NCBI GenBank assembly: GCA_016841675.1
Contig: JAENYQ010000001.1
Coordinates: forward strand, 100,291 to 164,290
DNA length: 64,000 nt
Direction of reading: 5' to 3'
From: Desulfotomaculum sp.
Lineage (GTDB): Bacteria > Bacillota > Desulfotomaculia > Desulfotomaculales > Desulfallaceae
Within the stretch, counting starts at the first letter, position 1. The number at the start of each line of letters is the position of its first letter. The translations under genes were made by a program, and so were the position numbers. The notes under the pieces were generated by a model. It was not told where the DNA came from. It searched no databases and saw only the letters and a program-made list of their open reading frames with translations. Shown piece by piece: positions 1 through 64,000 of the stretch.

Positions 1-172
1 AGGCCGGTGATGGTATCAAGGCCGGTGATGGTATCAAGGCCGGTTGGGGTATCGAGGCCGGTGGTGGTATCGAGGCCGGTGGTGGTATCGAGGCCGGTGA
101 TGGTATCAAGGCCGGTGATGGTATCAAGGCCGGTTGGGGTATCGAGGCCGGTGGTGGTATCGAGGCCGGTGA
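1..172 (+). repeat. 18-bp tandem repeat, about 9.5 units
   Basis: Eighteen-base units built on GGCCGGTnnTGGTATCrA follow one another from the left edge. Variation is confined to the codon after GCCGGT (GAT, TGG or GGT) and to AAG/GAG at the unit end. In frame 3 each unit encodes a hexapeptide A-G-(D/W/G)-G-I-(K/E). Variation that keeps the Gly and Ile positions argues that this frame is the selected one. The array begins outside the window. Confidence 0.9.
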
Positions 173-293
173 TGACTTTGGTATCTATGCTGGATTGCAG
201 GTTCGCATCTCAATGAAATCAAAACACGCGCTGGTCATTGCGAAGGAATTGCCCAAAAACTTACTACTTGGGATGTTTCAGCAAAAAGAGTAA
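3..293 (+). CDS. C-terminal end of a hexapeptide-repeat (beta-solenoid-like) protein, partial
   Basis: An open frame enters from the left edge with no start inside the window and stops with TAA at 291-293. It reads nine AGxGI(K/E) hexapeptides and then a non-repetitive tail of about 40 residues (DDFGIYAGLQV... to ...GMFQQKE). Regular Ala-Gly-x-Gly-Ile repeats are typical of short-rung beta-solenoids. A pentapeptide- or collagen-like phage fibre is an alternative. The overlapping frame reading VSRPV repeats is less likely, because its composition is an accident of the same DNA repeat. The function is unknown; a surface or fibre role is inference only. Confidence 0.55.
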   Translation, partial: AGDGIKAGDGIKAGWGIEAGGGIEAGGGIEAGDGIKAGDGIKAGWGIEAGGGIEAGDDFGIYAGLQVRISMKSKHALVIAKELPKNLLLGMFQQKE

Positions 294-400
294 TATCGAG
301 GGACGATTCCATAAAGGCAGATGATGTCTATGTCGAGGCACAGGTAATGCCTCGTGACAATAAACCACATGAAATACAAAAAAATAAAATATTAAGCCCA

Positions 401-531
401 CAACAGACCCCATGATCGGACAAAAATTTAAAGTAGAAAGGAAGTGAATAGCTTCCTTGTTGACAATATCCTTTAAAAATCCGTCCGTTAAAGCCCTATA
501 TTTTTGCAAATGCCGACCATGGGGTTTGTTG
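401..531. repeat. imperfect 19-bp inverted repeat in a gene-free gap
   Basis: The gap 294-570 holds no convincing gene. Positions 401-419 and 513-531 are inverted copies matching at 17 of 19 bases (core ACCCCATG / CATGGGGT). Between them is a small perfect hairpin AAGGAAG/CTTCCTT around 437-457. The arms could close a structured leader for the gene at 571, or mark an old insertion. No protein-coding signal was found between the arms. Confidence 0.5.
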
Positions 532-570
532 GTACATAGTTAACGATATATAGAAAGCGAGGTAAATTGT

Positions 571-1317
571 ATGAGCATCGAAAAGAAAATCAATGACGTG
601 ATAACCGCAAAGCTAGAAGAAGGCATAATTGAGAAATTAGTGGCTGAGCACCTTGAAAAGGGCATCAATAAAGCCCTGGAAAGTTTATTAGGTAACTATG
701 GCGACGTTACCGAAGTAATTAAAGGGAAAATCAAAGACGTTATGGTTAAACAACTGGAGTCTTACGATTACTCGAAATATATTGTTAAGTTGGATTGCGT
801 ACTGGCTGAAATACTTCAAAAAACGGCATTGGACCATAAAAAGATACTGGAAAACTTTAAAAAGTTGATGACTGATTCCGAAATTCCCAAAGTAGTTAAA
901 TTATCGGACATCTTTGAAGAATTCAAGAAATATGTTGCAAAAAAAATTAATACCAGCAACCTTGAAATTAACTACGATGACGGTGTTTCCTATGAATACG
1001 TTACCGTTACGATGGAAGTTGAGTATGAGGAAAAGCGTTCTTGGTCTAGTTCCAGCTTTGAATACGCGAATGTTGTTTTTGAGTGTGAGAAGGATGAAGA
1101 CCTTAACTTTGAGATTCGCCTTTCAAAATTCATGAAATATCCATGGTCGCTATCCGTGGATATAGATACTTCGATTGGGTCACTAAGACACCTTGACGAT
1201 TTAAAGATTTACCTTCTGAAAATTAAGCAGAGCGATGCAAGAATAGAAATTGATTCGGATTACCTGGAAGATGATGAAGTCGAGGTTGAAGCGGAACCGG
1301 AAGCTAGTTTTAGTTAG
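571..1317 (+). CDS. phage protein of unknown function, 248 aa
   Basis: An ATG with upstream AAGCGAGG opens a 248-residue frame. The first 120 residues are Lys/Glu-rich and mostly predicted helix (repeated I/V/L spacing such as KLEEGIIEKLVAEHLEKGI). The second half alternates hydrophobic and charged residues like beta sheet, and it ends in a strongly acidic tail (DDEVEVEAEPEA). There is no signal peptide, no membrane segment and no recognised catalytic motif. It is the first complete gene of the rightward early block. The function is not recognised. Confidence 0.75.
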   Translation: MSIEKKINDVITAKLEEGIIEKLVAEHLEKGINKALESLLGNYGDVTEVIKGKIKDVMVKQLESYDYSKYIVKLDCVLAEILQKTALDHKKILENFKKLMTDSEIPKVVKLSDIFEEFKKYVAKKINTSNLEINYDDGVSYEYVTVTMEVEYEEKRSWSSSSFEYANVVFECEKDEDLNFEIRLSKFMKYPWSLSVDIDTSIGSLRHLDDLKIYLLKIKQSDARIEIDSDYLEDDEVEVEAEPEASFS

Positions 1318-1350
1318 GGTGTAGTGGCTAAATGATGCGTAATTAAACAT

Positions 1351-1443
1351 GCGGGATTATCCGGGTGAGATCCGGTGAGTGGTAGAGGCTGAATAGCGTC
1401 AAGACCAAGCGCATATCGGGGGTGCAAATCCCCCATCCCGCCC
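1351..1443 (+). other. tRNA-like structured segment of uncertain identity
   Basis: GCGGGAT (1351-1357) pairs perfectly over 7 bp with ATCCCGC (1435-1441). Just inside it GGGGG/CCCCC closes a 7-nt loop TGCAAAT, which resembles a T-arm, and AGTGGTAGAG resembles a D-loop. The segment is about 93 nt long. However, an extra CCGG hairpin sits where the D-arm should start, no canonical anticodon loop with U33 can be drawn, and the T-loop lacks TTC. It may be a degenerate tRNA, a tRNA mimic or another structured RNA. Confidence 0.3.
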
Positions 1444-1465
1444 AATTATATCGGGATGGTTTGAA

Positions 1466-1627
1466 ATGAAATATACTTGTCGCGACTGTGCTTTTGACAT
1501 ACTGGACAATGAAGATCCGGATTGGAAAGAGTGTGTTGCACCTGGGCATATCCCGGATGAAATCTTTGAGACATATGGGGACGATGAACTACCTTCCCAT
1601 TGTGGTTATTTTGAGGTGAGGAAATAA
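1466..1627 (+). CDS. small Cys-rich protein, 53 aa
   Basis: ATG at 1466 opens a 53-codon frame ending TAA 1625-1627. The product starts MKYTCRDCAF and has a CxxC pair, a later CVAPGH and an HCGY, a spacing that could bind one zinc ion. It is acidic overall. The ribosome binding site is weak (GGATGG). It lies between the tRNA-like element and the SbcC-like gene and is co-directional with both. It resembles the small zinc-ribbon proteins common in phage early regions; no specific function is assigned. Confidence 0.6.
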   Translation: MKYTCRDCAFDILDNEDPDWKECVAPGHIPDEIFETYGDDELPSHCGYFEVRK

Positions 1628-1703
1628 GGCGGATTAATTTGGGCATAGATTAGTTCGCATTCCACAACCACAACAGTGTAATAAATAACAAGGAAGTGAA
1701 ACC

Positions 1704-3335
1704 GTGAACATACCACCCATAAAAAAATTCATCCTACGCAACATCCAAAGCCTACCTAAAGCAGAAATAGAACTCGGGGCACCCGGCACCCTAACCACCG
1801 TGATCGGTGGTAGCGATACAGGCAAAACCGCCATGGCGTCCCGGTCCCTTGAAAAGCTATTCTTCAACACCATACCTACCAAAGAACTCATTCGCCGCGG
1901 TGCAAAGTCTGCATCCATCACGGCAGTATATGACACCCCGGATAACCTGGCCATAGCCTGGGAGTGGAAGGGTCCATCCCCGGACAAGGGCAAGGCTCGT
2001 TACACTATCACCCGCGACAATATGGAACCAATCATTCTGGAAGGTTCAAACCGCCCTGGCCACGTGCCGGAAGTTATCCAGGAACTTACTGGGGTGCGTC
2101 CGGTTAAGATTGGCAACCTCACCTTAAACTTTAACGTCAGCAGGCAGCTTGACGGTCCTTTCCTGGGGGCGTCGGTAAGTCCTACGGAGCGTTACCGGGT
2201 GCTTGGTGCCCTGGCCGGCACGTTGGAAGTTGACGAGTGCGTGAAAGAGGTTGGGCTTGAAATCCACCGGTCCCGGCGCAGGGAAAAGGAACTGGCCGGA
2301 GATGGTGGCAAGCAGGTTGGCGAAATCGGGGAACTGGAACAGAAAATCAGGGAATATGATTGCCTTATCCCCCTAAAGGAAACCATTGATACAATCGACG
2401 CTAAGTTGGTGATGATCCGCCAAAAACAGGAACGATTGAACAAACTTAACACCTTACGTAGTTTTATTGTCACCCAGGATAAAATAGCCAAAGATACCTG
2501 GGATAATATTTTCACCTTAGAAAAAGCAATTGAGCAGGTTGGTCAGTATATTGCCCAGGCTGAAGCAAACATATTGCGACACCAAAAGATTACCGCCGTG
2601 CACCATGCTATCCAGGGCATCAATACTGTATTTAGTCAAACCCAGCTTACCCTGGATAAGACCAAATCGCATGCCAAAATTTACTTCCACCTAAAAGCTG
2701 CCAATGAAAGCGATATAAAACTTACCGCATTAACCAAACTGCACCAGTCTATCATATCAGAAAATCAAAAACTAACTACAGCACAGCAAATTTTAGACAG
2801 CACCAGGGGCGCAGAACATGCCCAAATTGCCCTTAAAGATGCGACCAAAGCCAACCACACTAGAAGTATTATTGCATCCTTAAATGCGGAAATAACGGCT
2901 ACCAGGGACACCCTTTTACGATATACCGAAACTTTGGTGGCAACTGAGGAAGTTGGCCGGGGTCGGGAAGTTTTGGATCAGGTTGTTGCCAAGGCAGATA
3001 AGGTAATGAAGTTGGCTAAGGTCAAGCTGTTTATTAGAGGTATTGGTAACAGGATTACCGAGGCACAGCAAGTATTGGACACTACCGCCGGCGTTACGCG
3101 TGGGTTGGAATTACTACCCCAGACCAAAAACAAAATAGTTAAGTACAATGCACTCTATGAGCTTGAAATTTGGTGCCAGAAAGAATTGCAGCAGATTGAT
3201 GTCGCAAGTCAGAATATTAAACGCATTAAATCAGAGTACGATGTTGCCGCTAGTGAATATCGGAAATTGCTGTTAGATGCGGGAATCTGTGAGAATTGCC
3301 CGGTGGTGGCCGAAGTGATGGCCGCCGCTGGATAG
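1704..3335 (+). CDS. Rad50/SbcC-type AAA ATPase, N-terminal half (split gene)
   Basis: A GTG start follows GGAAGTG. Residues 35-42 are a Walker A motif (GGSDTGKT) in the N-terminal arrangement of SMC/Rad50/SbcC ATPases. From about residue 180 to the end the protein is long helix with heptad-like spacing, a coiled-coil arm. It ends with CENC at 529-532, which recalls the CxxC zinc hook at the arm tip. There is no ABC signature and no Walker B here. Those motifs are in the separate gene at 5787-6458, so the two products probably assemble into one ATPase head working with the nuclease at 7281-8357. By analogy with T4 gp46/gp47 and SbcCD, the role would be DNA end processing and recombination. 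Confidence 0.75.
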   Translation: MNIPPIKKFILRNIQSLPKAEIELGAPGTLTTVIGGSDTGKTAMASRSLEKLFFNTIPTKELIRRGAKSASITAVYDTPDNLAIAWEWKGPSPDKGKARYTITRDNMEPIILEGSNRPGHVPEVIQELTGVRPVKIGNLTLNFNVSRQLDGPFLGASVSPTERYRVLGALAGTLEVDECVKEVGLEIHRSRRREKELAGDGGKQVGEIGELEQKIREYDCLIPLKETIDTIDAKLVMIRQKQERLNKLNTLRSFIVTQDKIAKDTWDNIFTLEKAIEQVGQYIAQAEANILRHQKITAVHHAIQGINTVFSQTQLTLDKTKSHAKIYFHLKAANESDIKLTALTKLHQSIISENQKLTTAQQILDSTRGAEHAQIALKDATKANHTRSIIASLNAEITATRDTLLRYTETLVATEEVGRGREVLDQVVAKADKVMKLAKVKLFIRGIGNRITEAQQVLDTTAGVTRGLELLPQTKNKIVKYNALYELEIWCQKELQQIDVASQNIKRIKSEYDVAASEYRKLLLDAGICENCPVVAEVMAAAG

Positions 3336-3362
3336 GATTAATGAATGGGATGGTGATGTTAA

Positions 3363-3707
3363 ATGCAGGGTAGCAAGCCAAACCATCATTCAGGCCACCG
3401 CCCTGTAGTGTACGAAGAGGGGTATCTAGCACTCTATGCTTGCATCATAAATGAAAAATTACACCCTCAACGGGTGCTATGTAGGATGGGTTGCCTTGAC
3501 CGGCACAAAGATGAGAGCCAGGTTGCCAGTGAAGAGGATGTTGCCCAGATGATTAAGATGCGGGAAACCATGACCTATAAAGAAATAGGCAAGGCGTTTG
3601 GAATTACAGCATCCGGGGTGTACCACAGGTTAAGCAGATATGAACATCGGCGCAAGAAAAAAGGGGACCATTTTAAGACTACCAACGGCAAGGTGGTGAC
3701 TTTGTAG
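3363..3707 (+). CDS. helix-turn-helix protein, 114 aa
   Basis: ATG start after GGTGATG. The C-terminal half holds a sigma-region-4-like helix-turn-helix, MTYKEIGKAFGITASGVYHR (about residues 70-89), followed by a very basic tail (RRKKKGDHFK). The N-terminal part contains two cysteines (VLCRMGCLDRHK), possibly metal-binding. It lies between the two halves of the split SbcC ATPase and two bases before the next DNA-binding gene. It is probably a DNA-binding regulator; the target is unknown. Confidence 0.65.
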   Translation: MQGSKPNHHSGHRPVVYEEGYLALYACIINEKLHPQRVLCRMGCLDRHKDESQVASEEDVAQMIKMRETMTYKEIGKAFGITASGVYHRLSRYEHRRKKKGDHFKTTNGKVVTL

Positions 3708-3709
3708 AT

Positions 3710-4054
3710 ATGAATCAACCACCCTGGACAGATGAACGCGACGAACTGGTTAAAAGATATTACGGGAAAATGCCTAATAAAAAGTTGGCTAAAATGATCG
3801 GCAAGTCGGTATGGGCAGTGGAAGGCAGGGCCGGGAAGTTTGGTTTAAAGAAAACGGTCGAAAAGAAGCGGAGTAGTGGTATTAAACGTAAAATACCGGA
3901 CCATATCAAGGATATGATTTTAGGGGTGCCGGATATTGACAGAAGTGTGGCCGGGGAATTGGCCCATTCGGCACAGGGGACGCGGGGCAGCGCAAAGGCA
4001 AGGACGCTTTATCTGTTGTGGCTTATGAGCCAGTTAAGAAGGATGAGTGGGTAA
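3710..4054 (+). CDS. Myb/SANT-like helix-turn-helix protein, 114 aa
   Basis: The first 45 residues (PPWTDERDELVKRYYGKM... KSVWAVEGRAGKFGL) follow the pattern of phage Myb/SANT-like domains: conserved W, three helices, and a recognition helix with WAVEGRA. A basic linker and a helical C-terminus follow. The start lies 2 bases after the previous stop, so the pair is probably co-translated. It likely binds DNA; an early regulator or an accessory to the recombination genes around it is possible. Confidence 0.65.
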   Translation: MNQPPWTDERDELVKRYYGKMPNKKLAKMIGKSVWAVEGRAGKFGLKKTVEKKRSSGIKRKIPDHIKDMILGVPDIDRSVAGELAHSAQGTRGSAKARTLYLLWLMSQLRRMSG

Positions 4055-4081
4055 GTAAATTATAGATTAGGAGATGAAAAA

Positions 4082-4858
4082 ATGCCGCCCAAAACAGTGA
4101 TTATTGACACGGTGCCCATATTCCCCAAAAAACTTCAAAAGGATTTACAAGAAGGGGAGGTTATTTGTACCACATGTAAAGGATTAGGCGTTGTTGTGGT
4201 TGACAACCAGTTTGGCTTAAGGGAAGAAGGGGAACTAATTGATTATAGTAATCTCTTTCCTTATAAGAAACAAAGTATCAGTTTTTGTCCAGACTGTTAC
4301 AGCGGTGTTAGAAAGTTATGTAAATATTGCGGCCAACCTGGGAGTAGGGGATACATCTACCCCGAGAGAAGTTGCCAGTGTGAAGGTGCTGCACAACAAC
4401 GCCGGGACGAACAATGGAAGAAAGGCATGGAGTTCTACCAAAAGGCGGAGAAGTTAACGCTTGCCCAGGCAATCGAACAGGGAATTGAAATGGTTTATAT
4501 AGATGGCGGCGAAAAATACGTTACCATCAACGACCTAGAAGAGGAAATTTACGAAATACTGTCTGACGATATTGAAAATGGGGTAATTGTTTACGCTACA
4601 ACGGCCAAGGTCCTTACACTAGATGCCGCAGAAATTGTTTCGGATGAATGTGAGAGTCAGGAGATGTACGAAGATTTTTGCAGTTCTATCCCTGACGCAT
4701 TAATTAGTGAACTTCAGGAACATATGGATTCTTTTTGCGAGGATTTAAAAAACAATAAAACTTATTGGGCGGATTATAGAATGGTTATTGTGGTGGATGA
4801 TTTGGTAGCCAAAATCAAAGAGGAAATCAAGAAAGAACGGCAGGAGGATGATGAATAG
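4082..4858 (+). CDS. zinc-finger protein of unknown function, 258 aa
   Basis: ATG after GGAGATGAAAA. The N-terminal third carries cysteine pairs CTTCKG, CPDC, CKYC and CQC, a DnaJ-like or zinc-ribbon arrangement probably holding two zinc ions. The remaining about 160 residues are acidic and helical with no known motif. The stop overlaps the next GTG start by one base (TAGTG), which implies translational coupling. The function is unknown; it could bind nucleic acid or protein. Confidence 0.65.
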   Translation: MPPKTVIIDTVPIFPKKLQKDLQEGEVICTTCKGLGVVVVDNQFGLREEGELIDYSNLFPYKKQSISFCPDCYSGVRKLCKYCGQPGSRGYIYPERSCQCEGAAQQRRDEQWKKGMEFYQKAEKLTLAQAIEQGIEMVYIDGGEKYVTINDLEEEIYEILSDDIENGVIVYATTAKVLTLDAAEIVSDECESQEMYEDFCSSIPDALISELQEHMDSFCEDLKNNKTYWADYRMVIVVDDLVAKIKEEIKKERQEDDE

Positions 4859-5115
4859 TGTCAACCGATTTAAACAGTTACACCAAACAAATCGAGGCCC
4901 GGAGCGCCGCCTTAAAGCGCATGGAAACTGCCCGGGTTAAGGCCGAAAGCGATAAGGAACACGCTGAAAAAAGGTTGGAAGAATTACATGCCGAAGCCAG
5001 GGCGCTGGGTGTGGAACCGGAGAATATCGAGGCCGAGATTGAAAAGTTGAAGGCGGAGATTGAAGCGGATCTGAAACTTACGGCAAGCTTAATACCTGAC
5101 GACTACAAACGGTAG
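4858..5115 (+). CDS. small coiled-coil protein, 85 aa
   Basis: GTG start overlaps the previous stop, with AGGAGG upstream. The product is almost entirely charged helix (Ala/Glu/Lys-rich heptads such as AESDKEHAEKRLEELHAEA), a coiled coil with no catalytic motif. Because it sits between the two SbcC halves it could be a connector or an arm-associated subunit, but that is inference from position only. Confidence 0.6.
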   Translation: MSTDLNSYTKQIEARSAALKRMETARVKAESDKEHAEKRLEELHAEARALGVEPENIEAEIEKLKAEIEADLKLTASLIPDDYKR

Positions 5116-5127
5116 AGGGGTAGCAAG

Positions 5128-5781
5128 GTGAGCGAGCAAGTTATATGTCAATATTGCGGTAAACCAATCCCCAAAGGCAATATGAATAACTATAGATGGA
5201 AAAGAAGAAAATTTTGTTCCAGAAGATGCGATGGCCTATATAAAAACCATGTTACTAAAGTATTAAGACCTCACCCAATTGACCCCAGCAAACACACAAA
5301 ACTAACATGCCAAAATTGCAGTGTTGAGTTTGAAGTACCTAATTATTTGGTAAGAAAAGGAGCAAGGTTTTGTAGTAAATCGTGTGCCGCTGCATCTAGG
5401 CGTAAAAACAAGTTTAGGGATTTTAATGGAAAAAGATATAGATTAAATCCAAATGGATATTATTATGCGGACGATAATTCAAGACTGTGCAGAGATGTAT
5501 GGGAATATCATAATGGGCAAATACCTGCGGGGTATATTATTCACCACATTGATGGCAATAAAGGCAATGACGATATAAATAACCTTCAGATGATGAAAGA
5601 AGCAGAACACCTTAGAATGCATAACCTAACTCCAGAATATCGTTATGTTACATGTCAATATTGTGGTAAAACTATTAAGCGGAAAAAGAGAAATGTATGG
5701 GCTGGTCACACTAAATATTGTTCCAGTGCTTGTGCCAACAAACATAAACCAATTTTAAGGAAATTAAGGAAAGAGGCTTGA
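5128..5781 (+). CDS. HNH endonuclease with zinc fingers, 217 aa
   Basis: GTG start after GGGGTAGCAAGGTG spacing. Three CxxC...C/H modules surround an HNH core: CQYCGK near the N-terminus, CQNCSVEF in the middle and CQYCGKTIKRK near the C-terminus. The core is GYIIHHIDGNKGNDDINNLQ then EHLRMHN, which gives the HH, N and H residues. The arrangement is typical of free-standing phage homing endonucleases. Its position, separating the two parts of a Rad50-like ATPase, fits homing into this locus, although the split could also be older than the insertion. It cleaves DNA; the target is unknown. Confidence 0.8.
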   Translation: MSEQVICQYCGKPIPKGNMNNYRWKRRKFCSRRCDGLYKNHVTKVLRPHPIDPSKHTKLTCQNCSVEFEVPNYLVRKGARFCSKSCAAASRRKNKFRDFNGKRYRLNPNGYYYADDNSRLCRDVWEYHNGQIPAGYIIHHIDGNKGNDDINNLQMMKEAEHLRMHNLTPEYRYVTCQYCGKTIKRKKRNVWAGHTKYCSSACANKHKPILRKLRKEA

Positions 5782-5786
5782 TAAAT

Positions 5787-6458
5787 ATGAATATTTCATT
5801 GTCTAAAATCGAGGATAGTTTAAACAATATGAACTCTCATTATCAGTCTCAAATTGGTGCTCTAAATTTACTCTTAACCCATAAACAGCAGTTAGTTGAA
5901 GAATTAGATAATACTCGTCAAGAAATTAAATTATTAGATCAGGAACAATCTGTACTAGTATTTACTAGTCGGCAAATGATGTCCGACCTGACCCACCGCA
6001 TCGAAGAACCGGTATCTATGGCCCTGCAACTCCTATGGGGCGACGACCGGCGGTTCCGATTCAACTTCGGTGAATATCGGAGTGAACCGGCAGCCTGGCG
6101 GGAGATCCTTAAACGCGAATCTGAGGAATTAGAATATGAAGCATTCGACCCGGATAGTAGTAGCGGTGGCGGGGTGAGCGACGTTGTTAGCCTGGTGCTG
6201 GATTTGTCGGTGCTGCAGTTGCTGGACCTGGTGCCCCAGGGAATTATTAGCCGGGACGAGCCCGGAAAGTTTGTGGACAAGCAGAACGGGGCGGAAAAAG
6301 CCAAGAATATTGCCTTCTTCCTGAAGGAGTATGTAGCGAGAACCAGGTTGCAGTTTGTTTTTATCACACATATCGACGAGTTGGCCGGGGTTGCGGATGT
6401 GGCTTACAGAGTAGAGAAGCAGAAAGAGATGACGAGTAGGGTGGTGAGGGTGAAATGA
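5787..6458 (+). CDS. Rad50/SbcC-type ATPase, C-terminal half (split gene)
   Basis: The ATG at 5787 has AAAGAGG upstream; a TTG at 5778 is possible. Residues 1-55 are coiled coil. At 124-131 is an ABC signature-like SSSGGGVS, at 153-159 a Walker B/D-loop-like IISRDEP, and at 191-196 VFITHI, the H-loop region. This is the ATPase half missing from the 1704-3335 product. Together they cover a short-armed SbcC/Rad50. Usual SbcC Walker B reads LLLDEP, so ISRDEP is slightly unusual. The pair with the nuclease at 7281 suggests a phage Mre11-Rad50 complex. Confidence 0.72.
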   Translation: MNISLSKIEDSLNNMNSHYQSQIGALNLLLTHKQQLVEELDNTRQEIKLLDQEQSVLVFTSRQMMSDLTHRIEEPVSMALQLLWGDDRRFRFNFGEYRSEPAAWREILKRESEELEYEAFDPDSSSGGGVSDVVSLVLDLSVLQLLDLVPQGIISRDEPGKFVDKQNGAEKAKNIAFFLKEYVARTRLQFVFITHIDELAGVADVAYRVEKQKEMTSRVVRVK

Positions 6459-6646
6459 AAATTGGAGAAGCACACAAAAAAGCCGTTAACAATTGGTTTG
6501 TAAGGGAATTTTTAAAACATAATGACGATATAATTTTAATTTGCTGTGTTGAGGGTTGGACTTTATTTACCAGAAGTACAATGGCTCAACAATACGCAGA
6601 AAATGGCAACGAACTAACAAAAAACTATATCAGTGCAATTTATTAA
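6455..6646 (+). CDS. small protein of unknown function, 63 aa
   Basis: The ATG overlaps the TGA of the SbcC C-terminal half (ATGA), so translation is likely coupled. The sequence is MKIGEAHKKAVNNWFVREFL..., with a short hydrophobic core (DDIILICCVEGWTLF) that is too short and too charged at its edges for a membrane helix. No family was recognised. Confidence 0.55.
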   Translation: MKIGEAHKKAVNNWFVREFLKHNDDIILICCVEGWTLFTRSTMAQQYAENGNELTKNYISAIY

Positions 6647-6689
6647 AAACAAAACCAACATAATCTTTAAGATGGTGAGGGTTAAATAA

Positions 6690-6977
6690 ATGAGTAAAAC
6701 ATGCTATATAAATGTTAGCCCCCAGACAGTTGGCGAATTGGTCAACGACATAGCCGAGAAGAATCGTGATAGCGTTATTGTTTTACCGGTGGTCGGCAAG
6801 GTAGATATAATGTCACCCACCAAAAAGAAAAAGTGCCACCGTTTTATGGTTGAATTATTGGTGCCAGAAGATGCAATCATCGGCCAGGGATGTTTAACCG
6901 ATTTCGGATGTATGGTGGTTATGAGGTTACCTAGGGAAAGGATAAAGCCGGAGTTGTTGGTGGAAAGGGTGAAGTAA
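6690..6977 (+). CDS. small protein of unknown function, 95 aa
   Basis: ATG after GGTGAGGG. The compact mixed alpha/beta sequence has a hydrophobic strand pattern (SVIVLPVVGKVDIM, CMVVMRL) and a Lys-rich turn (PTKKKKCH). The next gene's ATG abuts its TAA. No family was recognised; its place in the SbcC-SbcD cluster suggests an early or recombination-related role, which is inference. Confidence 0.6.
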   Translation: MSKTCYINVSPQTVGELVNDIAEKNRDSVIVLPVVGKVDIMSPTKKKKCHRFMVELLVPEDAIIGQGCLTDFGCMVVMRLPRERIKPELLVERVK

Positions 6978-7274
6978 ATGGAAATAATCTGGAAAGATGT
7001 GACGAGTTATCGTCGGGGGGATAAGGAAAGAATACCCACCATTTTGGAAGCTATGATTTGCGGATTTAGAATTTGCGTACATTGGCACATATACTACCAA
7101 AACACATGGCTTTTATCTTGTCACAGTCTAAAAATTGATAATCAAGATTTAAAAGCAGATTGCTTTGACGAAGCGACCCGAAAAGCAATCAACATATTAA
7201 TAACACATTTAGAAAGATATGTTGAATTACAGAAAACCTTAAAAGAAGCTTTAAAAGGCCAGCAAGGGAGTTGA
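6978..7274 (+). CDS. small protein of unknown function, 98 aa
   Basis: ATG immediately follows the preceding stop. The sequence is aromatic and basic in the middle (RICVHWHIYYQNTW) and helical at the end. It resembles a small alpha+beta fold; no motif is diagnostic. It directly precedes the SbcD-like nuclease with 6 bp spacing. Confidence 0.6.
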   Translation: MEIIWKDVTSYRRGDKERIPTILEAMICGFRICVHWHIYYQNTWLLSCHSLKIDNQDLKADCFDEATRKAINILITHLERYVELQKTLKEALKGQQGS

Positions 7275-7280
7275 CCGGAT

Positions 7281-8357
7281 TTGACCATTAAACTTCTAAC
7301 CATAGGCGACCCCCATTACTCAGGCACCGGCCCCCGGGCCTACAAAGGAAACTATAAGGCCGACATTTTGGCCATCTTGCAAGAGTGTGCCGAGCTTGCC
7401 CGGGACGAAAAATGCAATGCTGTGCTTATGCCAGGGGACTTAACTCATTCACACATTATGTCAACGGCAGTATTGACGGAGTTTGTGGAAGCGTTGAAGA
7501 AGTTTCCATGCCCTGTGCTGACAGTGGCGGGCAACCATGACCGGGAAACTACTAATCTGGATGATTTGAAGGCGGCACCATATGGACTATTGCAGGCGGC
7601 TGGGGTAATAAGTGATGTTGATAATAAACCTTGGATGAGCCATAAACGAAATCCTAATGGGTTGATAGATTGGCATGTTTTTGTTGGTGGTTTTCCGTAC
7701 TTTGACATTACCGACACAGATATAAGTTACTATGCCTTCATTGGTGAAAATCAGAATCTTAATGAAAAAATGGTTATCATCCACCTAACCCACGGCATGT
7801 TATTACCTGACCATCCCTGGTGGATCACAGACCAAGCCAACAAAGCCGACAAGGACGACAACCGGCACAAATATACCACCTTTGCTGAGTTGGCCTCAGT
7901 GTCGCCGCAACGCCGCCCTCACATCATAATAAACGGCCATCTACATGATAGTCACCCGGCAACCTTTATTGACGAGAAAACATTGGTGGTTAACTACGGG
8001 GCAGTGTGTAGGTTGTCCCGGAGTTTAAACGAAATAAAACGGGTGTTACAAGTAGGGTTAATCACCATTGAGTCACCGACGAAATATTGGGCCGAGCCCA
8101 TTGTGTTAAAAAGTCAGCGGCCCGGTGAGGAATGTTTGGACCGGACGGAGTTGGTTCGGGAGATTGAGAGAAAGAAGAATAAAGAAAAAATGTCGGAGTA
8201 TTTGGAGTTACTCGGTACCAAAAGGGAAATCCGCACCCGGGATGCTCGGGAAGTGATAAAGGAAGCCTGTCAGGAGTTGAAATTGCCGGGGGCGGTGGAA
8301 GCAGGGTGCCTGGGGCGTTTGAATAAGGTTAGTAAGAGGTTGGAGGCAGATCGATGA
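7281..8357 (+). CDS. SbcD/Mre11-like metallophosphoesterase nuclease
   Basis: TTG start with AAGGGAG upstream. Calcineurin-like phosphoesterase motifs occur in order: GDPHYSG (I), PGDLTHS (II), AGNHDRE (III), LTHG (IV) and NGHLHDS (V), supplying the two-metal site. The length of 358 aa fits SbcD/Mre11 and T4 gp47. The C-terminal about 80 residues are charged helices, the expected capping and ATPase-contact region. With the split SbcC genes it would form an ATP-dependent nuclease acting at DNA ends and hairpins. The stop overlaps the next start by 4 bp. Confidence 0.85.
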   Translation: MTIKLLTIGDPHYSGTGPRAYKGNYKADILAILQECAELARDEKCNAVLMPGDLTHSHIMSTAVLTEFVEALKKFPCPVLTVAGNHDRETTNLDDLKAAPYGLLQAAGVISDVDNKPWMSHKRNPNGLIDWHVFVGGFPYFDITDTDISYYAFIGENQNLNEKMVIIHLTHGMLLPDHPWWITDQANKADKDDNRHKYTTFAELASVSPQRRPHIIINGHLHDSHPATFIDEKTLVVNYGAVCRLSRSLNEIKRVLQVGLITIESPTKYWAEPIVLKSQRPGEECLDRTELVREIERKKNKEKMSEYLELLGTKREIRTRDAREVIKEACQELKLPGAVEAGCLGRLNKVSKRLEADR

Positions 8358-9742
8358 CATTGATATCGCAAGAATTTCAGGATTACCATTCTTTCCTTGA
8401 ATCAAAAAAGGTGGTTACTGTCCCATCTGGTTTTGATGTGCCAGCATCAGAGATAAACGATCAACTCTTTGTTTGGCAGGGAGATATTGACCACTGGACA
8501 CTAAAGAAAGGCAGAGCAGCCATATTTGCCGGTACCGGATTGGGTAAAACGGGTATGCAGGTTGCGTGGGGCGATCATATCCATAAGCACACCGGGGGAG
8601 ATGTTTTGATATTGGCACCCCTGGCAGTATCGCAGCAAACTGTCGGGGAAGGTTTAAAATTTGGTGTTACAGTTAACCCCTGCAGGTCCCAGATAGATAT
8701 TAAGCCGGGTATCAACATCACAAACTATGAAATGTTACATAAGTTTGATGCCCGTCATTTTGCCGGTGTGGTGTTGGATGAATCATCAATTTTGAAAGCG
8801 TTCGACGGTAAAACGCGCACCCAGATTATTGAAACATTCCGCCATACACCTTATAAATTAGCTTGCACGGCAACCCCGGCCCCAAACGATCATATGGAGC
8901 TGGGCAACCATGCCGAGTTTTTAGGGGTAATGTCCCGGAATGAAATGCTGTCCATGTTCTTTGTCCATGACGGCGGCGACACTTCAAAATGGCGCATTAA
9001 GGGCCATGCCCGGGAAAAGTTCTGGGAGTGGGTGGCGTCCTGGGCGGTTATGTTGTCCAAACCTTCAGATTTGGGTTATGAGGATGGCGGGTTCAAATTG
9101 CCACCACTTAATATTCATCCTGTAGTGGTACCGGTACAGAATTATTTTGAAGCTAAGACCATGACTGAGCGTCGGCAAGCCCGGAAAGAGAGTATTGTGG
9201 ACCGGGTAGCCCGTTGTGCCGAATTAGTTAATCAGTCAACTGAACCATGGATTATATGGTGTGGACTTAATGCCGAGAGTGAAGCATTGACCGCGGCTAT
9301 TGATGGGGCGGTAGAAATCAGAGGCAGTCATTCCCCGGAATATAAAGAGCGTACCATGCTTGAATTTTCGGAAGGCATGACCAAAAAACTAGTAACAAAG
9401 CCAAGTATCGCCGGGTACGGAATGAACTGGCAGCATTGCAATAAGGTGGCCTTTGTTGGCCTTTCCGATAGTTTCGAGGAATATTTTCAAGCTGTCCGCC
9501 GGTGTTGGCGTTTTGGACAAAAAAATCCAGTAGATGTTTATGTTATTACCGCTGAAACAGAGGGTGCGGTTGTTGAAAATATCAAGCGCAAGGAAGCCGA
9601 ATTTAATGCTATGCTAACAGGGATGATAGCCACTAGCCAAGAGATAGTTAAGAAAAACATTCGAGGGACCGTAAGATGTGAGACAGAGTATCAACCAAAA
9701 ATGGAAATGAAATTGCCAATTTGGTTAACAAGTGGAGATTGA
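8354..9742 (+). CDS. SNF2-type DEAD-like helicase, 462 aa
   Basis: Motif I is GTGLGKT (about residue 59), motif II LDESS (about 141), motif III TATPAPN, motif V region SIAGYGMNWQ, and motif VI QAVRRCWRFGQ (about 379), the RxxRxxQ pattern of SNF2/superfamily 2 proteins. The 462-aa length is the compact phage form lacking extra domains. It probably translocates on double-stranded DNA during replication or recombination. ATG overlaps the stop of the nuclease gene. A free-standing HNH/AP2-like gene follows directly. Confidence 0.85.
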   Translation: MTLISQEFQDYHSFLESKKVVTVPSGFDVPASEINDQLFVWQGDIDHWTLKKGRAAIFAGTGLGKTGMQVAWGDHIHKHTGGDVLILAPLAVSQQTVGEGLKFGVTVNPCRSQIDIKPGINITNYEMLHKFDARHFAGVVLDESSILKAFDGKTRTQIIETFRHTPYKLACTATPAPNDHMELGNHAEFLGVMSRNEMLSMFFVHDGGDTSKWRIKGHAREKFWEWVASWAVMLSKPSDLGYEDGGFKLPPLNIHPVVVPVQNYFEAKTMTERRQARKESIVDRVARCAELVNQSTEPWIIWCGLNAESEALTAAIDGAVEIRGSHSPEYKERTMLEFSEGMTKKLVTKPSIAGYGMNWQHCNKVAFVGLSDSFEEYFQAVRRCWRFGQKNPVDVYVITAETEGAVVENIKRKEAEFNAMLTGMIATSQEIVKKNIRGTVRCETEYQPKMEMKLPIWLTSGD

Positions 9743-9746
9743 TATA

Positions 9747-10328
9747 ATGTCAAACTTTATTGATTTAACAGGGAAAAGATTTGGTAAGTTACTTGTCATG
9801 AGCTTTATTGAAAGAAAAAATCATCATACTTATTGGCGTTGTCAATGCGATTGCGGTAAAACCACAACTGCCCGTAGTAACGATTTAAAAAGCGGTAAAA
9901 GAATAAGTTGTGGATGTGCGCACATTACACATGGAATGACCAATACACCAACCTGGAAATCATGGCAGTCTATGAAAGCACGTTGTTATGATAAAAATCA
10001 TGAATACTATAAATATTATGGCGGAAGAGGGATAACGGTATGCGATAGGTGGAGAGAATCATTTGAAAATTTTCTTGAAGATATGAGAGAACGTCCAAGT
10101 GGAATGACATTAGATAGAATAGACAGCAATAAGGAATATTTCAAAGAGAACTGTAAATGGTCCACAACTAAAGAACAAAATAGAAATAAGCGCAGTAATA
10201 TATTATTAACTTACAATAATGAAACTAAAACACTAGCACAGTGGGCAAAAGAGTTAAATATGGGTTATATGAAATTGTGGCATAGAATAAAAAATGGATG
10301 GCCAATTGAACGAGCATTAGGGGAGTGA
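9747..10328 (+). CDS. AP2/HNH-type homing endonuclease-like protein
   Basis: ATG at 9747 is preferred over GTG 9732 because the latter overlaps the previous gene. The N-terminus has a CxCDCG...SCGC zinc-binding module. The centre has TPTWKSWQSMKARCYD and YYGGRGITVCDRW, a block typical of phage and plasmid AP2-linked HNH homing proteins, followed by DRIDSNKEYFKENCKW. A C-terminal helix-turn-helix-like region (TLAQWAKELNMGYMKLWHRI) probably reads DNA. It is probably a mobile free-standing endonuclease gene lying between helicase and methyltransferase genes. Confidence 0.7.
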   Translation: MSNFIDLTGKRFGKLLVMSFIERKNHHTYWRCQCDCGKTTTARSNDLKSGKRISCGCAHITHGMTNTPTWKSWQSMKARCYDKNHEYYKYYGGRGITVCDRWRESFENFLEDMRERPSGMTLDRIDSNKEYFKENCKWSTTKEQNRNKRSNILLTYNNETKTLAQWAKELNMGYMKLWHRIKNGWPIERALGE

Positions 10329-10335
10329 TTATGTA

Positions 10336-11280
10336 ATGAAAGTGATAGATCAGGTAATCACTAAAAAATTTGCTATGTACCATGGAGATTGTGTCCCAAT
10401 AACCAAAGGTATACCGGATGAAAGCATCCACTATACCATTTTTAGTCCACCATTCAGTTCCTTATACACGTACAGCAATAGCGAACGTGATATGGGCAAC
10501 TGTCGCACCGATGAAGAGTTTTACCAACATTTTATTTACCTGGTTAAAGAGTTATACCAGGTAACCATTCCGGGGCGGTTGGTATCATTCCACTGCATGG
10601 ATCTACCACTAATGAAGCAGAGAGACGGAGTTATTGGCTTAAAGGATTTCCCGGCCGAGTTAAGGAAAATATTTGAGGATGCAGGTTTTATATACCACTC
10701 TAAGGTAACTATTTGGAAGAACCCGGTAGTGGAAGTCACCAGGACCAAGGCCCTGGGATTACTTCACAAACAACTAAAAAAAGACAGTGCTATGTGCCGA
10801 CAGGGTTTGCCTGACTACCTAGTAACGATGCGCAAGCCGGGCGACAACCCGGAACGAGTAACACACACCAATGAATCTTTTCCGGTAGCAATATGGCAAA
10901 AATACGCATCCCCGGTGTGGATGGATATAAACCAATCCGATACACTTCAAAAGAAAAGTGCCCGGGAAGATGCCGACGAGAAGCATATTGCACCATTGCA
11001 ATTAGGAGTTATAAAAAGGGCATTGGAATTATGGACTAATCCCGGGGATATTGTTTTGGATCCATTTGCTGGCATAGCGAGCACCGGCTACGAAGCAACA
11101 CCGATGGGACGATACTTTATTGGAATTGAGTTAAAGCAAAGTTATTGGAATCAGGGGATTAAGAATCTTAAGACGGCGGAAACCGAAAGTAAGCAAATAA
11201 CACTACTGGATTACTGGGACGATGTACAGCAAAGCGACCAGGATGGTCTTTTTATGCCCATTCCTGACGATAAACCGTAA
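10336..11280 (+). CDS. site-specific DNA methyltransferase (amino-methyltransferase, beta class)
   Basis: Residues 37-40 are SPPF, a motif IV of the (S/D)PPF type that methylates exocyclic amino groups (N4-cytosine or N6-adenine). Near residue 242 is DPFAGIASTG, the AdoMet-binding motif I. The IV-before-I order marks the beta class, and the length of 314 aa is normal. No cognate restriction enzyme gene is adjacent, so it most likely protects phage DNA or modifies regulatory sites. The recognition sequence cannot be read from the protein. Confidence 0.85.
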   Translation: MKVIDQVITKKFAMYHGDCVPITKGIPDESIHYTIFSPPFSSLYTYSNSERDMGNCRTDEEFYQHFIYLVKELYQVTIPGRLVSFHCMDLPLMKQRDGVIGLKDFPAELRKIFEDAGFIYHSKVTIWKNPVVEVTRTKALGLLHKQLKKDSAMCRQGLPDYLVTMRKPGDNPERVTHTNESFPVAIWQKYASPVWMDINQSDTLQKKSAREDADEKHIAPLQLGVIKRALELWTNPGDIVLDPFAGIASTGYEATPMGRYFIGIELKQSYWNQGIKNLKTAETESKQITLLDYWDDVQQSDQDGLFMPIPDDKP

Positions 11281-11312
11281 ACTAACCCACTATAAAGGAG
11301 GTTTTAACGAAA

Positions 11313-11768
11313 ATGGGACAAGGTTGTTTTCCTAACCCACCAATGCGCTTAAGTGCCTTTATTAAAAAAACCAACGCTCAAAATGAATCCACCACTAACA
11401 AAAGAAACCACCACAAAAAATTTTATGGCGCCTGGTTCCTTTGTCACCCGCTGGCTGGGGACTCAGAGGAAGCCATAAAAGCCAACCTTAAAAAAGCGGC
11501 GGAACTGGCCCGTAAACTTGCCCTGGAAAACCCGGATGCGGTAATTTTCTCCCCCATAGCGGCATGTTCGTTTATGAAAGAGCCCGAGGACCGGGAGTTA
11601 GCTTTAAAATACTGTGAATATTACCTTGCTTCAGGGCAGTTCATTGGCATAATCTTACCCCCAGGTTGGACAGAGAGTAGAGGGTGTATTAGAGAGTTTG
11701 AAATGGCGGTTAGGATGAACCTGGGGAAAGTCTTTCTTAACCGGGCGGGTGACAGAGTAAATGCTTAG
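11313..11768 (+). CDS. DUF4406-like (nucleoside deoxyribosyltransferase-fold) protein
   Basis: A perfect AAAGGAGG site precedes the ATG. The core reads FYGAWFLCHPLAGD then DAVIFSPIAACSF, GIILPPGWTESRGCIREFEMA, the Rossmann-like pattern of DUF4406 / nucleoside 2-deoxyribosyltransferase relatives: a small residue-rich first strand and a SxGC.E motif near the end. The first about 30 residues are basic and may be a linker or a later true start may be used. It may act on nucleotides, as its neighbours do. Confidence 0.65.
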   Translation: MGQGCFPNPPMRLSAFIKKTNAQNESTTNKRNHHKKFYGAWFLCHPLAGDSEEAIKANLKKAAELARKLALENPDAVIFSPIAACSFMKEPEDRELALKYCEYYLASGQFIGIILPPGWTESRGCIREFEMAVRMNLGKVFLNRAGDRVNA

Positions 11769-12165
11769 GTGGGGTGATAGTAGAAAATACACATGCTGCA
11801 ATAATCCGTCATCACCCGGTTACCATCACAACCTAACGCAGGAATTGCTTGGTATGAATGATTTGCCGAAAGGTGAATGCCGGAACAGAAAAAATAAAAT
11901 CAAAAAAGAGGAAGTAAAAGATGAAGTTGTTTGGTTTCGGTTAGAGGATGGGGAATGGTGGCCGGTTGGTATTAGGAGTACAAACCATGCCCCGCAAATG
12001 CCACCTTTAAAGTTTAAACGACGGTATAAAGCAAAGTGGGTCGATGGTAAGAGGTTTAACCAGACAAAATTGCGTCGGAACTTAGTGAATATGGGTAAGT
12101 TGTTAGTTGGCATGGGTCTATGGTGTGCGTTTTGGTGGTTATTTGGAAAGGGGATAACTAATTGA
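11761..12165 (+). CDS. small protein with C-terminal membrane segment, 134 aa
   Basis: It overlaps the previous gene by 8 bp and the dCMP deaminase by 4 bp. The body is basic and polar. The last about 22 residues ([20 protein letters not shown]) form a Trp-rich hydrophobic helix, suggesting a tail-anchored membrane protein. The function is not recognised. Confidence 0.55.
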
Positions 12166-13766
12166 GCAATAATAATTCAGTGAGGCCATCGTGGGACGAT
12201 ACATTCATGCAGGTGGCCGATGTGGTGGCGCAGCGGTCAACTTGTTTACGGCGCAAGGTGGGCGCGGTGTTAGTTAAGGATAGGCATATTATTGCCACTG
12301 GGTATAACGGGGCGCCGGCGGGTTTGCCGCATTGCATAGACACCAAAAGATGTTTGAGGGAAACGCTAAGAGTACCATCAGGCGAGCGCCATGAAATCTG
12401 TTTATCTGGTAATACGGTTATTAAATTACTGGATGGTACCTATAAAACAATTAAAGAACTAGCTCAAAGTGGTAATGATATTTGGGTTTATTCAGTCGAT
12501 ACGGCAACGGGTAAAATTGTTCCCGCACTTGCCACTAATCCAAGAATGACAGGGTGTAGGGATGATCTGGTTCGGGTTACGCTAGATAATGGTAAATATT
12601 TTACATGCACAAAAGATCATAAGGTACTATTAAGAAATTGTCATTATTGTGAAGCGGGCCAACTTAAACCCGGTAGCAGTTTGATGCCCATGCATTACAA
12701 TTTTTCTGCCAATAATGGATATGAAAGTATTTCCAATACCATCAAGGCAAGGAAAGAAAAATGGCAAAATGATTGGATTGGAGAAACCTACTCAATACCA
12801 ACCCACATCCTGGTTTATCGCTTTATAAATGATTGCGATATTGAACTTGGAAATGATTTTTTAATACACCACAAAGACGAGAAATTTAAAAATAATACAC
12901 CAGATAATCTTATCTTACTGACCAGGGGAGAACACGCAAGTATTCATCATAAAAACAACCCAAAAGATAAAGATTTTTATGTAAATATAGGACATCTTGG
13001 CCACATTAAGCAGATAGAAGAGTTAAAAAACAATCCCCAGTTCCTTCATTGTAAGCAAATGATTGGCAAGCAAAACATGACAGCGAATTGGAATGACCCT
13101 GAATTTATTAAGAAGATGCAAAAATTAAATAAGCAAAAAGGCAGGGAACTTTCACAAAAAACAAATAGTAACCCAGAGATTATTAAAAGACGCAAGATTG
13201 GAAGAATTTTAAAGGGTATATCTTATTTAATGTTCCGTAGTCAAGAAGAAGTGAATCACCAAAACTACGAACTCATTAAAAAGAAATACAAAATTAGTTC
13301 CAAGTTGGGCGACACTGGTCCACAGACTCCAAATACTGAAACAATATTAAAATATTTTCCAAGCCTACAAGAGGCAATAGAAGTGGCAAAAACATATAAC
13401 CATAAAGTTATGAAAGTTGAACATTTGACTTGCAAAATGCCAGTTTACGACCTAACGGTTCCGTTATTTGAGAATTTTGCAATCGATCTTGGGGATAACT
13501 CCTGCGTGTTTGTGCATAACTGTCATGCGGTCCATGCCGAGCAAAACACCATCATTCAGGCGGCGATACATGGTCGAGACACCCGGGGCAGTGAGATATA
13601 TCTAACCTGCACCCCTTGCTCGATATGTGCCAAGATACTGGTTAATGCCGGGGTGCGCCGGGTAGTGTACCGGGATGGATATAACGACAAAATGGCAATG
13701 CAGATTCTGGATTTTGGGGGTGTGACTGTTGAAAATTATTCTCCTGGGCAAGATGGGGGCCGGTAA
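12162..13766 (+). CDS. dCMP deaminase interrupted by an intein
   Basis: TTG start with AAGGGG 8 bases upstream. Residues 1-79 and 454-534 join to a 160-residue dCMP deaminase: [12 protein letters not shown] and GYNGAP in the N-extein, HAVHAEQN and the zinc ligands TPCSIC in the C-extein. The enzyme converts dCMP to dUMP, feeding the thymidylate synthase at 14282. Residues 80-453 are an intein, beginning CLSGNTVI and ending VHN before Cys+1. It sits directly before the catalytic HAE motif, so the enzyme should be inactive until splicing. The 3' end overlaps the dNMP kinase by 38 bp. Confidence 0.88.
12399..13520 (+). other. intein with HNH endonuclease domain (374 aa) inside dCMP deaminase
   Basis: The intein starts at Cys80 (codon TGT at 12399) with [13 protein letters not shown], a typical block A, and ends with FVHN, block G, before extein Cys454 (TGT at 13521). 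DHKVLL (block B, with its His) lies near 12620. The centre has [18 protein letters not shown] then EHASIHH, an HNH nuclease core, instead of the more common LAGLIDADG type. All expected splicing residues (Cys1, block B His, terminal Asn, Cys+1) are visible. Confidence 0.88.
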
Positions 13767-14301
13767 GGATACTGTTGCGGATTATTTATGCAAAGAATAT
13801 GGATTCGTCAGGTTTGCTTTTGCGAGCAAAGTGAAAGAAGTTGCCCGGGACTTGTTTCCCGATGCTTTTGTGGCTGGCAAGCCAAGAGAATTACTACAGG
13901 CTGTGGGGCAAAAGATGCGGGAAATTCAAAAAGAATGCTGGACGCATTATGTCATGCGGCAGGTTGAAAAATTGTCACCAGGAACAAAGGTCGTGATAAC
14001 TGACTGCCGATATCTTAACGAGTTGCACATTGCCCAGAGTTACGGATTTAAACCGATCATGGTGGAATGCATGGAAGAACTCAGAATAGAAAGGTTAATT
14101 GCCCGTGATGGTAGCTTTAACCCTGCAACACTGAAGCATATCTCAGAGACTGAGTTGGATCAATTAGGGACAGACATAAGTACGTTGTTTAATGACGGTT
14201 CACGGGGAAAACTTTTCAGTTTAATTGATTGGATAATTGAAGAAATGAGCAAAGAAAATAAAACACGGAGGAATCACCATCATGCAAATAACCCACATTA
14301 A
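13729..14301 (+). CDS. deoxynucleoside monophosphate kinase
   Basis: TTG start inside the end of the deaminase gene. Residues 7-15 (GKMGAGKDT) form a P-loop with the GAGKDT form typical of T4 gp1-like dNMP kinases. Later [10 protein letters not shown] is the usual acceptor/Walker B region and IERLIARDG the lid. The length of 190 aa fits. It phosphorylates deoxynucleoside monophosphates to diphosphates, continuing the pathway of the two neighbouring nucleotide enzymes. Confidence 0.82.
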
Positions 14302-14938
14302 AGCCCATAACTTACCAGATGCCTGGTTTCAATGCTTGTGGCGCATCATGGACAACAAAAGCGCCCGGGAGTACACGGTCCAAAAAGGTAGTTTTGAGGG
14401 CCATAAACGCCGGGAATTTGACTTCGCATTGATTCATATTACCAACCCTGGCCAAAGGTCACTGGTGCCTGATATACCGCCCAGTATGGATATTACTCCG
14501 CCCACTAATATGGATTATGTAAATGAATACTTCGCTAATTATTTGATGTCGCCATTAATGCAGGAAAATGAACAATACACTTATGGCAACCGTATTTCTA
14601 CTTCTATTGACCGGGTAATAACGATGTTGCGGAACTCACCTGGGACGAATCAGGCCACCATAGAGATAGCCATGCCGTCAGATATAAAACTTCCGGATCC
14701 GCCATGTCTGAGAGTGATTGATTGCCGGGTGCAGGATAACAAACTTCATTTTGTGGTTTATTTTAGGTCGTGGGATCTCTGGGGCGGTTTCCCGCCTAAC
14801 TTGGCCGGGCTCCAGCTTTTAAAAGAGTACATGGCCGGCGAGATAGGGGTTGAGGATGGGGAAATGATCGCCAGTAGTAAGGGACTGCACCTTTATGATT
14901 TTGCTTTTGATTTTGCCAAGAGAAGAACATATAAATAA
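14282..14938 (+). CDS. thymidylate synthase, archaeal-type short form
   Basis: ATG follows ACGGAGGA and overlaps the kinase gene by 20 bp. The catalytic cysteine is Cys142 in PDPPCLRVID. The nucleotide-binding block RSWDLWGGFPPNLAG (162-176) is the signature of the short archaeal-type thymidylate synthase/dCMP hydroxymethylase family. The length of 218 aa matches that type rather than the 264-aa E. coli ThyA. It would convert dUMP to dTMP using methylenetetrahydrofolate. A dCMP/dUMP hydroxymethylase activity is a less likely alternative. Confidence 0.8.
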   Translation: MQITHIKAHNLPDAWFQCLWRIMDNKSAREYTVQKGSFEGHKRREFDFALIHITNPGQRSLVPDIPPSMDITPPTNMDYVNEYFANYLMSPLMQENEQYTYGNRISTSIDRVITMLRNSPGTNQATIEIAMPSDIKLPDPPCLRVIDCRVQDNKLHFVVYFRSWDLWGGFPPNLAGLQLLKEYMAGEIGVEDGEMIASSKGLHLYDFAFDFAKRRTYK

Positions 14939-14964
14939 CACCCCAACCAAGGCGGTGACAACGC

Positions 14965-17913
14965 TTGCCAAGTAACCAATCCAACCAATATAGCAACCAA
15001 CTATCTATCAGCGACATTTTAGATCGCATTAATATAGAATCATTTGCCACCCAGCACCTGCCCGTCCCGGCCAAAAAGGAACCTAAAAACTGGCTGTATG
15101 ATTGCAGTTTGTGCGGTGGTGAGAAAAAAGTATCCTTCTTCCCGGGGACATCAAACAATATCCCCGGGCCATGGACCTGCAACAAATGTAACGAGTCGGG
15201 GAACTTGTTTTCTTTCTTGACTAAACTATTAAACATGAGTAAAAAGGATGCGGCGCAACTACTTAAAAGAGAGGCCGGTATACCGGACGACCCGCCGCCG
15301 AAGCGCAATAAATCACGAAGTGGTAAAGGTAAAAATAATTCCAATAACCGCGGCAATGGCGACGAAGGGGGCGATGAGAAAAAAAGCCGAGGTCCCCTGC
15401 CAATAGCGCCGCCCAGTTCCCAAAAAATATATCAGCGATTCGTAGAGTTGACACATCTTACCCCGGAACATCGAGAGCAAACCAATAAAAAACGCGGTTT
15501 CAGAGATCAAACTATTGATGCTCTAAGGTTACGGTCGGGGGGCGACTATGTTGCCGGGGTGTTGGAGCAATTAAAAGCAGAGTTTCCACCAGACGAGTTG
15601 GTTTTGTCTGGGGTAATGATACGGCAGAATAATGCCCTAATCCCATGTGAGCAGTTATTGCAGGACCGGGTGTTAATACCTTACATGGATGAATCGGGGG
15701 CGGTGTATCATCTCAGGCCACACAAGCTAGGTTTTAAAGATGTGGCGCCGCAACCGTTTTGTAGGCAGTTTTTGCGCGATAAGCCCGAGGTGGTGGTATT
15801 AACCGAGGGTGAGTTTAAGGCGGCGGCGCTGGCCTTGGAGTGGGGCATATCGGCCATATCGGTGCCGGGGATAAGTAGTTTTGCGGGGAAGTATTTTGAA
15901 CGTCTGACTGGTTTACTGCAGGAGTTTGGAATCCGTCGTGTCGTTGTTATCTTTGACAATGAGGAAAAAGGAGATCCTGGCCTGCCAGGATTTAAAGAGC
16001 GCATTGAGGACCGGTTTGATACACCGTTTTGGGCTTACATTTTGGGGTATAAATTAGGCCGGGATGGTTTTCAAACCACGGTAGGAAACTTACCGGACCA
16101 GTGGCGAGAAAGCGGCAAAATAGACTTTGATATGGCCCTAGCCCAGGGGCGGACCAAAGAAGATATTGATAGCGTTATTCAGGGGGCAATGCCGCCTAAA
16201 GAGTTTTTGGAATCGCTACCAGAGGAAACCAAGAAAATAGTTCGGCGTAAAGCGGCCCGGTTTTTTAAAAAGTTCAATATTCGTCGGGAGTATAACAAGT
16301 ATATTGCCATCCGAACGAAGGGCGAAGATCACTATGAAGAAACAATTTCTAACTTTGTAATCAACATAAAAAGCAACTACCTGACCGGGGAAGGTGTTAT
16401 TCGCAATATTGAAATGGTTAATGAGTTTGGGGAAGTTAGTGATTCATTCACTATAGAACCTGGGGATATGGCTGGCGGCGACAGTTTTAAAAAATTTTGC
16501 TTTAGTAAGGGAAACTATATTTTTAAAGGAAAAGGCGATGACCTAATAAATATCTGGGATTTTGAATTCAACCGAGACACTGGGACGGTAATCCATATCC
16601 CGGAGAAGATAGGCAGAGTTAAACCAAACCTGTGGCTATTTGGCAATATGGCCATCAAGGACGGTAAAGTCTACCGGCCCGGGGAAGATGGCGTGATATG
16701 GATTGACGGCGAAGGGTATAAGCCGCAAAGCCTACACATGGGACCACGGGACGAACCGCTGGAAGATGCTATCCCTTCCCTATATGAAGGACCGGTAGAT
16801 ATTAAGGCAGTAGCTGAAAAGATGCGTCACTGTGTTGGTGGGTATGAGGCATATATCGGCATCGGCTGGGTAGTGATGACCATATTCAGTAAAGATATTT
16901 TCGCTAAATATAAGTGCCTGCCGTTTTTATTCCCACATGGCAAAAGGGAATCGGGTAAGTCGTCTTTTATGCGGTGGATAATCCGGTTTTTCGGGGTGGA
17001 GAGTGATGGTATATCGTTGCCGGAAACCAGTCAGAACTATATTATGCGTGTACTTGGTTATTACAGCAGCATCGGAGTATGGTTCGACGAGTATAGGAAT
17101 GAGCCACAGGTTACCAAGAAGGACGGATATTTGCGGTCGGCCTATAACCGACAACTTTCAGGCAAAGGTATTAAGCAAACTTTTGGGGCACGCGGTTATG
17201 ATGTTTCAGGCACTATTGCTATCGCCGGAGAAGAAGTACCTAAAGATAGTGGCCTTTTTACTAGGAGCTGTTTTATACAGTTGTCTAGCAATAAAAGAAA
17301 TAGGGCGCACTATGATGACCTAAATATAAATTGTGAAAAATTCAGCGGTTTCGTTTATCATTTGATTCTAAATTACGATAAATACAAGAACGATATACTA
17401 AACGGGATAACCTACCTTAAAAACACATTAATTAATTTAAAAATTAGCGACAGGACAGCAGAAAATTGGGCAATCATTGCTGCCTGTTTTTGGGTAACCG
17501 TGGAGCAGGATAATGGTTTTGTCAAATGGATACAGAAAACCTGCCAGGAGCTTAAAATGTCCGGCGAGGACGATCATGCTTTAAACCTTTTCTTAGACGA
17601 CCTAAACTACTTAGTATCAACCAGTGAATTAGGTCCTGGATTTGTTGATTACCGACCAGCAGAGCAAGAACTTTATTTATACTTTAAAGGTATTTATGAA
17701 ACATGGTCCCTACATTACAGGAGAAAAACCGGCAAGGAACCGTTTAATAGAACTACACTATCTGATTATCTAAGAGATGAACCATATTTTAAGAGTTACA
17801 AACAAGCTAAAATCAATGGCATTAATAGGCATTGTTATATTGTTGACTTAAACAAAGCCCCGGATAGTTTAAGGGAAATAGCATCGATCTTTGCATTAAA
17901 TCAAATTGATTGA
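14965..17913 (+). CDS. primase-helicase fusion protein, 982 aa
   Basis: TTG start after AAGGCGGTG. A zinc finger with Cys47, 50, 72 and 75 (CSLC...CNKC) opens the protein. Next comes a basic Asn/Gly linker, then a toprim domain: VVVLTEGEFKAAALA (about 275) and VVVIFDNEEKGDPG (about 326). In the C-terminal half GKRESGKSS (about 658) is a Walker A of a superfamily 3-like or DUF927-like ATPase, followed by WFDEYRNEP (Walker B). It probably makes primers and unwinds the fork for phage replication. The candidate origin repeats follow it directly. Confidence 0.8.
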   Translation: MPSNQSNQYSNQLSISDILDRINIESFATQHLPVPAKKEPKNWLYDCSLCGGEKKVSFFPGTSNNIPGPWTCNKCNESGNLFSFLTKLLNMSKKDAAQLLKREAGIPDDPPPKRNKSRSGKGKNNSNNRGNGDEGGDEKKSRGPLPIAPPSSQKIYQRFVELTHLTPEHREQTNKKRGFRDQTIDALRLRSGGDYVAGVLEQLKAEFPPDELVLSGVMIRQNNALIPCEQLLQDRVLIPYMDESGAVYHLRPHKLGFKDVAPQPFCRQFLRDKPEVVVLTEGEFKAAALALEWGISAISVPGISSFAGKYFERLTGLLQEFGIRRVVVIFDNEEKGDPGLPGFKERIEDRFDTPFWAYILGYKLGRDGFQTTVGNLPDQWRESGKIDFDMALAQGRTKEDIDSVIQGAMPPKEFLESLPEETKKIVRRKAARFFKKFNIRREYNKYIAIRTKGEDHYEETISNFVINIKSNYLTGEGVIRNIEMVNEFGEVSDSFTIEPGDMAGGDSFKKFCFSKGNYIFKGKGDDLINIWDFEFNRDTGTVIHIPEKIGRVKPNLWLFGNMAIKDGKVYRPGEDGVIWIDGEGYKPQSLHMGPRDEPLEDAIPSLYEGPVDIKAVAEKMRHCVGGYEAYIGIGWVVMTIFSKDIFAKYKCLPFLFPHGKRESGKSSFMRWIIRFFGVESDGISLPETSQNYIMRVLGYYSSIGVWFDEYRNEPQVTKKDGYLRSAYNRQLSGKGIKQTFGARGYDVSGTIAIAGEEVPKDSGLFTRSCFIQLSSNKRNRAHYDDLNINCEKFSGFVYHLILNYDKYKNDILNGITYLKNTLINLKISDRTAENWAIIAACFWVTVEQDNGFVKWIQKTCQELKMSGEDDHALNLFLDDLNYLVSTSELGPGFVDYRPAEQELYLYFKGIYETWSLHYRRKTGKEPFNRTTLSDYLRDEPYFKSYKQAKINGINRHCYIVDLNKAPDSLREIASIFALNQID

Positions 17914-17914
17914 C

Positions 17915-18240
17915 CCCCGGTAGGAAATGAATCCTACCTTCCTACCGATTTCCTACCGGTTTCCTACCGACCTTAAGCCTTGGGACTGTAGGCGTGAAGG
18001 GATTGCGGTAGGAAAGTAGGATTGATTTAAGCATATTACCATCTCTAATGAAAAACAATTTTTCTCCGGGGTAAGAAAAGGTGTATGTAATAAATGATTT
18101 TTCTTTATAAATATGTTGATCGGTGATTTCATTTCCTACTTTCCTACCGGAACGCAAAAAACCTTGATATATAAGGGCTGAAGGCGGTAGGAAATGGGTA
18201 GGAAATAGGTAGGAAGGTAGGATTCATTTCCTACCGCCAA
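17915..18240. repeat. GTAGGAAA iteron cluster, candidate replication origin
   Basis: The gene-free gap holds about 14 copies of the core (C)GGTAGGAAA or its complement TTTCCTACC(G): seven with GTAGG (about 17919, 18007, 18016, 18186, 18196, 18206, 18214) and seven with CCTAC (about 17933, 17941, 17952, 17963, 18135, 18143, 18231). They form two dense clusters around a more A/T-rich centre at about 18020-18125. Copies on both strands create several hairpins. Position between primase-helicase and RecD2-like helicase fits an origin with initiator-binding iterons; an operator array is the alternative. Confidence 0.7.
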
Positions 18241-18271
18241 GGTAAATATGTAATAAAACGGAGGTCTGAAA

Positions 18272-20644
18272 ATGCCACGCAAGTCAAGAAACACGCGGAA
18301 AAAAGCGGATATATCGAAAATTGAGGCCGAAGTAAACGGTTATATCGAAAAGGTAATTTTCCCACGCTGGGGACAGGAAAGCAAAAACGGGTTTGCAATT
18401 TTAGCACTGCATATAAAAGGCGGAGCTAGTGGAACCGATGGAACCGGGGTGGAACCAGAGACGGTTCCGGACGGTTCCGGACGGTTCCGGAGTGATGAAT
18501 TTGGCAACGACCCCAACCGCATCGTCGCTAAGGGTACCTACCCCCACCCTAGGGAAGGGGATGAAGTTTTACTCAAAGGGCGCTGGATAGAAGATCCCCA
18601 GTATGGCCGGCAATTCCAGTTTAGTGAATTTGAAATTGTACTACCCACATCACAGCAGGGGGTGGTGGCCTATTTTAGCAGCGGAAAGTTTTACGGTTTA
18701 GGACCCGCCGCGGCGCACAAAATTATTGACGCCCTGGGAGAGAATTGCTTAAACTTACTGGCAGCCAATCCGGATTTGGCTTATGACATCCCTACATTAT
18801 CCGAAAAGCAAAAGGTGGAATTGGCCGAAAAGATGGCCGACCATGGCGTCCTGGGTGACCTTATAGCACTCATTTGCCGGCACGGTATAGGCACCAGTAC
18901 GGCGGGGCGGATTTATGCCCACTATGGGCCGCATGTGCTGGATGTGGTCAAAGAAAACCCTTACCAGCTAATTAGGGATGTGGATGGTATCGGGTTTGAT
19001 AAGGCGGATAAAATCGGGGTGTCTGTGGGCATCAAACGGAATAGTGACTACAGGATTGAGGCGGCGGTGCGGCATGTGCTGGAAGAAGCCAAGCATGAAG
19101 GACATGTGGCGGTGCGGTCGGCCCGGGTGACTGACCTTGCCTTGAAGTTGCTGGGCGAAGATTCCGGGGTGGGTATTGGCGATGTGGTCCGGGTGGGCCG
19201 GGGTTTGGTGGAGTCGGGGGAATTGGTCAGAGAGAATAATAAAGAGAAAAAGATCGACCTCATTTATCTTCCTGGAATGTATGAAGCGGAAACAGGACTT
19301 GCCAACAGACTAAAGCAAATGGTTGGAGTAGTTGATGGCGTAAACGATGAAATTATCGAGGAAATGATTACATCCCTGGAAGTGCGGATGCGCTTGCAGT
19401 ATCCATGGTTTAATTGCCTAGACCCAGAACAAAGAAATGCTGTACGCAGGGGTATTAAATACAGGGCGTCGGTAATAACTGGTCCCCCTGGTAGCGGGAA
19501 AAGCACAATATTGCATTTTATCAATACTGCCACAAAGTCATTATTCCCAGACATTAAGATATTTTTTGTGGCACCAACAGGAAGGGCGGCCAAGCGCATA
19601 TGCGAAACTACAGGTGCAGATGCCATGACTATCCATGCACAACTAGGGTATGTACCCGGTCAGGGATTTACATTTGATCAGTACAACCAACTACCCGGGC
19701 CTGCTGTTTTAACTAGTGATGAATTTTCTATGACCGATCTAGAACTAGGATATTCCCTTGTTCAAGCCATCCCAGACAATATGCGCCTTATTATTGTAGG
19801 CGATGTAAACCAACTCCCAAGTGTCGGTCCTGGCATGGTACTGCGAGATATTATTGAATCCGGTGCCGTACCAGTCACAAGATTAAACTTTATTCACCGT
19901 ACGGATGAGGGTTCAACCATATCCATGCTTGCAAATATGATCAACAACTACGACCGGGATAAGGTAATGCCAAACTTAAGGGAGTTAGAGCGACAATGTG
20001 GTGGCCGGGACTTCAGATTTTTCGAGGCACATACCCCCGAAGATGCGAACCGAGTAATTAAAGAACTAATGCAAAGGCAAAAAGATGCCGGCATGGGGTT
20101 ACTTGACTTCCAGGTACTGACGCCACTTAAAAAGCGTACTGCCGCCGGTGCATACCAGTTAAATGAGATGTTGCGTGAAATATTTAATCCGCCGTTGCCA
20201 GGGTTAAAGGAAAAGAAATATGGCGATAAGTTGTTCCGGGATGGGGATAAAGTGATGTGGGTTAATCGTAATGACCGGCGCCGGGGGTTGTCCAACGGTG
20301 ACATTGGAGTGTTGCGGGTAGGTAATAGGGGATGCGTGCTTGATTTAGATGGTCGTGAAATTGTTATGACCGGTGAGGATTTATCAAATGTGGAACACGC
20401 CCTAGCGTTCACCACGCACAAGGCACAAGGATCTGAGAGTGATTTTGTTCCGGTGGTTTGCGTCAAAGGTCATTACATGGGTGGCAGAATGTTATTTAGG
20501 AGTTTAATTTATACGGCGCTAACTAGAGCCAAAAAGAGGTTGGCTATTGTAGGCACCCAGGGAGTGTTTGAATTAGCGGTGAAAAATAATCGTATTGAAA
20601 AAAGATTTGGATTGCTGCGGGAAAGACTGCAGGGGGTTATATAA
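18272..20644 (+). CDS. RecD2-like superfamily 1 helicase, 790 aa
   Basis: ATG with ACGGAGG upstream. The N-terminal about 330 residues match the RecD2 layout, with an OB-like start and helix-hairpin-helix region (YGLGPAAAHKIIDALG, GIGFDKADKIG). Motif I is GPPGSGKST (about 403), motif II TSDEFSMTD, motif III GDVNQLPSVGPG, motif V/VI THKAQGSE (about 714) and YTALTRAKKRL. It would unwind DNA 5' to 3' in replication or repair. A short glycine/threonine-rich insert (GTDGTGVEPETVPDGSG) near residue 55 derives from a tandem repeat of ACGGTTCCGG at about 18462-18491. Confidence 0.88.
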   Translation: MPRKSRNTRKKADISKIEAEVNGYIEKVIFPRWGQESKNGFAILALHIKGGASGTDGTGVEPETVPDGSGRFRSDEFGNDPNRIVAKGTYPHPREGDEVLLKGRWIEDPQYGRQFQFSEFEIVLPTSQQGVVAYFSSGKFYGLGPAAAHKIIDALGENCLNLLAANPDLAYDIPTLSEKQKVELAEKMADHGVLGDLIALICRHGIGTSTAGRIYAHYGPHVLDVVKENPYQLIRDVDGIGFDKADKIGVSVGIKRNSDYRIEAAVRHVLEEAKHEGHVAVRSARVTDLALKLLGEDSGVGIGDVVRVGRGLVESGELVRENNKEKKIDLIYLPGMYEAETGLANRLKQMVGVVDGVNDEIIEEMITSLEVRMRLQYPWFNCLDPEQRNAVRRGIKYRASVITGPPGSGKSTILHFINTATKSLFPDIKIFFVAPTGRAAKRICETTGADAMTIHAQLGYVPGQGFTFDQYNQLPGPAVLTSDEFSMTDLELGYSLVQAIPDNMRLIIVGDVNQLPSVGPGMVLRDIIESGAVPVTRLNFIHRTDEGSTISMLANMINNYDRDKVMPNLRELERQCGGRDFRFFEAHTPEDANRVIKELMQRQKDAGMGLLDFQVLTPLKKRTAAGAYQLNEMLREIFNPPLPGLKEKKYGDKLFRDGDKVMWVNRNDRRRGLSNGDIGVLRVGNRGCVLDLDGREIVMTGEDLSNVEHALAFTTHKAQGSESDFVPVVCVKGHYMGGRMLFRSLIYTALTRAKKRLAIVGTQGVFELAVKNNRIEKRFGLLRERLQGVI

Positions 20645-20666
20645 AAGCAATTAGTTAAATAAAGAA

Positions 20667-20695
20667 TTGACTATTGATATGTAAAATCATATACT
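20667..20695 (+). promoter_or_regulatory. sigma-A-type promoter upstream of the HTH gene
   Basis: TTGACT (20667-20672) and TATACT (20690-20695) are separated by 17 bases. This is near-consensus and directly precedes the GTAGGGGG ribosome binding site of the small regulator, so the mRNA leader would be very short. Confidence 0.7.
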
Positions 20696-20721
20696 ATATA
20701 GTAGGGGGTGTATATTTAAAA

Positions 20722-20898
20722 TTGGATACCAATAATTATCTTACCATGAATGATCTAATGAAAAGGTTTAAAGTGACAAGAGCCACATTATACAACTGGA
20801 TTAAAAAAGGATTACCTTCAATTAAAGTTGGCGGTGTGCGGAGATTTAGAGAGAGTGAAGTAAATGATTGGGTTAATAATAATTCAACCCAGGATTAA
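20722..20898 (+). CDS. small helix-turn-helix (MerR/excisionase-like) DNA-binding protein, 58 aa
   Basis: The TTG at 20722 follows TAGGGGGTG; an upstream in-frame TTG (20674) lies inside the promoter and is rejected. The product reads LTMNDLMKRFKVTRATLYNW then a wing with GGVRRFRESEVNDWV, the HTH_17 pattern found in excisionases and small phage regulators. It has its own promoter, unlike its neighbours, so it may control the genes after it or excision. Confidence 0.75.
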   Translation: MDTNNYLTMNDLMKRFKVTRATLYNWIKKGLPSIKVGGVRRFRESEVNDWVNNNSTQD

Positions 20899-20950
20899 CT
20901 ATGCCCATAAATGCCGATAAACCGTAAACAATACCCGGAGGTATGCCGAT

Positions 20951-21733
20951 ATGCCGAAACTAGACGAATCCAAAAACCCATTTGCTTTTTTACTGAAAAA
21001 TAAGGATGAAGAATGTTCTGGCAACGATTCCCATAAAGATACAGTCCAAGAGTCACCCACTCCCACCCCAACCCTAGAATCATTCGTAGACTTTACAGGT
21101 TTCACAGCAACAACTGAACCAACGCCGCCACCAGTCCCAAATAAAAATAACCCCCAGGAATACGACCGTAACCACTGGTCACGCCTACTAAATAACTCAA
21201 CTCACCTAGCACCAAATGTGCGCCATTATCTGGTGGTTATGTATAATGCCGGGGTGAAACTAGTGGAGCGCAAAGTCAAGGCGGCCAATGGCAAGGTTAT
21301 CGTAAAATTAAAATTCATCCCCGGAGTGGATGAGGGTTGGAAAACACATCCCAATCCAGGCCAAATGCTCCGGGAGTTAATGACTGGCTTATATACCTAT
21401 ATATTGCAAGAGGAAGCGGCAGGGCGCAACCAAGGCGACAAACCATCCCCGGCACTATCGGCCATAAACGCTGCTTTGGAAGCAAAAGGGTGCCTTACCC
21501 CCTGCGCCCCAGGCCAAGCAGGTATAGCAGGCTTTAGGTTGGATTGGTCTAAGGTAGGAAGCGATGCTAAGTCTCAGGAAAAATTAGCCCAGGCCCGTAC
21601 GATGCTGGACCAGGCGGGGGGTGATGTTAAGCGGTGCATTGAGGGTGTGGCGGCAGCGGTGCGGGAACTGGGGTGTGTGGTGGCGCTGACCGAGATGGCG
21701 GAAGTTGAGGATGTGGGGGAAAGTAAACCATAA
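20951..21733 (+). CDS. phage protein of unknown function, 260 aa
   Basis: ATG after CGGAGGTATGCCGAT. The first 70 residues are low-complexity, Pro/Thr-rich (SPTPTPTLESF, TEPTPPPVPNKN). The rest is a helical domain with RHYLVVMYNAGVKLVERKV and a conserved-looking middle. There is no membrane segment or catalytic motif. It lies between the HTH gene and an HNH gene in the replication block. The function is not recognised. Confidence 0.65.
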   Translation: MPKLDESKNPFAFLLKNKDEECSGNDSHKDTVQESPTPTPTLESFVDFTGFTATTEPTPPPVPNKNNPQEYDRNHWSRLLNNSTHLAPNVRHYLVVMYNAGVKLVERKVKAANGKVIVKLKFIPGVDEGWKTHPNPGQMLRELMTGLYTYILQEEAAGRNQGDKPSPALSAINAALEAKGCLTPCAPGQAGIAGFRLDWSKVGSDAKSQEKLAQARTMLDQAGGDVKRCIEGVAAAVRELGCVVALTEMAEVEDVGESKP

Positions 21734-21751
21734 AGCGAGGTTGAAAAAACA

Positions 21752-22201
21752 ATGACAAGAGAAATCATAGTGAATAACTCAGCACCCAGAGAAGCGGGGC
21801 GTTTCGTTACTGGATTTTCGTACTCTCCGGATACTCAGATCAAGCCAGGAGAGCGTCGAAGTCGGGCGACCGAATTTAAACCGGGAGAGCATAGGAGTCC
21901 TACGACAGAGTTTAAGTCTGGTCAACCTGCGCACAATAAACTGCCCGTGGGTACTACTCGTATACGCCGAGAAACACATACGGGCTTGTTGCGCGCATGG
22001 AAAAAGGTGGCTGAACCGAATGTGTGGGTAAAAAGGGCAGTACTGGTCTGGGAATCCATAAATGGACCATTGCCGAAAGGTTGGGTTGTTCACCATGACG
22101 ACCGTAACAGCCTAAACGATTCCATCGGAAACCTCTATGGTTTATCTCGCCGCGACCATGCCGCTGAACACAGAGAGGAGTTGCAAGCATGGATGAACTA
22201 A
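21752..22201 (+). CDS. HNH endonuclease with TEFKPG repeats, 149 aa
   Basis: ATG after AAGCGAGG. The N-terminal 70 residues contain three short repeats of the type TEFKPGE(R/H)RS, the DNA-binding modular repeats often preceding phage HNH domains. The core is LPKGWVVHHDDRNSLNDSIG then SRRDHAAEHR, giving the HH, N and H residues. It overlaps the C5 methyltransferase start by 13 bp. It is likely a homing endonuclease; a nicking role in packaging is less likely because it is far from the terminase. Confidence 0.75.
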   Translation: MTREIIVNNSAPREAGRFVTGFSYSPDTQIKPGERRSRATEFKPGEHRSPTTEFKSGQPAHNKLPVGTTRIRRETHTGLLRAWKKVAEPNVWVKRAVLVWESINGPLPKGWVVHHDDRNSLNDSIGNLYGLSRRDHAAEHREELQAWMN

Positions 22202-23709
22202 TAGTGGATTCCTTCGCTGGGGGTGGCGGGGCCAGTACCGGAATTGCAATGGCCATTGGCAGGTCCGTAGATATCGCAATCAACCACGACCCGGTAGCAA
22301 TCGCCATGCACATAGTTAACCATCCGGAAACTGAACACTACTGTGAGAACGTGTGGGATGTGGATCCGAGAAAAGCGGCCAATGGCCGTCCAGTAGGGTT
22401 GGTATGGTTATCTCCGGACTGTAAGCACTTCAGTAAGGCCAAGGGTGGCAAACCAGTCGAGAAGCAGATCCGGGGTCTGGCATGGGTAGCAGTTAGATGG
22501 GCAGCCACAGTAAGGCCCCGGGTGATAATGCTTGAAAATGTCGAGGAATTTAAAACTTGGGGTCCACTACTTAAAGATGGAAAGCCAGATCCGAAACAAA
22601 AGGGCCGCACGTTCCAAGCCTTTCTTAATGCACTTAAGCGACAGGGTTACAAATATGATTATCGGGAGCTCCGGGCATGTGATTATGGTGCGCCGACCAT
22701 CCGTAAGCGCCTATTCCTGGTGGCCCGGTGCGACGGCCAACCGATTGTGTGGCCAAAACCGACCCACGGCGAACCAGAGAGTCTGGAAGTAAAAAGCGGT
22801 AAGTTGTTGCCATGGAGAACCGCTGCGGAGATTATAGATTGGTCCCTACCGTGCCCAAGCATATTTGAGAGGAAGCGGCCACTGGCGGAAAACACCATGC
22901 GGAGAATCGCCCGAGGGATACAGAAGTTTGTTTTGGAGAATCCGAAGCCGTTTATTATACGAGTCAATTATAGTGGTTCACCCCACCATTACTGCAACTC
23001 TATAGATGAGTCATTTAAAACTATTACCTCAAAAAATGGTTGGGGAATAGTTGCTCCGGTTATAGCCAGGCAGTTTGGTCGATCAATTGGTCATCCAGTG
23101 GACGAGTCATTGGGGACGGTAACGGCTGGTGGTGGAGGAAAATCTCAGTTGGTGGCGGCATTTTTAGCTCAATACCATACAGAGTCAGCCCATAGTTATG
23201 TTCGCGGCCAGGAATTAACTCGCCCTATACTGACAATCGACACCAATCCGAGATACGCATTAGTTTCAAGCCACCTGGTTAAATTGCGTGGTACTTGCCA
23301 GCATGGGCAACTGGTCACGGAACCAATGCCCACGGTTACAGCCGGGGGTTTGCATGTTGGTGAGGTCCGGGCGTTCTTGCTTAAATATTACGGCACCAAT
23401 ATTGGCCAAGCTTGCGATAAACCACTGCAGACCATTACAACAAAACATCGGTTCGGGTTGATAACCATACATGGCCAGGACTATCAAATAATTGACATCG
23501 GTATGAGGATGTTAGAACCACACGAACTATTTGCCGCCCAGGGTTTCCCGCCTGATTACATTATTAACCGAGATAGTAAAGGAAAGCCATTTTCTAAGGC
23601 TATGCAGGTTGCAAAGTGTGGAAATGCGGTTCCGCCGGCATTTGCTGAAAGTCTTGTCCGGGCTAATTTGCCCGAGTTATGCACTGGGGGCAATAGCCAA
23701 GTGGTGTAA
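22189..23709 (+). CDS. C5-cytosine DNA methyltransferase
   Basis: Motif I is DSFAGGGGAS (residues 7-16), motif IV WLSPDCKHFS with the catalytic Cys78, motif VI LENVEEF (115-121), motif VIII near RKRLFLVARCD, and motif X GNAVPPAFAESLV at the end. The usual PCQ is PDCKHF here, as in a phage and plasmid subgroup. The 506-aa length leaves a long target recognition region with repeated VTAGG/ITSKNG-type segments (about 280-430), which may mean more than one recognition unit. It methylates phage DNA, probably for anti-restriction. Confidence 0.88.
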   Translation: MDELIVDSFAGGGGASTGIAMAIGRSVDIAINHDPVAIAMHIVNHPETEHYCENVWDVDPRKAANGRPVGLVWLSPDCKHFSKAKGGKPVEKQIRGLAWVAVRWAATVRPRVIMLENVEEFKTWGPLLKDGKPDPKQKGRTFQAFLNALKRQGYKYDYRELRACDYGAPTIRKRLFLVARCDGQPIVWPKPTHGEPESLEVKSGKLLPWRTAAEIIDWSLPCPSIFERKRPLAENTMRRIARGIQKFVLENPKPFIIRVNYSGSPHHYCNSIDESFKTITSKNGWGIVAPVIARQFGRSIGHPVDESLGTVTAGGGGKSQLVAAFLAQYHTESAHSYVRGQELTRPILTIDTNPRYALVSSHLVKLRGTCQHGQLVTEPMPTVTAGGLHVGEVRAFLLKYYGTNIGQACDKPLQTITTKHRFGLITIHGQDYQIIDIGMRMLEPHELFAAQGFPPDYIINRDSKGKPFSKAMQVAKCGNAVPPAFAESLVRANLPELCTGGNSQVV

Positions 23710-23740
23710 ACTGATTAAATTTTAAACGGGGGCATGATGT

Positions 23741-24091
23741 GTGAATAGAAAATATCGAGTATGGTGCAAAAACAATAATGAATGGGAAAGGGATACCTGT
23801 TACCTTGCACCCGATGGAACACTGTATCAACGCAAAAGAAATGGTTTAATACCCTGTCGGGAAGATACTCATGTGGTGCAATTCTCTTCTGGACTGCCGG
23901 ATAAAAACAAGTTTGAAATTTACGATGGTGACGTAATCGAGTATAAGGTTACAGACAAAGACGGTGAGTTATTAACTAAAAGAATGACTGTTTATTTAGA
24001 AAATGGTAAGTTTAAAACTCAAATTAGTACACTGTTTGCTGTTCACTTAATATGTGAGGTTGTTGGTAATATATTTAACACGGAGGTCTAA
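23741..24091 (+). CDS. YopX-family protein
   Basis: GTG start with ACGGGGG upstream. The product reads KYRVWCKNNNEWERD at the start, then QFSSGLPDKNKFEIYDGDVIEY and CEVVGNIFNT, the layout of the YopX family widespread in Firmicutes phages and prophages (two beta domains). The biochemical role of the family is unknown. Confidence 0.8.
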   Translation: MNRKYRVWCKNNNEWERDTCYLAPDGTLYQRKRNGLIPCREDTHVVQFSSGLPDKNKFEIYDGDVIEYKVTDKDGELLTKRMTVYLENGKFKTQISTLFAVHLICEVVGNIFNTEV

Positions 24092-24092
24092 C

Positions 24093-24308
24093 ATGCCAAA
24101 AACATATTGCTACATCACCAAGAAACACGGCGGCATATTTATTGATTGCTCTTATGACCCGGACTTTCTGGAAGTCTTAAAGGGTCACGTTCCGCCCAAC
24201 CATAGGAGATACGACCCAGACCTGAAGCAATGGTGGATACATGAATTATTTGCCAAGCAGGCAATCAGGGATGCGAAGGTGTTCTTTGATAATGTGATGG
24301 AAGTGTGA
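24093..24308 (+). CDS. small protein of unknown function, 71 aa
   Basis: The ATG at 24093 is chosen because CGGAGG lies 8 bases upstream. The compact aromatic sequence (KTYCYITKKHGGIFIDCSYD, KQWWIHELFAKQ) resembles small phage proteins with a single alpha+beta unit. No function was recognised. Confidence 0.6.
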   Translation: MPKTYCYITKKHGGIFIDCSYDPDFLEVLKGHVPPNHRRYDPDLKQWWIHELFAKQAIRDAKVFFDNVMEV

Positions 24309-24315
24309 TGGAAGT

Positions 24316-24711
24316 GTGTGGTTGGGGGTGGTTATTACGAGCGAAGTAAAATGGACTGAACCGGGGAAGGGTTATGATCCAACCGTTAAATTGACACTAA
24401 AATGTATCAGCTTAAACAGTAGGGCCTGCGAGCTAGTCAACTATAAATGCGTTGACGTAGGAGTAAATTCCGATGGTTCAATAATTATTAAAGATGGTAA
24501 CAGTTACCTAGTTGGCAAGTATAAAAGAAAATCGGGTAATTTTAGGGGTAGGATTGGAGCCATCGGCATGGTAAAACAATTGCTTAGTAGTGGGGCGCAA
24601 CTGGGATCCTATAAGTTGGTTTACAATAAAAAGTCAAAGTGGTGGGAATGTTTTTTGTACGAATCCAGGTCCGGCCGTAAACCAAAAGAGATGGTAAATG
24701 CGAAAATATAA
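24316..24711 (+). CDS. protein of unknown function, about 131 aa
   Basis: The frame opens at GTG 24316, but GTG 24328 with GGGGGTG upstream is also plausible. The product is beta-rich and basic toward the end (YKRKSGNFRGRIG). It has no cysteine motif and no membrane segment. The function is not recognised. Confidence 0.5.
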   Translation: MWLGVVITSEVKWTEPGKGYDPTVKLTLKCISLNSRACELVNYKCVDVGVNSDGSIIIKDGNSYLVGKYKRKSGNFRGRIGAIGMVKQLLSSGAQLGSYKLVYNKKSKWWECFLYESRSGRKPKEMVNAKI

Positions 24712-24787
24712 AACGGATTAATCATGCCTGTCTCTGTGGGCCTAACCATGTGGAAATATCTTAAAAGGAGGCGCTTAATTTACGATA

Positions 24788-24991
24788 ATGCGGGATCAGA
24801 TACCAGAAATACCAACAGAGCAACCATCCACACCAAAACAGGAACGCACCTGCGAAACATGTGGCCATTGCTTGGAAAGTAAGCCATGCTGTTCCCTTTG
24901 GGGCGGGTTTGCCCATATCTGCACTGAGGATCAGTTGAATAAAGGCAAGTATAAATTTGCCTACCATGTTAAACAGAAGGATGGTGGTTAA
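24788..24991 (+). CDS. small Cys-rich protein, 67 aa
   Basis: ATG follows AAAAGGAGGCGC at a rather long distance (about 15 bp). The product contains CETCGHCLESKPCCS and a later C, enough for one zinc site. The N-terminus is Pro/Glu-rich. It ends 2 bases before the sliding clamp gene. Confidence 0.55.
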   Translation: MRDQIPEIPTEQPSTPKQERTCETCGHCLESKPCCSLWGGFAHICTEDQLNKGKYKFAYHVKQKDGG

Positions 24992-24993
24992 TA

Positions 24994-26145
24994 ATGTCGC
25001 AAAAAATGTCACACACCTTCACTATACCCACCCCGGAAGTGTTTTTTGGGCCACTTAAAAAGGTAATGGCAGTGGTCAATAAAAGCAATCCCATGGAGAT
25101 TTTAAAGGGTGTCCTGGTGGAGATTAGACCAGATGGGTGCATACTTACCGGGACCGATTTGGAGCAAACGGTGCAGGTAAGGGTGGATGAAATACGGAGT
25201 GCCGGTGCTGGTGCCGGCACTGGGGATGGGGATGGGTTTGCCTTCGTCATTTTCCCCCGGACTATAGACATGATTCACCGCCTGCCCGATATGCCCATAA
25301 AATTTGAGTTTGACCCCGGGGAGAATGTGCTATGGATACGCTACGGTTTTTCTGAGCAAAAACACGGCACATTGCCGGCGGCAAATTACCCCAGGGAGCA
25401 GGAAATTGTGGGACCGTCATTCTCGGTGGTTGGGGTGGATTGGAAGCGGGTGGCGTTTGCGGTGGACCCGAAGGAAGTAAAACTAATATTTGCTGGCTTA
25501 TACCTTGACATAATTAAACGCCGAATCGTGGCCACAGATAACCGCAGATTTGTGTATATGGATATCGAGAATGAGTTTCCGGAATTAGAAAAAATATCGT
25601 TTCCAGGGGTACTGTTACCTGTTAAGACTGTTAACTTTTTAAGTAGTCATCTAACAGGCGGGACAATGACCATTAATCACAATGGCAACAAAATTAAGGT
25701 ACAAACAGATGACGCAACATTATATTCCAGACTTATCGTTGCCCAGTTTCCGCCCTATGAAGATTTATTCATCAACCAATTTGGTGGGACCAATGCTACC
25801 ACCACGGTAGAGATCGAAGTGGAAGGATTAAAGGATGCTGTAGAACGGGCTGGGTTCATGGTTAAAGATACGACGTGGTTAGAATTCTATTTTTGTGCTA
25901 ACAGCGACACGGTGGAGATTGTTGGGCAGGGGATTGAAGGAAATGTTCGGGAAGTGGTTGGTTGCGTGGCAAAAGGGAATGATTTGAGGATTAAATTTAA
26001 TTGGCGATTCATGTTGGAAGGTTTGAAACACTCCGAAGCAGATAAAGTGAAGTTTGGATTTCACGGAGACAAGTCTCCTTCGGTGCTCCGGGGGGTGGAC
26101 GACCATAAATGGACCTGTATTCTGGTTCCGGTTATAGGGGTTTAG
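24994..26145 (+). CDS. dnaN: DNA polymerase III sliding clamp (beta subunit)
   Basis: The 383 residues cover the three clamp domains. The first has FFGPLKKVMAVVNK and LKGVLVEIRPDGCILTGTDLE, the DnaN domain 1 signature. The middle has WKRVAFAV...GLYLDI...ATDNRRFVYM, the standard domain 2 pattern. The C-terminus is slightly atypical, ending LVPVIGV instead of the common MPMR(L). The ring tethers a polymerase to DNA. No phage DNA polymerase gene lies in this window, so it may recruit the host polymerase or one encoded outside. Confidence 0.85.
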   Translation: MSQKMSHTFTIPTPEVFFGPLKKVMAVVNKSNPMEILKGVLVEIRPDGCILTGTDLEQTVQVRVDEIRSAGAGAGTGDGDGFAFVIFPRTIDMIHRLPDMPIKFEFDPGENVLWIRYGFSEQKHGTLPAANYPREQEIVGPSFSVVGVDWKRVAFAVDPKEVKLIFAGLYLDIIKRRIVATDNRRFVYMDIENEFPELEKISFPGVLLPVKTVNFLSSHLTGGTMTINHNGNKIKVQTDDATLYSRLIVAQFPPYEDLFINQFGGTNATTTVEIEVEGLKDAVERAGFMVKDTTWLEFYFCANSDTVEIVGQGIEGNVREVVGCVAKGNDLRIKFNWRFMLEGLKHSEADKVKFGFHGDKSPSVLRGVDDHKWTCILVPVIGV

Positions 26146-26214
26146 AAATAAGGGCGTGAAAGACTAGTTGGTAAAATTTTACTTAGGGAGGGAAGGAACG
26201 GGGTGACCTAAAAA

Positions 26215-26514
26215 GTGACGGTCAAATTTGTTAACGTCGTAGTAGGGGCGAGCGACCACGCCTGGGACCGGTGGCGACAACTCTGTATGGTCGGCAACTG
26301 CGAATATATCACGGCAAAATGTTTGTTTGATGCACTGAAGCGGGGGACAAGACCGGATAAGGATGGAGCTGTGCATGTGTATGTAGGGAATGAAGTTTAT
26401 GCGGTGGTGATGCCGGAGTTGGTGGGCGGGTGGAGTATTGTAACGTTTTATATACCGGGGGTGCGATTGGGGGAGTATGGGGGCAAGGAAGTAATATCAA
26501 GGGGGACTAATTAA
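26215..26514 (+). CDS. small protein of unknown function, 99 aa
   Basis: GTG start after AACGGGGTGACC. The product reads VKFVNVVVGASDHAWDRW and later AVHVYVGNEVYAVVMPELV. It is a compact mixed fold with a conserved-looking SDHAWDRW motif, seen in small phage proteins of unknown role. Its TAA is one base before the next TTG. Confidence 0.6.
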   Translation: MTVKFVNVVVGASDHAWDRWRQLCMVGNCEYITAKCLFDALKRGTRPDKDGAVHVYVGNEVYAVVMPELVGGWSIVTFYIPGVRLGEYGGKEVISRGTN

Positions 26515-26515
26515 T

Positions 26516-26737
26516 TTGGCAGGTAATTTTGATGTAATGAAGTGTATGGGCGAAAGAAACATGAATATCAAGGCATTTCCACTTTCCAATCTTAAAAGCG
26601 CCCGGTCAGGGAAAGACGGGCTCGGGGTTGTGGAAATAGTTGTTGATCAGGCGACAGTGCTGGGTTTGCTGAACGGTAAAAAGTTGATTGAGAAGGAGTT
26701 GGACGATGCGAGTCAGACCAAAGAGAATGGGGATTAG
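26516..26737 (+). CDS. small protein of unknown function, 73 aa
   Basis: TTG start with AAGGGGG 6 bases upstream. There is a mixed strand-helix pattern (GLGVVEIVVDQATVLGLLN) and a helical charged end. No family was recognised. Confidence 0.5.
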   Translation: MAGNFDVMKCMGERNMNIKAFPLSNLKSARSGKDGLGVVEIVVDQATVLGLLNGKKLIEKELDDASQTKENGD

Positions 26738-26792
26738 TCTGCCCTGACGTGTGGAAATATCGAAAATTTAAACCTAAAGGAGTGGTTTTATC

Positions 26793-27002
26793 GTGATAAA
26801 CATGCTCAGAAACCTTGCGGTAGCGCCGTTTAACCTTATGGCAGCTATGGCCAATGCCAGACCGAGTAAACATGTTAAAGGGTGGCACAAACCGAAACAG
26901 CGGAAGCATTACTTAGATAAAAGCCGGGCTCGGTATGTGGCCAGAATGGCGGAAAGGGCGGAAGTAGCGGTGAGGGGGAAAAGAAAGGCGGCGGTGCGGT
27001 AA
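26793..27002 (+). CDS. small basic protein, 69 aa
   Basis: GTG start after AAAGGAGTGG. It is very basic (many Lys/Arg/His; KGWHKPKQRKHYLDKSRARY), so it may bind nucleic acid. It has a short hydrophobic N-terminus (APFNLMAAMANA). Its stop overlaps the start of the RuvC-like gene (TAATG), so the pair is probably translationally coupled. Confidence 0.5.
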   Translation: MINMLRNLAVAPFNLMAAMANARPSKHVKGWHKPKQRKHYLDKSRARYVARMAERAEVAVRGKRKAAVR

Positions 27003-27577
27003 TGAGTAAAAAAATCGTTGGCATTGATGCCAGTTTAACCGGGACCGGGATTTGTACTATGTGTGTTGGTGAAGAGTTGCTTTTTGTTAATGATGATAAA
27101 TGTCACACTTCCATAATTAAACCATTTATTAAATCCGGCCCGGAGCGTCTAATTGAAATCCGGGACCGAGTGTTTAATTTTATCGTGGATGCTGACTTCG
27201 TTATCCTAGAAGGTTACTCATTTGGCAGTAAGGGCGCCGGAGTATTCCAGACGGCGGAGCTTGGCGGCGTCCTGCGAGTGCTGATACATGAGCAGGGTAA
27301 ATGGTTGGTTGTGGTTGCGCCTACCCAATTAAAAAAATTCGCTACTGGTAAGGGCAACAGCAAGAAGGAAGAAGTAAAACTGGGCGTCTTTAAGCGCTGG
27401 GGCGTCGAATTTAAGACGAATGACGAAACTGATGCTTTCGTACTGGCAAAAATTGGGGAAGCACTCTTTGACGAGGTGGTCCGGGACAGACTTACCAAAC
27501 CGCAGCGGGAAATAATTGACCAGTTGATGGGCGAAGGTGCAAAAGTTGTCAAGGGTAAGAAGAAAGGGGCTAAGTGA
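27002..27577 (+). CDS. ruvC: RuvC-like Holliday junction resolvase
   Basis: RNase H-fold active-site residues are visible: Asp9 in IVGIDASLTGTG, Glu70 in VILEGYSFG, and Asp141/Asp144 in NDETDAFVL. A basic GKGNSKKEEVK lies between, as in RuvC. The length of 191 aa is close to RuvC (about 170). It would cut four-way DNA junctions made during recombination before packaging. The symbol is given by family; a phage-specific subgroup is likely. Confidence 0.82.
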   Translation: MSKKIVGIDASLTGTGICTMCVGEELLFVNDDKCHTSIIKPFIKSGPERLIEIRDRVFNFIVDADFVILEGYSFGSKGAGVFQTAELGGVLRVLIHEQGKWLVVVAPTQLKKFATGKGNSKKEEVKLGVFKRWGVEFKTNDETDAFVLAKIGEALFDEVVRDRLTKPQREIIDQLMGEGAKVVKGKKKGAK

Positions 27578-28098
27578 TGGCGGCGGCGTCTACCAAAAAA
27601 AAATCACCGCCCCGGGCCGACACCCGATGGTTTCGCATTACTGAAAAAATACTCTACACATATCCTACCCTGGATGCGGCCATCCAGGCCCAAAAAACAC
27701 TAAGCATAAGCATGGACCAGAACCAACTTCCATCATGCACGGCAAAATACGGGGATCTTAGCGGATCCCCGTCTACTGGGGAGAAGTTGACGGAACCAGA
27801 GTCCTGGGCTGATAAAAGACTTAAAAATTCAAGCAGAATTGATGCCAGGATTAAAATACTTCAGGCTCGGAAAGATGCGGTTGACGGGGCATTAGCTAGG
27901 CTTGACGAAGATAGCCGGCAACTGGTGGAATTGTGGTATTTTGCAGACTGGGCCAGGCAAAAAAAGCCGGGGAACCGGGCGGTCTGGAAGGAGCTCGGGA
28001 TAAGCCGGAATACTTTTGGCCGGCGCAGGGCGGTGGTAGTGGAAGAAGTGGCGCGGTGGTTGGGGGAATTGGTGACGGTGGATATGGTAGGGGAGTAA
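27577..28098 (+). CDS. ArpU/RinA-type phage transcriptional regulator
   Basis: ATG at 27577 overlaps the RuvC-like stop. The N-terminus has a helix and a Pro-rich linker. The C-terminal third reads RLDEDSRQLVELWYF, then NRAVWKELGISRNTFGRRR, a sigma-region-4-like helix-turn-helix as in ArpU-family late regulators of Gram-positive phages. Position at the end of the early block and before the terminator fits control of late genes. Confidence 0.65.
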   Translation: MAAASTKKKSPPRADTRWFRITEKILYTYPTLDAAIQAQKTLSISMDQNQLPSCTAKYGDLSGSPSTGEKLTEPESWADKRLKNSSRIDARIKILQARKDAVDGALARLDEDSRQLVELWYFADWARQKKPGNRAVWKELGISRNTFGRRRAVVVEEVARWLGELVTVDMVGE

Positions 28099-28120
28099 GT
28101 AAAAACAGGAGGTATGTGTA

Positions 28121-28264
28121 ATGGAACCAGTGGAAATGTTTAAAAAACTAAGAGATACTTGTGATGATGTTGTTAAGGCGATGGAATCTAATAACGAAAA
28201 AGAAATTGAAAATGCCCTTGGCAGGTTTATGGTGTTAATGATTCAGCTTGATGCCCTGAAATAA
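28121..28264 (+). CDS. small helical protein, 47 aa
   Basis: An excellent ribosome binding site (CAGGAGGT) lies 8 bases before the ATG. The 47-residue product (MEPVEMFKKLRDTCDDVVK...) is acidic and wholly helical. It is the last gene before the terminator. The function is unknown. Confidence 0.6.
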   Translation: MEPVEMFKKLRDTCDDVVKAMESNNEKEIENALGRFMVLMIQLDALK

Positions 28265-28323
28265 CAAATAATATTACATGCTGCGTGATGCTAACGAGAT
28301 AATAAAGGAAGGCAAAATAAAAA

Positions 28324-28366
28324 TAACCCCCGGGCCTCAATTTAGAGGTTGCCGGGGGTTTATTTT
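28324..28366. terminator. bidirectional terminator between convergent operons
   Basis: AACCCCCGG and CCGGGGGTT form a GC-rich stem with an inner CCTC/GAGG helix. A/T tracts lie on both sides (AAAATAACCC and GGTTTATTTT). It separates the rightward early block from the leftward recombinase. Confidence 0.85.
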
Positions 28367-28380
28367 CGTTATGCTTCTCG

Positions 28381-28992
28381 CTACGCATCCGCCCCTGCCC
28401 GGTTCCGCATCTTATTGGCCAACACTTCGGGGCGTACAGCTAAATATATCATAGTGGTGTTTAGGGATGCATGACCGGCGAGTTCTTGAACCTCACGCAC
28501 GGTCAGGCCATCCTCTAGGCACTCGGTAAAGCAGGTGTGTCTGAAAATGTGTGGGTGGATTTCTTTTTTATCCTTGCCATCCCGGATATAAACACCGGTT
28601 TTTTTACTTAAATCTGCGAAAAAGAATCTAAGCCAGCGTTGATTTAATGGCGTGCCTTTTAATGTGGGGAAAAAATAATCAGACTTGATGCCCTTTTTAG
28701 TAAACCATTCAGCCCGGACCAGTGCCCATTTTTTACACCATTCTAAAGTATCCCAGTCCATGGGAGCATACCTGTCTTTATCGCCTTTGCCAGCCTGGAT
28801 ATAGATAAAACCTTTTTCCAAGTCCATGTCCTCGGTGGTCAGATTACAAACTTCCTGAACGCGCAGTCCAGCCCGGTACATTACCTGCAGGATGGCGCGG
28901 TTTCTTAGGCCGATGGTGGTGCGGATGTTGGGCACGGCCAGGATTTTGGCGGCATCCTCCCGGGAAATGATTTTGGGTAGGTGTTTAGACAA
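28381..28992 (-). CDS. tyrosine recombinase / integrase, catalytic-domain form, 203 aa
   Basis: TTG start with AAGGAG upstream. Catalytic residues are all visible: Arg44 (GLRVQE), Lys69 (AGKGDKD), His148 and Arg151 (HPHIFRH), His174 (LAGHASLNTT) and Tyr183 (MIYLAV). The protein lacks the usual N-terminal core-binding domain and is only 203 aa, so it resembles short XerC/FimB-type enzymes. It could be the phage integrase or resolve genome multimers. It is the last gene of the leftward block. Confidence 0.85.
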   Translation of the reverse strand: MSKHLPKIISREDAAKILAVPNIRTTIGLRNRAILQVMYRAGLRVQEVCNLTTEDMDLEKGFIYIQAGKGDKDRYAPMDWDTLEWCKKWALVRAEWFTKKGIKSDYFFPTLKGTPLNQRWLRFFFADLSKKTGVYIRDGKDKKEIHPHIFRHTCFTECLEDGLTVREVQELAGHASLNTTMIYLAVRPEVLANKMRNRAGADA

Positions 28993-29064
28993 TGGGGATC
29001 AACTCCTTTTTGGGTTAAGGTTCTCCGCAATTTGCGGATAAGCTTATTTATTTTATAAAAGATT

Positions 29065-29169
29065 CTACATCCACCATTTAACAAAACCGTTCACCTTCTG
29101 GCTCATCAATTCCGGGGTGGCAAACACAGCGGAAGTAAACAAGATGGCGGCAAAGATGCATAAAAACAT
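29065..29169 (-). CDS. small membrane peptide, 34 aa
   Basis: The frame reads MFLCIFAAILFTSAVFATPELM... and ends at TAG 29067-29065. An in-frame TTG six bases upstream (29175) is closer to the AAAGGAG site. The first 17 residues are a hydrophobic segment ending SAVFAT, like a signal peptide or a membrane anchor. The 29000-29190 interval holds nothing else. Confidence 0.4.
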   Translation of the reverse strand: MFLCIFAAILFTSAVFATPELMSQKVNGFVKWWM

Positions 29170-29193
29170 TAGCAACGGGCGGGGTCAGCTCCT

Positions 29194-29619
29194 TTAAACC
29201 TTTTTACCTAAAGCGCACCTAATAATATACTCATTAACGGTGTACTTAGTTAAGGCAACCTTTTCAATAATCTTTTCCCATTCTTTGTCGGTGGCACTAA
29301 ATGGCCGCTTTTTTCGCCGTGCCGCCGCAACTATTTCTATATTCTCCCCAGTAAATTCAGGCCCGGGGACATACCAGCGGCCAGACCGTGGATCCTGGAA
29401 AGCATCAAGAAATTTACCGGCACGGCAGTTTTTTGTGACCGCCTGAATAGATATTCCTTTCTTTTTAGCGTACTCAGCGGCGGTCAGATAGCCATCTGGG
29501 ATGGTTATATTGCCTTCATACCAGGTTTTTTGCATTTCTTTTCTACATGAAATAGAATCACAAATTCGGTTTCGACCGGAAACAGGGTTGGTTTTGCAGA
29601 TGGGGCAAATCTTAGGCAA
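29194..29619 (-). CDS. zinc-finger and DNA-binding protein with RHH-like C-terminus, 141 aa
   Basis: TTG start after CAGGAGGT. The N-terminus has CPICKTNPVSGRNRICD...CRKE, one zinc site. The middle (LTAAEYAKKKGISIQAVTKN) is a helix-turn-helix of the excisionase type. The C-terminus (PFSATDKEWEKIIEKVALTK) resembles the end of the protein at 34803-35126 (FKATDREWETIQQNAAKHN), suggesting a shared ribbon-helix-helix-like module. It is likely a regulator acting at the divergent promoter region beside it. Confidence 0.65.
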   Translation of the reverse strand: MPKICPICKTNPVSGRNRICDSISCRKEMQKTWYEGNITIPDGYLTAAEYAKKKGISIQAVTKNCRAGKFLDAFQDPRSGRWYVPGPEFTGENIEIVAAARRKKRPFSATDKEWEKIIEKVALTKYTVNEYIIRCALGKKV

Positions 29620-29640
29620 AATGAAATTAATACCTCCTGT

Positions 29641-29669
29641 TTGACAAAAGTATATAGTAGTATTATACT
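29641..29669 (+). promoter_or_regulatory. consensus sigma-A promoter, rightward
   Basis: A perfect TTGACA (29641-29646) and TATACT (29664-29669) are 17 bases apart. Just downstream GTTTCA/TGAAAC (29671-29688) forms a 6-bp palindrome that may be an operator. On the other strand a TATAAT (29667-29662) suggests an overlapping leftward promoter for the gene at 29194-29619. Confidence 0.75.
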
Positions 29670-29675
29670 AGTTTC

Positions 29676-29797
29676 AAGGAATTGAAACTATAGCATACCT
29701 AAAAGGAATTGGAATATTTGCTTTTGGTGATTTTAATAGCCTACCCAAAAGGGGAGAGATGGCTCGGTATAAATAACCGGGCCATCTAATATTTTTA
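29676..29797 (+). ncRNA. candidate small RNA between promoter and terminator (about 120 nt)
   Basis: Transcription from 29641-29669 would start near 29676 and meet a terminator at 29758-29797. No open frame with a ribosome binding site fits in between, apart from a tiny AAAAGGGGAGAG segment without a useful start. The transcript would run opposite to the flanking genes. It could act as an antisense or regulatory RNA; its target is unknown. Confidence 0.5.
29758..29797 (+). terminator. rho-independent terminator on the + strand
   Basis: AGATGGCTCGGT pairs with ACCGGGCCATCT over 12 positions, including one T-G wobble that is a C/A mismatch on the opposite strand. AATATTTTT follows. Both facts favour the + strand as the working direction, although it also lies at the end of the leftward gene 29795-30295. 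Confidence 0.65.
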
Positions 29798-30295
29798 CTG
29801 CGAATACAACTCCTTCAATTGTTCCTGAATTTTTTCTCCGTCCATTTCCCATTCCATTGCTTCCCAGTCAATGGCATTTTCCATGCGCTTTTCATACTCC
29901 TCAGTGCCATGCTTTTCGTCCAAATAATCCCTAATGCTACCACTGTAATCTCTAAGCTCGTGCTGTTCCTCATCATCCAATAGGTCATCCGGGGTATCCA
30001 AATCAATAGCGCTAGCGCCAGTAGTGAGACTACACAGCCAGATTTCATAAAAACTGTCAAACGGATGGTTAAATGTATTACTACCAAGCCATGATGTTTT
30101 TATGCTACCATCCCGGGCGTCTAGGTAGGTATAGGCGGTGCCGCCGTGGGTATAACCATATGCTTTTTCGAATGTTTGTCGATATATTTGGGACGGGCTA
30201 GAGTTGTCAATTATTTTTTCCAGTGCTTCACGGTCAAGAATTTCAAACTCCTGCGCCGGTTCTTGCGAACCGTAACCATTTACCATTATTTTCAT
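29795..30295 (-). CDS. acidic phage accessory protein, 166 aa
   Basis: ATG with AAGGGGGA upstream. The product is strongly acidic, with a C-terminal helical half (EEYEKRMENAIDWEAMEWEM) and an N-terminal half containing YGYTHGGTAYTYLDARDGS. It has no cysteine motif or membrane segment. High acidity and position in an accessory operon would fit a DNA-mimic or anti-defence protein, but this is only inference. Confidence 0.6.
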   Translation of the reverse strand: MKIMVNGYGSQEPAQEFEILDREALEKIIDNSSPSQIYRQTFEKAYGYTHGGTAYTYLDARDGSIKTSWLGSNTFNHPFDSFYEIWLCSLTTGASAIDLDTPDDLLDDEEQHELRDYSGSIRDYLDEKHGTEEYEKRMENAIDWEAMEWEMDGEKIQEQLKELYSQ

Positions 30296-30303
30296 TTTTA
30301 TAT

Positions 30304-30369
30304 CCCCCTTAAATTTGGTTTTAAATTTGAAATTTTAAGGGGGCTCCGATATACTTAATTTGGAGCCCC
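30304..30369 (-). promoter_or_regulatory. two mutually exclusive hairpins in the leader of the 166-aa gene
   Basis: Reading leftward, GGGGCTCC (30369-30362) can pair with GGAGCCCC (30347-30340). CCCCCTTAAA (30343-30334) can instead pair with TTTAAGGGGG (30313-30304), which contains the ribosome binding site of the gene starting at 30295. The C tract at 30343-30340 is needed by both stems, so only one can form at a time. The second stem would hide the ribosome binding site. Confidence 0.45.
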
Positions 30370-30380
30370 TGCGGTTCCGG

Positions 30381-30428
30381 GCCAGTTGTCTGATCTTGGT
30401 CTGTGGCAGGACATATCGGGCAACTGGC
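30381..30428 (-). other. 8-bp inverted repeat after the LPD29 gene
   Basis: GCCAGTTG (30381-30388) and CAACTGGC (30421-30428) are perfect inverted copies starting 2 bases past the stop codon of the leftward gene 30431-31486. There is no clear T tract on the - strand; on the + strand CTTTTATTT follows. It may be an mRNA 3' stabilising stem or processing site. Confidence 0.4.
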
Positions 30429-30430
30429 TT

Positions 30431-31486
30431 TTATTTCAGACTCTTTTCTAAATCTATCCTAAGACATATTTTTGCAATGGTGTTACCCAACTCCGCCTTG
30501 GGACTATTTATTAAAAGGTCCACGTCTGATTTTTTAATATGGGGCAGGTAATCCCTTTTAAATATTTCTACGGCCTGGCTTGCTTCCTGATGTTCCCGCT
30601 TCGCCTTTAACCTGGCGGTGATGTCGATCACGTTGGAGCGCTTTGATTCTTCCTGGACTACTTCCTGGACTCCTTCCTGGGTTGCTTCCTGGGTTACGGT
30701 TGCCGACGCTGTTTCGGTGACTTCTTCCGGTAGTTCCTCTGTGCGCTGGTTTCTTTCGTATTGGTACGGCATCAACTCCGGGTGCTGGCGCTCGATGTCG
30801 TTAACCATGCGCCAGGTATTTCTTTCCCATTCTCGGGGCCTGTAATTGTCGGCGTCGTGGAGTGCGTCCCAAGCACTGAGCATGAGCGTTTTATATTCGT
30901 CCGTCAGGGTGCGGTGAGAATGCACATATTTAGCGCCGGGGCAACCCAGGTCCTTGGCAATGTCCCTGTATTCGTAGCAGTCGGTCATCCCGTCAAAATA
31001 TCCATACTGATATTGCCGGCAAACAGCGTCAACGTCAGATGTGCGCGGGCCATCGGTCCAGTCAATGTCTACACTGTTACCGCCTGAAAAGTTTTCGGAA
31101 CGGACGGAAAATTTAATGCCAGGAAACTCATTTTTAAGCCTTGCCCGGATTACTGCCGCGGTGACTGCCGCGCCGGATTGGTGGCCTTTGTTTTCCGCCT
31201 TATATTGTGCTTTATAATCTAGGCGGCTTTTTTGGTCTGCTATGGCCTTTTGTAAGGCGGCGTCCCTGGCTTCGCGGGTACGGTAGTAATAGTTTATGGA
31301 CGGCTTGCCGGCGGTACCGGTGAAAACCGTCAAGGTGAAATGGTTTTGACGGCCTTTGGGGTCGCCTTCGGGGTCGCTGGTGAATGCCTGCAATTGTATT
31401 TCGGGCATGTCGATAGTTTGAGCGCCTTCCTGGGCGTAGAATCTACGGGCCTCAAGGCGCTTTTGTTTGGTGTCTAGTCTTGGCAT
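30431..31486 (-). CDS. LPD29-domain protein, 351 aa
   Basis: ATG with TAAAGGGAGG upstream. Residues about 105-175 (IRARLKNEFPGIKFSVRS... GGNSVDIDWTDGP... YQYGYFDGMTDCYEY) match the large polyvalent protein-associated domain 29, a module of proteins that mobile elements carry, often with anti-restriction functions. The N-terminus starts MPRLDTKQKRLEARRF. A Thr/Glu/Gln-rich linker of imperfect repeats (ATQEGVQEVVQEE, from a repeated CTTCCTGG(A/G) DNA pattern at 30651-30692) joins a C-terminal helical domain. An accessory or anti-defence role is inference. Confidence 0.7.
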   Translation of the reverse strand: MPRLDTKQKRLEARRFYAQEGAQTIDMPEIQLQAFTSDPEGDPKGRQNHFTLTVFTGTAGKPSINYYYRTREARDAALQKAIADQKSRLDYKAQYKAENKGHQSGAAVTAAVIRARLKNEFPGIKFSVRSENFSGGNSVDIDWTDGPRTSDVDAVCRQYQYGYFDGMTDCYEYRDIAKDLGCPGAKYVHSHRTLTDEYKTLMLSAWDALHDADNYRPREWERNTWRMVNDIERQHPELMPYQYERNQRTEELPEEVTETASATVTQEATQEGVQEVVQEESKRSNVIDITARLKAKREHQEASQAVEIFKRDYLPHIKKSDVDLLINSPKAELGNTIAKICLRIDLEKSLK

Positions 31487-31502
31487 GGGTGAAAACCTCC
31501 CT

Positions 31503-31754
31503 TTAGAATTTTTGCTTGGTTACTACTACCAGGCGGGTGGTTTTAAACTTGCGGACATGCGGTTTTATCGTTCCGTCATAATCCCGGTATTCTGTTTCAA
31601 CCGTGAGCGTTTTTCCGGTTTTGGAAAGTTGGATTTCGCCGGTGGTTCTTTCTAGTCCGCCGTAATTCCACACCATCACCATGCCGGGCTTTAATTCGCC
31701 GGCAGGAATTCCGGGATAATCGCCCATACCTTGTAGGTGAACCAATTTTGACAC
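31503..31754 (-). CDS. small beta-rich protein, 83 aa
   Basis: The GTG at 31754 is chosen because TAAAGGGAGG lies 9 bases upstream; the longer open frame has no start signal. The product has GELKPGMVMVWNYGGL and repeated Thr-rich strands (KTGKTLTVETEYRDYDG), suggesting a small beta barrel. It is found next to LPD29 genes in mobile elements; no function is assigned. Confidence 0.65.
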   Translation of the reverse strand: MSKLVHLQGMGDYPGIPAGELKPGMVMVWNYGGLERTTGEIQLSKTGKTLTVETEYRDYDGTIKPHVRKFKTTRLVVVTKQKF

Positions 31755-31809
31755 TGGTAAAAAACCTCCCTTTAAAATAGTGACACCCCGGAGTGTGATA
31801 ACCCCGGGG

Positions 31810-31995
31810 CTAATAGTTAATTTTTTCTTTGCAATAATTTGGCAGACCGGAAGCGTAGTGTAATAAATAGTCTTTGCCTTTCTCAAAATGTTTTTGCCAT
31901 TTGAGATTGGCGCATTTTGTATAAGGCATTGGTGCGCCTTTGTCCTCCATACCGCGGTAGTGTGGACAATATTTGCAGTGCCCATTTTCATACAC
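31810..31995 (-). CDS. small Cys-rich protein, 61 aa
   Basis: GTG at 31995 has TAAGGGAGG 10 bases upstream. The product contains HCKYCPHYRGM, CANLKW and a final CKEK, a possible single zinc site. The 130 bases before it (31996-32124) contain only a short hairpin GGCCGAGAATGCCGGCC and no gene. Confidence 0.6.
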   Translation of the reverse strand: MYENGHCKYCPHYRGMEDKGAPMPYTKCANLKWQKHFEKGKDYLLHYASGLPNYCKEKINY

Positions 31996-32124
31996 GGGGT
32001 TATTGCCTCCCTTAAAATTAAAATATGTACCCTTAAGCGTAGGCGTCCCGGGTGCCGGTGTTGCGTGGCATCCTGGGGCGCTGGCCGGCATTCTCGGCCT
32101 TGTACCTGGCGGGTTTTGGTGGCA

Positions 32125-32304
32125 CTAACCATTAATAAACGCGTCTAATACATCATTTACATAAGCTATGCCCTGAGTAAAGGCAAGTTTTTGTTCAGGG
32201 GTTTTGAAAATTTCGTCCCATATTTCGCCAGATTCCACTTGCTTAATGATTTCTTTATTATGGGTTACCTGTTGCTGAAGATATTTTTTTTCGTTTTTGG
32301 TCAT
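32125..32304 (-). CDS. small helical protein, 59 aa
   Basis: ATG at 32304 with a perfect AAGGAGG 8 bases upstream. The product is charged and helical (MTKNEKKYLQQQVTHNKEII...). It ends TAG at 32127-32125. The function is unknown. Confidence 0.65.
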   Translation of the reverse strand: MTKNEKKYLQQQVTHNKEIIKQVESGEIWDEIFKTPEQKLAFTQGIAYVNDVLDAFING

Positions 32305-32319
32305 ATGGTTAAAACCTCC

Positions 32320-32517
32320 TTATTTACTAAAAATCATTTCGGATTCATCGATCAACTCAATTATAGTGGCGGTGTCCCAATTCCAGGCCGCTTTTTTAAT
32401 GGCGTCGGTGTACGATGTAGCGCGTATTGCGTCAACGTGACCAAATTCACCCATGAAGCGGTCACCCGGGAAATATAGGCGAACGGGATACCATTTTAAT
32501 TTTGTTTTTTCATCCAA
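32320..32517 (-). CDS. small protein of unknown function, 65 aa
   Basis: TTG at 32517 with AAGGAGG 8 bases upstream. The product reads KWYPVRLYFPGDRFMGEFGHVDA then AIKKAAWNWDTATIIELIDE: strands followed by helices, like the small phage proteins that occur beside LPD29 proteins. No function was recognised. Confidence 0.6.
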   Translation of the reverse strand: MDEKTKLKWYPVRLYFPGDRFMGEFGHVDAIRATSYTDAIKKAAWNWDTATIIELIDESEMIFSK

Positions 32518-32534
32518 AGGTAGCGCCTCCTTTT

Positions 32535-32681
32535 TTATTTGTTCAACTCTTCGGTGCAGGGTTTAAAAAATGGAATGTCGCCGCATTTTTCATTATGGGG
32601 GCAATTTGGGCACAATTTTTTATAGTCAATAACTATGGGCGCCGGTGTGTTTATGGGGCGCTTTTTGCTGGGGTATTGCAT
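32535..32681 (-). CDS. small Cys-rich protein, 48 aa
   Basis: ATG at 32681 with AAAAGGAGG upstream. The product has KLCPNCPHNEKCGD and a later C, giving four cysteines in a zinc- or cluster-binding spacing similar to the 31810 and 34138 products. Three such proteins in one operon suggest a repeated theme. Confidence 0.6.
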   Translation of the reverse strand: MQYPSKKRPINTPAPIVIDYKKLCPNCPHNEKCGDIPFFKPCTEELNK

Positions 32682-32760
32682 GGGGTTAAAACCTCCTTTT
32701 TTTTGCATTCCTTCTGACTATCGCCGCCCGGGTTGGTTGGTGATGGCCGGCGCCACTCAG

Positions 32761-33590
32761 AAAAAATACAGAAAGATATACCGAGATTAAGACGACTAAT
32801 GGCCACTCGTCGCCCCGGTATGTAAGCTGGGTGAAGTTGCGCCTCGCTGGGTTTTGTTGCCGGACCTGCGGATTGCCGGGTTTTGTGGGTGATGGGTGTC
32901 GCCCGGGCGTCTGCAGTACGTCCGGGACTTTTGCCGCCTATTTGCAACGGTTCCACTGTTTAGCTTTAGGTCCCCCGGAAACACGTTCCAAATATGCGAC
33001 TAGAAAATATTCTTAGCCGGGGACCGCCGGGTGCTTAAGCTCCTTACCGGTATGGAGTGCCGCAGGTATTGCGGCGGGTGTTGCAGGTGTAACATTCCGG
33101 GGAGCGCCTCACCCGGTAGCATAGACAGTATATTTTGCGTGGCCGGTGGTGTCGGTGGCGCTATTTTTTAACATGATCCGCGCCTTGCACGCCTCCGAGA
33201 TTAACGTGGGCATTAGCGACCACGGGAAAGCCGGTTATGTATCTCGGCCCGAACTTTCCAGTCTCTGCCTCAGATAGATTGACGGACTATCACCGGCCAG
33301 ATTTCTAAATCATTGAATAGTGCTTTAGAATACTGACTAACATTCACTATATGACGTCGCCTAGTATTTAACCGCCCTGGCTGACCCGGCTTGACTCGCT
33401 ATTTAGGACAATACCTTTTCAGGTAACACCCTTGCATCCGCCCGGGGTTAATCGGGCATTAGGAGACTTGGAAGCATTCCCACCGGTGGCCGTGGCCGAT
33501 GTGGCCATGGTTTTAGGTGACCCTTAAGCGCCGCGCCGGTTTTTAGGACCGGCGACCCCGGCATTCTCGGGGTTGGGCCTAGCGGGTTCA
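32761..33590 (-). ncRNA. candidate giant structured non-coding RNA (about 830 nt)
   Basis: No credible open frame lies on either strand for about 830 bases. The segment is packed with helices: ACCCCG/CGGGGT (33555-33573), CGCCGGT/ACCGGCG (33534-33554), CGTGG/CCACG (about 33205-33225), GGCGC/GCGCC (33183-33157), GCCGCA/TGCGGC (33059-33075), CCGGGTG/CACCCGG enclosing GCTCC/GGAGC (33027-33116) and GGTCCCCcGG/CCGGGGACC (32969-33025). A pseudoknot is possible at 33303-33350. It ends with ATACCG/CGGTAT (32778-32821) and six T. Flanking genes read leftward. Size and phage setting recall GOLLD or ROOL; family membership is untested. Confidence 0.65.
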
Positions 33591-33593
33591 TGT

Positions 33594-34061
33594 TTACGCA
33601 CTGCCAAATTCACGTTCAAAGGCTTCCATGGAAGCCTTATGTGCCGCTTTTAGTTCCGCCGCCGCGATAAGTACCCATGCCGCGCGGGGTAGTTCGCCGG
33701 GACGCTTGTCGGTCATTTCGTTGGCTATGAGTTCGGCGTCTCGTTGGATGCGCCAGGCGTCAAAGTCTGCGTGCATGCTCTCTTCACTGTCGTAGTCGCC
33801 ATATGTCGGCATGTCAAATCTGTCATATTTAGTTACTATGATATGGTGTCCGTTGGTTTCAACGATGTAATGGGCGTCGGCGTGTTCGGTGTGGTAGATG
33901 GCCCAACCCATATCAGGGTATTTACTAAGTACGTCGGCGGCGTTATCGTCACTCTGGCGGGCATTATTAATGTAGCAGTTAATGTCAGTCTGGCCATGCA
34001 TGCCGGTTAAACTAGTTATACCTTTTTCTTTCAGGACTTTCAGCGCTTCAACCATTTTCAT
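33594..34061 (-). CDS. phage accessory protein of unknown function, 155 aa
   Basis: ATG with GGGAGG 8 bases upstream. The product is helical at both ends, with a His/Tyr-rich middle (YHTEHADAHYIVETNGHHIIV). The C-terminal Ala-rich helix (ELKAAHKASMEAFEREFG) is amphipathic. It has no known motif. It lies directly upstream of the candidate structured RNA in the same leftward operon. Confidence 0.6.
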   Translation of the reverse strand: MKMVEALKVLKEKGITSLTGMHGQTDINCYINNARQSDDNAADVLSKYPDMGWAIYHTEHADAHYIVETNGHHIIVTKYDRFDMPTYGDYDSEESMHADFDAWRIQRDAELIANEMTDKRPGELPRAAWVLIAAAELKAAHKASMEAFEREFGSA

Positions 34062-34137
34062 TTTGTGGGCCTCCCTATATTTTTATTAGCTGGGGTTGTG
34101 ACCAGTCTTCCAGCATTACCGGCGATTTGTGTCGCCG

Positions 34138-34281
34138 TCACTCTGCTTTTATTGTTTTATCTTTACGGTAGGGGCATTTTTTATAGTCGCATTTACTACA
34201 GCACGAATTATTCTTTTGTACATCATTTACTTTAACCATGTAAGCATATTGCAGCATTTTCGGTTGATATTTGCTTCTCAT
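34138..34281 (-). CDS. small Cys-rich basic protein, 47 aa
   Basis: The ATG at 34281 follows AAAGGAAGG. The longer frame to 34350 has no start signal. The product ends with SCCSKCDYKKCPYRKDK, a four-cysteine cluster in a basic context, probably a small zinc or nucleic-acid-binding protein. It is the first gene behind the operon promoter. Confidence 0.6.
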   Translation of the reverse strand: MRSKYQPKMLQYAYMVKVNDVQKNNSCCSKCDYKKCPYRKDKTIKAE

Positions 34282-34354
34282 TTTTAACCTTCCTTTAATG
34301 TGGTGCGATATTTGAATGAGAAAGTTTTTCAACCTGTGCCTATTCTCCATCTTC

Positions 34355-34668
34355 TCGGGCGGCCCCCCAATGTATCTCAGGTGAACTCAATCACCTAATT
34401 GTGCCCGTCTGCTGGGCGGGTGCGACAGCTCTCATACTTTACCGGTTAACACCGATTCCGTAGTTGCTGCATATCAAACCGTTCGCCTGGAGAAAAACCT
34501 TCTCAAATTTGATTTCTTTATTTCAACCACTTTCCGCAACTCTGCGCGCGTTCGGCTCGGTTCCGGTGGTTCCCGTCCCTTGGTCGGCTTGATGCCGACT
34601 TCCCCGGGCTGGGCTTGTGGTGGTTCTCTGTGTGTAGTTGTTCGGTGCGCTTGTGTTGTTCTCTTGCT
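34355..34668 (-). ncRNA. structured 5' leader of the leftward accessory operon
   Basis: About 310 nt lie between the promoter at 34676-34704 and the first gene. They contain no good open frame but several perfect hairpins: GTCGGC/GCCGAC, AGGTGA/TCACCT, GAGAA/TTCTC and CCCG/CGGG stems. A leader this long and structured may be a regulatory RNA or riboswitch-like element; I do not recognise a known class. Confidence 0.45.
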
Positions 34669-34675
34669 TGATATA

Positions 34676-34704
34676 AGTATAAACGATATTCAAGATAAAT
34701 ACAA
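34676..34704 (-). promoter_or_regulatory. sigma-A promoter of the leftward accessory operon
   Basis: On the - strand TTGTAT (34704-34699) and TATACT (34681-34676) are 17 bases apart. It lies upstream of the structured leader and of all small leftward genes down to about 30431. Confidence 0.6.
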
Positions 34705-34802
34705 TACCTAAAACAAAAAATTTTCGGTATTTCTTAAAAAAGTTTTTGGGGTTGCGGGTTTATCGTAACAGGGGAGTAAATAAAAAAACCGGCATTCCCT
34801 GG

Positions 34803-35126
34803 TTACTGGGTTCCGGTGTGGTCAGTGCTGTTTTGGTCAGTGCTGCCGGTGGTTTTTAATCGGATGAATTCAGATGCGGAAAGGTTATGTTTTGCGGCGT
34901 TCTGTTGGATTGTTTCCCACTCCCGATCTGTTGCCTTGAAGGCCCGAAGGCGGCGCGGGTTGTCGGTGCGTGGACGGCCAGCTCCAGGACGGGAGCCGCC
35001 CCAGTTGGCCGGTGGTTTGGGGTTTGGATGCCCGGTGGCCGGTGTTGGTGGTGCCGGTGTTGGTGGTGCCGGTGTTGGTGGTGCCGGTGTTGGTGGTCTT
35101 GGTGGCTTGTTTGGTTTGGTGGGCAT
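34803..35126 (-). CDS. Pro-rich protein with RHH-like C-terminal domain, 107 aa
   Basis: The N-terminal third is a (TPAPP)n repeat region encoded by 15-bp tandem repeats. Next is GGSRPGAGRPR, an AT-hook-like motif common in phage DNA-binding proteins. The C-terminus (FKATDREWETIQQNAAKHN... SASEFIRLK) resembles a ribbon-helix-helix domain and the end of the 29194-29619 product. It is probably a DNA-binding regulator with its own promoter. The + strand frames over the repeat are shadows. Confidence 0.65.
   Translation of the reverse strand: MPTKPNKPPRPPTPAPPTPAPPTPAPPTPATGHPNPKPPANWGGSRPGAGRPRTDNPRRLRAFKATDREWETIQQNAAKHNLSASEFIRLKTTGSTDQNSTDHTGTQ
35034..35100. repeat. 15-bp tandem repeat in the Pro-rich gene
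   Basis: About 4 copies of GGTGCCGGTGTTGGT encode the TPAPP pentapeptides of the leftward gene. Such repeats can change copy number and so the linker length. Confidence 0.8.
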
Positions 35127-35173
35127 GTGGCATTGCTCCTTTGTGGTTTGGTGGTTTGGAATTATTGTATTAA

Positions 35174-35203
35174 AGTATATACTTTATTTCCGGGTTTGGT
35201 CAA
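35174..35203 (-). promoter_or_regulatory. promoter of the Pro-rich RHH gene
   Basis: On the - strand TTGACC (35203-35198) and TATACT (35179-35174) are separated by 18 bases, about 45 bp upstream of the gene start at 35126. Confidence 0.6.
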
Positions 35204-35261
35204 TATGTGGGTAGGTGTTTCGGGGACGAAAAATATATTTCCCGGGTTGGGTAAAACATGG

Positions 35262-35290
35262 TTGACTTGTGTGTAAATAAGGAGTATAAT
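35262..35290 (+). promoter_or_regulatory. near-consensus sigma-A promoter before the packaging genes
   Basis: TTGACT (35262-35267) and TATAAT (35285-35290) are 17 bases apart, the best + strand promoter of the region. It points at the terminase and structural operon but is followed by a terminator before the first gene. Confidence 0.75.
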
Positions 35291-35296
35291 GTTATT

Positions 35297-35460
35297 GATT
35301 ATGATATATTAGGATAAGTATATAATAAAGTAATAGTATATCATAATATATAGATATAAGATATACTATTAATAGATAGAGTATAATAGTAGGGTTATAT
35401 AGGTAATAAGGATAAAATAAAAAGACAGGGATCTAATATTAATTGGTCCCTGTTTAATTA
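35297..35460 (+). ncRNA. A/T-rich leader or small RNA with attenuator, about 160 nt
   Basis: Between the promoter and the terminator is an A/T-rich segment containing a perfect 11-bp inverted repeat, AATAGTATATC/GATATACTATT (about 35333-35373). No gene fits. It may be a small RNA, or a leader where late transcription is held until antitermination or the ArpU-like regulator acts. Confidence 0.45.
35424..35457 (+). terminator. terminator / attenuator before terS
   Basis: ACAGGGA and TCCCTGT close a loop of about 16 bases, followed by TTAATTA. It lies about 35 bp before the terminase small subunit start. Confidence 0.6.
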
Positions 35461-35491
35461 TGCCGGTTTGGCCGGCGTGGTGGTGGTGGCC

Positions 35492-35977
35492 ATGAGTGAC
35501 GCAGGCGCATTAGTAGTCAGGGAAGCGGAATACATGGAGCCGGTGCCACATAATAGGGAAGGCGAACAACCAGCCATTGCATTTGACGAGGAAACACAGA
35601 TTGCCGCCCTGAATAAAGCATTCAATGAGGGCAAGAGTATTGTTGTAGTATGTAAACAGATGGGCATACATAGAAGTACCCTTGGCAGATGGATCAAGGA
35701 AATGGAAGAGGAAGTAAGCACTGACGCCCGGGCGCAGGATGTTGGATTCATTAAAGCACTTGGTGCAAAAATGAACCAGCTCATAGACGCCCTAACTACG
35801 GAAAAACTTACCAAAGCCAGCCCCAGAGACATTGCGATCGCCTTTGGCATCCTTGCCGACAAGAGAAGGGATATTATGGGACCCCAAACCAAAGACGATG
35901 GAATCAGTCTTAAGATAGCCTGGAAAGATGGCGCCGGTGCCGTGGAACTCACCACCAGCGGCGCTAAAAGGACATAA
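35492..35977 (+). CDS. terS: terminase small subunit
   Basis: The ATG at 35492 is preferred; GGTGGTGGTGG lies directly upstream and the open frame from 35468 has no better start. The product (161 aa) has an N-terminal helix-turn-helix (GKSIVVVCKQMGIHRSTLGR) for binding the packaging site, then a helical oligomerisation region (LGAKMNQLIDALTTEKLTK). It is followed, after a 650-bp gap, by terL. Small subunits diverge widely, so the call rests on domain plus position. Confidence 0.7.
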   Translation: MSDAGALVVREAEYMEPVPHNREGEQPAIAFDEETQIAALNKAFNEGKSIVVVCKQMGIHRSTLGRWIKEMEEEVSTDARAQDVGFIKALGAKMNQLIDALTTEKLTKASPRDIAIAFGILADKRRDIMGPQTKDDGISLKIAWKDGAGAVELTTSGAKRT

Positions 35978-36025
35978 AAAACATATAATACCGAAACTAG
36001 TTACAAACGGTATTCCATAGCTCAT

Positions 36026-36635
36026 TATTTACGCTACAATACAATAATATTATACATTCATCCATAACATTACGCCCGGCGCTTATTTATCAGCCCGGGC
36101 GTTTGCATTGCCAGGCACAATGTGGGACCGATTTGCCAGGCTTGTCGCGGCCGGGGGCGGGGGGGGTGCCTGGTTTGGTCGCCGAGAGGTACCGCGAACA
36201 CTTTTGTAAAACAAATGCGCCCCCATAATTTAGGAGATTAGTCAACTAACTAGCATCGAGGCAACGCCCGGCCCATCGCCCCGCGCACTATGGTGGAACT
36301 CCGTTCCCCCAATCCCCTTCCCGGGCAACATCATCCCCGGATTATTGCGCTTATCGCCCCCTGTCTGTTGGTTACACTCAATAGTATAACCAACAGACCA
36401 ACTAACGAATGAACCAATGAATATTTCACCCCAAAACAGGGATGTTTTGTTTTTAATTTTTCAACCTAAACAATAATAAATAAAATTTCCCCCGCCCTGC
36501 GCGAATTGGCATCCGCGTCCTCCGCGCCGTCCCACCCGGCGTAAAGGGCGGGGTCCCTGGTGGGCATCCCCGGTGGGTAATATCTTAACGCAAATAACGC
36601 AAAGAATACCAATACCCAAGGGCCGGTGATCCTCA
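36026..36635. other. long gene-free gap between terS and terL with strong inverted repeats
   Basis: No gene fits here. Three palindromes stand out. GCCCGG/CCGGGC with T-rich flanks (36071-36106) could end transcription. GTCTGTTGGTTA/TAACCAACAGAC (36363-36398) is a perfect 12-bp inverted repeat. CCCCGCCCT/AGGGCGGGG (36490-36553) encloses a GC-rich region just before terL. A G-run (8 G) lies at about 36158-36168. A packaging (cos/pac) site is the likely explanation for at least part of it. Confidence 0.45.
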
Positions 36636-38576
36636 ATGTCTGAACGTACCCGGGAAGAAATATTAGAGGATTTGGCCGCTAAAATGCGCCGTCGTGCGCC
36701 GGTGCAGGCAAGTGGTGCAAGTGCAACTACACCCAAAAACACTCACACCACCACAACTACCACAATCACTGCCGATACTGCCCCTAGTGAAACAAAAATC
36801 TGCTCCTTCTGTGGAAATGAATTCACCCCGGGCAAAAATCCAAAACATAAATACTGCTCCACCACCTGCAACACTAAGGCGCAAAACCAGAAGCAGAAGC
36901 AAAGAAGGGACAATGCACCCCCAGACCCGGACAATCCTCGCCCCAAAGATAAACTTGTCCGAGTAAAATGTCAGAATCCAAACTGTCCCAATGGTGGCGT
37001 GTTTGAAACCACCGAAGAACTGTACAAGAAAATGAAAAAATACTGCGACGAGAACTGTCGCAAGGAAGCACACCGCCTAAAATACACCTTACCACCCAAA
37101 CCGAAACCGGAAAAACCGGTAAGTTTGGCGGATGAAATAGCCAAGCAGAAGCACAGTGACCCACCGGGCGACCCAGTGAGCACCACCTTGGACATCCAAA
37201 CCGACTCAGAAACCCAGTCCCAGTCCCAACCCAAGCCCAAACAAGAGCAAGTAGTAGAAATCGACTACGAACCTCACTCTGGCGGCCAGCGCCTGGTCCA
37301 TGAATCCCAGGCCCGATTCAAGGTTTTAATATGTGGTGCTAGGTGGGGCAAAGACCGCTGCCTGATAAATGAGTTTATAGTAAAATTTGCCCAGATGCTG
37401 TCCGAACAGGACCGGCCAACTACACTCATCCCCAGAGTTCACGGATGGCTTGTCGCCCCGACATTCCCACTGGCCAAGCAGATGTGGCGTGAACTTGTTC
37501 ACTTCTGGCCCCGGCAGTGGCGGGTTAATAAAAACGAGGCCGAACATCGCCTGGAAACAGTCGGTGGCGGCATTATTGAAGTCAAATCAGCAGATAACCC
37601 GGATTCCCTGGTGTCTGTAGGACTCGATGCCCTACTCATGACAGAGGCTGCCCGGGTTAAGGATATGGAAACAACATGGTCATACCTGCGTGGTCGTCTT
37701 TCCTCTCCCGGCAGAGGACCGCATGGTACCGGCGGGATCGCCATGATAAACAGCACCCCTAAAGGAAGAAACTACCTGTACCAAATGTTTCAATGGGGTT
37801 TGGATGAACGTTTCCCGGAATGGGAGTCGTTTCAGTTTCCAACGTCGTCAAATCCATATATTCATCCCAAGGAGATTGAGGAAGCGCAGCGCACCTTGCC
37901 AGAGCGCCTGTTTCGCCAAGAGTTTTTAGGCGAGTTCTTAGAGGACTCCGGCGAAGTCTTTGCCAACATTGACGACATCTCAACCGGGGTGACGCAGGAA
38001 CCGGAACCGGGCCGAGTTTATAAGGCGGCATGGGACCCTGCCCAACGTAATGACTATTCAGCTTTTGGCATCCGGGATGACCGTGGTGTTCAGGTGTTGC
38101 GCGAACGATGGACCGGCCTGCCCTGGACGATTCAGCTGAACAAAGTAGAGGCTTACTGTAAACTTTACAATAATGCTCATCTGGACATGGACTCTACCGG
38201 CCTAGGTGAAACATTGCCAGAGGCTGTGGCACAGCGCGGTATTAGTGTTACTGGCCACTTTTTCACTAACGCCTTCAAGGAGCAAATGGTATCTCATTTT
38301 TCCCTGCTGTGTGAAGGCAGGGATGTTATTTTAATAAACGACAAACCGCAAAAAGAAGAGTTAAAAGCATATACCTACAGTTTTACAAAAACTGGCAAAG
38401 TAAGTTTTCACCACCCAGTAGGTGGAAATGATGACCTGGTTACAATGTTGCTATTGCTTTACCGGGATTACAATGCCCTAACTTCGACATTGCCCTATAT
38501 TGGATTGTTACTGGGTAGCAATGTTGGTACACCAAGAAATAAACTACCCCTGGCGGCAGGCAGTGGCAAATATTAA
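36636..38576 (+). CDS. terL: terminase large subunit with N-terminal zinc finger
   Basis: Residues about 50-75 form a zinc finger (CSFCGNEFTPG, CSTTC) and about 115-145 a second CxxxxC...C set, then a Pro/Gln-rich linker; most TerL proteins lack this 190-residue extension. The ATPase has a Walker A-like GARWGKDR (about 234) and Walker B LLMTEAARVKD (about 331). The nuclease has WDPAQRNDYS (about 465), DMDSTGLGE (about 517) and NDDLV (about 598). The motor cuts and pumps DNA into the prohead. The ribosome binding site is weak (GGTGATC). Confidence 0.88.
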   Translation: MSERTREEILEDLAAKMRRRAPVQASGASATTPKNTHTTTTTTITADTAPSETKICSFCGNEFTPGKNPKHKYCSTTCNTKAQNQKQKQRRDNAPPDPDNPRPKDKLVRVKCQNPNCPNGGVFETTEELYKKMKKYCDENCRKEAHRLKYTLPPKPKPEKPVSLADEIAKQKHSDPPGDPVSTTLDIQTDSETQSQSQPKPKQEQVVEIDYEPHSGGQRLVHESQARFKVLICGARWGKDRCLINEFIVKFAQMLSEQDRPTTLIPRVHGWLVAPTFPLAKQMWRELVHFWPRQWRVNKNEAEHRLETVGGGIIEVKSADNPDSLVSVGLDALLMTEAARVKDMETTWSYLRGRLSSPGRGPHGTGGIAMINSTPKGRNYLYQMFQWGLDERFPEWESFQFPTSSNPYIHPKEIEEAQRTLPERLFRQEFLGEFLEDSGEVFANIDDISTGVTQEPEPGRVYKAAWDPAQRNDYSAFGIRDDRGVQVLRERWTGLPWTIQLNKVEAYCKLYNNAHLDMDSTGLGETLPEAVAQRGISVTGHFFTNAFKEQMVSHFSLLCEGRDVILINDKPQKEELKAYTYSFTKTGKVSFHHPVGGNDDLVTMLLLLYRDYNALTSTLPYIGLLLGSNVGTPRNKLPLAAGSGKY

Positions 38577-38590
38577 GAGGTGGTGGCGAA

Positions 38591-39985
38591 TTGGCCCCTA
38601 AATCAAAGTCTAAAGCAAAAAAATATAACGGTGCCGCGGCATCATCCCAAACCATTTCAGCCGGTCGTTTTACCAGGGCGTCATGGGACACCGGGACAGG
38701 TTTATCGGTTCCATTAACTCCGGAAAAGTCGATACCGACCGAACTTTTAGCCAACCTGCGCCTTTGCCGCACAGTGCAAGGGGCGTTACGACTATTAAGG
38801 AAATACCACCCGGACACATCCATGGCTGTATGGAACTTCCTGCGCCTGGCCAATATTGGGCATACCATGGAAATTTACGCATTAGATGGTAAAACACGTT
38901 TAAAGCGGGCTGAAAAAAAATGGAATGAAGAGTTGGCACCGCGCATTTTTGGGGTGTCTAATTCTGGCCTGGACGGATTGGTGGACATGCTTCACCTGTC
39001 TGGCCTTATAGATGGGGCAATGGGCGTTGAGGCAGAGGTTGATTCAACCCTTACCGATATAGTGGATGTGCATTGGATTGACCCCATGACTATTGAATGG
39101 GTACCCGAGGACCGTAATGGGCGCAAAATACTAGTTCCATACCAACGTCAATTTGGTTTACCGACCCCGGTATCTTTGGAGAATGCAAACTTCTTCTGGG
39201 TGCCTACCGACCCGGATGGTGATTCACCGATTGGTAATAGTCCCATGGCGGCGGCGGTGATGGCCGCTGATTTTCAGATGCAGATTAATTTTGATATGCA
39301 GAAAGTGTTACATAACCAGGGTTGGCCCAGGTATGATGTGGCGGTGGCCTTGGAGTTGGCATTGACTTCAGCACCCCCGGATGTTAAGGCCGACCCGGAA
39401 AAACTAAGGAAATATCTTACCCAGCGCCTGACTGACATTCAAACTTATTTTAATGATTTGAAGCCGGATGATTCGTTTATCCACTATGACGATTCTAAAA
39501 TCCAACTGGTTAACGGTGCTGCTGGTGCCCGCGGTATTGATGTGCGGGCTATTAATGAAGGCGTGGATGTTAGCCTCATGTCTGGCACAAAACAGTTGGC
39601 TATTTTTATGAACCGCAACCAGGGGGTTACCGAAACATGGGGTTCGGTGCAGTTTAAAATTTATTGCTCCAGCTTACGGGCTATGCAGCGCGGCAGTAAG
39701 CGCATCATTGAATCAGTGGCCCGGCTTGCTTTGCGGGTATGGGGCATACAGGGCAAACCTCAATTGACTTATAACAAGGTTGACGACCAAGGTGAGAAAA
39801 TACGTCAGGAAATTGAACAAGCCCGGGCCAACTACTGGTCATTCTGTCAGGCCCAAGGTTGGGTTGACGAGAATGAAGCTGCTGAGAATGTGGTTGGTCA
39901 CAAGGCAACTGGTACGTCGGCGCAGGCGCAGACTGGGGGTGGCGACGGAGATGGTGAAGATGGAAACGGTGACGGAGATAGCTAA
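38591..39985 (+). CDS. portal protein
   Basis: TTG start with AAGAGGTGG upstream. The 464 residues follow terL directly and show the portal pattern: WNFLRLANIGHTMEIYA near the start, a middle DPMTIEWVPEDRNGRK, then GDSPIGNSPMAAAVMAADFQ and a C-terminal helical/acidic tail (GGGDGDGEDGNGDGD). It forms the dodecameric channel at the capsid vertex. The Asp/Gly tail is low-complexity. Confidence 0.82.
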   Translation: MAPKSKSKAKKYNGAAASSQTISAGRFTRASWDTGTGLSVPLTPEKSIPTELLANLRLCRTVQGALRLLRKYHPDTSMAVWNFLRLANIGHTMEIYALDGKTRLKRAEKKWNEELAPRIFGVSNSGLDGLVDMLHLSGLIDGAMGVEAEVDSTLTDIVDVHWIDPMTIEWVPEDRNGRKILVPYQRQFGLPTPVSLENANFFWVPTDPDGDSPIGNSPMAAAVMAADFQMQINFDMQKVLHNQGWPRYDVAVALELALTSAPPDVKADPEKLRKYLTQRLTDIQTYFNDLKPDDSFIHYDDSKIQLVNGAAGARGIDVRAINEGVDVSLMSGTKQLAIFMNRNQGVTETWGSVQFKIYCSSLRAMQRGSKRIIESVARLALRVWGIQGKPQLTYNKVDDQGEKIRQEIEQARANYWSFCQAQGWVDENEAAENVVGHKATGTSAQAQTGGGDGDGEDGNGDGDS

Positions 39986-40139
39986 CGACAAAGAAAAAAT
40001 GAGCAAAGTTCAGGAAAATACAGCCAGGACAATCAAATTAAAGCAACAAATCCAGGAAGAAAAAATGCTAAAAACATTGCAAGATTTACAGGGTGATGTT
40101 GTATCCTTACCTACGACCATGAAAGGTGGTGCTTATTAA
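39960..40139 (+). CDS. small coiled-coil head protein, 59 aa
   Basis: ATG at 39960 (CGGAG 9 bases upstream) overlaps the portal end by 26 bp in another frame. The product is a charged helix (METVTEIANDKEKMSKV... KLKQQIQEEKMLKTLQ) ending near SLPTTMKGGAY. The longer frame from 39780 is not used because it would lie inside the portal gene. A head accessory role is inferred from position. Confidence 0.5.
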   Translation: METVTEIANDKEKMSKVQENTARTIKLKQQIQEEKMLKTLQDLQGDVVSLPTTMKGGAY

Positions 40140-40140
40140 A

Positions 40141-40410
40141 TTGACAGATGATCTACAAGGGTGGACTCCTAAAAAGGTGACTTCAACCGGCGCTGAAACC
40201 ATAGAAGTAAATAATGGTCCCGGGATGGTGGCTAGGTTATACGCTGCAACTGAAGGCGTTTCAGTCAAAATACTTGATGGCGTTGCAGATGTGTGGCCGG
40301 CATTAGTGGGTGTAGACGAGGACGAGTTCTACAATGCTCCACTGCAGTGCAATACTAATATATCCCTACAGTTTGATGGCATCGGTACCGCCTATATTCT
40401 GTACAGGTAG
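40141..40410 (+). CDS. head-region protein of unknown function, 89 aa
   Basis: TTG at 40141 follows AAAGGTGGT; an upstream in-frame ATG at 40126 overlaps the previous gene and the ribosome binding site. The product is beta-rich (MVARLYAATEGVSVKILDGV... NTNISLQFDGIGTAYILYR), consistent with a small virion protein. Confidence 0.6.
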   Translation: MTDDLQGWTPKKVTSTGAETIEVNNGPGMVARLYAATEGVSVKILDGVADVWPALVGVDEDEFYNAPLQCNTNISLQFDGIGTAYILYR

Positions 40411-40435
40411 GAATGGAAAGGTGGCGAGATAAAAT

Positions 40436-41179
40436 ATGGGACGTGCAAGTTTAAAACAAATGGTTGAGGTTAGCGGTATGGGGCAGGTTGATACGATTCC
40501 GGTAGCAGATCCGGATCAGGTTTCAGCTAACCAATTGGGTTTACTTAGAGGGATTTTCAAACAGTTGCGAGTTGGCGATCTCGCCCTACCAAGGGGTACT
40601 GCAACCGGTGGCGACGGGGTTAGTATCTTTGACGTTACAAAAAACTTTGATCCTGATGTCTTTAGTGGTGGCATTGTTCGTGTGAATATTGACGGTGTGG
40701 ATTATTTTAAAACCATCCTGAGCACCATTGGCGACACTTTATTGATCACCCCGCTTCCAGTTGCTGCATCGGCAACAGCTCTTGTTGGTACGGGAAATGA
40801 AGGTGAAGGTGAAGGGCAAGTTTTGATTACCGTTGTTGAAGCTAGCAGTGCTGGTAACGACTATACCGTAGAGGTTGTGCAGGCTACTGAGCCAGACACC
40901 CCCACTGGTGCCGTTTTGGAAGGTACAGTATTAACCATCACACTAGGTACTAACGCCCTTGGTGAACCAATACAAAATGGTGCCGGTGACGTGGCATCTG
41001 TTGTTGACGATCTGGAAGAATTCACCGCTGTACTTACCATAGGCGGGACAATAACTGAGACAGTTGCCCCGGTCGAGTTTGCCAATGGTTACGACCCAGT
41101 GGTGGTATCTGCAGGGGATGATTACGAAATTCAGCAGATGAATGCCAGTATTGTTACCACAGAAGAACCGATACCATAG
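40436..41179 (+). CDS. head-region protein of unknown function, 247 aa
   Basis: ATG with AAAGGTGGCGAG. The N-terminal 90 residues resemble a small fold (GIFKQLRVGDLALPRG...). The rest is beta-rich with Gly/Thr/Val repeats (GEGEGQVLITVVEASSAGNDYTVEVVQ) similar in style to Ig-like phage domains. It lies between portal and protease genes, so it may be a capsid fibre or accessory protein. Confidence 0.6.
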   Translation: MGRASLKQMVEVSGMGQVDTIPVADPDQVSANQLGLLRGIFKQLRVGDLALPRGTATGGDGVSIFDVTKNFDPDVFSGGIVRVNIDGVDYFKTILSTIGDTLLITPLPVAASATALVGTGNEGEGEGQVLITVVEASSAGNDYTVEVVQATEPDTPTGAVLEGTVLTITLGTNALGEPIQNGAGDVASVVDDLEEFTAVLTIGGTITETVAPVEFANGYDPVVVSAGDDYEIQQMNASIVTTEEPIP

Positions 41180-41219
41180 AATTTAAAAATTAGTATCAGT
41201 GTCGAGGATGTGAGATAAA

Positions 41220-42668
41220 TTGGCCAAACCAACTGCCGCACAGCTGGCTAAAATAAACAGGTTCGCCAAAGAGCCCCTTACCGAGGAAGATGCTTATGTA
41301 CATAAGTTTAGGCTCATAGGCACCCGGTTTATTCCGAGCCGTTTTTTAAAGTTTGATGCTTCCATGTTGTCCATTTATAAAAAGTTTGTAAATAATGGTG
41401 ATGTGGTACAAATTGCCGATCATTCATTTGGCGGCTTTTTTAGTCGTAATATTACTCTCCCTTTTGGTCGCTTTTTTGAAAGTGAAACCGTAGATGCTGA
41501 CGGTGAAACCCACCTAGACGGCACTATGTATATGAAGGCCGGCCAAAAGACTTACCTACCTGGCGGGTTTACCACCGATGATATTGACGCCCAATTAAAT
41601 GCCGGCACCCTGCATGATAGCTCGGTAACCGTGTCTTGGGGCAAAAGTGAATGTTCTATTTGTGGCAACGATTTCCGGGATTATGAAAACTGTCCACACT
41701 GGCCCGGGCAAACATATAAGGTGCACGGCCAAGATATGCAGTGTTTCATTATCGCCAAACCTGCACCTAAAAACGATCGGTCCATGATGATTGAAAACTC
41801 CATTGTCTGTGCCGGGGCCTACCCTGACGCCGGGGCGCTGGGGGCACTGTCTAATAAGGGCGACACATCGCTACCTAGGGATCAAAAAGGAGAACTTATC
41901 CCTATTAATAGCATGGCCGAACTAAAACTGGTGAAGCAAGATGCATCGGTTTATTGTTTATTATCATCCAACGCCGCCAAAGTCCTTATTGCACCAGAAG
42001 ATAAACTAGATGTAGCCGAATTGCACGATCTGTACCATCGGATGTACAAAGAGGACTTGCCTGAAGGATGGACCATGACACGGTTGGTGCGCGAACACAC
42101 TAAGGCAGTGGAAGCACTAATTAGTTCGGAGCAAAAACATTACCTATCGGACGCGCTTGATGGTAATATGCCAGCCAACTTGAAAAAATTATCGTTTACA
42201 ACGAAAGGAGATGAATCCAAAGTGGAACTTTTGGATCAACTTTGCGAATTGCTGGGATGTACCAAGGAAGAACTGCTTGAAAAAGTAAAGGGGACGCAGG
42301 GGCAGTTAGCAATCGCCCAATCCACCATCGGTGAAAAAGACAAGGAAATTGAGCGCCTAACCGCTATTGAAGCCAAGGTGAAGGATTTGGAACCATTGGC
42401 TGAGGTGGGTAAACAATACCGCCAGGATTTGATCGACGACGCCCTAAAGTGGGGTGTGCGGGCCTATGCTGACAAATTCAACGAAGAAGTTAACCGTAAA
42501 ATGTTGGGTAATTCAGCACTATCCCTGGATGACATCAAGGCCGTCAAGGCGCAGTACGAGGAAGTAGCCAAACAAGCGATTGCCGCGGGGCGACTGTCCA
42601 ATAATGATGGTGGCGATGATGGTAAGGACACTATGAAAAGTGACGACTCCCTGTATTCGGTGAAGTAA
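41220..42668 (+). CDS. prohead protease-scaffold fusion protein, 482 aa
   Basis: TTG start after GAGGATGTGAG. The N-terminal about 220 residues (KFRLIGTRFIPSRFLKFD... IENSIVCAGAYPDAGA) suit a head-maturation protease region, with a CSICGNDFRDYENCPHWPG metal-binding insert of the type seen in some phage proteases. The C-terminal about 150 residues are acidic coiled coil, the scaffold. Protease followed by decoration and capsid genes is the standard order. The catalytic residues cannot be named with certainty. Confidence 0.6.
   Translation: MAKPTAAQLAKINRFAKEPLTEEDAYVHKFRLIGTRFIPSRFLKFDASMLSIYKKFVNNGDVVQIADHSFGGFFSRNITLPFGRFFESETVDADGETHLDGTMYMKAGQKTYLPGGFTTDDIDAQLNAGTLHDSSVTVSWGKSECSICGNDFRDYENCPHWPGQTYKVHGQDMQCFIIAKPAPKNDRSMMIENSIVCAGAYPDAGALGALSNKGDTSLPRDQKGELIPINSMAELKLVKQDASVYCLLSSNAAKVLIAPEDKLDVAELHDLYHRMYKEDLPEGWTMTRLVREHTKAVEALISSEQKHYLSDALDGNMPANLKKLSFTTKGDESKVELLDQLCELLGCTKEELLEKVKGTQGQLAIAQSTIGEKDKEIERLTAIEAKVKDLEPLAEVGKQYRQDLIDDALKWGVRAYADKFNEEVNRKMLGNSALSLDDIKAVKAQYEEVAKQAIAAGRLSNNDGGDDGKDTMKSDDSLYSVK
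42222..42668 (+). CDS. nested scaffold protein from an internal start, 148 aa
   Basis: Inside the protease gene, in the same frame, a strong AAAGGAGATG site at 42204-42213 lies 8 bases before a GTG at 42222. The resulting 148-residue product (VELLDQLCELLGCTKEELLEK...) consists only of the coiled-coil scaffold part. In-frame nested scaffolds are known from lambda (C/Nu3) and its relatives. Confidence 0.6.
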   Translation: MELLDQLCELLGCTKEELLEKVKGTQGQLAIAQSTIGEKDKEIERLTAIEAKVKDLEPLAEVGKQYRQDLIDDALKWGVRAYADKFNEEVNRKMLGNSALSLDDIKAVKAQYEEVAKQAIAAGRLSNNDGGDDGKDTMKSDDSLYSVK

Positions 42669-42725
42669 TTTCAAGCAATAAAAAGTTAACATTGTGAGTT
42701 TTTTATTTGAAAGGAGTGTTTAAAC

Positions 42726-43133
42726 ATGCCGAGAGGCGGAATTGATTTTGAAGGTATCGGTCAAAAGAACGTTAGCGTACTGCTGGAAGCTACGATTGTT
42801 GTTGATGATATTGGTAAGGCCGTAACATGGACCGATAACGGTGAAGTTGGCCTTGGTAATGATGGTGATCCATTGGCCGGCAAATTAATTCAGTTTGAAG
42901 ATGATGGTTATGGCACTTTGGCCTATGCCGGATTTTTGGAACTGCCCTGTCTAAATGGCGCAGAACCAACCCTCAATAATAAGGTTGTTGTTGATGGTGC
43001 CGGTAACGTGAAGGACGATCCCGGCCAGGCCATTGATGAGGGCGGCGCCGCCCAGGTGGTTGTAATTTCCAAGGGGCGCGGCCTTGTGGCATCTGTGGAT
43101 GCCGACAACGATACCTGTGTAGTACAACTGTAA
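42726..43133 (+). CDS. head decoration / capsid-stabilising protein
   Basis: ATG after AAAGGAG. The 135-residue product is beta-rich and Gly/Asp-rich, with a pattern like phage decoration proteins (VVDDIGKAVTW... VVISKGRGLVASVDADNDTC). Position directly before the capsid gene supports this. Confidence 0.7.
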   Translation: MPRGGIDFEGIGQKNVSVLLEATIVVDDIGKAVTWTDNGEVGLGNDGDPLAGKLIQFEDDGYGTLAYAGFLELPCLNGAEPTLNNKVVVDGAGNVKDDPGQAIDEGGAAQVVVISKGRGLVASVDADNDTCVVQL

Positions 43134-43191
43134 AATAACATCCTGCAATTCAAAACAAATATTCGTTAACCACAGAAAGGAAGTGTTATAA

Positions 43192-44292
43192 ATGGCAAGA
43201 CCTGCCGATATTGCCCTCAGTTTTGACCTCTTTAAAAAAGCACGTCGGGATAAGTTAACCCTTTCCCAACTCTTAGAGAAAGAGGATCCGTCCAGTGAAT
43301 ACGGGGCTAATGAAAAACTGGATGCATTCGAGCGCCAGTTAAAGCGCTTTGACATTAAAACCAAATCGAACGATAAATTCGGCATCTACGCTGACACTGT
43401 AGATAAATTCTACCTAACCGAAGAATCTAAAGTTTTATTCCCGGAATACATTTCCCGGGTAGCCAGAGAAGCCATGGTCAATGAAAGTATCTTACCCTGG
43501 CTGATCGCTATCACTACCCCCATCGACGGAACGACTTATGAACCGTTTTATGTTGATGACCAACCAACCAAGCAAAGCAAAAAGCGCGTCACTGAGGCGT
43601 CCGAGCTGCCCCGGTGCAAAATCACTGGGCGAAGCACGTCCATCAAGCTTTATAAATATGGCCGTGCCATTGAGGCATCTTACGAGGCCATTCGCCGCAT
43701 GAAAGTGGACATGCTGGCCCTGCACGTTCGCCGCATTGCCATGCAAGGCAACCTGGACAAGGCCACTGAAGCACTGGCAGTTATTGTTGACGGTGACGGC
43801 AACGCCAACACCGCTGCCCAAAACTATCGCCTAAATGCGGATCTTGATGGCGTCGTCGCAAACGGCCTGGACTACACTTCCTGGATGAAGTGGCTAATGA
43901 ACTTCTATCCCTACAATTGTAAAGTAATTATTGGTGGCCAGGATGAGCTTTTAAACATTCTGACCCTGCAAATGCCTAACATCAACCCTCTGACTCTACT
44001 GGCCATGCTGCAAAGTGGCCAACCGTTAGACATTAGGGTCAAACTGGCGCAGGATATCTTTAATACCGTAACCCTGGTTTATCTGCCCGATGCCAGCACC
44101 GACTATGCCAACAAGTTAATCGGTATCGATAATCGGTACGCCTTGGAATACGTCACCGAGATTGGCTCGGATATTAGCGAGTCTGAAAGGTTCGTTCTGA
44201 ACCAGACTTCGGTGTTAACAGTTTCCGAGAATAACGGTTTTGCAACCATGTTCCCCAGACTGGCAACCAAAACTCTGCAGTTGAACGCTTAA
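43192..44292 (+). CDS. major capsid protein
   Basis: ATG after GAAAGGAAG. The 366-aa product has the size and position of an HK97-fold capsid protein: an N-terminal charged helical arm, ISRVAREAMVNESILPWLIAI, then a central GRSTSIKLYKYGRAIEASYEAI region and a beta-rich C-terminus (YALEYVTEIGSDI... FATMFPRLATKTLQL). It forms the capsid shell. Confidence 0.82.
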   Translation: MARPADIALSFDLFKKARRDKLTLSQLLEKEDPSSEYGANEKLDAFERQLKRFDIKTKSNDKFGIYADTVDKFYLTEESKVLFPEYISRVAREAMVNESILPWLIAITTPIDGTTYEPFYVDDQPTKQSKKRVTEASELPRCKITGRSTSIKLYKYGRAIEASYEAIRRMKVDMLALHVRRIAMQGNLDKATEALAVIVDGDGNANTAAQNYRLNADLDGVVANGLDYTSWMKWLMNFYPYNCKVIIGGQDELLNILTLQMPNINPLTLLAMLQSGQPLDIRVKLAQDIFNTVTLVYLPDASTDYANKLIGIDNRYALEYVTEIGSDISESERFVLNQTSVLTVSENNGFATMFPRLATKTLQLNA

Positions 44293-44334
44293 AATGATGC
44301 TTAAAATGTAAGTCAATTGGCGGGGGTGGTGTTT

Positions 44335-44403
44335 ATGTTACTCACTACCCTCGTCTGCGCCAAATTGCTCCCAATTAAGGGGGGGGGTATGATTAATGCC
44401 TAA
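44335..44403 (+). CDS. possible 22-aa leader peptide with a 9-G tract
   Basis: GGGGGTGG precedes an ATG opening MLLTTLVCAKLLPIKGGGMINA, which overlaps the next gene's ATG (44396). A run of nine G (44379-44387) forms both part of this frame and the ribosome binding site of the connector gene. Slippage in this run would change spacing and frame. Confidence 0.35.
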   Translation: MLLTTLVCAKLLPIKGGGMINA

Positions 44404-44851
44404 TAAAATTTTAACCGCCACCGGTTGGCAGGAACGCATCCGGACCAAATTCCGTTTAACAAGCAACCAATTACCCGATGCTGATATCCAGCAACCAGAC
44501 ATTATCAGTATGGCCGAAGCCATGGTCACCGATGCTGTGCCTGCCTGGGCAAGTATATTAGCTGCGGACCCGGCCACAAATAAAAATATCTATCTTGAAT
44601 CTGCTGTGGTAAATGCTTGTTGCGCCCTACTTTGTCCATCAATGTCACAGCGGTTACCCAAAAACACCAAGGGACCGCATATGACTATAGACTACGGAGA
44701 TATTGACTGGGTAAAGAAAGAGTCCGATTTATGGACAGATTTTAGGTCTGACGTGGGGCGATGCAACCAACCTACTGACGGGACCATCGTTTCTGCCGTA
44801 CCGTTTTCGGTTTCCGGGCCAACTCGGGCCGGTGTGACATGGTGGAATTAG
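44396..44851 (+). CDS. head-tail connector protein, 151 aa
   Basis: It directly follows the capsid gene. The helical N-terminal half (WQERIRTKFRLTSNQLPDADI... MVTDAVPAWASIL) and a basic middle resemble gp6/DUF4054-type head completion proteins. The C-terminus is Ser/Pro-rich. The call rests mainly on order and size. Confidence 0.6.
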   Translation: MPNKILTATGWQERIRTKFRLTSNQLPDADIQQPDIISMAEAMVTDAVPAWASILAADPATNKNIYLESAVVNACCALLCPSMSQRLPKNTKGPHMTIDYGDIDWVKKESDLWTDFRSDVGRCNQPTDGTIVSAVPFSVSGPTRAGVTWWN

Positions 44852-44882
44852 TGGCATTGGCATTGAGGGGGTGGGCCACCAC

Positions 44883-45470
44883 ATGCATCCAATAGAAGCA
44901 TGGTTGCGTGACAATGGTCAAGCTTGCACAATAAACGGCGTCACGCCATCGTTTGTAAGTCTACGCAAAGTGGGAGCCCGTACCGATTTGAATTATATTG
45001 AAAATTTTAAAGAGGGGTTAATCCTGCTTGATAGTGGCCTTGCCTCTGGCAATACATTGACAGTTGTAGATAATGGCATCACTACATCATACCTTTGTAT
45101 TACTTCGCAGCTCGACCGAGCAAGTGAGCAAATTGCTTTCCAAGTGGCTAAAATCAATACATCACTGACAATTAAGCGTTACGAGGAACAAAAAGACAGT
45201 TACGGCAACACCGTCCCCGGTAGCGAAACATGGGGGACGGTTGCCACCAATATACCTGCTTATGCCGGCGTATCTTTTCAGCGTATGGTGCAAGAAGATC
45301 CCGGCATGGTGCCACAACAAATCTTCCAGGTGATTTTACAGTCCGTAAATGATGTGCAACTTTTAGACCGCATAGTTTTTTCTGGTCAGTCTTACCAGGT
45401 TGACACTATTGACCCGGTTTCCAGTCCGGGGAATAATACGCTCCTTATTTCCCACGACACTAGAAACTAA
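44883..45470 (+). CDS. minor head/neck protein, about 195 aa
   Basis: The ATG at 44883 is preferred to GTG 44871, whose start touches the GAGGGGG site. The product begins MHPIEAWLRDNGQACTING and is beta-rich, with NIPAYAGVSFQRMVQEDPGM and QSYQVDTIDPVSSPG. It belongs to the neck assembly by position (stopper or completion protein). Confidence 0.6.
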   Translation: MHPIEAWLRDNGQACTINGVTPSFVSLRKVGARTDLNYIENFKEGLILLDSGLASGNTLTVVDNGITTSYLCITSQLDRASEQIAFQVAKINTSLTIKRYEEQKDSYGNTVPGSETWGTVATNIPAYAGVSFQRMVQEDPGMVPQQIFQVILQSVNDVQLLDRIVFSGQSYQVDTIDPVSSPGNNTLLISHDTRN

Positions 45471-45502
45471 AACTAGAATAAACTAGGTGGCGGTGTTTAT
45501 TT

Positions 45503-46063
45503 ATGTCATTACATTTTAACCGTGAATTATGCAAGCGCGATTTAATGATTGCTTTTTCCGGTGTTGTGCAGGAATTTATTGCCAAAATTGCAAACGAAGC
45601 AGAATCGTCCAAGCCGGTCCCGCCATCATCGGGGATGCCGCATATAAAAATAACTAAAAACGATGCTCATATGATAGGTTGGCATATAGTTGGCCAGGTC
45701 ATGGCAGAAGGTGGATGGGCGGTTATTAGTGAGTTTGGCTCCGGTTCGTTAATGGAATTAGATAATCCGGCCCTTAAACAGTACATAAATTCAGGCTTAT
45801 GGAACTCTACCCGACCACGTTCCCCGGGTGCCCCAATTATGGGCCGGCCACGGGGACCATATAGTGGTTTATTTGGTCAGCGATATTCCAAAGGTAACGC
45901 AGTGGGGCGCAGTTTGGAGCGCAATAGAAAATATCGCCCTATCAAGGGTACGGCATGGTTCCGGGCAATTTTTAAATTAAATCAAATGATATTTTTGCGT
46001 CGGTGCATGATGGTGCTACAGCAGTTTCCAATGCACCGATATATTATTGGTAGCGTTAAATAA
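45503..46063 (+). CDS. HK97 gp10-like neck protein, 186 aa
   Basis: ATG with GGTGGCGG upstream. After an N-terminal helix the product has WAVISEFGSGSLMELDNPAL and a basic middle (RPRGPYSGLFGQRYSKG), like HK97 gp10-type tail-completion proteins that carry a conserved E(Y/F)G motif. The C-terminal part is helical and basic. Confidence 0.55.
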   Translation: MSLHFNRELCKRDLMIAFSGVVQEFIAKIANEAESSKPVPPSSGMPHIKITKNDAHMIGWHIVGQVMAEGGWAVISEFGSGSLMELDNPALKQYINSGLWNSTRPRSPGAPIMGRPRGPYSGLFGQRYSKGNAVGRSLERNRKYRPIKGTAWFRAIFKLNQMIFLRRCMMVLQQFPMHRYIIGSVK

Positions 46064-46097
46064 AGGAAATAGGGAAATAAATGGCGGTGATATATTG

Positions 46098-46493
46098 ATG
46101 CCTGTTTTTGAAGTTTATGATATTCCTAATAGATATTTTTTCGTTTCCGAACAGGGTGAACAGGGTGAAATATTCAGCGCCCAAACGGATTTCATGTTTA
46201 ACCTGGAAGTTAAAGAAATTGACGACATTTTTAGTGTCAATGACGAGTTGTTAAGAAACCTAATGGTTTTGGACTGGTACCCGGCACCACAGCAGCAACC
46301 AGATTATGCAGTGGAATATCCGTATTGGGCAATAAATTACGGCATTGCAATGAACTGGTTAGATAGTTTGGAGCATGATTATATAGTTTTTGACGTTTCA
46401 AGGTACGACTTTTCATTACAGGAAAATGTAAACATTTTAGAATTGCAGGATATCCCGCCTCGGGAGTTTTTGTTTTACGATAATGTAGCTTAG
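46098..46493 (+). CDS. virion-associated protein of unknown function, 131 aa
   Basis: The ATG at 46098 with GGCGGTG upstream is chosen; the longer frame from 46047 overlaps the preceding gene. The product is very acidic and aromatic (FSVNDELLRNLMVLDWYPA). It has no known motif. It precedes the small Ig-like protein and the DGR cluster. Confidence 0.55.
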   Translation: MPVFEVYDIPNRYFFVSEQGEQGEIFSAQTDFMFNLEVKEIDDIFSVNDELLRNLMVLDWYPAPQQQPDYAVEYPYWAINYGIAMNWLDSLEHDYIVFDVSRYDFSLQENVNILELQDIPPREFLFYDNVA

Positions 46494-46541
46494 TTTTAGT
46501 AGTTTGGAGCTTAAATACAAGGAAATAGAGGGGGTATTTTA

Positions 46542-46805
46542 TTGTCTATTCGGGTAGGTGAAACCGTTCCCTGGAAGGTTGTCGTCAAAGACAAAGAAGG
46601 CAACCCATTTACAATTGAAAGCGCAACAATTCAACTTACCGATCCGAGCGATGCAGTTACTGAACCAGTAGCGACCATTTCTGGACACCAGGTGTATTTT
46701 TCTTTTAGCCCGGATGATGTAGGGGATTGGGAAGCGGAATTCACAATTAATATATCTGGTGGGTATGTCAAGAAGCATACCAGTATTAAAACAGTTGAAG
46801 CTTAA
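46542..46805 (+). CDS. small Ig-like/BppU-type virion protein, 87 aa
   Basis: TTG start after GAGGGGG. The product reads VGETVPWKVVVKDKEGNPF, then SATIQLTDPSDAV and VGDWEAEFTINISGGYVKK, the strand pattern of a single Ig-like domain such as the N-terminal domains of baseplate upper proteins. It may anchor or decorate the receptor-binding complex that holds the variable protein. Confidence 0.6.
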   Translation: MSIRVGETVPWKVVVKDKEGNPFTIESATIQLTDPSDAVTEPVATISGHQVYFSFSPDDVGDWEAEFTINISGGYVKKHTSIKTVEA

Positions 46806-46834
46806 AACATTAGAATAAGGGCAGGTGAATATAA

Positions 46835-47416
46835 ATGAGTGGCGTAAATGTGAGAACAGCTAATCAACCACCTCGTCTACCATTAATCGGTTACGATGAA
46901 AACCACGATGCCTTTGCCAACCATGCATTTGTGGTAGCCAGGGTATCATTTACTGGCAACACGGATGCCGATGGTTACATTACAGTAGAACATAAACCAA
47001 TAATTTCTCGTCGCAGGTTACTGGATAACGATGGTAATCTTGATGTTGCCCGGGACATATTGGCGATAGATGGTCTTGGTGTAACGCTTTACGTGGGGAC
47101 CGTCCTGGCCGGCAATGGGGTAGTAAGATTGTATACCGATGCCGAACTGAATACTCCGGCGACTGACGAGGTTGGTTGCGTGCTGACGTACTGGTATCCG
47201 GCCCCCATGGAAGGCACCGTGAACAACGATGGAACGTTTAAGCCATCATTTAATGCCGAGCTAAATGGGAGTATTGCAGAATACGGATGGATAAAAGGTA
47301 AGGCACAACCTGCTCCCATAGAAGATATTGCAATAGGGATAGAGTTTGATACTGTTACAAAAGCAAAAACAAGTTATGTATGGGACAGTGACACTTCCAC
47401 ATGGGAGGTGTGTTAA
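46835..47416 (+). CDS. virion protein linked to the DGR target, 193 aa
   Basis: ATG after GGGCAGGTG. The product is beta-rich (FVVARVSFTGNTDADGYITVEHKP, VTLYVGTVLAGNGVVRLYTD). Its stop touches the start of the variable protein (TAAATG), so the two are probably made together. It could be the platform to which the variable protein attaches; the function is not known. Confidence 0.6.
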   Translation: MSGVNVRTANQPPRLPLIGYDENHDAFANHAFVVARVSFTGNTDADGYITVEHKPIISRRRLLDNDGNLDVARDILAIDGLGVTLYVGTVLAGNGVVRLYTDAELNTPATDEVGCVLTYWYPAPMEGTVNNDGTFKPSFNAELNGSIAEYGWIKGKAQPAPIEDIAIGIEFDTVTKAKTSYVWDSDTSTWEVC

Positions 47417-48862
47417 ATGCCGGGTGCATGGGCTTATGTATTAGCTAATGATTATACCGATGCTAGATTAAAAGAATCTGGCATTAAAAAGTATACTGCC
47501 ATATTCAGTGGTTCCAACCCTGCAGGAGTGCGAGCAGATGACGCTGTAGGCATGATTGCGAATGCAGCGGTTGATGATGCAGTGGTTATAAATGATTTTG
47601 ACGGTGTGCCGTTTTTTAACCGTCCAATGTGCAATGTGTATCACGATGCCGAAGGAAAACCGCACGTAATGGCGTATCGCGGGGAACCCGGATTTGCCTT
47701 TGACGGTGGAACGTTCCCCCCTTATGCTGACCATGGGGAAACGTTTTACGAATGTACACCTTGTGCGTGGAATGGGTCTTACGATGCCCCCAGCGTGACT
47801 GGCACGCCAAGTGAAGGGTATGAACTGTTCGAAATATTCCCAGACTGGAACACAAAAGTTTATTTACCCGCTTATTGGATGTCTACAGTTGACCTGAAGG
47901 CCACATCCAGGAGCGGCACAGTCCCTGATTACAACTCGGTAAATGGGCACATGGATGCTGCCAGAACTTATAACGAAAACGCCCACACGGAAACCATGGT
48001 GGCGCACATGTACGAATACGTTCTGCAACTGGTTGAATTCGCAACTAGGGATTTGCAACTGGTGATGATGGGCGCATCTACGCTATCATATAATAGCGCT
48101 ACCGACTTATCTACTGTTGCGGAAACCGGGGTAAATAGGGTCATCGTAGCAAACGCTACAGCTGATAAGTATGTTGTTGGTCAGTCAATAGTAATCGGTA
48201 CGTCGCAAAACGGCATCCAAATTGCTGACAGGGTAAACATAACAGCTATTGATGTTTACGATGCAGAAAACAAAGCAATTTATTTCAGCGGAGATGCAAA
48301 GGACATAACCGTTGGGTGCTATCTGTCGTCTAGGGCTTGGAACAATGGTGCAACGGACATTGTAGTGGCTTCTAGCGGTTCGCCTGGGAGCAATACAAGC
48401 GGGAAATACCCCTGCATTTGGCGCGGCAAGGTTGATCCATGGGCAGATGCATATTCAGCAATTTGTGACATTCTGATACAGCGTGCCGGAGCCGGAACGG
48501 TAGAAGATCCCTATGTTTATACCCCGCACTACTTGAGTGACCCGCGAAAGTATGCGGCAGGCGTCATTACTGCAGATTATGTCGGGCTTAGATACACGCT
48601 GCCTGATGTAGACGGTTACGCTAAAACGCTTGGTTTTGATTCTCGGTTTAATTTTGCGGCCCTGACCACCGAGGTTGGTGCAAGCAGCACAACCTATTTG
48701 GCTGGGTACTACTATTATCCAAGATACGATGTGTGCGTGGTCTTTGTCGGCGGCTACTGGTACCTTGGGCGTTATTGCTCTCCGGTGTACTTCCTCTGCG
48801 GCATTCACCCGTCGTCCTCGGACATCTCTCGCCTCGCGCGCCTTTTTGTTACCCGGTCTTAG
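47417..48862 (+). CDS. DGR variable protein, C-type-lectin-fold C-terminus, 481 aa
   Basis: ATG with GGAGGTG. The N-terminal about 300 residues belong to a structural or receptor-binding protein of unknown fold. The C-terminal about 170 end in the variable region VCVVFVGGYWYLGRYCSP, YFLCGIHPSSSDISRLARLF. GG-x-W, SPVYF and R-LARLF form the conserved frame of DGR C-lectin domains such as Mtd. Ten positions are codons that are AAC/AAT in the template. The gene lies in the virion module, so it is likely a host-recognition or surface display protein. Confidence 0.88.
   Translation: MPGAWAYVLANDYTDARLKESGIKKYTAIFSGSNPAGVRADDAVGMIANAAVDDAVVINDFDGVPFFNRPMCNVYHDAEGKPHVMAYRGEPGFAFDGGTFPPYADHGETFYECTPCAWNGSYDAPSVTGTPSEGYELFEIFPDWNTKVYLPAYWMSTVDLKATSRSGTVPDYNSVNGHMDAARTYNENAHTETMVAHMYEYVLQLVEFATRDLQLVMMGASTLSYNSATDLSTVAETGVNRVIVANATADKYVVGQSIVIGTSQNGIQIADRVNITAIDVYDAENKAIYFSGDAKDITVGCYLSSRAWNNGATDIVVASSGSPGSNTSGKYPCIWRGKVDPWADAYSAICDILIQRAGAGTVEDPYVYTPHYLSDPRKYAAGVITADYVGLRYTLPDVDGYAKTLGFDSRFNFAALTTEVGASSTTYLAGYYYYPRYDVCVVFVGGYWYLGRYCSPVYFLCGIHPSSSDISRLARLFVTRS
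48731..48847 (+). repeat. DGR variable repeat (VR), 117 bp
   Basis: VR matches the template repeat at 48948-49064 over 117 bases (offset 217) with 15 differences. At every difference the template has A. The observed changes are A to T (8), A to C (4) and A to G (3). The 3' end shared with the template (CGCCTCGCGCGCCTTTTT) is unchanged and corresponds to the initiation-of-mutagenic-homing region; sequences diverge immediately after it. Confidence 0.95.
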
Positions 48863-48869
48863 CGGGGGT

Positions 48870-48889
48870 TTGGGGGCAGCGGCCCCCAA
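48870..48889 (+). promoter_or_regulatory. hairpin/cruciform after the variable repeat
   Basis: TTGGGGGC and GCCCCCAA form an 8-bp stem around a 4-nt loop AGCG, 22 bases after the end of VR and just past the stop codon of the variable protein. In the Bordetella phage DGR a short-stem, 4-nt-loop hairpin in this place increases homing; this element is in the equivalent position. Confidence 0.75.
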
Positions 48890-48947
48890 TAATGTTCTTT
48901 AATAAAACTGTTTTTAAGATAAATAGCTTATAGGGATTAGGTGTGCA

Positions 48948-49064
48948 GTGTGCGTGGTCTTTGTCGGCGGCAACTGGAACAATGGGCGTAATTGCTCTCC
49001 GGTGTACTTCAACTGCAACAATCACCCGTCGAACTCGAACATCAATCGCCTCGCGCGCCTTTTT
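48948..49064 (+). repeat. DGR template repeat (TR), 117 bp
   Basis: TR lies between the variable gene and the reverse transcriptase, same strand, and is not translated in a useful frame. It carries 23 adenines; 20 of them are the first two bases of ten AAC/AAT codons when read in the variable gene frame, so mutagenesis can never make a stop there. Upstream and downstream flanks differ from VR. Confidence 0.95.
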
Positions 49065-49209
49065 TATAAAAACATTGCAAGTTTTTTTAGGCACACCTAA
49101 TTCCTTACCCCTTGGTAAAAATTGTTGTAACGGCAGGGGTTAGTAAGAGGGTAATTTGTAAATTATCCTGCCCAACATCCTTGAAACTATAAAAAAGCCT
49201 GGAGATAAA

Positions 49210-50418
49210 ATGCACTCATATAACGTTGACGATAGGCTAAAAGACCGTGCAATCATTGAAGAAGCTCTTATCAAAACCTGCAAAAGTAAAAGAAAGAAGA
49301 AAACTAGGTCTAACTCAAAATACAAAAAAGCGCAATATATACTATCTCACCTTGATAAATACGTTGAAAAGACGCTTGAGACTGTATTGGCGTTTGAAGC
49401 CATGACAAGAGCAGGAGAGCGTGGTGAGAAAATAAATCCAGAGATACTTAAAAAAGCATACAAGCCGAAGAAATGTGTTCCCTTTATTATTAAAGATGGT
49501 GCGAGTAAAAAGGTAAGAGAAATAACAAGCGTGCCACTGTTCCCAGACCAAGTAATTCACCAACTTATTATAATAGCTGCTCAGCCTGTGTTTATGCGTG
49601 GAATGTACGAATATTCCTGCGGCAGTATCCCGGGCAGGGGAATACACAAGGGCAAGAAATATATTGAAAAAATCATAAACCACCACCGTAGGCACGATAA
49701 ATCAGCCATTAAATACGGGGTGCAGCTGGATATTACAAAATGTTATCCAAGCATTTCTCACAGTCACCTAAAGGGGCAGTTGCGTAAAAAGTTTAGGGGT
49801 AAATTATTTACATGGCTAACCTTTGCAATTATTGATAGTTATTGCTTTACCGTTGTAGATGGTGAGCCGGTTGGTTTACCTATTGGATATTCTACAAGTC
49901 AATGGTTATGTAATTTCGAATTAACATCCATAGATAGTGTGGTAAAAGAGAAGTTAAAAATTAAGCATTATGTGCGTTATATGGATGACATGATTTTCTT
50001 TGGAAGAAACAAAAAGAAGTTGCATCAGGCAGTAGATTTAATAGTTTCATACGCTGCTTCTATAGGGCTGAAGATTAAACGCAATATGCAAGTATTCCGA
50101 TTCGATCATATTAACAAACAAGGAGAACGCCGGGGTCGCGCCCTCGACTTTTTGGGGTTTCGCTTTTTTAGAGATAAGATCATATTAAGAAAGCGCCTTG
50201 CTTTAGCAATTAGAAGGGCAGTCAAAACAATAAGCAAAATGAGAAAGGTTACTGCGCATGCGGCATTGTCATTAATGTCTCGTCTTGGTTGGCTAAGGCA
50301 CTGCAATTCATACAACTTCTATCAAAAGTACGTAAAGCCGTATATCAATATCAGAAAGTTAAAGGGGGTAATCCGACGTGAAAGCCGAGAGCACAGTAAT
50401 GCCAGTTGCGCCGTATGA
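49210..50418 (+). CDS. DGR reverse transcriptase, 402 aa
   Basis: ATG after TGGAGATAAA. Motifs: KKVREITSVPLFPDQVIHQL (RT1-2), YGVQLDITKCYPSISH (RT3, catalytic Asp), LPIGYSTSQWLCNF (RT4, the IGxxxSQ form special to DGR enzymes), then HYVRYMDDMIFFG (RT5, YMDD, about 257-260) and a C-terminal thumb. The 402-aa length is typical. It copies the template RNA with A-specific errors, which then replace VR. No Avd-like helical accessory gene was recognised beside it. Confidence 0.93.
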   Translation: MHSYNVDDRLKDRAIIEEALIKTCKSKRKKKTRSNSKYKKAQYILSHLDKYVEKTLETVLAFEAMTRAGERGEKINPEILKKAYKPKKCVPFIIKDGASKKVREITSVPLFPDQVIHQLIIIAAQPVFMRGMYEYSCGSIPGRGIHKGKKYIEKIINHHRRHDKSAIKYGVQLDITKCYPSISHSHLKGQLRKKFRGKLFTWLTFAIIDSYCFTVVDGEPVGLPIGYSTSQWLCNFELTSIDSVVKEKLKIKHYVRYMDDMIFFGRNKKKLHQAVDLIVSYAASIGLKIKRNMQVFRFDHINKQGERRGRALDFLGFRFFRDKIILRKRLALAIRRAVKTISKMRKVTAHAALSLMSRLGWLRHCNSYNFYQKYVKPYINIRKLKGVIRRESREHSNASCAV

Positions 50419-50731
50419 AATTGAATATGACGGTGAGTGGGCAGTCATAACGTTTTTTGAAAACGTGGTGCCCGTAGCGGTTGAAGAAGACGAAGCGCAA
50501 AAATGGGAGTACGATGAATACCGTTTGCGGATTAAAAATCGTGACAACTTGATAGCCACCCTCGATAGTCATTACGCCGATTGGGTTGACTTTGCCAAAG
50601 CTAGTGAGAACGTGGTGCCGGAAGAAACAGATAGAGAAAAGATTGCCAGGCTGGAAAAAGAGAAGGCGGAGTTAGATGGTGTTATAGGTGACATGGTACA
50701 AGTCTTGGTGGACAAGGGGGTGATCTGGTAA
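50378..50731 (+). CDS. small virion-region protein with coiled coil, 117 aa
   Basis: GTG with AAAGGGGG upstream overlaps the RT gene end by 41 bp. The product starts VKAESTVMPVAPYEIEYDGEW, has a Glu-rich middle, and ends in a helix EKIARLEKEKAELDGVIGDM. This helix resembles the C-terminal coil found in phage tail and tail-fibre-adjacent proteins. An Avd-like role is not supported: Avd is a four-helix bundle rich in basic residues, and this protein is acidic. Confidence 0.55.
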   Translation: MKAESTVMPVAPYEIEYDGEWAVITFFENVVPVAVEEDEAQKWEYDEYRLRIKNRDNLIATLDSHYADWVDFAKASENVVPEETDREKIARLEKEKAELDGVIGDMVQVLVDKGVIW

Positions 50732-50925
50732 TGCCAGAGTATAAGAATTTAGAAAAATACCTTGAAAAAAAAAGCGTGAAGGTAAAAGAAAAAGTTAAGC
50801 CGAGTATTGAATTTCAAAACCTGTCTACCGGCGAGAAGTGGGGCTTGGTAGAGCGGGTACTGGTAGACTTGGGGTACATCGAAAAACCGAAAGGCTGGCC
50901 GAGCGAAGATTTTTTGTTTGATTAG
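50731..50925 (+). CDS. small protein of unknown function, 64 aa
   Basis: ATG overlaps the previous stop (TAATG). The charged N-terminal helix is followed by LSTGEKWGLVERVLVDLGYI. It precedes the broken integrase. No family was recognised. Confidence 0.5.
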   Translation: MPEYKNLEKYLEKKSVKVKEKVKPSIEFQNLSTGEKWGLVERVLVDLGYIEKPKGWPSEDFLFD

Positions 50926-50966
50926 TATGCAACTAACGGGTGGCGAATTTCTGGTAAAATAGTAAA

Positions 50967-51818
50967 TTGGAAGTGATTTCCATTAAGTTTACAGAAGCAT
51001 GGTCGATATACGAAATGGATAAAAAACTGCTAAATTATTCCAAGCACACAATGAAGGGGTATGGGTTACAACTTAAACTCATATCCAGATACCTAAATGA
51101 TATGGATATAGGATCCGTGACTTACGAACAGCTTAAATTTTACCTTGCAGCGCAAAGTCACCTGAAGCCGTCCAGCGTGGCCCACCGAATAAGATTTATT
51201 CAGTCGTTTTTCCGATGGGCCGTTGACGAGGGCCACATATCCAAAAACCCGGCGGTCAGGTTGCGTGAACCAAAATTAGGGCAGAGGATCCCCAAGTTTC
51301 TCACCGAGGAAGATGTAGAAACACTTCGCGAAGCCTGCTCTACGCCACGAGAACACGCAATCATTGAGTTTCTCTACACCAGTGGATGCAGAATCGGTGA
51401 GACTGTGGCCTTGGATAAACTTGCAATCAACTTTCAAAACAACTCAGTTATTGTCCATGGTAAGGGCGACAAAGACCGGGAGGTCTACTTTACAACCAAA
51501 TGCCGGATATGGCTAAAAAAGTATCTTGAATCACGCAGGGACAACGACCCTGCTCTTTTTGTTACCGAACGAGCGCCGCGGCGAATATCAATCTCACAAA
51601 TGCGGGGCATTGTCAAAAAAGTAGCAGACCGGGCTGGAATTGATGCTAACGTTTATCCGCATCGGCTTCGCCATAGCTTTGCTACACACTTACTAAACAA
51701 TGGTGCGCCTATGGAAGCAATACAGTAACTCATGGGCCATGCAAAGGCTGAAACTACCCAGGTGTACGCCCAGTTGTCAGGTGAGCGCCGCAGGGAATTA
51801 TACAAGCGATATTTCTAA
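50967..51818 (+). pseudogene. XerC-like tyrosine recombinase interrupted by an in-frame stop
   Basis: The TTG-started frame has a SAM-like core-binding domain (1-90), Arg142 (GCRIGE), Lys166 (HGKGDK) and His232/Arg235 (HRLRHS). It then meets TAA at 51726-51728, right after MEAIQ. The frame continues LMGHAKAETTQVYAQLSGE to a second stop at 51816-51818, carrying His258 and the nucleophile Tyr267. XerC-like proteins normally read IQ(E/D)LLGHA, so one base change (for example GAA to TAA) fits. Without readthrough the product is catalytically dead. Confidence 0.85.
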
Positions 51819-51896
51819 CATCCACCAGGGCCGGTTTTAATTTTGCAATTCAGATGTAAATGTTCACGATCTATCACCCCGGGAGGTGGATTTTTT

Positions 51897-51962
51897 ATGC
51901 CTTTCCCAACCATTACCATCAACCCAAAGGGGGTGTCCCAATGTCGTCACTTGATATTTTAA
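51897..51962 (+). CDS. possible 21-aa leader peptide before the tail terminator
   Basis: A strong GGGAGG site precedes ATG 51897, which opens MPFPTITINPKGVSQCRHLIF and overlaps the tail terminator start at 51941 in another frame. This looks like a translation-coupling leader or the remnant of a longer gene. Confidence 0.35.
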   Translation: MPFPTITINPKGVSQCRHLIF

Positions 51963-52384
51963 ACGCCCTATGGCTCATTATTGCCACCGACACAGAATTA
52001 TTATTATACCTAAACCTAACCCCCCAATCCACCGTCAATCAAAAAGCGGCCAAGATTCAAAAAGAGCGCGAACCAGACGGACTCGCCAAAAATAACATTC
52101 CACTAATATGCATGTACCCCATGGACGGACTTCCCAACCGTCTCAATTCCATGGTATACGATGCCGAGGTACAGGTTGACATTTACACTGCATCACTTTA
52201 CCAATGTATGCTAATTGGAAAGCGCCTGCAATCACCTAAAGTATGGAACGGCATAGTCCCGCCTGTGCAAAGTGGAGCATCGTTCGAGATGGAATTCATG
52301 GGCGAATTCGCCGGCGAGTCTGACGTTGTTGGAATAAAGAAATACAGTCAGCGATGGGCTTTGGGCGATGTTTTGTGGCGATAG
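51941..52384 (+). CDS. tail terminator / tail completion protein, 147 aa
   Basis: ATG 51941 with AAGGGGGTG upstream. The product begins MSSLDILNALWLIIATDTEL and has a mixed alpha/beta pattern (YDAEVQVDIYT). It directly precedes the tail tube gene, as tail terminators do. The open frame from 51860 includes non-coding leader. Confidence 0.6.
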   Translation: MSSLDILNALWLIIATDTELLLYLNLTPQSTVNQKAAKIQKEREPDGLAKNNIPLICMYPMDGLPNRLNSMVYDAEVQVDIYTASLYQCMLIGKRLQSPKVWNGIVPPVQSGASFEMEFMGEFAGESDVVGIKKYSQRWALGDVLWR

Positions 52385-52445
52385 AAACCCCCAACCCCCT
52401 TATTTATTTCAAATCTAATTTGTTAAGTTGAAAGGAGTGGTTATT

Positions 52446-53213
52446 TTGTCCGTTAAAAAAGAAGTCCTTATCCAGGGTGTCGGTGTTTCTCAGTTTCGCG
52501 ATCTGTCCGGTAACCGTATCTGCAACTTTTTGAAAAACGATTCTCTGCAACTGTCCCATAAACAGAACTACGAAATGGTTAGGTTCGGTGACAGTGTTTT
52601 TGCCACTATGTCGTTTCTGCGTGATGCAGAAGGTTCCGTGCAAATGAATTCAGTAATGTGGGACTGGGATTTTGCCAAAATGGTTGCCGGTTCTTCAAAC
52701 GTGCAAACCGGCCAAGCATCCACATTTGAAGAAATAGGAGAAATGCATACCGTCGTCAGTGCCGCATTTACCTTAAAAAAAGGTGCCGCCCTGCAAGCTG
52801 AAAGCGACAAGCTTTATTACGTTAGTGATGGTACGCCATTAACCAGGGTAGCCGATGCCCCCATTGTGGGTCAATACACTATTGGTGCTACCGGTGCGTG
52901 TGGGTTCAATGCTGCCGACGAAGGTAAAGAGATTTACTGCGACTACACCCGGGCTGTTACCGGCATTGTCGTGATGGATATGAAAAAGACATCCATGCCG
53001 CCCTATGGTCAACTTATCCATACTGGCCGGGTTATCGGGAAAGATTCTTCCGCGTTCCAGTATGTGCAGACCAAGGTTTACAAGTGTCGGTTTAATGGTG
53101 AGTTGGTGCTTAATTTCCAGCAAGGCCAGGCCACTAGTCCGCAACTTACACTGCAGATTCTCGACCCGGAACGTGATGATGACAAGATTTTTACCATGAA
53201 ATTTGCTGAGTAG
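52446..53213 (+). CDS. major tail tube protein
   Basis: TTG 52446 with AAAGGAGTGG; an upstream in-frame TTG lies inside the leader. The product (255 aa) has tube-protein-like beta repeats, YKCRFNGELVLNFQQGQATSPQLTLQILDPERDDDK at its end (given in part: QGQATSPQLTLQILDP). Size and position between tail terminator and tail chaperones support the call. It polymerises into the tail tube. Confidence 0.78.
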   Translation: MSVKKEVLIQGVGVSQFRDLSGNRICNFLKNDSLQLSHKQNYEMVRFGDSVFATMSFLRDAEGSVQMNSVMWDWDFAKMVAGSSNVQTGQASTFEEIGEMHTVVSAAFTLKKGAALQAESDKLYYVSDGTPLTRVADAPIVGQYTIGATGACGFNAADEGKEIYCDYTRAVTGIVVMDMKKTSMPPYGQLIHTGRVIGKDSSAFQYVQTKVYKCRFNGELVLNFQQGQATSPQLTLQILDPERDDDKIFTMKFAE

Positions 53214-53305
53214 TTAGTAATAAACAAATAGATGTAGGGGCGTTGCCAATAAATAATTTATTAATGGGCAACGCCACTGCCGAATTTAGGGAGGTAGATT
53301 TAATT

Positions 53306-53656
53306 ATGCCAGAGAAAAATATGCCAGAAAAAACCCAAAGCGAGTTACAACAGATTTCCGGCAAAGGCAAGTTGTTTGAAATAGCGGGTGAAAAATACGA
53401 GGTCTTGCCGGCCACATTGGAGCAACTAGAGGAAATTGCCGACCTCTGGAACGAAAAAGTACATCCGGTTATTGTTTTAAACTTCACCCAGAAAGCCATC
53501 GGCGCTGACGGCAAGCCACTCGATGGCAAGGATAAAAAAGAGGCTTTATACAAACTGCTTAATATGGCATTTGACGGCCAAGTGTCTGCGGATAGGTTAC
53601 GGAAGTTAAGAAGGGACCAGGTGAAAGAAGTCATAGACTTTTTTCTTATCGATTAG
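53306..53656 (+). CDS. tail assembly chaperone, short form (G)
   Basis: The ATG 53306 with TTAGGGAGG upstream is chosen. The 116-residue product (GKGKLFEIAGEKYEVLPATL... WNEKVHPVIVLNFTQ) is the acidic-basic helical chaperone that coats the tape measure during tail assembly. It ends DFFLID at TAG. Within its last codons ACTTTTTTCTT allows a frameshift into the downstream frame. Confidence 0.72.
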   Translation: MPEKNMPEKTQSELQQISGKGKLFEIAGEKYEVLPATLEQLEEIADLWNEKVHPVIVLNFTQKAIGADGKPLDGKDKKEALYKLLNMAFDGQVSADRLRKLRRDQVKEVIDFFLID

Positions 53657-53990
53657 TGGCTTAATAAAAACCAAGCAAGATAAAACAAATAATAGCGACA
53701 GCATTGACGATGGTACCGGGGATCTGGTTAATAAAGAGCCCACCAAATGGAAAAACATCATCGCTGATTTGTCTATAATTCTTAAAAAATTCCCCCAGGA
53801 AGTCGCTAAAAACGTGACACTTTTCCAAGCTATCGCTATACGAGAAGCGGAGCATCGCCGGATGCAGTTCGATGGCGCTATCCATGGAGTAAATATACCA
53901 GACAAGGATGCACCCAGAACTGAGGATGGACGAGTTATTTCAACAGTTGACGATCTATTTGGGGTTATGCGAGCTGGGATGAAGGGGTAG
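53643..53990 (+). CDS. tail assembly chaperone extension (T part of GT) made by frameshift
   Basis: In the +1 frame the segment from TTC 53643 is open to TAG 53988-53990, giving LSISGLIKTKQDKTNNSDSI... and a helical end (IIADLSIILKKFPQEVAKNV, EHRRMQFDGAIHGVN). It has no ribosome binding site and no good start before TTG 53769. A +1 (or -2) shift at TTTTTTC, where tRNA-Phe can move from TTT to TTC, would join it to G. The GT product is the standard large tail chaperone. Confidence 0.6.
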   Translation, partial: FLSISGLIKTKQDKTNNSDSIDDGTGDLVNKEPTKWKNIIADLSIILKKFPQEVAKNVTLFQAIAIREAEHRRMQFDGAIHGVNIPDKDAPRTEDGRVISTVDDLFGVMRAGMKG

Positions 53991-54003
53991 TAAGTAAGGT
54001 TAG

Positions 54004-54041
54004 AAAAAAAACCACCAACATCAAAGTTGGTGGTTTTTTTT
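54004..54041. terminator. bidirectional terminator after the tail chaperones
   Basis: AACCACCAAC and GTTGGTGGTT form a 10-bp stem with A8 before and T8 after, so it works in both directions. It separates the chaperones from the leftward cargo gene and probably ends that gene's transcript too. Confidence 0.9.
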
Positions 54042-54080
54042 CATTCTACTTCCTAATCTACTTTCTGATCTACTTCCAAT

Positions 54081-54551
54081 TTAATCTTTCCATTCATAAA
54101 CAACTACATATGGCGGTGGCCCATCAATATCTGAAGCCTTAATACTAGATTCTGACTTCCCGGTTTCGCCCGGATTCAATTTTACATATGCAGCGTCGAC
54201 AAAGTGTTTACCACCCAGGCTGTCTTTCACGTATAACATTAACGTTTCTCTTACTGCAACACTTTTATTATTTTTCACTTTTGCAATAACAACAATAAAA
54301 TCTCCACGCATTTCAACCATTCCTGTGACCGGTAATCCATCAACTTCAGATGTTCCAGATGATACCGCTTGATTTATATTGCGGTTTGATGTGGTTGTGT
54401 TTGATGTTGGTGTGTTTGGTTTATCCATGTATGACAAAATCGCCGGAAATAAAACACCAAGGCATATTATTGCTAACCAAAAAATTTTAAAAGGACGAGT
54501 GAGTTTATATTTATCCTTTACGTCTTGCCAATCTTTCTTTTCGCTGGCCAA
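54081..54551 (-). CDS. leftward cargo gene (moron): membrane-anchored surface protein, 156 aa
   Basis: TTG 54551 with AAAGGAG 8 bases upstream. Residues about 20-45 (FKIFWLAIICLGVLFPAILSY) are one membrane segment, then a Thr/Asn/Ser-rich linker and a beta-rich domain of FxLYD-like style (VTGMVEMRGDFIVVIAKVKNN...). The gene is opposite to the surrounding tail genes and flanked by a terminator and its own promoter, typical of lysogenic-conversion cargo. The function is unknown. Confidence 0.65.
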   Translation of the reverse strand: MASEKKDWQDVKDKYKLTRPFKIFWLAIICLGVLFPAILSYMDKPNTPTSNTTTSNRNINQAVSSGTSEVDGLPVTGMVEMRGDFIVVIAKVKNNKSVAVRETLMLYVKDSLGGKHFVDAAYVKLNPGETGKSESSIKASDIDGPPPYVVVYEWKD

Positions 54552-54579
54552 GAAAATCACTCCTTTTCTTTTAGGATTA

Positions 54580-54608
54580 ATTATATTTCATTTTTCCATA
54601 AAAATTAA
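54580..54608 (-). promoter_or_regulatory. putative promoter of the leftward cargo gene
   Basis: A perfect TATAAT on the - strand (54585-54580) lies about 29 bp before the start at 54551. The expected -35 region reads only TTAATT, a weak match. Confidence 0.35.
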
Positions 54609-54658
54609 CCATTTCTAGTAATTTGTATGACAAATAATAAACAGGGGGTGCTTTATTC

Positions 54659-57600
54659 ATGCCTACAACGACAGGAACAACCACAGGCAATACTACAAAA
54701 CTTTTAGGTTCCTTAATGTTTAATCTGGCCCCCCTGGAAGCTAACATGAGACGGGTTGACATGATTACCCGCTACATGTCCCAGGCTGCCGAACGAGTTG
54801 GACGCAATTTTCGGCAGGCTAACTTTTTAAGTATTGATCCGCAAAACTTGGCCATGCAGGAAAGGCTAGTAAAGCTAAAAAATACAGAAGCATTAACTCA
54901 GCAACGAATTGCAACTGCAAAGCTCAAAGAGGCCCAAACGAATAAGGTAAACCTACAAGTTGAAATACAGCGGGCTACCATTCAACAAAAATACGCTCAA
55001 GCCGGACAAATGGCCCTTCGCACAAAACAAATGGAAGCCGATCTTCAAAACAAGCTTGCTGTCGCTGAAAATCGTCGATTGCAAATTGCCATGCAGCGGC
55101 TAAAAATAGAACAACAAATGCGCATCTTGGCACAACAACAGCAAGGCGGAGCAGGCGGGACTGGCGGACAAGATTATACTATTCTTGGCGGTTTAGAACA
55201 TAGAATGGGCTGGTTTTTTAGCTCCATGATGCTATTTGGCTCGGGTGCCGTTTTAAGTGGTATTTCCAAAGCCATGGGTGATGTGGAGATGGGCATGATT
55301 GAGATTGCCCGTATCCAAGATGATGTGACGTTTAACTTCGAGGAAATGCGGCAATCGTTGATCGACCTTGGCAAGGAATATGGTCAACAATGGTCCGTGG
55401 TGCACGATATCGCCCTGCGATGGTCCCAGGCCGGTCTTGACACTAGGGATACTTTAGAAGCTACTAGGGCGTCATTATTAGCTTTAAATACCGCTGAATT
55501 AGACGCTCAACAAAGCACGGTTTCATTAATTGGTATTATGTCCCAATGGGACCTAGAAGTAACCGATCTGCAAGGTGTTATCGACAAGATAAATATTACC
55601 GCTGACAATTTCGTAGTTACGTCGCAGGATTTGGTGGATGGCCTGCTTCGTTCTTCCGGGTCAGCTCGGGTCTTGGGCATGTCCTTAGAAGAAACTATTG
55701 CTATATTAACTGCTATGCGTGAAGCTTCAGGCAGGACGGGCCGAGAAGTTGGCAACGCCCTCAATTCAATACTTTCTTTCATGCAGCGCAATACCGCCCT
55801 TGATACGTTCGAAAAAATGGGCATAAATGTTTGGGCTGATGAAACAAAGACCCAATTTAGAAACTTGATTGAAATTTTTGATCAGGTGGCTGTCGGTTGG
55901 GGTACCATGGGCGATGAACTTAAGGATGGATTCGTTCAGGCCGCCAATGAGGCAGGACTATTTACAGAAGAAATGGCCGGTGTGGTAGGTGCCCAAGAGG
56001 AATGGGATGACCTGCAAAAGCGCGATGTTTCCCAGGCTATGGCCGGCATCTATCGCAGAAATTACCTTTTGGCATTGCTTCAAAATTGGTCCACGGTCCA
56101 AGAAGTTTTAAATGGTTTAGTAGACGCCCAGGGGTACAGTTTGCGTGAGAATGAACGTACCATGGAAGCGTATCAGAAAAGGGTCGAGGCATTGCGTATG
56201 GCCATAACCGAGTTAGCTGTGGCTATAGGGGATGCCGGGTTGTTGGATACCATGAAGGGCTTGGTGGACGGTACCCGGGAAGGTGTAGAGGCTTTTAGGG
56301 AACTGCCGCAACCGGTTCAGGAATCCATTATTGCATTACTTGGCATATCTGCGGCACTCATGGGCGTTAACCTTATCTTTAGGGTTTTCTTGGGCATGGG
56401 CATTGGTGGAATGCTAATTAATTTAGCCGCCAGGATTGCCGGGGTGACAGCCTCTACACTTGGCCTTAGTGCAGCATTGAATATACTTGCCAAAAATCCT
56501 ATGGTTTTAGTCATTGGAGGCATAGCGGCCCTTACGGCAGCAGTTATTGCCTACAATAGCCACCAGGCTAAAGCGGTTGAAAATGCCAAGGAAGCGGCTA
56601 GTGACGCCATAACTCACAGTAACAATATCTCTAATTTGGCCAAAAGATACGAGGAACTTTCAGAGAAGGTAAACCTTAACGAGTCAGAGCAAACCGAACT
56701 TCAAAATACCATGAATGCTTTGGCGGAAATATTTCCTGGTATTGTTGCTCAATGGGACGCTCAGGGAAATGCTATTCTATTCAACAACGATGCACTCCGG
56801 GATAATATTGCCCTAGCTAAAGAAGCAGCGGCAGCTAATGCTAGAGATTTTTATGTAAAAGCCATGGACAAGAAAAGTAGTATAGAAAAGAAAATCAACA
56901 GTCTAAAATCAGTTGAAGATGCAATGACTGCTCCCGGCGCAATACCAACGGATCTAAAGGCTGCACCACTGCCCATCATTAACCCCAAAGAAATGGCTAA
57001 ATTGCGCGATGAGCTTGATGCGGCAAAAAGAGATATAGAAACAGGTCTTGGTTTAGTGAATCAGACATATATTGGCGATTATGCATGGTATGGTGATTCC
57101 GGTAAAGGTAGTGGTGGCGGAAGCGCCAATAATAGCAAAACCAATAATACCACTCCAAAGCCTACCACTCCAAATACAGCCACCCCCAATGTGGGAGCAT
57201 TGGATTTTCTTAATAACCTAGAAATCCAGGCCCAAAGAGCAGGCCAAGCATTAGAGTATAACAAACTAATGCTAAATTTACTCACTAACGCCATAGGTGA
57301 TGGCATTCCAACCACACAGCAGATGGCTAACGTAACGCAAAATTACAACGGTCAAATAGAGTTACTAACCCAACATCAATCCATATTGGCCAAAGAAAAT
57401 ACACTCTTAACCGCTAAAATAAACTCTACCGGTGACATTACCGGCGAATTAACTAATAAGTTATTAGATAATAAAAATGCCATACTTCAGGATCAGTTGC
57501 AAATAGGTTCCCTAAGAAAAGAAATGGCAGACTTCCAATCCACCATAGACAACATAAACTTCGACCAGGCTAATGCCGCTCTGCAACACTGGACCAGCAT

Positions 57601-58984
57601 GGGCGTATATTCCGTAGAGCAACAAATAGCGGCCCTGCATCGGCTGGCAACCGTTAAAAAACTCACTACCGAAGAACAGCGACAACTTGACATGCAAAGC
57701 TTTAACCTTTACAAAAAATTAATCGGTGACCAAGTTTCTCAGGTTCAAAAAGCTTACCAAAGTCGTTTAAATATAATCGAAGATCATTACCGGGATCGTT
57801 TAAAGACGATTGAAGATGAAGCGGACGCCGAAATTGCCATCATTCAGCGTCGCATAGATGCTTTAGATGAGGAAGATAACCTTAACGACCGCGAAGAGGC
57901 TCGTACTGAACATGATGAAAAAATTAAAAGCCTCATCGAAGAACAGCAATACCACGAACTGCGTACTGGCATTGAACATGAAAAATCGCTTGCCGATATT
58001 AAAAAGCAGATAGATGAGGAAAACCGTCGCTGGGAAGCGCAGCAACAAGATTGGCAGCGAGAAGATGAAAAACGCAATCTTCAAGAACAAATTGACGACA
58101 TCAAAGATGCCAACGATGAAAAGAAGCAAGAACTTGAAGATTATTACAATGACGCTAAAGCTGAACTTGAAGATTATTACAATGACGCCATGGATGTTAT
58201 GAACGATGCTACCCAGGATATGCTTGCCGGCCTAGCCGCCACCGATGGGGCATGGTTTGAGCAAGGCAAAAAATGGATTGAAAAATTAATCCAAGGTATG
58301 GAAGATGGCGGCGTGAATTTGCCAGGTGGGTTTGATGATTTCTGGGATGATGTGAAAGATGAGTCCAGCAAATTGCCGACCAATGATAGCGAAAAAGACG
58401 ATGACAACAAGGGCTCATCTCCCGGCGGTGCCACATCTGGTTGGCAAATTTTCACTAACTCTTCCGGATTTAAATACAAAGTATCCCCGGATGGGAATAT
58501 TTTTAAAAACATCAACGATGGTCGTGGGGATGTTTATGTTCCAGCATCAAACTATAAATATCTTGAAAATGACCCCGCCGGCATTAAGGCGCTGGCCGCC
58601 GCTAAAGCGGTAAAAAGTTACGATATTGGTGGTTCTATCCTATACGACCAAATAGCGCAACTGCATGCCAATGAATATGTATTAAATGCTCGAACTGTGG
58701 ACAAGCTTGGCGGTATGGATAATGTGGAAAAGTTGGTGGCGAAGGTTCAGAATCCCAATTGGGACGCACCAAACATGTCCACTGGGGGGATGTATTCTGG
58801 TGGTATGGTATTGTTTGACCGGGCAGCAGATCGCATCGTGGCGGCCATTGAGGGACGCATGGGCATCAGTTTTGATAAGCTAGTTAATATTGAGCATGTT
58901 GGCTTTGAGGATGAAGCAGACATGGAAATATTTAATCGAAGTTTGGCCAGGAACGTAAGAACTTTGTCTGTGGGGCGTGGTTAG
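54659..58984 (+). CDS. tape measure protein, 1441 aa
   Basis: ATG after AGGGGGTG. Domain order: an N-terminal Gln/Lys-rich coiled coil (about 70-170), the TP901-type core (about 180-500, with LHDSSG-like NSILSFMQRNTALDTFEKMG), hydrophobic segments (about 555-640, NPMVLVIGGIAALTAAVIAY), a Thr/Asn/Pro-rich linker (about 815-850), and a long charged coiled coil (about 1025-1180) with a duplicated ELEDYYNDA. The length predicts a tail of roughly 200 nm by the usual 1.5 A per residue rule. It sets tail length and helps DNA entry. Confidence 0.88.
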   Translation: MPTTTGTTTGNTTKLLGSLMFNLAPLEANMRRVDMITRYMSQAAERVGRNFRQANFLSIDPQNLAMQERLVKLKNTEALTQQRIATAKLKEAQTNKVNLQVEIQRATIQQKYAQAGQMALRTKQMEADLQNKLAVAENRRLQIAMQRLKIEQQMRILAQQQQGGAGGTGGQDYTILGGLEHRMGWFFSSMMLFGSGAVLSGISKAMGDVEMGMIEIARIQDDVTFNFEEMRQSLIDLGKEYGQQWSVVHDIALRWSQAGLDTRDTLEATRASLLALNTAELDAQQSTVSLIGIMSQWDLEVTDLQGVIDKINITADNFVVTSQDLVDGLLRSSGSARVLGMSLEETIAILTAMREASGRTGREVGNALNSILSFMQRNTALDTFEKMGINVWADETKTQFRNLIEIFDQVAVGWGTMGDELKDGFVQAANEAGLFTEEMAGVVGAQEEWDDLQKRDVSQAMAGIYRRNYLLALLQNWSTVQEVLNGLVDAQGYSLRENERTMEAYQKRVEALRMAITELAVAIGDAGLLDTMKGLVDGTREGVEAFRELPQPVQESIIALLGISAALMGVNLIFRVFLGMGIGGMLINLAARIAGVTASTLGLSAALNILAKNPMVLVIGGIAALTAAVIAYNSHQAKAVENAKEAASDAITHSNNISNLAKRYEELSEKVNLNESEQTELQNTMNALAEIFPGIVAQWDAQGNAILFNNDALRDNIALAKEAAAANARDFYVKAMDKKSSIEKKINSLKSVEDAMTAPGAIPTDLKAAPLPIINPKEMAKLRDELDAAKRDIETGLGLVNQTYIGDYAWYGDSGKGSGGGSANNSKTNNTTPKPTTPNTATPNVGALDFLNNLEIQAQRAGQALEYNKLMLNLLTNAIGDGIPTTQQMANVTQNYNGQIELLTQHQSILAKENTLLTAKINSTGDITGELTNKLLDNKNAILQDQLQIGSLRKEMADFQSTIDNINFDQANAALQHWTSMGVYSVEQQIAALHRLATVKKLTTEEQRQLDMQSFNLYKKLIGDQVSQVQKAYQSRLNIIEDHYRDRLKTIEDEADAEIAIIQRRIDALDEEDNLNDREEARTEHDEKIKSLIEEQQYHELRTGIEHEKSLADIKKQIDEENRRWEAQQQDWQREDEKRNLQEQIDDIKDANDEKKQELEDYYNDAKAELEDYYNDAMDVMNDATQDMLAGLAATDGAWFEQGKKWIEKLIQGMEDGGVNLPGGFDDFWDDVKDESSKLPTNDSEKDDDNKGSSPGGATSGWQIFTNSSGFKYKVSPDGNIFKNINDGRGDVYVPASNYKYLENDPAGIKALAAAKAVKSYDIGGSILYDQIAQLHANEYVLNARTVDKLGGMDNVEKLVAKVQNPNWDAPNMSTGGMYSGGMVLFDRAADRIVAAIEGRMGISFDKLVNIEHVGFEDEADMEIFNRSLARNVRTLSVGRG

Positions 58985-58985
58985 T

Positions 58986-59705
58986 ATGGCATTAATTGTA
59001 AACGCTAGTAAAATATTAGAACCGTTTACTGATGTTTACGTTATCAAAGATAGCAGATTTGAAATGCTCCCCGGTGTCAGGGAATACACAGAGGCAATTC
59101 CCGGGCGACACGGGGAGATTGATTTTGGTATGGAGTTTGGTCCCAGAGCGATAGAGCTTCGTTGCGTGGTTGAAGTTATTTATGCGCAACAACTTGCTAA
59201 GATGCGCGAAATAGCGGGGCAAATTAATCCATTAAACGGGGAACATGAATTAACTTTTGCTGATGACCCCGGGAAAATTTACAAAGTGAAATATGCTGGC
59301 AGTATGGCGATGGATAGTCTTAAAAGGAATGTTACGTGGATGGAGTTTGTTTTACCGTTTAAGATGAAAGATCCATTCATTTATAGCGACACAGGAAAGT
59401 CTTTAGTTGGTAGCGGCACTATTGCTAACGATGGAACGGTGGAAACGCCGCTGATAGTAGAAATTAAAGGCGATGTTACCAACCCTGGTGTTGATATTGG
59501 CAGTACTACTTTGACTTATATAGGTACAGTAACAACTTCGGATACGCTTATTATTGATACCGGCAAAAAAATTGTTACCTTTAATGGTGTTAATGCCTTG
59601 GCGAATTATGGTGGTGGCTTTCCCAAACTATCGCCTGGAAATACGACAGTAGTGGCGACCGATGCAGGAATAACGACATTTAAGTGGGTAGATAGATGGT
59701 TGTAA
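58986..59705 (+). CDS. distal tail protein (Dit)
   Basis: ATG 58986; the frame also runs back to GTG 58977 at the tape measure end. The product (239 aa) has LPGVREYTEAIPGRHGEIDFGMEFGPR (EYTEAIPGRHGEIDFG shown), the Dit-family N-terminal pattern, then a galectin-like C-terminal half (TPLIVEIKGDVTNPGV). Dit hexamers join the tail tube to the tip and Tal. Its position right after the tape measure is standard. Confidence 0.8.
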   Translation: MALIVNASKILEPFTDVYVIKDSRFEMLPGVREYTEAIPGRHGEIDFGMEFGPRAIELRCVVEVIYAQQLAKMREIAGQINPLNGEHELTFADDPGKIYKVKYAGSMAMDSLKRNVTWMEFVLPFKMKDPFIYSDTGKSLVGSGTIANDGTVETPLIVEIKGDVTNPGVDIGSTTLTYIGTVTTSDTLIIDTGKKIVTFNGVNALANYGGGFPKLSPGNTTVVATDAGITTFKWVDRWL

Positions 59706-59731
59706 GATTTCAGGATAAGGTCGGTGATTAA

Positions 59732-62644
59732 ATGCCATTTCGAATACCTGAACATATAGAAATACGCGATGTCGCCGGTAATGCGGTGGCATTTTTATCC
59801 CCTGACACAGATGGATTAAAAGAGTGTTGGGTTGATATTGAATTAAATCATTCCTCTACTCTTACATTTTCATTACCTAAACAATCTGCAAAGTGGGCTT
59901 ATATTTCCAGTAATTTTAGGATAATTGCTAACGGCAGGGAATATGCAATCTTGAATCCCGATGCAATTACCGACACCAGAGATGGTAAAAAACTTTTTGG
60001 CAAGGTAAGTGCCAACGAGTGTTGGAATCTATTGCGCAAGGAATTCGTTACCGTTTCTAACGATCCTGCCAGTGCCAATCCACCATGGAGTGCTGTTATT
60101 ATACTTTCCGGCGGGGTTGCTGCTGGTGGATATGCACAAGGTAGCGCCGGCAGTGCTTTTACATATTTACTCCAAGGGACGGAATGGAGTGTGGGTGTTG
60201 TAGATGTTAGTGGTACCCACGATTTAGAGAATGAGAAAGAGTCCATCCTTGCTAATATTAACAAAGTGCAAGAAATATGGGGCGGCATCTTATTGTGGGA
60301 CAGTTTAAATAAAACCGTTTCCCTGCGTGATGAATCTCTATGGCAGGAGTATAAGGGTTTTCAAATTAGGTATGCCAAAAACTTGAAGCATATTGAGAGA
60401 ACCATAGATAACGATATTGTTACCAGGCTTTATCCTTTTGGTGCTGACGATCTGGACATTTCCACGGTTAATGGTGGAGAACTTTACCTTGAAAATTTTC
60501 AATCTGCCAATAACATTTATGAGGACATTTATACAAACCAGGATATAACCACCCCGCAAGAGCTTAAGGACAAGGGCACTGAGGTCCTGGATAAGCTATC
60601 AAAACCGCGCAACAATTACCGGGTTGAGATGGTTGATATTCGCTCTCTACCAGAATGGAATCATGAAGATTTAAGCGTTGGCGACATGGCCGATGTTATT
60701 GACGATGATGTGGGTATAGATGCAAGGGCTCGGATTATCCGTCACAAATATAATGTTTTTCAACCATGGTTGTGTGAACTTGAAATTGGCGATCCAATAG
60801 AAAAGTTAGATTCTATACTTTCTGATTCTAGGAATGCCGCCGAGTACATTAAGCGTATATTAAGACCCAATGCCGGTGTTGGCAATATTTTAAAAGGGAT
60901 AATTAACACCCTGGCTACTGAAATTAACGATTCCCGGGGTAGTTACACCCTTGTTGATGGCGTATCAACATGGTTCGAGCGAGATATAGAAGGCGAGCTA
61001 ACCGGCAGTTTGTTAAGAATTACCCCGGAAGGGCTTATTATTTCATCCGATGGTGGGCAAACATGGGAACTTGCCATTAGTGGGTCCGGGGGCGTTAACG
61101 CCTCGGTCATGCGAACTGGGCTATTGTCCGCTTCTGTTGTACAGGTAGGTGCAGATACCACCTTTGAATCAGGTTATGACCCAACATTAATTTCACCAGA
61201 TAAAGTTAATCCTTATTTTGAAAAGGATTTAAAGTGTTGGTCTGCTTCTTATAGTGGTGAGAACCCAAATGAATTAACCTTAGGCTCTATCATTAGTGGT
61301 GTTGGTTCTTGGGGTTCTAAGGTATGGGAACATACCGGAGATAGAAGAATTTTCTACAGGGAAGCTATTCCCATAAATACAAGCAAAGCATATAAAGGTA
61401 GGTTTAAAGTACGACAAACTGTGAACTCATCCGTAGCTGGAACTTCACGCACATATGCAGGTGTTGTATGTTTAGATGCTAATTATCAATACATTATTTA
61501 TAGGTGGTTTATTGCTAATTCACAAACGATAACCGTTGCTAATGGTTGGAAAATATTTGATGGTATAATAAGTGGTGAGGGTACTGCTATTAATACTTTT
61601 CCTGCTGGTACTAAATATGTTCGCCCTGTATTCTTAATTAATTACCAAAGTGGGGATGGAACCGCCCAGGCCGATGGTTTGGAGTTTTTTGATGTTACTG
61701 AAGCTAATGATGCTCAAAATAATTTAGATTCCCATAGTGGTTTACAATCTCCACACAACCTACCTTCTTACTGTAAAATGCAATCAGATGGATTTAAGGT
61801 TTTTGACAGTAGTGATAACCTACGTTGCCATATGGGGCAATATGTGGCAGGGAAATATGGTATTAAGATAATTGATGGTGAAATTTATGCAACAACTTTT
61901 CAATCTGGTGCTGAAGGTGCTACTGATTACGTGCAAATTGGTTCAGGGTGGCAGCCGGTAAGAATAGTAAAAGATGATGTAGAGCAATTAATTATATTTA
62001 GTGATAATATTTGGGGGGCATTTATCGAATGGTCGCATCCTGATTATGGTAGGATGGGACTAATCAACACATTTAATGATGCGCTTGGCAGAGGTTTAAG
62101 ATTAAGCGCTGAGGATAATTACACAGCAGGTAGGACGTTATTGTTAGATGCTAATTTTGTCCAGACCAATTCATCCTATGTTTATTTGGACTATTATATG
62201 GGGGATGTGGATGTAACTGTATGGGGTAATTTTTATGTTACTGATTACAAGGATTGCATGGTGGAAACCGTTAATTATGGTACACGATTTTTAACCGCCC
62301 GTGAATCTCCCGAAGTAAAGTTTATAGATGAGGGCAAAGCGCAACTTACCCAAGGTCAATGTCGAATTAACATTGATCCTATTTTTATTGATTGCGTTGA
62401 ACCGGATACAATAACAACGCCATGGTTGATTCAGCTTACACCATATGCTGATATAAATATTTACGTTGCCGAGATTGGGGTTAATTATATTATTGTACAG
62501 GAACGGACTGGTGGCACTTCTGATGTCCCCTTTGCGTGGTCCTTATCAGCTTTTAGGAAAGGGTTTACTGAACGGTTTAGAACAAGGGATGAAGATGATT
62601 TATTAACTTCCGATTGGGAAGATACTATTACGGAGGGGATTTAA
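59732..62644 (+). CDS. tail tip / Tal-like protein with receptor-binding C-terminus, 970 aa
   Basis: ATG after AAGGTCGGTG. The N-terminal about 370 residues match the phage minor structural (Tal/gp27-like) family: WVDIELNHSSTLTFSLPKQS, then NVQEIWGGIL-like NINKVQEIWGGIL and a KLSKPRNNYRVEMVDI. The rest is beta-rich with Gly/Asn/Tyr-rich segments like side-fibre or carbohydrate-binding domains. It caps the tail and opens on host contact. The following small gene overlaps its stop (TAATG). Confidence 0.8.
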   Translation: MPFRIPEHIEIRDVAGNAVAFLSPDTDGLKECWVDIELNHSSTLTFSLPKQSAKWAYISSNFRIIANGREYAILNPDAITDTRDGKKLFGKVSANECWNLLRKEFVTVSNDPASANPPWSAVIILSGGVAAGGYAQGSAGSAFTYLLQGTEWSVGVVDVSGTHDLENEKESILANINKVQEIWGGILLWDSLNKTVSLRDESLWQEYKGFQIRYAKNLKHIERTIDNDIVTRLYPFGADDLDISTVNGGELYLENFQSANNIYEDIYTNQDITTPQELKDKGTEVLDKLSKPRNNYRVEMVDIRSLPEWNHEDLSVGDMADVIDDDVGIDARARIIRHKYNVFQPWLCELEIGDPIEKLDSILSDSRNAAEYIKRILRPNAGVGNILKGIINTLATEINDSRGSYTLVDGVSTWFERDIEGELTGSLLRITPEGLIISSDGGQTWELAISGSGGVNASVMRTGLLSASVVQVGADTTFESGYDPTLISPDKVNPYFEKDLKCWSASYSGENPNELTLGSIISGVGSWGSKVWEHTGDRRIFYREAIPINTSKAYKGRFKVRQTVNSSVAGTSRTYAGVVCLDANYQYIIYRWFIANSQTITVANGWKIFDGIISGEGTAINTFPAGTKYVRPVFLINYQSGDGTAQADGLEFFDVTEANDAQNNLDSHSGLQSPHNLPSYCKMQSDGFKVFDSSDNLRCHMGQYVAGKYGIKIIDGEIYATTFQSGAEGATDYVQIGSGWQPVRIVKDDVEQLIIFSDNIWGAFIEWSHPDYGRMGLINTFNDALGRGLRLSAEDNYTAGRTLLLDANFVQTNSSYVYLDYYMGDVDVTVWGNFYVTDYKDCMVETVNYGTRFLTARESPEVKFIDEGKAQLTQGQCRINIDPIFIDCVEPDTITTPWLIQLTPYADINIYVAEIGVNYIIVQERTGGTSDVPFAWSLSAFRKGFTERFRTRDEDDLLTSDWEDTITEGI

Positions 62645-62874
62645 TGGGTACGGGTAACATTAAAAAAAAGAATATTAATTTTGATGCTACTGCGAACAAA
62701 TTTGTTATAACTTCAGAGGAAATTATTGACACAAAGGATAATGGTAGCCTGGACGACCTTGAAAAAAACTTGCATAAAGAACTACAACAAATCGTGAATG
62801 AGGTAAAGGCCCATAAAGCTAGGGCTATGGAGATAAGGAAAATAATTCAATTAATCAGACAGAGTAAGGAATAA
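62644..62874 (+). CDS. small tail-tip associated protein, 76 aa
   Basis: ATG overlaps the Tal stop codon and has ACGGAGGGG upstream. The product is helical and basic/acidic (LDDLEKNLHKELQQIVNEVK). It may be a chaperone or a fibre attachment piece; the family is unknown. Confidence 0.6.
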   Translation: MGTGNIKKKNINFDATANKFVITSEEIIDTKDNGSLDDLEKNLHKELQQIVNEVKAHKARAMEIRKIIQLIRQSKE

Positions 62875-62888
62875 ATAACAAAAAAGAG

Positions 62889-62973
62889 GTGAAACTTAAT
62901 GTAGTATGGTATGACAGATGAGCAATGTGCTGCCGAGGTTGGCACGCAAGTTAAAGAGGTAGAATGTAAATAA
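62889..62973 (+). pseudogene. degenerate XkdX-like short gene
   Basis: GAGGTG starts VKLNVVWYDR then TGA. In the next frame ATG 62911 reads MTDEQCAAEVGTQVKEVECK to TAA 62973. Joined with a frameshift the two give a WYDR.MTDEQC pattern similar to the tiny XkdX proteins that follow tail-tip genes in Firmicutes phages. It may be a frameshifted remnant or two tiny ORFs. Confidence 0.35.
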
Positions 62974-63050
62974 ACTAAATAAAATCATTTTAAATGTACT
63001 ACACTGAAGGCGTCTGGAAGAATTGATAGTTTTAAATGAAGAAAATTAAA

Positions 63051-63071
63051 AGCGGGGAAATTCCCCCCGCT
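63051..63071. terminator. hairpin between convergent transcripts
   Basis: AGCGGGG and CCCCGCT form a 7-bp stem with AT-rich flanks on both sides, between the tail-tip genes and the leftward secreted protein gene. Confidence 0.65.
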
Positions 63072-63816
63072 AAGTTATAAATTTTAGAATTAAAAAATTA
63101 ATTAACCATTCCGGAGTGTGAATTTTAAAAATCCAAAATAACTTATTTTTTTCTTCATCATCTAAATAATATCCCTGCGTGGTGATATTTTTACTTACTT
63201 TTTTATCGCTTGAACTGATAGTTTTATTTTTATTTTGATCGTTTTGCATAAGAGCGTCTATATTTTCAGGCAAATATTTTTCTATCCAAATGTCGTTATC
63301 GCTGAAACCATCACTATAATTACTCATAATTGGTTCGTTATTTAAGCATTCCCTGAGTCCGTTAACTATAGCAAACATGGTTTTATCTTTATCGGGGCCG
63401 TAAGTCCAGGTACGAACTGTATTTATATCTTGCTCAATGCCACTTATTGACACGGCATTATGCGGATAGTACATGTTGCGAATTTGAAATACGAAACGTG
63501 TTAGCTTATTTCTTACTGAAGAGATGGTCTGTGAGTTGATATTGTGCGTGTTTATAACAAGATTTTGGTTATCTCCGGTGTAAGTATAAGAAGTTACAGT
63601 ATTTTGATTTAAATATGTGATGTCTATTATACTTTGATTAAGATGCTCACCGCTATAGTTTCCGGTTAATTCAACTCGATCCCGTTCGGTTTTTGCGTTT
63701 TCAAGAACTTTCATGTGTATGTCTCCATCGCTTAACGCAAATGCCGGACTAGCGCCAATAAACATCATCACCAAGACCAGCGCCAGCGCGAGTTTTTGTT
63801 TCTGTAACTTCCGCAT
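63070..63816 (-). CDS. secreted cargo protein (moron), 248 aa
   Basis: ATG with AAAAGGGAGGG upstream. A clear signal peptide is present: MRKLQKQK, then a hydrophobic core (LALALVLVMMFIGA) and SPAFALS cleavage. The mature part is Asn/Thr/Ser-rich with no cysteine pair motif and a hydrophobic C-terminus (PEWLINFLILKF). Opposite orientation, low GC and a terminator at its end mark it as cargo. A secreted or surface protein of unknown role. Confidence 0.65.
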   Translation of the reverse strand: MRKLQKQKLALALVLVMMFIGASPAFALSDGDIHMKVLENAKTERDRVELTGNYSGEHLNQSIIDITYLNQNTVTSYTYTGDNQNLVINTHNINSQTISSVRNKLTRFVFQIRNMYYPHNAVSISGIEQDINTVRTWTYGPDKDKTMFAIVNGLRECLNNEPIMSNYSDGFSDNDIWIEKYLPENIDALMQNDQNKNKTISSSDKKVSKNITTQGYYLDDEEKNKLFWIFKIHTPEWLINFLILKFIT

Positions 63817-63856
63817 AAGTATCCCTCCCTTTTGAAGAATTTTACCACAAAAGGGG

Positions 63857-63934
63857 ATGCTGATGCTGTCTAATTTTGCAGAACTAAGCGTCGCGGTGGG
63901 CGTCTTTTTTGTGTATGGGTATGGATGCGGTTGA
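63857..63934 (+). CDS. possible small membrane peptide, 25 aa
   Basis: AAAAGGGG precedes ATG 63857 (or 63863). The product MLMLSNFAELSVAVGVFFVY is hydrophobic with a short end. It may be a truncated holin-like gene, but the length is too short for a call. Confidence 0.3.
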   Translation: MLMLSNFAELSVAVGVFFVYGYGCG

Positions 63935-63987
63935 CGCGCATGGGTTATTACATGTGAAATAATTTTATTTGGTTACCGGAGGTGGGG

Positions 63988-64000
63988 ATGGTGGACCACG
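63988..64000 (+). CDS. start of a gene cut by the right edge
   Basis: GGAGGTGGGG directly precedes ATG 63988, which reads MVDH before the edge. Only the start is visible; a lysis or fibre gene is likely from position. Confidence 0.35.

Follow-up and report, generated by a model that had tools for sequence, protein, structure and literature searches.

How did a diversity-generating retroelement (DGR) come to lie between the neck and tail genes of a phage, what would it diversify there, and how complete is it when no Avd can be detected beside it? The locus that raises these questions belongs to the 3.84-Mb draft genome (162 contigs) of a Desulfotomaculum sp., of which we analysed one 64-kb stretch (C106:100291-164290; this whole stretch is called the window here, and positions given without a contig name refer to it). 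The host genome encodes a Spo0A that scores above the family cutoff, and the host is thus probably an endospore-forming member of the Bacillota. A 48-bp direct repeat with the end of a tRNA-Arg gene is found at C106:93289 and again at C106:169508, and an integrase gene (C106:93444-94709) lies just inside the left copy; we therefore place the window inside a prophage of ~76 kb. In the preliminary description of this DNA, a gene for a variable protein (VP), its variable repeat (VR), a template repeat (TR) and a reverse transcriptase (RT) had been listed in the order VP-VR-TR-RT, and all of these parts are present where they had been placed. We are highly confident that the locus is a phage DGR without detectable Avd, that it would diversify a probable receptor-binding protein, and that the cassette arrived as a unit. 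Its identity as a DGR follows from the RT phylogeny, the SQ motif, the restriction of TR/VR differences to adenines, the hairpin after VR and the spacer RNA.

The surroundings of the locus hold several features of their own. Left of the window, at C106:60000-79000, a second prophage-like virion module with head, tail tube, tape measure and lysis genes lies ~14 kb from the first. Inside the window, the dCMP deaminase gene at 12162-13766 is split by an intein (Intein_splicing 4e-13) that has an HNH-like endonuclease region, and free-standing HNH endonuclease genes at 5128-5781 and 21752-22201 probably encode homing endonucleases. A small tyrosine recombinase consisting of the catalytic domain only is encoded on the reverse strand at 28381-28992; a gene resembling it (216 aa) lies in the matching early region of a related prophage (G052), and its function may thus be conserved in phages.

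VR (48731-48847, forward strand) lies in the 3' end of the VP reading frame and reaches to within 12 bp of the VP stop codon (48860-48862), while TR (48948-49064, forward strand) is non-coding and lies beside the RT gene, in the gap between VP and RT. The two are 117-bp repeats at an offset of 217. They differ at 15 of 117 positions, and all 15 mismatches stand opposite one of the 23 adenines of TR; under random placement of mismatches, an adenine-only pattern of this kind has a probability of 1.6e-13, which bears out the earlier claim that the differences are adenine-specific only. While 15 of the 23 TR adenine sites are changed, all 94 non-A positions are unchanged, and nothing thus points to neutral drift since homing last took place. 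When the IMH and IMH* ends are compared, the last 18 bp (CGCCTCGCGCGCCTTTTT) are the same in VR and TR, and the sequences diverge immediately afterwards. The changed VR sites fall in AAY codons of the VP frame; changes at TR adenines cannot create a stop codon and allow for about 3.7e13 different proteins. Nowhere else in the host genome does such a pair occur: a pattern search returned two hits, VR and TR themselves (control 0), and no further VR copies.

The RT gene (49210-50418, forward strand) encodes 402 aa that match RVT_1 (1.5e-14) and the reverse transcriptase family phrog_1423 (1.2e-80). The protein carries LPIGYSTSQ and a catalytic YMDD, so that the motifs named at the outset (IGYSTSQ and YMDD) are indeed intact; loss of the catalytic triad would have counted against a DGR. 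The SQ that replaces the usual QG is common to 24 of the 25 other non-group-II RTs compared, including BPP-1 Brt; it was found neither in the divergent RT of L040 nor in any of seven group II-like RTs. A maximum-likelihood tree built with known DGR RTs joins the window RT and five uncultivated phage RTs in a clade with 100/100 support, which is nested (100/100) with the RTs of Butyrivibrio phage Closwp03, Faecalibacterium phage Epona and Lactobacillus phage LBR48, that is, inside the DGR clade and among Bacillota phage RTs. It might be argued that the enzyme belongs to a retron, a DRT defence system or a group II intron, and that the repeat pair arose by chance or by ordinary duplication, since weak matches to DRT and group II models do occur; however, the scores against the NCBIfam group II, DRT and retron models lie far below the curated cutoffs (77 vs 300 bits and lower), group II RTs stand far from the window RT in the tree, and the adenine-only pattern speaks against chance. 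We consider such an origin extremely improbable. A scan of genome contigs with the single RT gave no match, and its repetition with an RT alignment gave one Bacillota MAG.

The first inventory had VP, VR, TR and RT right but missed three parts of the locus: a hairpin, a structured RNA and the chaperone-like gene at 50378. The hairpin (or cruciform) follows VR at 48870-48889, 3' of the VP stop codon, with a perfect 8-bp stem and a 4-nt AGCG loop, and it is kept in most relatives. In BPP-1, where an 8-bp GC hairpin with a GAAA loop occupies the same place, the hairpin is required for efficient target recognition, and the loop consensus of phage DGR hairpins is GRNA (PMC3240598); the AGCG loop deviates from this consensus. 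The structured RNA is RT-18 (Rfam RF03021), which occupies 49106-49197 (forward strand) in the spacer between TR and RT and scores 51.1 bits against a gathering threshold of 41.3. It was found in all nine RT-bearing cassette relatives searched, as well as in LBR48 and L004, and was absent from the RT-less L029, L031, L032 and L076. In BPP-1, the spacer brings in the RT-Avd complex and serves to prime cDNA synthesis (PMC12875486). By its place in the locus, RT-18 corresponds to that spacer RNA and may have a comparable function; the BPP-1 RNA belongs to a different family (Phage_DGR, RF03022), instead of which the window has RT-18.

The search for Avd gave a different outcome. A profile made from BPP-1 and Vibrio Avd found none in the window, in the prophage flanks or in the RT-18 cassettes searched; as the same profile does detect Avd beside five DGR RTs from the host's order (L008, L009, L011, L013 and L015), we rejected the idea of an Avd gene nearby. 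The Pfam family PF05635 proved insensitive, missing even BPP-1 Avd, and was abandoned as a test. An N-terminal extension of the RT, considered as a substitute for Avd, was rejected as well: the ~29 extra residues occur in the cassette family, but the RTs of the Avd-less LBR48 and Closwp03 are without them. The five DGRs with Avd are of another type that has an RT-14 spacer RNA, and in the sample of DGRs compared, spacer RNA type and Avd presence co-vary. Phage DGRs without detectable Avd were already known, and among Faecalibacterium prophage types with DGRs Avd was detected in only two (PMC5883640). The word "complete" used of the present DGR is thus justified for VP, VR, TR and RT, but not with regard to Avd.

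It had also been suggested that this is the known DGR design of BPP-1. This holds for its identity as a DGR, as the mtd/avd/TR/brt locus of BPP-1 shares the target-TR-RT logic, a YMDD RT with SQ and adenine-specific mutation; it does not hold in detail, because in BPP-1 Avd lies between mtd and TR, the cassette follows the tail fibres, and the RT is distant from the one described here, which with its spacer RNA belongs to another branch. Lactobacillus phage LBR48 (NC_027990) is closer in that RT-18 lies just upstream of the RT, a gene overlaps the RT 3' end and no Avd is detectable in the stretch searched; the RTs are ~37% identical, and no homology can be recognised between the overlapping gene and 50378. 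Faecalibacterium phage FP_Epona and Butyrivibrio phages Arawn/Closwp03 share the 100/100 RT clade, adenine-only TR/VR differences and the VP-TR-RT order, but their cassettes stand at the tail-fibre end of the virion module and their RTs are 31-39% identical to the window RT; the Epona target has weak similarity to VP, and the Epona spacer RNA is RT-4 rather than RT-18. Further close cassettes are those of L027, L033-L035, L068, L077, L079 and L080, which come from uncultivated phages in IMG/VR and one Bacillota MAG. They have the same VP family, RTs 53-66% identical, the RT-18 RNA and, where the contig extends far enough, a chaperone-like gene downstream; in those with readable context (L027, L033, L035, L077 and L080), the cassette is found close to, or right at, the end with the tail-fibre or baseplate genes, unlike the neck-tail site of the window. 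The host context had been called novel, a view that we do not share, as Bacillota DGR prophages are well described (PMC5883640). Viral DGRs mostly target tail structure proteins and are common in Firmicutes phages (PMC8144416).

The relatives also bear on the question of activity. Adenine-only TR/VR blocks are present in L027, L033, L034, L035, L068, L077 and L080 and in the RT-less L029, while the TR/VR pair of L079 has diverged. L004 and L005 are near-identical phage contigs from different metagenomes that carry an RT-18 DGR; their TRs are identical, and their 130-bp VRs have 20 differences, all 20 at TR adenines, as against 3 differences in the first 6.6 kb outside VR. As read from these sequences, the pattern is one of natural hypermutation in a related RT-18 DGR, and RT-18 DGRs appear to be active despite the lack of detectable Avd; the DGR of the window may be diversifying its target at present. 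The near-identical contigs L067/L068, L031/L032 and L002/L003 have no VR differences. Could the window DGR instead be a relic, its parts intact but its diversification at an end? This would fit with the broken recombinase in the same block, the off-consensus AGCG loop and the repeated loss of RT or TR in relatives, where L029 has TR without RT, L030 has lost TR, and L031 and L076 have neither. Against it stand an RT that is open with all motifs, intact TR, VR, spacer RNA and stem, and the concentration of change at adenine sites with none elsewhere in the repeat. We hold a relic to be rather unlikely.

Two of the decayed relatives show how such parts can be rearranged. At L030:9290-9520, RT and the RT-18 RNA are intact and TR is lost, and the end of VP looks like VR fused to the 3' flank of TR, as expected from VR-TR recombination. 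At L029:9520-9720, a broken spacer comes after TR, and the expected place of the RT is taken by a fragment of VP sequence; this structure is due to deletion, rearrangement or an assembly fault.

What is diversified is the C-terminus of VP (47417-48862, forward strand; 481 aa), a probable receptor-binding protein. VP matches phrog_17147 (2e-30) and phrog_5302, annotated as tail protein (8e-18), and has relatives that are 44-74% identical over most of its length, but no match in Pfam or PDB. Two AlphaFold2 models were of low confidence (mean pLDDT 38.7 and 52.2); Foldseek searches with these weak models gave meaningless PDB matches and four viral matches with E<1e-6, poorly superposed, one of which is named tail collar fiber. 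In hhalign, VP had no match to Mtd and a weak one to the Epona target. A C-type lectin fold would be expected for VP, C-type lectin or Ig folds being characteristic of DGR target domains. The gene that starts at 50378 (50378-50731, forward strand) shares its first 41 bp with the RT gene, and its homologues in relatives follow directly after the RT, or after VP where the RT is missing. The window copy has no Pfam match; members of the family in L029, L030, L068 and L079 end in the Pfam domain Phage_tail_APC (2e-24 to 3e-15), and the product is therefore likely to act as a tail-assembly chaperone for VP. The gene is also present in cassettes without RT and is thus tied to VP and not to the DGR. 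A further small gene (50731-50925, forward strand) also occurs 3' of the cassette in L034 (phmmer E=2e-10).

Since the same phage has a canonical tail spike (59732-62644, TIGR01665 1e-23) and Dit (58977), VP would be an additional binding protein. The presence of this separate spike and Dit, together with the position of the cassette between neck and tail genes, raises the possibility that a genuine DGR here acts on a VP that is a neck, collar or Hoc-like capsid decoration protein, so that surface adhesion rather than tail-tip receptor contact is diversified. Hoc-like capsid decoration proteins are among the non-tail DGR targets known from Faecalibacterium prophages (PMC5883640), and the VP homologue of L076 lies among head genes, as that of L031 lies immediately before the terminase gene. 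In L027, L029, L030, L033, L035 and L080, however, VP follows tape-measure or baseplate genes, the relatives so placed being 49-65% identical, and in L077 it follows tail genes; the tail assembly chaperone domain in the family of its neighbour and the PHROG match to a tail protein also argue against a decoration protein. We give that alternative some tentative weight but favour another role: judged from sequence, VP is most likely a receptor-binding protein. Gene order cannot tell its position on the virion.

The unusual position between neck genes and tail terminator, pointed out in the preliminary description, is borne out by comparison with phages that lack the cassette. A neck or head-tail joining gene (45503-46063) forms the left boundary and a tail terminator-like gene (51860-52384) the right; these two labels rest on gene order, whereas portal, major head protein, tape-measure, Dit and spike are family hits. 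Homologues of 44871, 45503, 51860, 52428 and 53243 are collinear in the related prophage G052:C49, where those of 45503 (64.5% identical) and 51860 (44.5%) are 35 bp apart. In L051-L053 the 45503 homologue is 41% identical, and in L051 and L053 it is directly followed by weak homologues of 51860 and 52428. The cassette proteins are absent from the G052 stretch searched and from L051. As the flanks are adjacent in two related phage lineages, we conclude that the region from 46047 to about 51830 (~5.8 kb) is an insertion. The block includes three small genes upstream of VP (46047-46493, 46542-46805 and 46835-47416), which are absent at the G052 and L051 empty sites and, like the rest of the block, lie on the forward strand with both boundary genes. 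Their products have no useful family; that of 46542-46805 is Ig/MG2-like, the MG2 match being weak and below cutoff, and that of 46835 matches the product of the gene immediately 5' of VP in L067 (E=3e-5), where the genes around VP resemble a baseplate/tail-fibre locus.

At its right end, the block carries the remnant of an XerC-type tyrosine recombinase (50967-51728, PF00589 5e-30) with an in-frame stop ahead of the catalytic Tyr region, so that some decay of the block has taken place. The remnant may be a trace of the arrival of the block; as the mover of the cassette it was rejected, since close copies are lacking in the genome and most relatives have no such gene alongside. The integrase at the end of L028 may belong to the L028 prophage itself.

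We propose that the RT would copy TR RNA along with the RT-18 spacer RNA, making errors at adenines, and that the mutated cDNA would replace VR, the target signal being the GC-rich VR end and the hairpin. At the VP C-terminus this would diversify ten AAY (Asn) codons and one Tyr, one His and one Ile codon. VP would act as a receptor-binding protein whose folding is aided by the chaperone-like product of 50378, and its diversification could allow part of a phage burst to bind altered hosts. The cassette would have come as a unit, most likely from the tail-fibre locus of another phage. More speculatively, and with considerable doubt, one can imagine a self-contained cassette of target, template, RT-18 RNA, RT and chaperone, without Avd, that moves between phages and here inserted at the neck-tail junction to add a second diversifying binding protein, maybe on the neck or collar.

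The novelty lies in an insertion with defined boundaries at the neck-tail junction and in the consistent link to RT-18. The comparison with empty sites implies that a whole unit of binding protein, template, spacer RNA, RT and probable chaperone is transplantable within the virion module. The Rfam family RT-18 is now tied to the spacer between TR and RT in phage DGRs where no Avd is detectable, and the compact cassette makes the function of DGRs without Avd a testable question.

Follow-up and report, generated by a model that had tools for sequence, protein, structure and literature searches.

The diversity-generating retroelement (DGR) of Bordetella phage BPP-1 (mtd/avd/TR/brt; NC_005357) is marked by a template repeat (TR) and a variable repeat (VR) related through adenine-only mutagenesis, with the accessory gene avd situated between the VR and the TR. 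In this system, 20 of the 23 mutable TR adenines are found in AAC context, and AAC and AAU codons are known to give up to fifteen amino acids and no stops (PMC12875486). The VR is followed by a hairpin, a feature for which the published range in phage DGRs is 7-10 bp and 4-34 bp (PMC3240598). An Avd-like gene co-occurs with 62% of DGR RTs (PMC8934634); DGRs without Avd are therefore already known, and Avd is not universal.

The locus described here lies in a window of 64,000 nucleotides, which is part of contig C106 of a 3.84-Mb Desulfotomaculum genome. It shares with BPP-1 the TR/VR pair, the adenine-only changes, the template codon context, the post-VR hairpin and a homologous reverse transcriptase (RT), whereas no Avd gene was found, and it is almost certainly a phage-borne, Avd-less DGR. 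The features are collected in Table 1.

Table 1. Features of the DGR locus, in window coordinates.
Feature	Coordinates	Strand	Remarks
Target gene, 481-aa tail/receptor-binding protein with variable C-terminus	47417..48862	+	phrog matches, predicted fold
Variable repeat (VR)	48731..48847	+	in frame; stop codon 12 nt past VR end
Invariant GC-rich VR 3' end CGCCTCGCGCGCCTTTTT, candidate IMH	48830..48847	+	identical in TR 49047-49064
8-bp GC-rich hairpin with 4-nt loop (TTGGGGGC-AGCG-GCCCCCAA)	48870..48889	+	22 nt past VR
5' arm of TR-closing RNA stem, AGGGATTAGGTGTGC	48932..48946	+	covarying
Template repeat (TR)	48948..49064	+	10 AAY codons
3' arm of TR-closing RNA stem, GCACACCTAATTCCT	49091..49105	+	covarying
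Rfam RF03021 RT-18 RNA, DGR spacer domain between closing stem and RT gene	49106..49197	+	
DGR-type reverse transcriptase, 402 aa	49210..50418	+	motifs LPIGYSTSQW, YMDD

The Target Gene and Its Prophage Setting

The target protein matches the profiles phrog_5302 (tail protein, 7.8e-18) and phrog_17147 (2.1e-30). Its AlphaFold model (mean pLDDT 76.7) was found to resemble TaqVP (5vf4), a DGR variable protein from Thermus aquaticus, with a Z score of 18.9 over 252 aligned residues (rmsd 3.1 A), far above the next-best chain at Z 8.0, and with a Foldseek E value of 7.6e-5. The predicted fold is accordingly that of the C-type-lectin-like DGR variable proteins. A sequence search of the PDB gave no match for the target protein, which shares 12% sequence identity with TaqVP, so that the relationship was disclosed by the predicted fold alone.

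The DGR is embedded in a head and tail module of phage type, which includes the gene of a major head protein (43192-44292) and a tape measure gene with PhageMin_Tail (54659-58984). Within the tail module, a tyrosine recombinase ORF (50967-51728) stops at an in-frame TAA, while the frame remains open on to 51818, and from its sequence the integrase looks to have been interrupted by a nonsense change. In addition, a 117-aa gene (50378-50731) overlaps the 3' end of the RT gene by 41 nt. Homologues occupy the same position in about 30 relatives, and no match to its product was obtained among 50,697 phage records. The full-length members of this family bear the C-terminal motif YRQALRDIPxQxGFP..WP, which we take to be that of tail-fibre-assembly chaperones, and the product is possibly chaperone-like. 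Because of this chaperone-type motif, the gene is not claimed as a substitute for Avd.

The Repeat Pair

The first-pass annotation of this DNA had described a VR that departs from its TR at adenines only, and a recount bears it out in every particular. Over 117 bases aligned without gaps, there are 15 mismatches, each of them at a TR adenine (TR composition A23 C34 G29 T31). Twenty of the 23 TR adenines sit in ten in-frame AAC or AAT (Asn) codons, and 15 of these 20 are altered in the VR, where the ten variable codons now specify Y, Y, L, Y, L, G, I, S, D and S. The remaining three adenines, which belong to TAC, CAC and ATC codons (VR coordinates 48788, 48806 and 48824), are the same in both repeats. 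The chance that all 15 differences would land on 23 adenines of 117 bases is 1.6e-13, and the chance that they would also spare the three non-Asn adenines is 0.03. The homology ends sharply on both sides, with identity dropping to background beyond the 117 bp; position -1, A in the TR and T in the VR, represents an ambiguous sixteenth change. The VR is read in frame 0 of the target ORF, at the 3' end of the coding gene. When the host genome was searched with the TR, this VR was the only other strong match, and an exact-pattern scan of viral contigs revealed no second copy of the pair.

Two direct repeats lying side by side might also have arisen if the 3' end of the gene had simply been duplicated and the copies had then diverged through ordinary mutation, but this origin is ruled out by the adenine-only pattern, whose probability under ordinary mutation is the 1.6e-13 given above, and the presence of all the associated DGR parts also speaks against it; its likelihood is regarded as negligible. 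Less readily dismissed, although still unlikely, is the reading that the DGR is no longer active and that the TR/VR pair is the fossil of past homing. The interrupted integrase ORF nearby suggests that decay may have set in elsewhere in the prophage, and the locus is represented by a single sequence. In opposition to this, there is not one non-adenine mismatch across the 117 bp, and both the RT and the target frames are intact; VR/TR pairs with adenine-only changes have been taken as a sign that any inactivation is very recent (PMC3521204). Current activity of the DGR is presumed from the likeness to BPP-1.

The GC-rich 3' end common to the two repeats is a candidate IMH by analogy with BPP-1. 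The hairpin beyond it is GC-rich and has a 4-nt loop after the VR, as in other phage DGRs, although its AGCG loop does not fit the GRNA consensus (PMC3240598). At the same site, a stem of at least 7 bp with a 3-5-nt loop was detected in 49% of 69 relatives, as against 0.7% of shuffles.

Template Codon Design

Scans of genome and viral contigs brought together about 160 relatives of the RT. Supplemented by phage loci and host-family loci, they gave a set of 116 different TR/VR pairs, that of the window among them, which share the adenine bias described above. It had been proposed in the first-pass annotation that the template is built for safe diversity, and this reading is supported, since no codon of the TR can be converted into a stop by changes at adenine. 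The principle itself is not new, having been published already (PMC12875486). With the TR adenines placed almost only at bases 1 and 2 of AAY codons, ten residues would be randomised, stops would never arise, and the scaffold would be little affected. Among the 116 surveyed TRs, 86 are likewise free of any stop-capable codon. The share of coding adenines residing in AAY codons has a median of 71% across the survey, in which four TRs lack AAY codons, probably because an incorrect frame was chosen for them, and amounts to 87% in the window TR.

Moreover, the depletion of avoidable adenines sharpens the proposal, as the invariant residues have been stripped of adenines too. The three non-Asn adenines are obligatory, for Tyr, His and Ile are uncodable without A. 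In the other positions of the 29 non-Asn codons, no avoidable adenine was observed, where the codon usage of the phage would lead one to expect 6.7 (P = 4.7e-4), while every 39-codon window elsewhere in the target gene holds at least five. The relatives behave similarly: over 63 systems, the mean number of avoidable adenines was 1.7 where 8.5 were expected, and 62 of the 63 fell below expectation. The locus thereby illustrates how strictly a template may be tuned, with adenines placed where change is wanted and gone wherever the genetic code permits.

The enrichment of AAY might alternatively reflect protein-level selection for Asn, or for the widest choice of amino acids, rather than the avoidance of stops. 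AAY reaches 15 amino acids, and one sequence cannot separate stop avoidance from breadth. Nevertheless, the same adenine depletion at synonymous positions of invariant residues, in the window and its relatives alike, indicates that the template restricts the sites of change beyond a mere choice of Asn, and AAA and AAG codons hold only 43 adenines in the 116-TR survey, compared with 2108 in AAY. Selection for Asn or for breadth is therefore considered possible but doubtful, and safe diversity is retained as the preferred account of the template.

A special protection of the TAC, CAC and ATC adenines was considered and rejected, because relatives mutate non-AAY adenines nearly as often as the others: 268 of 490 non-AAY coding adenines (55%) are changed, versus 740 of 1256 in AAY codons (59%). 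This near-equality implies that the confinement to AAY is a property of the template and that the enzyme has no strong preference; the three unmutated adenines of the window probably owe their state to chance or position.

A side observation concerns the second base of these codons. Across 66 TR/VR pairs of relatives, G is commoner and C and T are rarer in the VR at AAC than at AAT, with site-stratified odds ratios of 2.44, 0.37 and 0.40, respectively (p < 1e-3). Since AAC and AAT reach the same amino acids, the difference points to a context bias of the RT. The BPP-1 enzyme, bRT, misincorporates G opposite adenine more often where the adenine stands in NAC context (PMC12875486), a bias which, read as A-to-C in the VR, apparently runs opposite to the pattern of this family. 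Natural VRs are filtered by selection, and the second-base bias is accordingly offered as a lead only.

The Reverse Transcriptase

The RT, the only one of DGR type in the host genome, matches phrog_1423 (1.2e-80) and RVT_1 (1.5e-14). A profile constructed from it and six relatives found the bRT chain 8ub7 as its best match among solved structures (E 8.5e-46); group II-type RTs followed at 8e-29. This match, along with the [LI]GxxxSQ and YMDD motifs, assigns the enzyme to the DGR class. The NCBIfam group II RT model gave 77.5 bits against a cut-off of 300, and the antiviral (DRT) model Drt3a 66 bits against a cut-off of 200; a retron, DRT or group II identity is ruled out by the family cut-offs and the bRT match. 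The PADLOC matches of the RT come from a table without curated cut-off and denote general RT similarity.

The Template RNA and the Apparent Absence of Avd

The RNA between the TR and the RT gene scored 51.1 bits with the RT-18 model, above the gathering threshold of 41.3, and is thus a member of RF03021. The closing stem of the window comprises 15 bp, and RT-18 begins at the very next base. RT-18 was encountered at the same site in other VR-TR-RT loci. In further scans, RT-18 or RT-4 was present in 18 of 20 Avd-less loci, whereas the 20 Avd-type loci yielded RT-14 or Phage_DGR in seven cases and RT-18 in none. The RT-4, RT-14, RT-18 and Phage_DGR RNAs are all located between TR and RT (L020, L010, L014, L187 and others), a spacer nature that the Rfam RT-n names do not reveal.

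Letting the TR flanks fold freely into duplexes is too permissive for a clean test, and covariation of the closing stem was assessed instead with a column-anchored procedure in 65 non-redundant loci. The 5' and 3' flanks were aligned separately, the arms were not chosen by pairing, and the conserved motif of each flank alignment served as the anchor for 16 column pairs. With their own partners, the arms formed 804 standard pairs; swapping partners between loci lowered the number to 634 (sd 11; z = 15). At the eight middle, variable positions, 73% were paired versus 50% (z = 14). Furthermore, a G-U pair at the fourth stem position is retained in 54 of the 65 loci, which indicates pairing of RNA rather than DNA.

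A comparable stem was predicted in 45 non-redundant Avd-containing DGRs (27.5 with own partners against 19.8 swapped, p = 1e-23). It measures mostly 12-13 bp, with the 3' arm mostly 51-63 nt past the TR, while in the Avd-less set the stem has about 16 bp and the 3' arm a median distance of 22 nt, so that the Avd-less closing stem stands about 36 nt nearer the TR. In BPP-1, where a duplex is predicted, only a 6-bp GGGAAA/UUUCCU helix was made out by eye in the TR flanks. With a closing stem predicted in both sets of DGRs, the question of how cDNA synthesis starts and stops in the Avd-less ones becomes directly testable.

Searches with two Pfam models and with a small custom profile detected no Avd gene of the kind expected in a BPP-1-like, Avd-dependent cassette. 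The bAvd model PF22296 was positive in BPP-1, G005 and G006 and below cut-off in G002; it gave nothing for the genome from which the window comes, nor for any of 11 phage records belonging to the VR-TR-RT class. Of about 190 loci, only 4 showed an Avd match to the custom profile. An accessory protein unrelated to Avd may be present instead. Far from the DGR, contig C83 of the same genome carries a 23S-rRNA intervening-sequence-type protein (27022-27321; PF05635), a distant relative of Avd. Tentatively, and with less than even expectation, the locus may be placed in a class of DGRs that need no Avd and rely on a compact template RNA. The missing 36 nt or so would then be the portion that serves Avd, and the priming and the limits of mutagenic cDNA synthesis would be set by RNA and RT alone. 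Were Avd truly dispensable here, a smaller unit for targeted protein diversification would be available. The finding also ties RT-18, an Rfam RNA of unstated function, to Avd-less DGRs.

Several loci with multiple repeats were noticed as well. One of them (L149, 3110-3732) possesses three tandem TRs 147-151 nt apart, each with an apparent 5' arm of its own, and only the RT-proximal TR accounts for the VR by adenine changes alone (15 of 15), the other two reaching 85% and 79%. That the VR is explained solely by the TR adjoining the 3' flank hints that stem and spacer pick the template. Another locus (L055) has two TRs, of which the RT-proximal one gives the better fit, and a further one (L086) has two VR-like copies and one TR.

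Proposed Mechanism

The following course is considered the most likely for the locus, with priming, termination and homing (PMC12875486, PMC3240598), as well as the surface position of the variable residues, carried over from BPP-1. The TR would be transcribed within a structured RNA, in which the closing stem is followed directly by the RT-18 domain, and both elements might fold the RNA onto the RT. The neighbouring enzyme would then synthesise cDNA from near the TR 3' end, misincorporating opposite adenines, and the copy may be terminated by the stem or by sequence upstream of the TR. The mutated cDNA would subsequently replace the VR of the tail gene, presumably with guidance from the GC-rich 3' end that both repeats share and from the post-VR hairpin, and the replacement would alter the receptor-binding surface.

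Comparison with Known Systems

The nearest loci are L028/L109 (Clostridiales GWF2_38_85), L110, L111, L112 and L108, whose RTs are 62-67% identical and in all of which RT-18 is present; for L028/L109, L110, L111 and L112, RT identity is 62-65%. Four of them (L028, L110, L111 and L112) have target proteins 49-65% identical and also contain the closing stem. Each carries its own TR/VR sequence, except that L108 is without a separate TR: at about 4770-4920, its VR passes directly into the TR 3' flank and RT-18, an arrangement that represents either VR/TR recombination or assembly collapse.

Among phages, the same VR-TR-RT order without Avd is seen in Butyrivibrio phage Arawn/Closwp03, Lactobacillus phage LBR48 and Faecalibacterium phage FP_Epona, whose RTs are 31-39% identical to the one described here, whereas their targets and TR sequences differ. 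LBR48 carries RT-18, with no TR/VR pair in the stretch examined, and Epona carries RT-4; adenine-only TR/VR pairs occur in Butyrivibrio Closwp03 and in Epona. The TaqVP system resembles the locus in predicted target fold, although the target here, unlike TaqVP, is a phage tail protein. In BPP-1, the spacer RNA between TR and RT is Rfam RF03022 (Phage_DGR) rather than RT-18. Taken as a whole, the locus is a textbook DGR, a further case of a system already well known and not a new kind, and the compact Avd-less template RNA is the sole part that might be new.
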